Of a DNA stretch of 21,352 bases, positions 1-21,352 are shown one piece after another (the first letter of the stretch is position 1; each line of letters begins with the position of its first letter). The notes under the pieces were generated by a model that saw only the letters and a program-made list of their open reading frames with translations, was not told the DNA's origin and ran no database searches. Where the stretch lies: IMG/VR virus record IMGVR_UViG_3300027486_000034, positions 1-21,352 of that record. One strand, given 5' to 3'. A program made the position numbers and the translations under genes. The DNA comes from a virus.

Positions 1-1512
1 CGACCCGTAACGGGCACCGCCGTCAATGCGGCCTACCTGCCTATACGACGTGCCGTCGTGGCTTGCCCAAACGATACACCCTCCCCAGGAAGGTGACGTA
101 CCCGTTACCGCTACCCAAGCTTCCAACCCTGTAGACCCTACAGCGAGCTCTACAGGGGGCTCGAAGATCAATGGCGGTGACACGCTACCAGGGTCTACGT
201 TGTAGTCATGCGCGAAGCCAGACCCAGTAGATGACGGGTACCGCACTGCTGTACTGATGCCGGGAGGAGCATCCTCAGCGTAGAACGTGATGTCTCCGGT
301 TTCACTCTCCTCATAACGCGTCAACCGCACAGGTACGTTCACCAGACCACGAGCGGTGTCACTGATGACCAGAAAATCCACGATAGGTTCGAGGTGTGAG
401 TAGTTGATTGGCAGCATGAACCTGTACTCATTGCGCACGTACAGTGACCGTTGGAGCATGTGCTGGGCAATGAGCCGGGCCACAGCAGGGTCTGTAACCC
501 AGTGGGCTTGCAGCACGTCAGCGCTACGCAAGCCAAACAGGTCGATATTGGCTTGGTCCTTCGCCTCGGCTACCTCGATGTTGTACTCTTTGTCCTTGCT
601 CAGGAACTCCACCCGGAAATGGTTGTATGTGTCCGACTGGGCTTTGCGAGTAGTAACGACTGTCTCACCGTTGATAGGCAAGAAGTCATCGTCCGACAAG
701 CTGTACTGAGGCGTGTTGTTAGGCGTGTACGTGGTGCTATTGCCAGTAACCGAGGTGTCCCCATACGGCACGAACTTGAGCAACCCTTCAGACCAGATGA
801 TCTCAGAGTTAGTCAACTGCATAACCGTCTTCAGAAAGCTTGATGCACTGATCTGCGACGTGATGGCTGGTGAGAACTTCAGACCCAGTGCGGTGCAGTA
901 CGTGGCCCACTGGGTCGTACTGCCCAGATACCCAGATGGGAACATCGAACCGTACCGCTTGTTACTGAGTACATCAGCCGTTACCTGAGGCACCGAAGCC
1001 TCATCGAGCATGGAACTGCTCAACTGACCGCTGAGTATGATGGTGTGGTTGTCCAACTGAGCATTGTCGTTCAGCTTGTAGTTGGGTGAAGCGAGGTAGC
1101 ACATGCCGGAGTAAGGCACCGCTTCTGATGGGTGGTTCGTAGTTAGGTGGGACCAGATACTCTGTGGGGTGTTGCCTGCGAAGAAGACGAGGCCAGCGTC
1201 AGCCCATGCCTTTTTCACCTTACCGACATACACGTATTGCACCCCAGAAGCTGGGCCTTCACAAACACCAAAGATGCCAGCCGCTTCGTAGGTGTATGAA
1301 GTAGTCTGCGTCTCTACTCCTCCGCCACCCTTGCCCCCGCTTGATTCTGTTGTGGTGTGAGGGATAGACTTGAAGTCACCGTACCACATGAGGTTGATGG
1401 ACACCTTGGTCGTGCCGTACACCAGAGGCATGACTGCCCCATAGGTCGAGCTCTGGATCTTGAACGCTTCGATCTTTGTCGAAGAGACCCGTACTGTTGA
1501 AGAACCGCCCAT
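1..1512 (-). CDS. Tail tip / host-specificity protein, 3' end cut by window edge
   Basis: The reading frame is open from the ATG at 1512 through the window edge, giving 504 residues with no stop, so the C-terminus lies outside. Residues 1-60 hold a segment with the motif VYGTTKVSINLMWYGDF followed by a glycine-rich GGKGGGG stretch and then a segment reading FGVCEGPASGVQYVYVGK. This pattern is typical of the large tail-tip protein of GTA-like and lambda J-like tails (rcc01698 / Phage-tail_3 type). The middle region (about 160-300) reads like a hub or baseplate domain. The far end, around residues 440-504, becomes beta-rich, as expected where receptor-binding modules begin. The start abuts the NlpC/P60 gene as TAATG, sharing one base. 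The protein probably forms the tip that contacts the receptor. The family call is by pattern, and the downstream fibre part is unseen. Confidence 0.8.
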   Translation of the reverse strand, partial: MGGSSTVRVSSTKIEAFKIQSSTYGAVMPLVYGTTKVSINLMWYGDFKSIPHTTTESSGGKGGGGVETQTTSYTYEAAGIFGVCEGPASGVQYVYVGKVKKAWADAGLVFFAGNTPQSIWSHLTTNHPSEAVPYSGMCYLASPNYKLNDNAQLDNHTIILSGQLSSSMLDEASVPQVTADVLSNKRYGSMFPSGYLGSTTQWATYCTALGLKFSPAITSQISASSFLKTVMQLTNSEIIWSEGLLKFVPYGDTSVTGNSTTYTPNNTPQYSLSDDDFLPINGETVVTTRKAQSDTYNHFRVEFLSKDKEYNIEVAEAKDQANIDLFGLRSADVLQAHWVTDPAVARLIAQHMLQRSLYVRNEYRFMLPINYSHLEPIVDFLVISDTARGLVNVPVRLTRYEESETGDITFYAEDAPPGISTAVRYPSSTGSGFAHDYNVDPGSVSPPLIFEPPVELAVGSTGLEAWVAVTGTSPSWGGCIVWASHDGTSYRQVGRIDGGARYGS

Positions 1513-1931
1513 TACAACCCCTTGAGTCTGAAGGCTCGGGGCACCCGGTTGTCAAGTGGGTAGTCCCCTATCGTTGAGAGAATCACACCCATACCCTTGT
1601 ACGCGTGTATCACTTCATTCTCACCCACTACGATAGCTCCATGGCTCCAGGTACGCCCGTACTTGTAAACCAAGGCGTCTCCAGGCAGCACGTCAGACAA
1701 CGGTATCTCATCAAAGAACCGCAGCATGTGGTTCAAGTACAACTCTTCACTGCGGTGCTTATGCCACTCGGGTGAGTACGGTCCAGGGTCGAACTCAGGG
1801 ATATTACCCCCAGTAGAGTACACCGCTATGAGCAGCATACCGCAATCGACGCCTACGCCCTTCACCTTGGCGCAAGCATGGTATGGTGTACGAAGCCAAG
1901 TCTGGGCTTCAGCTACGATAGCTTGTCTCAT
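1512..1931 (-). CDS. NlpC/P60-family tail-tip peptidase
   Basis: This 139-residue protein is a compact NlpC/P60 cysteine peptidase. The nucleophile is Cys30 in GVGVDCG. The catalytic histidine is His97 in RTWSHGAIVV, and the third polar residue is probably His109 in EVIHAYKG. The N-terminal helix with AQTWLRTPYHACAKVKG matches the phage tail subgroup (RcGTA gp14-like), which is thought to cut peptide cross-links in peptidoglycan during DNA entry. There is no signal peptide, which suits a virion-carried enzyme. The start overlaps the stop of the DUF2163 hub gene by ATGA, so translation is probably coupled. Its place between hub and tip protein is the standard one for this family. Confidence 0.92.
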   Translation of the reverse strand: MRQAIVAEAQTWLRTPYHACAKVKGVGVDCGMLLIAVYSTGGNIPEFDPGPYSPEWHKHRSEELYLNHMLRFFDEIPLSDVLPGDALVYKYGRTWSHGAIVVGENEVIHAYKGMGVILSTIGDYPLDNRVPRAFRLKGL

Positions 1932-2782
1932 GCGATTGTCTCCGGCACAGGGATGAAGGGTTGCCCTCTGAAACGAGTGGTGTTGCTGAACTTGTTATTG
2001 CACGTAGCAGCAGTCTTGTCGCACCCAGGGTACACAACGAACTGGTCACCAACGGAAGGTGCAGCAAGTGATTGCGCTATGAGGGTTATCTGCCCCCCTA
2101 CTTGCTGCTTCACCGTGTACGACAACCCAGCGTTCGTACCTGTAAGGTACTTGAGCACGCCGAGGCTGTACACCCCGTCTGAAGTAGCGATGTCTGAGTT
2201 GATGACTTGCTTGGTACTGGTAGACGTGACGTTACCGATGGCACCGTAAGATGTCTTCACCAGCCCGCACGCGTCATCATACAGCGTGTTGTGGCACCCA
2301 GGCTGGTACAGGTTACGCGGGATCTTGGTGTCCAGTAGTTCGGTAGGTGCCTTGATGTTCACTTCAGCTACGTGCCTGCCAGTGACCAGGTCGGCCACTC
2401 TACCAGTGAACACAGTCATCTTGCCAACGATGCTAGCCAATGAAGGGTCGCCACTGAACCCGCGTTCCAGGGTAACGAACGCGTTGTCTAACCCACCCGA
2501 CCCGACGTACTGCATGAAAGGCAAACCGGAGATGGTCGTACCAGACATGTCAGACATCGTGATCTTCATCGTGCTGACCTCGATACCCCCTGTGATGCGC
2601 ACCATCGTGCGTGACAGGGTAGGCCCGAGCAACCATGAGTTGCCACCAAAGCTGATGACCCTGTCGGCATTGGTGTACCGTACAGTAGTGTTGTCTGCCA
2701 ACTGGATGGTGTATAGGTCCACCCAGTACAGCGGAACCTTGCTGTTCAGCAAGTTGAGCAAGTCCGTAGAGATGTTCTTCAT
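1928..2782 (-). CDS. Tail hub protein, DUF2163 / phage BR0599 family
   Basis: The protein has 284 residues. The N-terminal part (1-150) is beta-rich and reads VPLYWVDLYTIQLAD near the start, typical of DUF2163 proteins. The C-terminal part carries four cysteines in two pairs: Cys163 and Cys172 in YQPGCHNTLYDDACG, and Cys254 and Cys261 in YPGCDKTAATCNNKF. It ends with a RFRGQPFIPVP segment characteristic of the family. The cysteines could hold a metal or iron-sulfur cluster, as is established for the lambda tail-tip protein gpL; that is inference here. The likely role is a hub ring below the distal tail protein. It overlaps its neighbours by ATGA at both ends, next to the DUF2460 gene upstream and NlpC/P60 downstream, exactly the GTA-type order. 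Confidence 0.88.
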   Translation of the reverse strand: MKNISTDLLNLLNSKVPLYWVDLYTIQLADNTTVRYTNADRVISFGGNSWLLGPTLSRTMVRITGGIEVSTMKITMSDMSGTTISGLPFMQYVGSGGLDNAFVTLERGFSGDPSLASIVGKMTVFTGRVADLVTGRHVAEVNIKAPTELLDTKIPRNLYQPGCHNTLYDDACGLVKTSYGAIGNVTSTSTKQVINSDIATSDGVYSLGVLKYLTGTNAGLSYTVKQQVGGQITLIAQSLAAPSVGDQFVVYPGCDKTAATCNNKFSNTTRFRGQPFIPVPETIA

Positions 2783-3975
2783 GGCTTCACCGTAATGAAC
2801 TTGAGCTGACGCAGGTCGTACAAGTCCTTCATAAACTTGGATGGTTCGATGTAGTCATCACTGAACCTGCAACGCCAGTAGTACTGGCCTGACCATTTGA
2901 GCAAGGAACTCGTAACTGGTGCTTGCGTGAAAGTGACCGTACCGAGTGTTCCGACAGCGTAGTCCGTAACTGTCACTGGCGTACTCGTAGTACCTATGTA
3001 CCTACCAGCAGAGGAAGCCTGTTCAACTTGCGCACCCCATAGCAGGACCCCGGAGGAGCCATCCCCTGTGTAGTTCTCCACACCTGCTCCGTTCAGTAAT
3101 CGAAGTTGAATCTGTTTTGTAGAAGGGGATGAGTTGGTCCCAGGGATGCCGGTTAACGTGACGAAGTACCACCCGCTGGACACAGGTACGCACGAAGACG
3201 ATATGTAAGAAGCACCAGTGCCGCTAGCGGTACCGCCAGAAACAACACCAGCAGATAAGTCAAAAGTGGCGCGCACCATGGAGGTTGCTGGACCATCGAA
3301 CAGATACAGGTTGAAAGCTGAACGACCACTAGCTTTCACGTACATTGACACCGTTGTTGGTAACGTGGCGTCGAACATGTCCGACGACTGCTTTACGTAG
3401 TGATACGACGTACCTGAGCCTTCGTATACCAAATCTGCTGACAAAGATACGCCATTGGGCGCAGTGGCATAGTCGGCAGTAACACCCGTGCCGCTTTTGT
3501 TCCATACGGACTGTTGGAATTGCTCAGAGTACGTGACTTTGTTCGTACGTGGTGAAGTGCTGCACAGAGGTACACCTTGCCAGTCGTATATGTAAACCAG
3601 CGGAGCACCGTTCAACTCGTAGACAGGTTCCAGGAACCCGCCCAAGTCCCGCACCAGTTGAAAAGACGTGGTGGTACCGTCCCCGGTAGCGAACTGCTGA
3701 GACGTCACCGTGTTGTCATCAGGGTCTTGGTACAACCAGGAGTCCCACGAGCCACGATGCTTGTTGAAGAACCCTACGACTTGAGTGAGCTCAGTGCGGC
3801 CCATGCCTTGACGCAAAAACTCGTACGACAAGGTGTACTCCCAACGAGGAGTGCTCCACGACGTACCACGGTACTCACGGCCGGAAGACGCCTCACGGAT
3901 AGTGGTCTTGAAGATGGGCTTCTTCTTGGTGTTCCACGACAACCCAGGTAGGGAAGGTAATACTTGGTTAGACAT
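2779..3975 (-). CDS. Distal tail protein (DUF2460) with an inserted lectin-like domain
   Basis: The chosen ATG at 3975 gives 398 residues beginning MSNQVLPSLPGLSW. A longer frame to 4080 would lie inside the tape measure gene and is not needed. Residues 1-130 contain the DUF2460 landmarks: SSGREYRG, a WEYTLSYEFL strand and VVGFFNKHRGSWDSWLYQDP. The C-terminal piece (about 336-398), with YYWRCRFSDDYIEPSKF, is the usual end of the family. Between them, roughly residues 140-335, lies extra beta-rich sequence starting RTNKVTYSEQFQQSVWNKSG and containing SMYVKASG, SSGWYFVTLTGI and LLWGAQVEQ. These are features of carbohydrate-binding or concanavalin-like modules of phage fibres. DUF2460 proteins are usually near 200 residues, so this is roughly double. 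The start overlaps the tape measure stop by 8 bases. The likely role is an evolved Dit ring that also touches cell-surface sugar. Confidence 0.85.
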   Translation of the reverse strand: MSNQVLPSLPGLSWNTKKKPIFKTTIREASSGREYRGTSWSTPRWEYTLSYEFLRQGMGRTELTQVVGFFNKHRGSWDSWLYQDPDDNTVTSQQFATGDGTTTSFQLVRDLGGFLEPVYELNGAPLVYIYDWQGVPLCSTSPRTNKVTYSEQFQQSVWNKSGTGVTADYATAPNGVSLSADLVYEGSGTSYHYVKQSSDMFDATLPTTVSMYVKASGRSAFNLYLFDGPATSMVRATFDLSAGVVSGGTASGTGASYISSSCVPVSSGWYFVTLTGIPGTNSSPSTKQIQLRLLNGAGVENYTGDGSSGVLLWGAQVEQASSAGRYIGTTSTPVTVTDYAVGTLGTVTFTQAPVTSSLLKWSGQYYWRCRFSDDYIEPSKFMKDLYDLRQLKFITVKP

Positions 3976-6400
3976 TGAGGCCACCTGTGTTGAAGTTACG
4001 AATCTGGCGTTGGAGGCTCTGAGCCAGTGCAGCACCGTTCTCTTCAAACAGGCGTTGCACAGAGCGTGCGTCCACCGCACTGATGTTGACGTTCATGCCA
4101 CCACCAGCACCACCATTTTGGGCAAGGTCCTGGATCACCCTGGACTCAGCTTTCGGGAGAACCATTTCCTCCTCGTGCAGCTGAGCCATTGGGTTTACCC
4201 CGCTAGGGATTGTCCATCCCCCGCGTGCGCTAGGCACCTTGCCTTGCATGGCAATGGCCGACCCAAAGACCGCTGCTAGGGCTGCAACAGCCAAGGCAGG
4301 CCCAACGATGGGTATTGGGGCCACAGCAGCAGCCGCACCTGTACCGGCCTTAGCGGCGTCCCCACCGATACCAGCCATTGTAAGCAAGCGTTCCTTGGCG
4401 AATGCAGCCACCTTAGCCACCATCATCTTGGCGAGCTCACCGATGAGTGCTTGACGCATACCGGCCCAGATGCTGGCAAGCGCCTGTTTGGCATTCATCG
4501 TACCTGTTACCATGCCCTCCATCGCGCGAGCCATACCACCCTGCATAGCGTTGAACACTGAGTCAAGCGGCTTGATGGCTTCCAACGAGGACTGCAGCCG
4601 GATACCGTTCATCGCGGCTTGGTGCTGTTGCTCCAGGGCCAAGATCTGCTGGTTGATCTTCTCGTACTCGACCGGGTCACGCTCAGGGTCGAGCAGCGCC
4701 TTACGAGACATCAGGTATTGCGCTTTGATAGCGCTCTTCTGCTCTTCGAACTGGGCATCCATGGCCAGCATCTGTTGCTGGTCGATGATGCCAGCTTGCA
4801 AGCGTTGCTGAGCAGCGTCCTTGGCAGCGTCAACAGACTTCAGTTGAGACTCCATACCAGCACGAGCACGCTCGTCTTCGATGGCTTTGGCCTCACGGGC
4901 TTCTTGACGCAGTACATCGATTCGTGCCCGAGCTAGCTTCTGTTCGATCTTGGCTCGATCAGTAGCGCTCAAGTCAGACAGTTTCAGCTTCTCTTCCCAG
5001 AACTTGACCTCCTCAGCTTTCTCCATGCCGCGCAACGCATCCTTCTGCGTAGCCAGGAGGCGCTCTGCTTCCAGTTGAGCCTCGTACACAGGCATCTTGC
5101 TTTCTTGCTTCTCCTTGGGTTCCTTTGGTCCCTTCTTAGGAGACGGGTCCTTGAAAGACTTATCGCCCTTGGAACCACCGTTGTCGCCTGCTGCGGTGTC
5201 GTCACCCCAAAGAGCAGCGATGCGGTCCTTGGCTTTGGCCGACGAATCGACCATGTTGTTCATGGCGTTTTCCCAAGCACCCGAGATCGTACCGCCTACA
5301 CCCTTCAAGGTTTCAGCAGCACCAGTGAAGTTACCTGTCAGGGCTTGGCCTACCGCTACAGCCAGCGCACGGATAGGCTCAGCCACAGTGATGACCATAG
5401 CGTTGATGGTTTCCCACAAGATTACCACACCGTTCTTGACAGCCAAGAAAGCGGTGACAAGCCCACCCAGCGCTCCACGTACCACCGTTACAGCAGCAGG
5501 GATGACTGAGTTGAAGGCGTTGATCATGTCTGTGATGACAGGCATCAGCTGGTCACCGACAGCTTTGGTGAGGGCCTTCATGGAGAAGCCAGCACGGTCG
5601 CTTGCAGCGTCGAACTCACCCCATGCCTTGACCGCGTTAGCCCCTACTTGCAACCCGAGCTCTTCCATGGCCTTAGCGTCTTCAGCCACGACATCACGGT
5701 TGAGAAGCAACAGCTTAGAGGATGCGTCGATACCCCGGCCAAAGATAACCTGACCAGCGAGGGCACGATCGGCACCTTCCTTATGCTGGTTCAACAGGTC
5801 GATGCCGTCCAACACGAGCTCGTTCATAGGGCGCAGCGCCCCAGAAGAGTCACGCGTAGCCAGACCCATCTTGTTGAGGTCTTCCTCGTTTTCCTTCAAC
5901 TGTCGTGACAGTCCTTTGGCCGCACCAGTCAGCTCGCCTTGGTCAGCACCAATGTCTTCCAAGGCCAAGATCAACTCTTGTGCCTTGTTCGTGGTGATAC
6001 CCATCGCACGACCCAAGTTCATAGCTGACTCGGTCATCTTAGCCGTTGCTTCGGCGGCCCCTTTGCCAGCCCAGGCAGCAGCAGCCACGCCCAATGCGGT
6101 TAGGCCGATAGTCGACTTGCCTACAGCTTCAATCAGCCCACCGAAGTGCCCAGCCATACCGCTGAGCTCTGTCACCAACGTGCTACCCATGTCACTCATC
6201 TGGGTCTTAGCCGTTGTGCTGGCCTCGTTGAACGCGGCCTTGACCCGAGCCATCTGCTCCTGGGACGTGGCCCCAATCTTCTTCATGGCTTCGGACATAC
6301 GGCTGGAGCCCTGCTCTACAGCAGCAGCACCGCCCTCCACGCCTTGCTTCAAGTCACCGGAGTTAGCGGTCAACTTGACATTGATGTCTTGGTCACTCAT
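3968..6400 (-). CDS. Tape measure protein
   Basis: This 810-residue protein is the tail length ruler. The N-terminus (MSDQDINVKLTANSGDLKQG, then an Ala/Glu/Ser-rich helical region) matches tape measures of lambda-like phages. Hydrophobic segments lie near residues 98-112, 298-350 and 670-720; the last is very rich in Ala, Gly and Val and may insert into the host membrane. A charged hinge (about 400-435, many Lys, Pro and Gly) leads into a long helical, coiled-coil-like stretch rich in Glu, Lys, Gln and Ala from about 436 to 610. By the rule of roughly 0.15 nm per residue, the tail would be near 120 nm long; this is an estimate. It follows the chaperone frames by three bases and overlaps the distal tail gene by 8 bases, the standard siphovirus arrangement. 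Confidence 0.93.
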   Translation of the reverse strand: MSDQDINVKLTANSGDLKQGVEGGAAAVEQGSSRMSEAMKKIGATSQEQMARVKAAFNEASTTAKTQMSDMGSTLVTELSGMAGHFGGLIEAVGKSTIGLTALGVAAAAWAGKGAAEATAKMTESAMNLGRAMGITTNKAQELILALEDIGADQGELTGAAKGLSRQLKENEEDLNKMGLATRDSSGALRPMNELVLDGIDLLNQHKEGADRALAGQVIFGRGIDASSKLLLLNRDVVAEDAKAMEELGLQVGANAVKAWGEFDAASDRAGFSMKALTKAVGDQLMPVITDMINAFNSVIPAAVTVVRGALGGLVTAFLAVKNGVVILWETINAMVITVAEPIRALAVAVGQALTGNFTGAAETLKGVGGTISGAWENAMNNMVDSSAKAKDRIAALWGDDTAAGDNGGSKGDKSFKDPSPKKGPKEPKEKQESKMPVYEAQLEAERLLATQKDALRGMEKAEEVKFWEEKLKLSDLSATDRAKIEQKLARARIDVLRQEAREAKAIEDERARAGMESQLKSVDAAKDAAQQRLQAGIIDQQQMLAMDAQFEEQKSAIKAQYLMSRKALLDPERDPVEYEKINQQILALEQQHQAAMNGIRLQSSLEAIKPLDSVFNAMQGGMARAMEGMVTGTMNAKQALASIWAGMRQALIGELAKMMVAKVAAFAKERLLTMAGIGGDAAKAGTGAAAAVAPIPIVGPALAVAALAAVFGSAIAMQGKVPSARGGWTIPSGVNPMAQLHEEEMVLPKAESRVIQDLAQNGGAGGGMNVNISAVDARSVQRLFEENGAALAQSLQRQIRNFNTGGLNV

Positions 6401-6403
6401 GAC

Positions 6404-6652
6404 TTACCCTTTCTGCAGAGGGAACATGCCTAGTAGTTCTTCGGCTTGCTTCTCTTGCGAAGATGAGGTGAGCTTGGCCTTGGGCTTTGCTGCACCAATA
6501 TAGTGAGCTACTGCGATTGGGAGTGGGGGGAACTGGGACCAGTAGTCCCTAAGATAAGTCAACCTGGGAATGTCTACGTTATCCGCGACATAGTCCCAGG
6601 TCCATCCGGTGCAGTAACAGACGTGAGCTATCAGCTCACCCCACTCCATCAC
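6404..6652 (-). CDS. Second tail assembly chaperone frame (GT-type extension)
   Basis: This small frame of up to 82 residues sits between the first chaperone gene and the tape measure, where phages encode the T part of the G/GT chaperone pair. It can start on its own, at GTG 6652 or ATG 6649, both overlapping the upstream stop codon, or be reached by a -1 shift from the upstream frame. The product is tryptophan- and tyrosine-rich at the N-terminus (WGELIAHVCYCTGWTWDYV) and has a segment LPIAVAHYIGAAKPK, which resembles the short second TAC of GTA-like and HK97-like tails. It would bind the tape measure and recruit tube subunits. No strong independent ribosome binding site is visible, so coupling or frameshifting is likely. 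The function is inferred mostly from position. Confidence 0.72.
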   Translation of the reverse strand: MMEWGELIAHVCYCTGWTWDYVADNVDIPRLTYLRDYWSQFPPLPIAVAHYIGAAKPKAKLTSSSQEKQAEELLGMFPLQKG

Positions 6653-6981
6653 TCCCCCGCTTCACCACTGCCAGTTGAAGCAGCCTCGTAGGCTTTACGC
6701 CGCATACCTGAGATGTCCATGACCGCTTCGAACACTTCGATCATGTTCTCGAGACCAATCAGCTCGGCCACTTCCTCCCGCTTGATGTCGGGGTAGTTGC
6801 GCTTCAAAGCAGCGTCGATGGTGGTGCGCACATCAGCAGGGTTGTTCACATCCCCCGTGTACGAACCCAAGCGTTCTTGCAGTTGTTCCAGCGCACCGAG
6901 AGACAAGGGAGGAACCACGTATGTGGCCCCACCCAAGTCCTTCGGAATGCCCTTGACTTTAACGACAGGTGCATTCGTCAT
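6649..6981 (-). CDS. Tail assembly chaperone (G-type)
   Basis: This 110-residue protein, beginning MTNAPVVKVKGIPKDLGG, lies directly after the major tail gene and before the second chaperone frame and tape measure. It has the familiar TAC features: a short N-terminal beta region with the phrase YVVPPLSLGALEQLQERLG, then helical sequence with FEAVMDISGMRRKAYEAA and an acidic Gly/Glu end. A GGAG ribosome site lies about 8 bases before the ATG, and the gene starts four bases after the tail tube stop. The protein would bind the tape measure during tail assembly and is normally absent from virions. The family call is by size, position and residue pattern. Confidence 0.78.
   Translation of the reverse strand: MTNAPVVKVKGIPKDLGGATYVVPPLSLGALEQLQERLGSYTGDVNNPADVRTTIDAALKRNYPDIKREEVAELIGLENMIEVFEAVMDISGMRRKAYEAASTGSGEAGE
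6652..6658 (-). promoter_or_regulatory. Possible -1 ribosomal frameshift site
   Basis: The last codons of the upstream chaperone frame read GCG GGG GAG TGA on the minus strand, a run of five G directly before the stop. A peptidyl-tRNA on GGG can re-pair perfectly with GGG one base upstream, moving into the -1 frame, which is exactly the frame of the downstream chaperone. The A-site codon GAG would pair imperfectly after slipping, so this is not a classical heptamer. The alternative is simple stop-start coupling at the overlapping GTG/ATG. Confidence 0.35.
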
Positions 6982-6985
6982 GTTG

Positions 6986-7747
6986 TTACTCCGACATCGC
7001 CATGGTCAGCACGTTGCCCGCATCGTCGGCGAAAGCCTCGAAGTCCAGGTCAGGCACCGTGAAGTCATCGTTCTTCGCTGCGAGGGCCATCTTGGTACTG
7101 ATGACCTTGGGCAACGTGACGATCAGCTGTTTGCCGCCATAAGGCAGGTACAGGTCCAGCTTGAACGAAGGGGCGTAACCCATCGGCTGGTTCACGACGT
7201 TCAGCTTGGTGGCCGAAGTGCTGGTAGCCGTGTACTGGTAGTTGATGAACACCTTCAGGCCGGTATCAGCAGCAGCGAACGTGTACACGCCAGCAGCCAC
7301 AGAGTACTGGCCTGAAGCTGGTGCAGAGGCCACACGGGTCATCGGCAAGCCAGAGGCGTTACGCACACCCAGGTCAGCAGCCCACGTACCGGAGCTAGGC
7401 ACCGTCGGTGTGATGGTGAAAGGCGTAGTCGGGATGGTGGCACCAGTGGTGTCGTACACGTCAGACAGCAGTCCGTTGGTCATCGACTGACCAAAGAACA
7501 GGCTGTTGAACACACCACCGTTGACTTGAGCCCACTTGGCTTTACCAGAGACCTTGCCCTTGCCACGACCGACGGCCACGGGGAACTGGTTCTGACCGTG
7601 CAGCATCTTGTTCTCGAAGTTGATGTCCAACGAGATTTCTTGCAGCACCATGAATTGCTGAGGGGTGGGAACGGCGATGGTATTGCCAGCAGCGTCAGCC
7701 AGAGGAGTACCCCAGGCAGCGCCAGAACCAAACAGATATTGAGCCAT
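6986..7747 (-). CDS. Major tail protein (tail tube)
   Basis: This 253-residue protein starts MAQYLFGSGAAWGTPL after a strong ribosome site (AAAGGAAG, about 6 bases before ATG), suiting a highly made product. The first half includes QFMVLQEISLDINFENKMLH and QFPVAVGRGKGKVSGKAKWA, a pattern common in phage tube proteins. The second half (about 110-215) is Thr/Ser/Ala/Gly-rich and beta-strand prone, perhaps an Ig-like or outer decoration region, and the C-terminus returns to FKLDLYLPYGGKQLIVTLPKV and an acidic end. The gene sits between the tail terminator and the chaperones, where the tube gene belongs. No sheath gene follows, which supports a siphovirus. Confidence 0.87.
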   Translation of the reverse strand: MAQYLFGSGAAWGTPLADAAGNTIAVPTPQQFMVLQEISLDINFENKMLHGQNQFPVAVGRGKGKVSGKAKWAQVNGGVFNSLFFGQSMTNGLLSDVYDTTGATIPTTPFTITPTVPSSGTWAADLGVRNASGLPMTRVASAPASGQYSVAAGVYTFAAADTGLKVFINYQYTATSTSATKLNVVNQPMGYAPSFKLDLYLPYGGKQLIVTLPKVISTKMALAAKNDDFTVPDLDFEAFADDAGNVLTMAMSE

Positions 7748-7759
7748 AAGGGCTTCCTT

Positions 7760-8185
7760 TCACGAACAAAGAATGTGGACTGGCACTATCGCAACAGCCT
7801 GGTCACCCAAGGTGCCTTCGTCTGTCTCGATAGTGCCTTCGATCTTGACCCACTCCACACCAGCGATACCCAGGTTAGTGCGTCCGTTGATGGGGCTTGG
7901 GGCGAGCGCTGTGAAGATACCGTCGAGCACGTTGTTCAGTTTGGTGCTCGGCGAGTCATCACCCGTAGTTCGAACGTACACGTACAGGTCCAAAGTGAGC
8001 AGCGCCTTGTTGGGTGCCCCTGTTACGACTTGGTGTACCTCCGAACGTTGTGCTTGGAATATGGCTGGCTGCGCCTCAGCAGGTACGTCGTTCCAGTGTT
8101 TCAGCTTTCGACTGGCTGTAACAACGCCTGGGATGCCTTGCAGAAGCGCGAACAACGCCACATAGATTGGTTCACGTACGATCAT
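7760..8185 (-). CDS. Tail terminator / tail completion protein candidate
   Basis: This 141-residue protein begins MIVREPIYVALFALLQGIPG, the amphipathic helix seen at the start of many tail terminator proteins. It continues with strands LLTLDLYVYVRTTGDD and a helix LNNVLDGIFTALAP, ending GDQAVAIVPVHILCS. The order helix, strand, strand, helix and strands fits the lambda U / Gp17-like terminator fold. It overlaps the gp10-like gene by ATGA and precedes the tube gene by 12 bases, matching the conserved order connector, gp10, terminator, tube. It would cap the tube and join it to the head. Sequence similarity within the family is low, so the assignment leans on position. Confidence 0.75.
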   Translation of the reverse strand: MIVREPIYVALFALLQGIPGVVTASRKLKHWNDVPAEAQPAIFQAQRSEVHQVVTGAPNKALLTLDLYVYVRTTGDDSPSTKLNNVLDGIFTALAPSPINGRTNLGIAGVEWVKIEGTIETDEGTLGDQAVAIVPVHILCS

Positions 8186-8661
8186 CTGGTTTCCTCCTTC
8201 ACCGCTTCAGCGATGGTTGAAGCAACAGAGCCTTCCATGTCCTTGAGTGCGCTACGCAAGAAGGACCTAGAAGGCAGGTTGACTTGTCTGGTGTGCGCAC
8301 GCACTACGACTTGCTTGGGCTCAATGGACTTGCCCCACGCTTGCTTCACCATGCGTAAGTGCTCTTTGATGTTGGCAGTACCTTGGAAACCCAACTCGTG
8401 CGTCTTACCGTAACTGACATTGGTGCCTACGATACCTTCGTACTCGTTGGTGCCCTTACCACGCATGACATGCGTGATAGACCTACGTAGTCTACCTGTG
8501 CGCACCTTGAGCACGTCGTCACTGAGCTTGAGCTTTACACGTTCCAACAACAGCAACGTCAATCGCTCAAGTGCCCGCTCCACCCTTTGAGTGATAGCGG
8601 GCACCTTCTGCCTTAGCGATTGAACTACCAGCTTGTCGCCGGTAAGTTCGCCTCGAATCAT
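8182..8661 (-). CDS. HK97 gp10-like neck / tail completion protein
   Basis: The protein is 159 residues. Its pattern is that of the HK97 gp10 family: an N-terminal helix with LRQKVPAITQRVERALERL, the phrase VRTGRLRRSITHVM, a strand EGIVGTNVSYGKTHELG and a C-terminal LPSRSFLRSALKDMEG. The RTGxLRRSI and Y-x-x-x-H-E-x-G phrases are the most telling. This family sits at the head-tail joint and acts in neck or tail completion. It overlaps the connector gene before it and the terminator gene after it by ATGA, so the three are probably translated together. Confidence 0.9.
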   Translation of the reverse strand: MIRGELTGDKLVVQSLRQKVPAITQRVERALERLTLLLLERVKLKLSDDVLKVRTGRLRRSITHVMRGKGTNEYEGIVGTNVSYGKTHELGFQGTANIKEHLRMVKQAWGKSIEPKQVVVRAHTRQVNLPSRSFLRSALKDMEGSVASTIAEAVKEETR

Positions 8662-9209
8662 GTGGGCACCACCTTCTTGAATTGAGACAACACGTTCTTG
8701 ATGCTGTTGGTGAAGTCCTTCTGGGTGAACGTGACTGTCTCCCCAGCGAGGCCCTTGCTCGTGATACCAATGCGATCACGTTCCTTGTGACGCAGTGACA
8801 CGAGCTCGATGACAGCTTGTTCAATCTCGTACGGGATCGTAGAGAAGCCAGCAACATACTGGATGCGCACGTTCTGGACGCCACGAGAGAAGGTGTACCC
8901 GCGAAGGTACACGTTGCCTTCATCGAAGAAGTAGCCATCAGAGGTGTCGTTGCCAACAGGGATAGGCACCCCGTTGACTACCACGCTGGACACGGCTGTA
9001 ACTGGGTACTGAGGCAACACAACAGTGACGCCACCTTTGCCATTCAGGCGCAGGTCGTAAGAGGCACTGAACAGATCACGGTTCAAGTAGCTCACCACAC
9101 CGTTTGATGCAGCAGTGATGAGCCGAGCCAGCGCGGCGTCTTCAGCGTTGCTGGTGATGCCCATCCACTGCTTGACGTTAGCCAGCGTGGTCAGATCAGA
9201 TGCAGCCAT
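8658..9209 (-). CDS. Head-tail connector protein (gp6-like)
   Basis: The 183-residue protein starts with the helical phrase LTTLANVKQWMGITSNAEDA followed by ALARLITAASNGVVSYLNRD, a hallmark of phage gp6-like connector proteins (Phage_connect_1 / adaptor type). The middle carries the strand pair YPVTAVSSVVVNGVPIPVG. A C-terminal helical part with EQAVIELVSLRHKERDRIG completes the fold. These proteins form the adaptor ring beneath the portal. An AAGGTG ribosome site precedes the ATG by about 8 bases. The gene lies 12 bases after the small paralogue gene and overlaps the gp10-like gene by ATGA. Confidence 0.9.
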   Translation of the reverse strand: MAASDLTTLANVKQWMGITSNAEDAALARLITAASNGVVSYLNRDLFSASYDLRLNGKGGVTVVLPQYPVTAVSSVVVNGVPIPVGNDTSDGYFFDEGNVYLRGYTFSRGVQNVRIQYVAGFSTIPYEIEQAVIELVSLRHKERDRIGITSKGLAGETVTFTQKDFTNSIKNVLSQFKKVVPT

Positions 9210-9221
9210 GTCCAGTCACCT

Positions 9222-9461
9222 TCACTTCTTGGCTTTGACGGCCGGAGCTTGCTCTTCGACCACCGCTTCAGCCACGGGGGCTTCAACAGCAGGGAACACG
9301 CCATCGGTCTTGGGGGCCACGTAAGGCTCGAAGCCTTCAGGCAGCATACCGACGTAGTTGCCTTGTTCGGGCAGGGTCAACACGCCATCCTTATCAACAG
9401 GGAACCAAGCGCCACCAATGTGGACGCCTTGACAGCCTTGTGGAGTGGTGAACTTAGGCAT
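9222..9461 (-). CDS. Small phage protein next to capsid, paralogue of upstream 59-residue protein
   Basis: This 79-residue protein has no function I recognise. The first half reads MPKFTTPQGCQGVHIGG, then WFPVDKDGVLTLPEQ, and resembles the protein encoded just upstream (9462-9641). About 15 of the first 43 positions match by hand alignment, including the P-x-GC, G-x-x-F, DK-x-G, PE and GF positions. The C-terminal half is an Ala/Val/Glu/Pro-rich, Lys-ending tail that looks disordered. The ATG directly follows the TAA of the upstream gene with no gap, so translation is probably coupled. Small proteins at this place in head modules can be decoration or joining proteins, but that is only positional inference. 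Confidence 0.8.
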   Translation of the reverse strand: MPKFTTPQGCQGVHIGGAWFPVDKDGVLTLPEQGNYVGMLPEGFEPYVAPKTDGVFPAVEAPVAEAVVEEQAPAVKAKK

Positions 9462-9641
9462 TTAACGGCCTGAACCTTTCCCGCCTTGAGCCTGCTCGGC
9501 CTTGGGCGTTGTGAAACCATGATCCAGAAGAGCGACCACCGCTTCTTCGGGCACTTCGACGATGCCGTTCTTGTCGGCTTCGAAGACTTCACCGTTGAAC
9601 GATGCGCTGGTGCAGCCTTCCGGGGCTTTGAGCTTTGCCAT
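9462..9641 (-). CDS. Small phage protein (59 residues) next to capsid, paralogue of downstream gene
   Basis: A reading frame of 59 residues runs from the ATG at 9641 to the TAA at 9462. The product begins MAKLKAPEGCTSASFNGEVF and ends in a glycine-rich GGKGSGR. A strong ribosome site, AGAAGGAG, lies 6 bases before the ATG, which argues it is real despite its size. It aligns with the 79-residue neighbour, with P-x-GC, G-x-x-F, DK-x-G, PE and GF in the same places. Its TAA is followed at once by the neighbour's ATG. The pair looks like a tandem duplication that diverged, the longer copy gaining an Ala/Glu/Pro-rich tail. No function is recognised; it is expressed downstream of the capsid gene and of the repeat element. 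Confidence 0.85.
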   Translation of the reverse strand: MAKLKAPEGCTSASFNGEVFEADKNGIVEVPEEAVVALLDHGFTTPKAEQAQGGKGSGR

Positions 9642-9655
9642 GTTGGCTCCTTCTA

Positions 9656-9678
9656 GTGGTAGAGTTGAAGTCTACCAC
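9656..9678. repeat. Perfect 8-bp inverted repeat of the GTGGTAGA octamer
   Basis: GTGGTAGA at 9656-9663 and TCTACCAC at 9671-9678 form a perfect 8-bp stem with a 7-base loop. It lies just upstream of the ribosome site of the 59-residue gene. The octamer belongs to the family found only in three intergenic gaps of this window. It could be an operator or an RNA hairpin in the leader of the downstream genes. Confidence 0.8.
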
Positions 9679-9694
9679 CGTGTGGTTGATTGAC

Positions 9695-9751
9695 TTGGAG
9701 TGGTAGAGGTAGAGTGTGGCTTATAAAAAGCCAACACACTCTACCACCACC
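9695..9751. repeat. 57-base hairpin repeat, copy A (after capsid gene)
   Basis: This element matches copy B at 18529-18585. The first 23 bases and the last 19 bases are identical, while the 15-base centre differs. The left arm holds GTGGTAGA (9700-9707) followed by GGTAGAGTGT. The right arm holds TCTACCAC (9740-9747). Bases 9708-9722 pair with 9728-9745 around the loop ATAAA, with a 3-base bulge (9733-9735). In leftward transcription the hairpin begins about a dozen bases after the capsid stop. No U-run follows the stem, so it is not a typical intrinsic terminator. It could be an RNA processing or stabilising hairpin or a protein-binding site. Confidence 0.9.
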
Positions 9752-9763
9752 TACCTGTTTCGC

Positions 9764-11257
9764 TTATTGAGGAGCGATGTTTGTGATCACGCCCATAGCG
9801 AATGGGGCGTACACTGCCAGCACTTCTTCAGCGTACACACCGAACTCGTACGAGCGGGTGCGCAGAGGCCAATCCAACTGGTAGTAGTCCTGGCGAACCT
9901 TGACTTCAGCCACGTTGGGCACTTGGTTGGACTGGTACTGCTCAGGCAGGTTTTCAGCCCAGGCCACGATGGTGCCAGCAGGCAACGTCGGGTGGATCTT
10001 CACGGGGATCTTCGTGCCACCGTTCTGGGTGAACGGGTTGAAGTAGTACCCGATGGTACCACCAGCCATCAGCTGGCCGAAGCCTTCAGATGGTGCGGTC
10101 AGCAGTTGCAGCAACGGAGCGCTGGAAGGACCAGTCAGGCACAGCGTAGCCATGTCTTGCAGTTCCTGAGCGTTCACGTACAGCACGGTAGGCGTGATCT
10201 GGTAGTTGTCCCACATGCTCTTCAGCATGACGTCGATCTCAACGACAGTGCCCTTGCCAGAAGCAGTCAGCTTCGAGCCCACACCAGGAGTGCCAGTGGC
10301 CATCGTCTTCACGTAAGCGCCGGAACCGGGCTTCAGTGCAGAGTACAGCAAGCCATCGAACGACAGAGAGGCGTTGTTGGACTTGTCCGTGGCGCTGATG
10401 GATGCAGCCGTTTGGCCAGTACCAGCCAAGGCAACAGCGAAGGTCGCCGAATTCTTGGTGGTGATGGCTTCCAGCTTTTCAGCGCCAGCCGTACCGACGA
10501 ACCATGCGTAACCCAGGGCACCGACGACAGCAGTGGTGGAGCACGACAGGGTTTGACCCAGCGTCACCGCTTGCGTAGCAGCAGCCGACTTGTTGGACGA
10601 ACCACCGTTCAACACATAGCTCTGGCCATCAGCGCCAGTGATGGTCAACGAGGTGGGGACGCCATTGGCCAGCGAAGCACCACGGAAGCCTTCACCAGTC
10701 AAGGCAACCACGATCACCGAGTAGGTGGCAGCAGCCAGAGTAGCGCCGGAGCCAGCAGCCGACAGGGTAGGGGTAGCAGGAGTGCCCAGGGCGACAGAAG
10801 CGTTACCCATCAGGAGAGCGTTCTCTTCCTTGAGCATCATCTTCTGCAGATTGCGCATGGTGGCAGTGGAGCGCACGTCTTCGAACGTACGACCAGCCGA
10901 CACAGCTTCGAAGGTCACACTGTCTTCTTCACCGATCGTGCGGTACGAAGCAGCCTTCTCTTCGGTGATGTACGACATGCGTGCCGTGCGCTGGCCTTCA
11001 GGCACCCAGCCCATGGCGTCAAAGCCGGAGCCGACGATGGCCTTGATCGCTTTCCAGTTGGTCGCCACACCAGTACCACCACCCACGCGAGGCAGGCGGT
11101 TGCGGATGGGGGTGTTGACAGGGTACAGGTTCTTGGCAGGCGCTTGCAGGTCGTAAGCGGTCAGGCCAGTACCCGTGCTGACAGACTTGGCGATGGCATC
11201 GGAGCTTTGAGCCAGCGCAGTCTTCATCAGCTGCATGGTTTCGAGAGTCACGTTCAT
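9764..11257 (-). CDS. Major capsid protein (HK97 fold) with inserted domain
   Basis: This 497-residue protein has capsid features. It starts with a helical N-arm (MNVTLETMQLMKTALAQSSD). Next come NLYPVNTPIRNRLPRVGG and YRTIGEEDSVTFEAVSAGRT, phrases common in capsid proteins of this phage group, then FEDVRSTATMRNLQKMMLKEENALLMGN, a spine-helix-like segment. From about 155 to 300 there is an insertion rich in Gly, Ala, Thr and Ser with strands such as ATYSVIVVALTGEGF, probably a beta-sandwich domain displayed on the shell. The fold resumes with VVEIDVMLKSMWDNY and ends DYYQLDWPLRTRSYEFGVYA. A strong GGAGGA site sits about 6 bases before the ATG. There is no obvious N-terminal delta domain; scaffolding seems to be supplied by the adjacent protease gene. 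Confidence 0.9.
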   Translation of the reverse strand: MNVTLETMQLMKTALAQSSDAIAKSVSTGTGLTAYDLQAPAKNLYPVNTPIRNRLPRVGGGTGVATNWKAIKAIVGSGFDAMGWVPEGQRTARMSYITEEKAASYRTIGEEDSVTFEAVSAGRTFEDVRSTATMRNLQKMMLKEENALLMGNASVALGTPATPTLSAAGSGATLAAATYSVIVVALTGEGFRGASLANGVPTSLTITGADGQSYVLNGGSSNKSAAATQAVTLGQTLSCSTTAVVGALGYAWFVGTAGAEKLEAITTKNSATFAVALAGTGQTAASISATDKSNNASLSFDGLLYSALKPGSGAYVKTMATGTPGVGSKLTASGKGTVVEIDVMLKSMWDNYQITPTVLYVNAQELQDMATLCLTGPSSAPLLQLLTAPSEGFGQLMAGGTIGYYFNPFTQNGGTKIPVKIHPTLPAGTIVAWAENLPEQYQSNQVPNVAEVKVRQDYYQLDWPLRTRSYEFGVYAEEVLAVYAPFAMGVITNIAPQ

Positions 11258-11317
11258 ATAGAGTCCTCCAGGTAGAGAGGTGGTTACGGTTGATGAGTTG
11301 ATGAAAACAGCACTAGG

Positions 11318-12667
11318 TCACTTGATGACCGTTGTGCCACCGGCTTGGAACACTTTGCGGAGCTCGAACTCTGCTCGTGCGGGAGTGCCTTCAGGCGGGG
11401 CTTCCACCTGTTCGGCTTGATTGGTAACGTCAGGCAGTGCGTCCTGGCCCTTGGACAACACCTTCAAGAGTGCTCGGCCCGGAGCGGCTTGTTTGCCGAG
11501 GGCTTCGAGCTTCTTGTTGAGGTCTTCGTTTTCTTTCTGCACTTTCTGGAGTTGCTCGTTGATCGGAGCCAGCGCCTTGCTGATAGCGTCTTCGCTGGTC
11601 GAGCCATTGTCAACGGTAGCGGCTTTCGAGGTGCCGTCTTCCTCGTCCTCTTCAGCATCTTGGTACCCCAGTGCCTTCAGATGATCACACGCTTCACCGA
11701 TCGCCTTCTCCAGATTGGCCAGCGTAGCCTTGGTTGTCTTGGAGTACTTGGCACCAGCCTTAGCGATACCATCGGTATCGGTTTGGGCGTTTTGCAGGCG
11801 TTTTTGCAATGGGGTGGTAGCTGTGCCCTTGGCAACCGCGTTTTGCAGCGTTGCAGCCAGTTCTTGGGCTTCTTCCTGGGCCATTGCGGTAAACAGGCCA
11901 ATGCCGGTTGCCACCCAGTCCTTCAGAGCTTGGGGAAGGGGGCTGTTGTCACCTTCGTACTCAGCCTCCCAGGTAACGTCTTCGCACAGGTAAGCCAGCG
12001 AGCTCAGCGTTTGAGCGAATGCGCTCACCGTGTACATGCCCTTCTGCACCGTGTCGCCGGTAGGTGTGTCCATCTTGCTGACATCTTCAGGTGCAGGCTC
12101 GATAACGGTATCGGCTGGCTTGGCTTCCTTCGATGCCTTCACCAGCGCCAGCACTTCAGCAGGGGTGACAGTGCCGTTGTCCAGCAGTTCAGCCAGTTCA
12201 TTCACGTCGTCTTCAGGGGTGCCCTCGACCTTGAACACCGTCATCACGGCATCAGGGTTGCAAGGACGGTCCACGAGGCTGACTTCAACAAGGTTCAGGC
12301 CCTTGATGATGGACTTGTTCATCGTGTCACGCTCGGTGACCTTGCCACCAATGCTGAAACCCTTGTACACCTTGGTCTGGACCTTGGTGATAGCCACAGG
12401 GTCAACGATGTGCGCACCGAACCATGTCTTGCCATCTTCACCGACACTCGCTTCGATAGCGGTACCGGCTGCAAGAGGCTGGTGCATTTCACGCACAGCG
12501 CCGAACTTCATGTAGTCGGGCAGTGCCGCCTTCATGGCTTCGGGGGTGATAGTCTCACCGTCAGCGTCGACAGACCCACTGGAAGCGAAACCCCATACCT
12601 TGATGGTGCCGTCTTCCTGGTCTTCAACCTTGGCGATGTCCGCGTACAGTTGCTTCTTCAGTTTCAT
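11318..12667 (-). CDS. Prohead protease (XkdF-like) fused to a scaffold-like region
   Basis: The protein is 449 residues. The first 145 form the serine protease domain: IKVWGFASSGSVDADGETIT near the start, a histidine at 62 in REMHQP, a serine at 105 in YKGFSIGG, and acidic residues in NLVEVSLVDRPCNPDA (128-133). These match the XkdF / U35-type prohead protease family. The remaining 300 residues are Glu/Ala/Lys-rich and mostly helical, with a clear coiled coil near 355-395 (NEQLQKVQKENEDLNKKLEA), suiting an internal scaffold that is cleaved away on maturation. No separate scaffold gene is present before the capsid gene. An AAGAGGA ribosome site precedes the ATG by about 8 bases. It follows the portal gene by 12 bases. 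Confidence 0.87.
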   Translation of the reverse strand: MKLKKQLYADIAKVEDQEDGTIKVWGFASSGSVDADGETITPEAMKAALPDYMKFGAVREMHQPLAAGTAIEASVGEDGKTWFGAHIVDPVAITKVQTKVYKGFSIGGKVTERDTMNKSIIKGLNLVEVSLVDRPCNPDAVMTVFKVEGTPEDDVNELAELLDNGTVTPAEVLALVKASKEAKPADTVIEPAPEDVSKMDTPTGDTVQKGMYTVSAFAQTLSSLAYLCEDVTWEAEYEGDNSPLPQALKDWVATGIGLFTAMAQEEAQELAATLQNAVAKGTATTPLQKRLQNAQTDTDGIAKAGAKYSKTTKATLANLEKAIGEACDHLKALGYQDAEEDEEDGTSKAATVDNGSTSEDAISKALAPINEQLQKVQKENEDLNKKLEALGKQAAPGRALLKVLSKGQDALPDVTNQAEQVEAPPEGTPARAEFELRKVFQAGGTTVIK

Positions 12668-12679
12668 GAGTAGTTCCTC

Positions 12680-14818
12680 TTAGTCATCGCCCAGGACGGG
12701 CAACACATCACATCGGCAGTTGGGGTGGAGTGGCGCACCATCTACCCCACCGTCGAATTGTTCGTCGAGTGGTACGATCACACCGTCAAGTTCTTGGCAC
12801 TCATCACAGCACCCATCACCAGTGATCCACTTCTTACCCTCGACCACACCGCTTTCACGGTAGGCTTGCAGGTTCCCGGCTACGTCAGCGTAGGCAGTCT
12901 CCGTACGAGCAATGACCATAGAACGCTCATCGCTGAACCCGTAGTTCTGTGCGATGGTGTCCGCTAGGTCTTGGTTGCTAGAGCCTTCCTCCATGGCTTG
13001 CGCCACGTCAGAACGCAACATGTCCCGTGTTGAATCACTGACCTTGGTGACCAGTTCCGCCGCACGTTCCTGTGCATACGCGATAGCCTTTTCATTGGCT
13101 AGCTCTAGCTGCTCTTTACTGAACGACCCGGTCACCTGCAGGAACGCTTCCTTGCTGCCATCAAGGTGCATGGACGCCAGTACATCGGTGACCGATGGTA
13201 CCAGGTCCTCTAGCTCCTCGAAGGTCAACTGGGCTAGCAGTTCCTCCAGGTCCTTGTCAGGCGTGTCAGCCTTGCCTACCTTGTCCGCCAGTTCAGCGGC
13301 GACGCGATCACCGATCTTGCCGAACGAACCCTTGAACAGCTTGCTCAGTTTAGTAACTGTGCGAGCAGCCTTGGTGCGCTCCCGATCGATGGGTACTACG
13401 CGTCGCCGCATGGCTTTTCCCAGGTACTTACCTGCCTTGTCGTCTTCGGCCTTGTCTGCTGGCTTCTTACCCTTGGGTGCAGGAGGCTCAGCGTCAGGGT
13501 CGTTGGGGTCAACAGGCAAGCCATCAGCACCCATGACAGGTGCAGGAGGCATGAGCTCATCACGCTGCTCATCGGTCATCGGCTCTTTGCCAATAGCCTC
13601 ACGGGCTTCATCCTTGGTGATGACCTTCTCCTTGACGTAGCCAGTCAAGGTCTGCATCTGTACCAGTGGGCTGGTCTCGTCTTCCTCAACCCACTTGAAG
13701 CACAGGTCTTGGTAGCCGAAGTACTTCCACACGATGAGGTTGAGCAGGTTCTCTACCCACTTCATCAATGGGATGAGGCCTTCAGACAAGGCTGCACCAC
13801 GCACAGACTCAGCGGTAGCCCGGTTGACTTGCTTGACCAGCGCATTGGGGTCGATGCTGAACGCAAAGCACACGATACGGGCGAGCCACTCATCGTAGTC
13901 GTCCTTCAGTGCAGATTCCTTGGTCATGATGGGCTTGATGCCACCTGGAGCGAACTTGGCATGGCGTCGTTCAGCCGTGTTGCCCTCGAGCATGGCATCC
14001 CAGTAGTCCTGGAACTTCTTGATCTGGTCAGTGTTCCATTCAGGCGGTACACCGTAGATCATCTCGGGCACGTTGCCCTCAGTGTAGTACTGGAGCTGAT
14101 GCAGTTGACGCCGCATAGCGATGTTGACAGTCATGATGACTTGCTCAACAGGGCTATACCCATACACACGATTCGTGCGCACGTTGCGAGGCTTGTAGAT
14201 CAACTCATCACGGGTGTAGTTGACAGCCGGGATACCCTTGATGATCTGCTGGTATGCAGGGTCAGGGGCTACCGGAGTACGACCCGTAATGTCGAGCACC
14301 CGTTTGATGGTGGCTCCATCCACGAGCTCGACAGCAAACAGCGAGCCATCGAGCGTAGGACGTGGGTACACAGTGGCAGCATCACACACCAGCAGGTCTT
14401 CCAGCAACGCACGAAGCCACGTATCCCAGTCGAGCTCACCATCAGGGAACTGCATGAAGTTGACGATGTCTTCACACCGCTTGTCAGACTGAGCTTTCTC
14501 GTCACGTGGTGCGATGGTCCACTTCAACTTGGCAAGCTGGTCCTTACGCGTCTCGATGACAAGGCGCAACAAGTCGTAGCCATCGGCCAGAGCACGCATG
14601 TGCTCAAAGCTGACAGCCTCTTGATCACGGGGTCGGTACCGGGTGTTGACACCTACAGGGAAGTCGAACTGACGACCCTTGGCTTCTTCCTGTGCTTGAG
14701 GTGCAACAGGCTGACCGGGTGACATCCAGTTGTCTGGCTTCACTCCGGTCAGCATGTACTTGGCACCTTGCACAACCCGGCTGATGACTCCCTGATCGAT
14801 AGGGGTCTTGGTTGGCAT
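12680..14818 (-). CDS. Portal protein fused to MuF-type head morphogenesis domain
   Basis: This 712-residue protein combines two head proteins. Residues 1 to about 430 are a portal: VSFEHMRALADGYDLLRLVI, a DWDTWLRALLEDLLVCDAAT segment, a stretch RTNRVYGYSPVEQVIMTVNI and the helix SALKDDYDEWLARIVCFAFS. A Pro/Asp/Lys-rich linker (about 430-475) follows. The C-terminal part (about 480-712) ends in a Mu F / SPP1 gp7-like domain with MVIARTETAYADVAGNLQAY, then GDGCCDEC and APLHPNCRCD, the metal-binding-like cysteine and histidine pattern of that family. Portal genes are usually separate from MuF genes, though fusions are known. It makes the DNA-packaging vertex, and the MuF part is probably ejected or internal. 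An AAGGAG site lies about 9 bases before the ATG. Confidence 0.92.
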   Translation of the reverse strand: MPTKTPIDQGVISRVVQGAKYMLTGVKPDNWMSPGQPVAPQAQEEAKGRQFDFPVGVNTRYRPRDQEAVSFEHMRALADGYDLLRLVIETRKDQLAKLKWTIAPRDEKAQSDKRCEDIVNFMQFPDGELDWDTWLRALLEDLLVCDAATVYPRPTLDGSLFAVELVDGATIKRVLDITGRTPVAPDPAYQQIIKGIPAVNYTRDELIYKPRNVRTNRVYGYSPVEQVIMTVNIAMRRQLHQLQYYTEGNVPEMIYGVPPEWNTDQIKKFQDYWDAMLEGNTAERRHAKFAPGGIKPIMTKESALKDDYDEWLARIVCFAFSIDPNALVKQVNRATAESVRGAALSEGLIPLMKWVENLLNLIVWKYFGYQDLCFKWVEEDETSPLVQMQTLTGYVKEKVITKDEAREAIGKEPMTDEQRDELMPPAPVMGADGLPVDPNDPDAEPPAPKGKKPADKAEDDKAGKYLGKAMRRRVVPIDRERTKAARTVTKLSKLFKGSFGKIGDRVAAELADKVGKADTPDKDLEELLAQLTFEELEDLVPSVTDVLASMHLDGSKEAFLQVTGSFSKEQLELANEKAIAYAQERAAELVTKVSDSTRDMLRSDVAQAMEEGSSNQDLADTIAQNYGFSDERSMVIARTETAYADVAGNLQAYRESGVVEGKKWITGDGCCDECQELDGVIVPLDEQFDGGVDGAPLHPNCRCDVLPVLGDD

Positions 14819-14831
14819 GGTCTATGGCTCC

Positions 14832-16445
14832 TTAGAAGAAAGGCGTGTAGTTGTTGACTTCAATGTCGTGCGGGGTAAACCTGACCGTGATCCGCGAGCG
14901 CTTCAGGTTATGGGACGCGCCCGTTGACTTGTTGATCGTGGCCTGAATCCTAGGAACATAGGTTGCATCAACCGTCGATATATAGAACCGTGCGCTACAC
15001 GTGAAGTTCGTGCGCTCGCCGTTCAGAGCGGGTGTCGTGACAGATTCAGTAGTTCGGTTTGATACCGATCCGCCATCAAGGATGATCCCGACTGAATATC
15101 GACCGATTGCAGCGCTCAAGCATTCGATAGTCCCCTCTACGGTCACATCAAGCCACCCTTTGCAGGTCACTGGACAATCGATATAGTTACGCGGGAGTCC
15201 GCCGACGCCTGGGTCCGATTCATCCCACGTCATCGGAGTGTCGGCGGCGGTGTCAACCAAGGTGCCACCGGCAGTGATTGACGCCGCACTATTCTCATTG
15301 AACCGTCTGAAGTTCCACGCATATACAGGCGCCGGTGTCTGCTGGTAAAGCGTTTGCAGGAACGAAACAATCCACGTGGTGACGTAGCCAGCGTACCGTG
15401 TGATGCCGCCGGACGTCATGGCACCCAACACGTCGCCGCCGTCGATGCCGCGCGAACATTCCAATAGCGCACAGTTGCCGTGCGGCTTCAACCTGACGTT
15501 CTGCAGGTAATGCGTGGCCCAATTCTGCAGGGTTGGATTGGTGTCTGTCTCGTTGCTCCCGAAAGTGCTGGCATTGGACGAGTAGACCGACCTATGCACC
15601 TGATTGGCCAGTCGCCAATGTTTGCGATTCGCACGTGTCCAGAAAGAGCCTGCGCCGGTCAGGATCTCGTAAGCGCTGTAACCGACCTCGTAATTGTGGC
15701 AATCGATCACGCCGTCGATGTCGCGAGCGTCAATCACCGCTTTGATGGCCTGCGTTTCCGGCTCAGACAAAGCCGATGCGCCTGGATAGTTGTCATCCGA
15801 TGTTGATGGGTGCGCAGCCAAATACCGTGAGTGATAGAACGGGTAGTTCCGGTTCAGGTCAACCAGATTGGCGTTCTTACGTCCGCCACGGAATGCGCTC
15901 GGGTTTGCGTGCGGAATCCAACTAATCGTGATCTGGTTGCGAAGAGCCGCAAACACCGCAGACTTCGGATTCACGAATTCTTCCATCCAGCGGACCATGG
16001 ACCACGTACCAGCCAGTTCGGGGCCATGTACGCCACAGGTTACGAGGATGTTGATTGGTCCGTTTCCGGCGCGGTACTCATAGATTCGATCCGTTCCGTT
16101 TGAGCAGAGCCCCCGATCAGTTTTTGTGACTCCAGCCGAAATAGGGAGCATAGAGTCCAGCAGTGAGATTAGGCTTGCGTAGGTTTGGTACGGGGTCGAA
16201 TCAAACTCTTTGAGTGTTACCTTGGTCATGGCGAGACTCATGCCTCCACCAAAACCAGCGGATACGAGTGCTGCTGCGCCCGACAACGGTACGCCGTCTG
16301 GGTCGACCTCCACGCCACCGACCTTACGCAGATCTGCTTCTTCGACACTGTTACGTGGCGTAAACACCCCATCAGGTGACGATTCTAACGCACCCAACGA
16401 GGTACTGATAGACCTAGTGAACAACGGGATCTTCCATTTAGCCAT
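14832..16445 (-). CDS. M14 zinc carboxypeptidase-like protein with fibre-like C-terminal domain
   Basis: The 537-residue protein holds an M14 metallopeptidase core at about 85-360. The zinc ligands are His140 and Glu143 in CGVHGPELAG and His250 in IDCHNYE. The substrate-binding Asn-Arg pair is at 198-199 in DLNRNYPF, and the catalytic glutamate is probably Glu329 in ALLECSRG. So all expected active-site residues are present. The first 75 residues (including VEVDPDGVPLSGAAALVSAG) look like a virion-anchoring or collar segment; no signal peptide is seen. Residues about 385-537 are beta-rich, resembling jelly-roll domains of phage fibres. A good ribosome site, AAAGGAG, precedes the ATG. The gene separates terminase from portal, which are normally adjacent, and its codon choice looks less uniform than its neighbours, suggesting a late arrival. 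It could cut peptidoglycan peptides or poly-glutamate; the substrate is unknown. Confidence 0.85.
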   Translation of the reverse strand: MAKWKIPLFTRSISTSLGALESSPDGVFTPRNSVEEADLRKVGGVEVDPDGVPLSGAAALVSAGFGGGMSLAMTKVTLKEFDSTPYQTYASLISLLDSMLPISAGVTKTDRGLCSNGTDRIYEYRAGNGPINILVTCGVHGPELAGTWSMVRWMEEFVNPKSAVFAALRNQITISWIPHANPSAFRGGRKNANLVDLNRNYPFYHSRYLAAHPSTSDDNYPGASALSEPETQAIKAVIDARDIDGVIDCHNYEVGYSAYEILTGAGSFWTRANRKHWRLANQVHRSVYSSNASTFGSNETDTNPTLQNWATHYLQNVRLKPHGNCALLECSRGIDGGDVLGAMTSGGITRYAGYVTTWIVSFLQTLYQQTPAPVYAWNFRRFNENSAASITAGGTLVDTAADTPMTWDESDPGVGGLPRNYIDCPVTCKGWLDVTVEGTIECLSAAIGRYSVGIILDGGSVSNRTTESVTTPALNGERTNFTCSARFYISTVDATYVPRIQATINKSTGASHNLKRSRITVRFTPHDIEVNNYTPFF

Positions 16446-16503
16446 ACGTGGCTCCTTTCAGTTGAGGTGAGGGCACTAACCCAGTGAAGACGAGCTATTG
16501 TCC

Positions 16504-17868
16504 TTATTCCCACCAACTCTTACGGCCTCGATCCTTTTCCTCCTGTGCAGCCTTCACTTCACGTGCGTAGTGATCGATCAGACCAGTCATGCTGATGTCT
16601 GCTAACTCGGTGATAGCCCATACCAGAGCATCCATGCGGTCAGGGGACTTCAGCGCTACCAGTGGATCGAAGTCACACATCTGGTCTTCCATCTGGCCGA
16701 ACGAGCCTATGTGGTGCACGAGGCCCTTCTCGTACATAGCGGCTACAGGCTCAGCACGAATGGACTTGCCTCGTGAGGCGCGTACTTCCTTGTAGCTGAT
16801 ATTCGGGTCTTCGACACGCACGTTACGCTCAACGAGCTCACCACCGTTGTTCACTTCACCGATGACGCGGTCAGCGCCATGCTCACTATACGCGTAAGAC
16901 ACCTTACGCGCCCAGCCCAGCGGTGTCTCGATGAGCGAGTAGTCACCCAGCACGTAGTAGTGACCATCACTGCCTTTGGCTGCAACCACGATACCTGTCA
17001 AGTCACTGTCCTCGTTGCTCGTGACAGCAGGGTCAACACCCACCACGATACGGACCAGGTCCACGCCACCTGGGACAGCAGGCAAGCGGAGCTCGTCTAT
17101 GTTGCTGCGCTTCCACAGAGCATTGGGGTTGTCATCCAGGATCTCAGCGTTCAGTTCCTGCTTACCCAGGCGCGTACCCTCGTACTTGGTGATGATCTTC
17201 TTGAAGAAGCGTGGAGCTAGGTTAGCTTGGTTGTCGTACGTGGTGCCAGTGGTGATTACAGTGCCTTCATCTGCAGCCAGTTCGCGTATGATCTTGGTAG
17301 GCTTAGGCGTTGTGGTGATGACAGCCTGAGGGTCTTGGCCTAGACGCAAGCCGAACATGGCTTGGTCCCAGGCTTCAGCGTAGCGCCATGCTGCTAGCTC
17401 ATCAGCCCATAGCTTCTCGTGCTGCTTACCACGCAAGCGCTCAGGCTCGTCAGCGGTGAAGATGAGGCTGACCGCGCCATTGGGCCACACCAGCTTACGT
17501 TCACCACGCTTGTACACTGGACGGTCATGCTTGGGACAGCAAGCCAGGATACCTGACTCACCCTCGATCATGATGTCACGTGCGTCGTCTACCGTTGCGC
17601 CAATCAGGTTGCAGTACTGGAAGCCCTTAGCGTTCCACTGGCGCATGGTTTCAGCGCCTGTACGGGTCTTACCGAAGCCACGCCCTGCCAGGATAAGCCA
17701 GTAGGCCCAGTCCCCCTCGGGTAGAAGCTGGTTAGGGCGCGCTTGCTGGGTCCAGTTGGTACGGGCTAGTTCAAGCTGAATCTCTGCCTTGCTTTTCTTA
17801 CGCTTGTTGCGTTCAGCCAGCAGGGCGTGGAGGCGGGCTCGGGTGCTGGAGGGGATGATGAGTTGCAT
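16504..17868 (-). CDS. terL: Terminase large subunit
   Basis: The 454-residue packaging motor has both expected parts. The ATPase has Walker A at 62-68 (GRGFGKT in LILAGRGFGKTRTGAE), Walker B at 152-157 (KLWADE, with Asp156 and Glu157) and a motif III ITTTPKP at 184-190. The nuclease domain carries Asp279 in VVGVDPAV, Glu338 in VIGEVNNGG and Asp413 in SPDRMDALVWA, the RNase H-like acidic residues. The sequence belongs to the Terminase_6 / COG5323 type used by GTA-like phages. It follows the small subunit by 44 bases. No clear ribosome site precedes the ATG at 17868. Confidence 0.95.
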   Translation of the reverse strand: MQLIIPSSTRARLHALLAERNKRKKSKAEIQLELARTNWTQQARPNQLLPEGDWAYWLILAGRGFGKTRTGAETMRQWNAKGFQYCNLIGATVDDARDIMIEGESGILACCPKHDRPVYKRGERKLVWPNGAVSLIFTADEPERLRGKQHEKLWADELAAWRYAEAWDQAMFGLRLGQDPQAVITTTPKPTKIIRELAADEGTVITTGTTYDNQANLAPRFFKKIITKYEGTRLGKQELNAEILDDNPNALWKRSNIDELRLPAVPGGVDLVRIVVGVDPAVTSNEDSDLTGIVVAAKGSDGHYYVLGDYSLIETPLGWARKVSYAYSEHGADRVIGEVNNGGELVERNVRVEDPNISYKEVRASRGKSIRAEPVAAMYEKGLVHHIGSFGQMEDQMCDFDPLVALKSPDRMDALVWAITELADISMTGLIDHYAREVKAAQEEKDRGRKSWWE

Positions 17869-17912
17869 GGTTGACGAACGTTACGTGTTGCGCGTATTGT
17901 TCGTCGTACAGC

Positions 17913-18398
17913 TTACTCATCAGCGTCCCTGACCAGCCCTGCCCCGTCGAGCGTGTCTTCATCAACGAGGTCTACGTCCGTTATGCCAAACTCCAGCAAC
18001 AGCTTGCGCAGTTCATCGTTGAGTTGCTGGTCTGACAGCGAGGTGGGGTCCTGTGACCCAGGTGTCTTGACGACTGCTGCTGCAAGGCGTGGAGCGAAGA
18101 AGGGTGCAGCCGCTTTGGCCGCATCAATGCGGTCTTCCCATGGAGGGTAGATGCTGCGCTTGACGTACGCCTTCTTCTCTGGGTCCCACACATGGTGGTC
18201 GATGGGTTCACCACGAGCGATGTCCAGCAGTATCTCATGAGGGAGCTTGCCTGACTGAACCGCTTTGGCTCGGACCATAGCCGTGATGACAGCGTTCGTA
18301 CCGGGCTTCCGGCCTCGCTTGCGTCTCACGACTTCTCCGGCTGGTGGGTTTTGCCCCATGTCAGCGGGGGGAGGGGCTGGAGCTTTTCTTCTTGGCAT
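17913..18398 (-). CDS. terS: Terminase small subunit (probable)
   Basis: The preferred ATG at 18398 gives 161 residues starting MPRRKAPAPPPADMGQ. A frame back to a GTG at 18458 adds a hydrophobic 20-residue stretch that looks unlike any terminase start, and neither start has a clear ribosome site. A basic RRKRGRKPGTNAV segment is followed by PPWEDRIDAAKAAAPFFAPR, which is the familiar small terminase pattern (basic N-terminus, then R-x-x-AA-x-AAP-F/Y). The C-terminus is acidic with DLVDEDTLDGAG. It would recognise the packaging site and load TerL. It lies just downstream of the repeat-rich gap at 18459-18704. The identity rests on this pattern and on its place before terL. Confidence 0.82.
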   Translation of the reverse strand: MPRRKAPAPPPADMGQNPPAGEVVRRKRGRKPGTNAVITAMVRAKAVQSGKLPHEILLDIARGEPIDHHVWDPEKKAYVKRSIYPPWEDRIDAAKAAAPFFAPRLAAAVVKTPGSQDPTSLSDQQLNDELRKLLLEFGITDVDLVDEDTLDGAGLVRDADE

Positions 18399-18528
18399 GA
18401 TGTGTATTCTGAAGATGAAGATGTTGAACGAGTTGAACAAGCTGAGGGACCGGACCACCGTTACAGAAGCTTAACTAGCCGTTGTTGCAGAGCAGTAGTA
18501 GACGGTTCAACTGAGTTTAAGAATCACA

Positions 18529-18585
18529 TTGGAGTGGTAGAGGTAGAGTGTTGCTTTTAAAAGCGCAACACACTCTACCACCACC
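18529..18585. repeat. 57-base hairpin repeat, copy B (between replication gene and terS)
   Basis: This is the partner of copy A at 9695-9751, with identical 23-base left and 19-base right arms. The octamer GTGGTAGA is at 18534-18541 and its complement at 18574-18581. The 15-base centre is TGCTTTTAAAAGCGC, containing the perfect 12-base palindrome GCTTTTAAAAGC, where copy A has GGCTTATAAAAAGCC. The centre has changed in both halves while still able to pair. No U-run follows on the minus strand. Confidence 0.9.
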
Positions 18586-18600
18586 CACCACTGTTTAGCA

Positions 18601-18641
18601 TCTACCACTCTACCACCTGTTAAACTCTACCACTCTACCAC
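18601..18641. repeat. Tandem octamer cluster (iteron-like)
   Basis: Four copies of TCTACCAC lie at 18601-18608, 18609-18616, 18626-18633 and 18634-18641. They form two head-to-tail pairs 25 bases apart, separated by an AT-richer ctgttaaac. The arrangement resembles iterons bound by replication initiators, and it lies about 60 bases after the primase-helicase stop. Alternatively it is a multi-site operator. No protein partner can be named from sequence alone. Confidence 0.85.
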
Positions 18642-18704
18642 TCGTGAATGGTTTTACGTGTTCCCGGCCCGCGCGTGCGGCCCACTGATCAGAACGGATT
18701 TGTC

Positions 18705-20879
18705 TCACATCAACTCCTTTTCGTCGTGCCAGTCCAAGCCCTCCTGCGATGGCGCGTAGTACATACCGCGATTGGGACCGAGCTCCATGTCCACGAGGCC
18801 TTCCTGGTGCAGCCACTCCATGATCTTCTTCACGGCTGGCTTGGCCTTACCCGTGCCGATACACACCATGTTCTGACTACACTCGTGTTCTTGCTTGCGT
18901 AACCACTTGATCACGTCCATGCCGTGACGCTCCATGGTGTTCAGCTTGCTGGCCTCTTTCATTTCCTTCTTGGCTTCGGCCATGCGTTCCTTGCTGGCAG
19001 CAAGTTCAGCACCGTCAAGCTTCTTGATGTCGGGCCGGGGAATGAGCAGCGAGCCGCGTCGCTCCATGACCATGACACCCAGCCCAGCTGAGTAGTTGTG
19101 CTTAACGTGCTTGAAGATAACGTAGCGGTCTGTTGTTTCCTGACTGCTCTCCAGGCCAAACAGAGGGGCGTCTTTGTTGCCCATGCTGAGTACCACTGCC
19201 ACCGAGCGTGCGTTGTCTGCAAAGCTGGATGCACCACGCAAGGAGCCTTGGTTGATCTCGTCGATGGTCTGCCACAGCGCCGCTTTGTGCATGTGATGCA
19301 GTACGCATACAGCACAGTCGGCTTGCTTGGCGATGTACGTGAGTGTCTGCATGTACTGGGCCATCTCACCAGGGGAAGACTCTTCCATGTTGTGAGTGTA
19401 CACCACGGGGTCAAGCGTCAGTAGCCGTATGCCTTCACGCTTGAGCAAGCCTACGAGCCACTCGACGCGGGCTGTACGTTCAGCCTGGGAGCGCTGGTCT
19501 GGCTTGGACATGAGTAGCCAGCTTGCAGCGTTGTCGTCAGCAGCGAAGGTGAGGAAGTTACGCTTGAGCTTGGCATCAACGTCGTGGATGAGGTCAAGCT
19601 TGCCATCGTCAAACTCACGGAGTGCGTGTGACAGTGCGTGTACGCGTTTGTGCAGTTCGAGCGTGTCATCTTCGTAGCTGACGTACAGGCTCTTGAGCTC
19701 ACCATCTGGCTTGAAGTCGTAGAACGATTGGCCCATCGCACCGTACACCATCATGTGCATGAGCATACTGGACTTGGACACACCGCCTGGACCCGCTATC
19801 ACAGTGACCTTGCCTCGGGGCAGCAACTTGTCTACCGCGAAGTGGCGCTCTTCAGGGGTGTCGTTGAGTAGGCGGGTTATGTCTGCTCTGGCAAGGAAAT
19901 CATCGTAGTCATCGAGTACCCCTGTGCCATCAGTTTCAGCACTGAGGTACTCGTGCTCTCGTAGCCATTGCACCAGCCTAGTGTATGTGAGGTGAGGTTT
20001 GTCGTCTTCGTCTGGGGCGGTGTCGAAGCACTTTACTGCTGCACGCGGGTTGCCATCGTAGTTCGCTTCGTAGTAGACCGTCTGCGTGTCATTGACTTCT
20101 CCATGCTCATCGGCGAAGGGGCACCGTATGAAGTGCATCCCAGGGTGGTCGTCCTTGGGGCCTATGTATAGGCCAGCCTGCATAACAGCAGCCAGCACCG
20201 GGTCTGTAGCGTGTACGGGCTTGGGTGCAGTGCCATCCCAGTCGTCACCAGTGCTGGCGCTTTCCTTGTGATAGTCCGTGTGTTCCCAGGGTGCGCCGCG
20301 CTTGAACTTGTTGTAGTGGGTGCCACCACCCAACACTGCTGGCAGGTACATAGGCTGGCTGGGCACGTATGACTCGCGTGCGCACCAAGCCTTGATGCCT
20401 AGCTCACGGGCTGCACCCAGGGTAGCGTCACGGAGCGTGTCCTCGATGTCCTCGTAGATAGGCTCGTCTAGAGGCAGCACAACGCGGTAACGTGGCGACT
20501 CAGGCGTGTGGCCTACAGACGTGTACACCCAGCCAGCCCGGCCTAGCTCAGCCAGAGACAGTACGACTTCATCTGGGTCAGGCGGAGGGCCACTGCCTTT
20601 CTTTACGTTCTCTTCGATGTCCAGCGTCAGCAGTGTGCGACACACCACGTTACTGTCACGACGAATGGCTGGCTCCAGCGTACCGCCGACGAAGTAGTCC
20701 AGCTTGCGCTTGGTCTCGTTCTTGCTGGGTTTGTCCATAGCGTGGTACTCGTCGTATGACGTGTCCAGCGCTCGGGGCTTTGCATATGCTTTCGCGAAGT
20801 CGTAGAAGTCGTCTGTGTCAGGCGATCTTAGCTTTTTGTTGCCAACGCCTCCGCGTGCGTAACTGTAGGGTGTGTCCAC
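18705..20879 (-). CDS. Primase-helicase (AEP-like domain plus RecA-like helicase)
   Basis: The 724-residue protein joins replication modules. The N-terminal part (about 1-210) looks like a primase-polymerase of the archaeo-eukaryotic type: acidic LTLDIEE at 84-90 and YTSVGHTPESPRYRVVLPL at 119-137. A middle segment with Cys253, His259 and Cys284 (RCPFADEHG to KCF) resembles a zinc-ribbon-like primase linker. The helicase part (about 345-600) is RepA/AAA_25-like, with a Walker A variant GPGGVSKS at 363-370, Walker B LLTLD at 486-490, a CVLHHMHK segment and GSLRGASSFADNARS at 545-559. The C-terminal 70 residues look like a winged helix. It starts at a GTG at 20879 after an AGGAG site. It probably primes and unwinds phage DNA. 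The Walker A serine replaces the usual glycine before lysine. Confidence 0.85.
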   Translation of the reverse strand: MDTPYSYARGGVGNKKLRSPDTDDFYDFAKAYAKPRALDTSYDEYHAMDKPSKNETKRKLDYFVGGTLEPAIRRDSNVVCRTLLTLDIEENVKKGSGPPPDPDEVVLSLAELGRAGWVYTSVGHTPESPRYRVVLPLDEPIYEDIEDTLRDATLGAARELGIKAWCARESYVPSQPMYLPAVLGGGTHYNKFKRGAPWEHTDYHKESASTGDDWDGTAPKPVHATDPVLAAVMQAGLYIGPKDDHPGMHFIRCPFADEHGEVNDTQTVYYEANYDGNPRAAVKCFDTAPDEDDKPHLTYTRLVQWLREHEYLSAETDGTGVLDDYDDFLARADITRLLNDTPEERHFAVDKLLPRGKVTVIAGPGGVSKSSMLMHMMVYGAMGQSFYDFKPDGELKSLYVSYEDDTLELHKRVHALSHALREFDDGKLDLIHDVDAKLKRNFLTFAADDNAASWLLMSKPDQRSQAERTARVEWLVGLLKREGIRLLTLDPVVYTHNMEESSPGEMAQYMQTLTYIAKQADCAVCVLHHMHKAALWQTIDEINQGSLRGASSFADNARSVAVVLSMGNKDAPLFGLESSQETTDRYVIFKHVKHNYSAGLGVMVMERRGSLLIPRPDIKKLDGAELAASKERMAEAKKEMKEASKLNTMERHGMDVIKWLRKQEHECSQNMVCIGTGKAKPAVKKIMEWLHQEGLVDMELGPNRGMYYAPSQEGLDWHDEKELM

Positions 20880-20888
20880 CGTGCTGTA

Positions 20889-20893
20889 CTCCT
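20889..20893 (-). promoter_or_regulatory. Ribosome binding site of the primase-helicase (supports GTG start)
   Basis: AGGAG on the minus strand lies 9 bases before the GTG at 20879. No in-frame ATG with a comparable site is near, so this decides the start in favour of GTG. Confidence 0.7.
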
Positions 20894-20923
20894 GTTGTAT
20901 ATGGGGCAGGGGTAGCCATTGTC

Positions 20924-20962
20924 CAGGTGGTAGAGTGGGTCAGGTGGTAGAGTGTCTACCAC
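20924..20962. repeat. Tandem 14-base repeats plus octamer dyad upstream of primase-helicase
   Basis: CAGGTGGTAGAGTG occurs at 20924-20937 and again at 20941-20954, a 17-base period. The second copy's GTGGTAGA (20944-20951) and the following TCTACCAC (20955-20962) make a perfect 8-bp inverted repeat with a 3-base spacer. The octamer is the same as in the gaps at 9642-9763 and 18459-18704. The position, about 45-85 bases upstream of the GTG start, suits an operator or activator site. Confidence 0.85.
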
Positions 20963-20963
20963 T

Positions 20964-20978
20964 GCTACCGTCGGTAGC
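20964..20978. promoter_or_regulatory. 15-base palindrome, operator-like
   Basis: GCTACCG and CGGTAGC form a perfect 7-bp inverted repeat around a single T. It adjoins the octamer dyad and shares the core TACC/GGTA. Short perfect dyads of this size are typical of repressor sites. No bound protein can be identified from this window. Confidence 0.55.
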
Positions 20979-21135
20979 GGATAAACCAGCCTGAACCTAG
21001 CGTGGCGGGCACAATGCGTCTGCCTGCTGGTGCAGCCATACAACGCCTATCTACTTGGTTCCTTTCGCGAGTGTCCTGGTGGTGGGGAAGGCGGTGTGTG
21101 GCTGCATCGGTCGGTGTCTCCTTGCTATACGTTTC

Positions 21136-21161
21136 AACCCGGCTTCGGCCGGGTTCTTTTT
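21136..21161 (+). terminator. Rho-independent terminator, rightward
   Basis: AACCCGGC and GCCGGGTT form a perfect 8-bp stem around a TTCG tetraloop, followed by CTTTTT. The U-run is on the plus strand only, so it stops rightward transcripts. No rightward gene precedes it. It may shield the right-hand promoter from readthrough, or end an unrecognised short plus-strand RNA. Confidence 0.9.
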
Positions 21162-21206
21162 GCCTAAATAACCCTACAACTAAGTAAGGTTTGTTCAAGA
21201 TAGTCC

Positions 21207-21236
21207 TTGCGAGCTCATGACGTTACTCATGATAAT
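21207..21236 (+). promoter_or_regulatory. Sigma-70-type promoter for the right-hand gene
   Basis: A -35 like TTGCGA at 21207-21212 and a -10 like GATAAT at 21231-21236 are 18 bases apart. They lie downstream of the terminator and about 45 bases before the plus-strand ATG at 21281, so they could drive that gene. Confidence 0.55.
21214..21232. repeat. Direct repeat CTCATGA inside the rightward promoter
   Basis: CTCATGA occurs at 21214-21220 and 21226-21232, a 12-base period, close to one helical turn. An ACGTT follows near each copy (21220-21224 and 21237-21241). The repeats fill the promoter spacer and touch the -10, as a repressor site would. Confidence 0.5.
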
Positions 21237-21280
21237 ACGTTCACTGTCAGCGCGGTGCTGGCAGGTAGCAAGGAACCAAG

Positions 21281-21352
21281 ATGAAAACATTCACGATGAA
21301 CGTAGCCAACACCCAAGAAGAGGTGCTTGAGCTCGGCAAGCTCCACGGCTTG
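21281..21352 (+). CDS. Unknown plus-strand protein, N-terminus only
   Basis: The frame is open from the ATG at 21281 to the window edge, giving 24 residues that begin MKTFTMNVANTQEEVLELGK. An AAGGA ribosome site at 21270-21274 sits 6 bases before the ATG, and a promoter candidate lies upstream, so it is probably a real gene. It is the only gene on the plus strand here, opposite to the structural operon, so it may belong to an early or regulatory unit. Too little is visible to assign a family. Confidence 0.65.
   Translation, partial: MKTFTMNVANTQEEVLELGKLHGL

Follow-up and report, generated by a model that had tools for sequence, protein, structure and literature searches.

Introduction

pRN1 and phage BIP-1/BPP-1 encode a multi-domain replication protein (primase-helicase-winged-helix), and a stem-loop lies in the 3′ region of its gene. 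According to PMC4234260, the stem-loop is required for replication of pRN1 and is a proposed origin in BIP-1/BPP-1; the fold of the stem is conserved and its sequence is not, and its authors did not find any specific binding site or motif. The RSF1010 replicon comprises the RepA helicase, the RepB′ primase, the iteron binder RepC and ssi hairpins, and the alpha protein of satellite phage P4 is a multidomain protein with a Toprim primase and a winged helix that binds the origin repeats (both as described in PMC4234260). In the elements of the PICI/SaPI type, as described in PMC6092414, the origin lies immediately 3′ of rep, with groups of iterons on either side of an AT-rich part, and the iteron sequences are shown separately for each element.

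The locus described here lies in a window of 21,352 nucleotides, the whole stretch of viral DNA that was analysed. Like pRN1 and BIP-1, it has a large stem-loop directly 3′ of its replication gene, repA, with a conserved fold and an unconserved sequence. Like RSF1010, it has a helicase of the same family, and iteron-like sites and hairpins near the replication gene. It is proposed, with a probability of about three in four, that the octamer GTGGTAGA would be the site of the RepA winged helix, acting in a hairpin-bearing origin 3′ of repA, in an operator 5′ of it, and in a duplicated site in the gap behind the capsid gene.

Results

Octamer copies and composite hairpins in the window

Counting both strands of the whole 21 kb window, GTGGTAGA occurs in 13 exact copies, in the three gaps where a sequence-only reading had placed them:

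9642-9763: gap after the capsid gene, with octamers starting at 9656, 9671, 9700 and 9740
about 18399-18704: gap between repA and the small-terminase-like gene, with octamers starting at 18534, 18574, 18601, 18609, 18626 and 18634
20880 to about 21280: gap upstream of repA, with octamers starting at 20927, 20944 and 20955
9764-11257, minus strand: major capsid protein gene (PHROG 13692), which precedes the first gap
16504-17868: large terminase gene, after the gene at 17913-18398
17913-18398, minus strand: small-terminase-like gene (by position), after the repA gap; an ORF with a possible start at 18458
18705-20879, minus strand: repA, encoding a 724-aa replication protein

The capsid protein is 27-28% identical to annotated capsid proteins of Arthrobacter phages, and the product of 17913-18398 matches PHROG 15261 (function unknown) at 2e-7. 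A zinc carboxypeptidase gene (Peptidase_M14; 14832-16445, minus strand) lies between the large terminase and portal genes.

In 100 dinucleotide shuffles the octamer was found 0.59 times on average and three times at most, in agreement with the earlier estimate of less than one copy by chance. As had also been noticed, no exact copy lies within the likely genes among the ORFs of the window. The count with one mismatch, which had been suggested as a check against shuffled sequence, gave 33 matches in the window against 17.1 expected, so that the excess amounts approximately to the exact copies and a few degenerate ones adjoining them.

The arrangement of the octamers is mixed, with abutting direct pairs, close inverted pairs (a further one at 20944-20962) and two long hairpins:

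9656-9678, no strand: inverted pair GTGGTAGA-N7-TCTACCAC in the capsid gap
9695-9755, minus strand: composite element behind the capsid gene, forming a second composite hairpin at 9697-9750
18529-18589, minus strand: composite element in the repA-terminase gap, with a hairpin at 18531-18584, octamer-bearing arms and a TTTTAAA loop
18601-18641, minus strand: four octamers in two abutting direct pairs (18601-18616 and 18626-18641), candidate iterons
20927-20962, minus strand: three octamers, 48-83 bases before the repA start, candidate operator

The two composite elements, which the sequence-only reading did not mention, are 61 nt long, 90% identical and separated by about 8.8 kb. The hairpin at 18531-18584 has an MFE of -24.7 (z -5.3) and that at 9697-9750 an MFE of -28.4 (z -6.6). 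No GC-skew switch marking an origin was found in the window, where skew is uninformative.

The capsid gap in relatives

Relatives of the capsid gene are plentiful, and GTGGTAGA was found as a repeat only in two sister contigs, L001 and L081, from one metagenome; a DNA-level search of phage records gave no match. Compared with the window, the sisters are 98.4-99.2% identical in the gaps and 95.5-96.0% in the capsid and repA coding sequences, and only a single octamer of the 13 has changed: it belongs to the pair at 9656-9678, where L001 carries a mutation in one of the two. In the repA gaps (98.4 and 98.6% identical, with 96.0% for the repA coding sequence) no octamer is altered, and the four at 18601-18641 are identical in L081. 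Many other capsid relatives have just a GC-rich hairpin directly behind the capsid gene, and a few have REP-like palindromes. As the octamer is limited to the sisters and other capsid gaps differ, the generality of the system does not lie in the capsid gap, where relatives do not have the element.

Words enriched among the capsid-gene relatives proved, where read, to be REP-like palindromes and not RepA words, and other viral contigs with a tandem word or a similar hairpin turned out to hold coding sequence or unrelated matter. Palindromes of tandem short words, of the CACGAAGGA, CACAGATTA, CATCCTGAGGA and CCGCGAAAGCGG types, were seen in structural-gene gaps of capsid relatives (L029 5884-5940, L031 13770-13900, L068 2283-2345 and L055 13083-13200); they resemble the interspersed repeats of bacterial genomes.

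The duplication of the 61-nt element and the REP-like palindromes of some capsid relatives might suggest that the window's repeats are selfish mobile palindromes spread through intergenic gaps. This is scarcely credible, as the octamer element was limited to this lineage in the search of viral contigs, and as the words described below stand at conserved places beside repA and, in the pair L114/L116, change in parallel, unlike spreading copies.

Lineage-specific words on both sides of repA

RepA proteins 43-49% identical to that of the window are encoded by Rhodoferax phage P26218 and a Manatee Spring podophage, which have words of their own in the gaps on either side of repA, GTAGCAGA and GTGAGTAC(TCAC), respectively. 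A de novo search for repeated words covered the sequences flanking repA at 22 loci, which belong to about 12 lineages; the entries L103 and L124 are one contig, which is without the 3′ gap. Across about a dozen lineages, the words found include GTGGTAGA, GTGAGTACTCAC, GTGAGTACG, GGAGTACTCC, GGTTACC, GGTTCC, GTAGCAGA, GGTGCTACC and GGTGTGTCC. The scan returned GGTAGA 12 times in the window's flanks (p 2e-12), TGAGTA 18 times in L092 (p 8e-25) and GTGCTA 10 times in L114 (p 2e-13). Outside the repA flanks the words are rare, with 16 of 16 copies in the gaps in L092, 6 of 6 in P26218 and 9 of 9 in L114. In L129, a metagenome-assembled Rubrivivax locus, a similar hairpin and repeated GGTGGCC-like words were read by eye, and no word strongly passed the scan. 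A 15-nt tandem repeat with a CCCCGGACAGAT core was also seen in L092 (19084-19392), inside an annotated pentapeptide repeat protein gene and adjoining a ParB-like gene.

The upstream and downstream gaps of repA have more 8-mers in common than random windows in 10 of 14 loci; in 140 bases upstream, this sharing was not found in L107, L108, L109 and L114. In L111 a small ORF precedes repA, and the upstream word sits before that ORF.

The sequence-only reading had taken the absence of the octamer from the same gaps of close relatives as a sign against its proposal. The octamer is indeed absent beyond the sisters, yet each relative has its own word beside repA, and the test would therefore have misled.

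The genes around the repeats differ among the carriers. Virion genes range from those of P22-like podophages (L092, L093) to siphophage-type heads, and the gap is followed by an HNH endonuclease-like gene in L114 and L116 and by different terminase-like proteins in several other lineages. The repeats thus go along with repA and not with the structural genes or the gene that comes after the gap. It is common for a small terminase to bind close to the gene that encodes it. As the window's gap directly precedes the terminase genes, and as the next gene is usually that of the small terminase subunit, a pac signal recognized by this subunit had to be considered. It is very unlikely: the architecture and the hairpin persist while the following gene varies, and in most lineages the words are also found upstream of repA.

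A hairpin of conserved shape 3′ of repA

In the downstream repA gap of the relatives, inverted copies of the word pair as outer arms of a hairpin, and the same architecture as in the window was found in 14 relatives. The apical loops are T-rich (TTTTAAA, CCTTTTAA, CCCTTTAT and others). The inner stems have unrelated sequences and yet pair in every case, frequently with a small 5′ bulge. All 16 hairpins tested, from 15 phage loci as the window has two, have folding energies below those of dinucleotide shuffles (z -3.6 to -6.6); their cores were chosen by eye, and the z-scores are descriptive and do not amount to a blind test. Since a site for a protein on double-stranded DNA alone would need no paired inner stems, a single strand probably folds at some stage.

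A conserved shape with a changing sequence would also fit RNA elements, and a GC-rich hairpin stands right behind the capsid gene in many capsid relatives. The elements could thus be terminators or processing hairpins in a polycistronic late mRNA, in which the repeats only form the arms. RNA-processing hairpins had been among the candidates of the sequence-only reading; the structural conservation of the composite hairpin bears out that part of the suggestion and the rest was not upheld. Many words lie outside the hairpins, in direct or unpaired arrangement (18601-18641; L092; L114), and words are present again upstream of repA. The window's hairpins are not followed by a U-tract, and a search of Rfam gave no match. 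An RNA function of this kind is accordingly judged highly improbable.

Domains of RepA

RepA consists of a primase-like N-terminus, a helicase of the RSF1010-RepA type at about 330-620 and a winged helix at about 642-724, and it matches PHROG primase and helicase models. The helicase was recognized as Pfam AAA_25 (4e-26), and residues 330-623 align to RSF1010 RepA with a VIA-align Z of 25.7, against values near 19 for DnaB-type rows. The N-terminus matches the DNA primase model PHROG 9765 (6.5e-26). For an archaeo-eukaryotic primase domain, as in replicons of the pRN1 type, its match to PrimPol_Db at 1e-4 was below the cut-off, and a profile search of it against solved structures gave no match; the assignment as a primase is weak.

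The C-terminal domain was modelled with a pLDDT of 90. Foldseek identified a MarR-type winged helix in the model, the best matches being MarR-family regulators, some of them in DNA complexes. The origin-binding domain of P4 alpha is absent among the matches listed, which is no evidence against kinship. RepA is thus predicted from the model to carry a DNA-binding domain of the winged-helix type, with a candidate recognition helix:

18804-18842, minus strand: codons of the predicted recognition helix, RepA residues 680-692, from the structure model

This helix is H680-692 in the full model and H51-63 in the domain model.

Word and predicted recognition helix change in parallel

The recognition helix is a variable part of RepA, and it tracks the word. 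A V/I-H-K/R-R helix is found with GGTTCC at six loci, SKPAL with GGAGTACTCC, TRTNR with GTGAGTAC and WNPA with GTAGCAGA. When the identity of the RepA body was controlled for, word similarity and helix identity were correlated in 12 lineages with a partial Mantel r of 0.22 (p 0.045), a modest correlation beyond relatedness from few lineages and from helix columns picked after the alignment had been seen. The rest of the C-terminal domain showed no correlation with the word (p 0.88). The six GGTTCC loci may be one clade (tree support 71/89); within this group the V/I-H-K/R-R core is kept, and the rest of the domain is about 21-44% identical in several pairs. Related words, those with a GAGTAC core, go with different helices in the lineages that have them, which counts against a match between word and helix.

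The most telling pair is L114 and L116. Their RepA proteins differ at three positions in residues 1-629 and at 15 in residues 630-736, the last 107, and the 5′ part of repA is 97% identical in DNA. The helix changes from PQV to PAT, and in the downstream gap GGTGCTACC is replaced by GGTGTGTCC at most word sites, with much of the flanking sequence kept; L114 has nine copies of GTGCTACC and L116 six of GTGTGTCC in the homologous gap. The diverged block extends from the end of repA into the downstream HNH endonuclease-like ORF. Recombination of a block containing the winged helix and the origin would be the simplest history; from this pair alone, the change may also be linked to the HNH gene.

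Sites upstream of repA and near the capsid gene

A palindrome of the GATACC-N3-GGTAGC type and an ACAAT motif are conserved upstream of repA in 16 aligned loci, independently of the lineage word. In the window, GCTACC-N3-GGTAGC is at 20964-20978 and the invariant ACAAT at 20918-20922 on the minus strand, and the octamers of 20927-20962 sit between them. The two motifs are possibly the repA promoter and the site of another regulator. A terminator-like GC-rich hairpin, AACCCGGCTTCGGCCGGGTT followed by CTTTTTG, was seen at 21136-21162 on the plus strand, where it separates the divergent region from the sites before repA.

The location of the words between the conserved palindrome and the invariant ACAAT suits an operator, yet some loci have no word there. 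It would also suit a separate repressor or activator, controlling repA and the late genes in place of RepA; the mixed orientation and the spacing of the words fit a dimeric regulator, and the capsid gap may be a boundary of transcription units. Such a regulator is unlikely, as RepA alone was seen at all of the loci, with a winged helix that varies along with the word. Moreover, the words are mostly 3′ of repA and not at promoters, and L107, L109, L114 and L116 have none within 140 bases upstream of the gene. Binding by RepA itself is therefore preferred.

A second site away from repA was also found elsewhere. L009, on the same contig as the repA locus L107, has four CCGGTTCC and a hairpin with a CCCTTAAGGG apex inside the protease gene (8984-9087), within a translated gene, which the capsid gene follows after about 1 kb. 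A similar word pair and hairpin are found in the protease gene of L006 (7843-7893), whose repA is not on the same contig, and contig L008/L110 has no such word pair at the protease position. The copy in the window's capsid gap duplicates the putative origin element, and it is an attractive reading that it serves as a distant accessory replication site.

Discussion

Copies of a short word clustered beside the initiator gene, as in an iteron-type origin, are found here. It is presumed that the C-terminal winged helix of RepA reads GTGGTAGA as a site or half-site, and that the gap 3′ of repA, with its clustered sites and one long hairpin, is the replication origin. After binding of RepA to the sites, its ring helicase would be loaded and melt the DNA, and the primase-like domain would make primers close to the T-rich loop that the hairpin exposes. 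The sites 5′ of repA adjoin a likely promoter and could serve RepA for autoregulation. A second RepA site may have arisen by duplication behind the capsid gene, where it would resemble an accessory replication region remote from the origin. Joint change of site and helix would account for the different word of each phage lineage.

The earlier proposal of a single phage-specific protein for all three gaps finds good support, and RepA would be that protein. From its list of candidates, replication iterons fit best and an operator is retained upstream of repA; a packaging signal and stoperators are not favoured, because the repeats keep to repA whichever gene comes after the gap, and because the words occur in both orientations.

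More speculatively, origin specificity may be switched as a module in the RepA family: in replicons that are otherwise near-identical, the winged helix would change along with most sites of the adjacent gap, which would yield non-interfering origins. A second RepA site would have been planted repeatedly near the capsid gene, after it or in the protease gene, linking replication to late expression or to fork control. This wider proposal is tentative and more doubtful than not.

About ten words and one protein family make up a natural series of matched initiator/origin pairs. As these include L114 and L116, whose differences are concentrated in the sites and the C-terminal domain, initiator-origin co-evolution is directly testable. 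The origins of uncultured phages may be predictable from sequence alone, and the words suggest a binding motif of the sort that was sought beside the pRN1 hairpin without success.

Comparison with known systems

Stoperators of mycobacteriophages are repressor sites with one orientation relative to transcription. The present repeats resemble them as a short phage-specific word in gaps, and differ by having both orientations within each gap and by clustering at repA.

In P4, iterons occur at two separate sites, ori and crr, and the alpha protein has an SF3 helicase. The window likewise has repeats at two separate places, the repA region and the capsid region, whereas its RepA has a RepA-type helicase and not an SF3 one. 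The helicase of pRN1 is also of the SF3 class, and pRN1 has no iterons (PMC4234260); here, a helicase like that of RSF1010 RepA is combined with plain repeated sites, which are also found 5′ of repA. By its helicase class, the system stands outside both the pRN1-type and the P4-type replicons.

RSF1010 uses three proteins, whereas the helicase, primase-like and DNA-binding parts appear here in one polypeptide of 724 aa; this comparison covers the window, and most of the phage's early region lies outside it. The PICI/SaPI elements are satellites with other Rep families, and the relevant passages of PMC6092414 report no composite hairpin with iteron arms. The present system combines the layout of pRN1 and BIP-1, a proposed PICI-like iteron origin 3′ of the replication gene and a helicase of the RSF1010 type.
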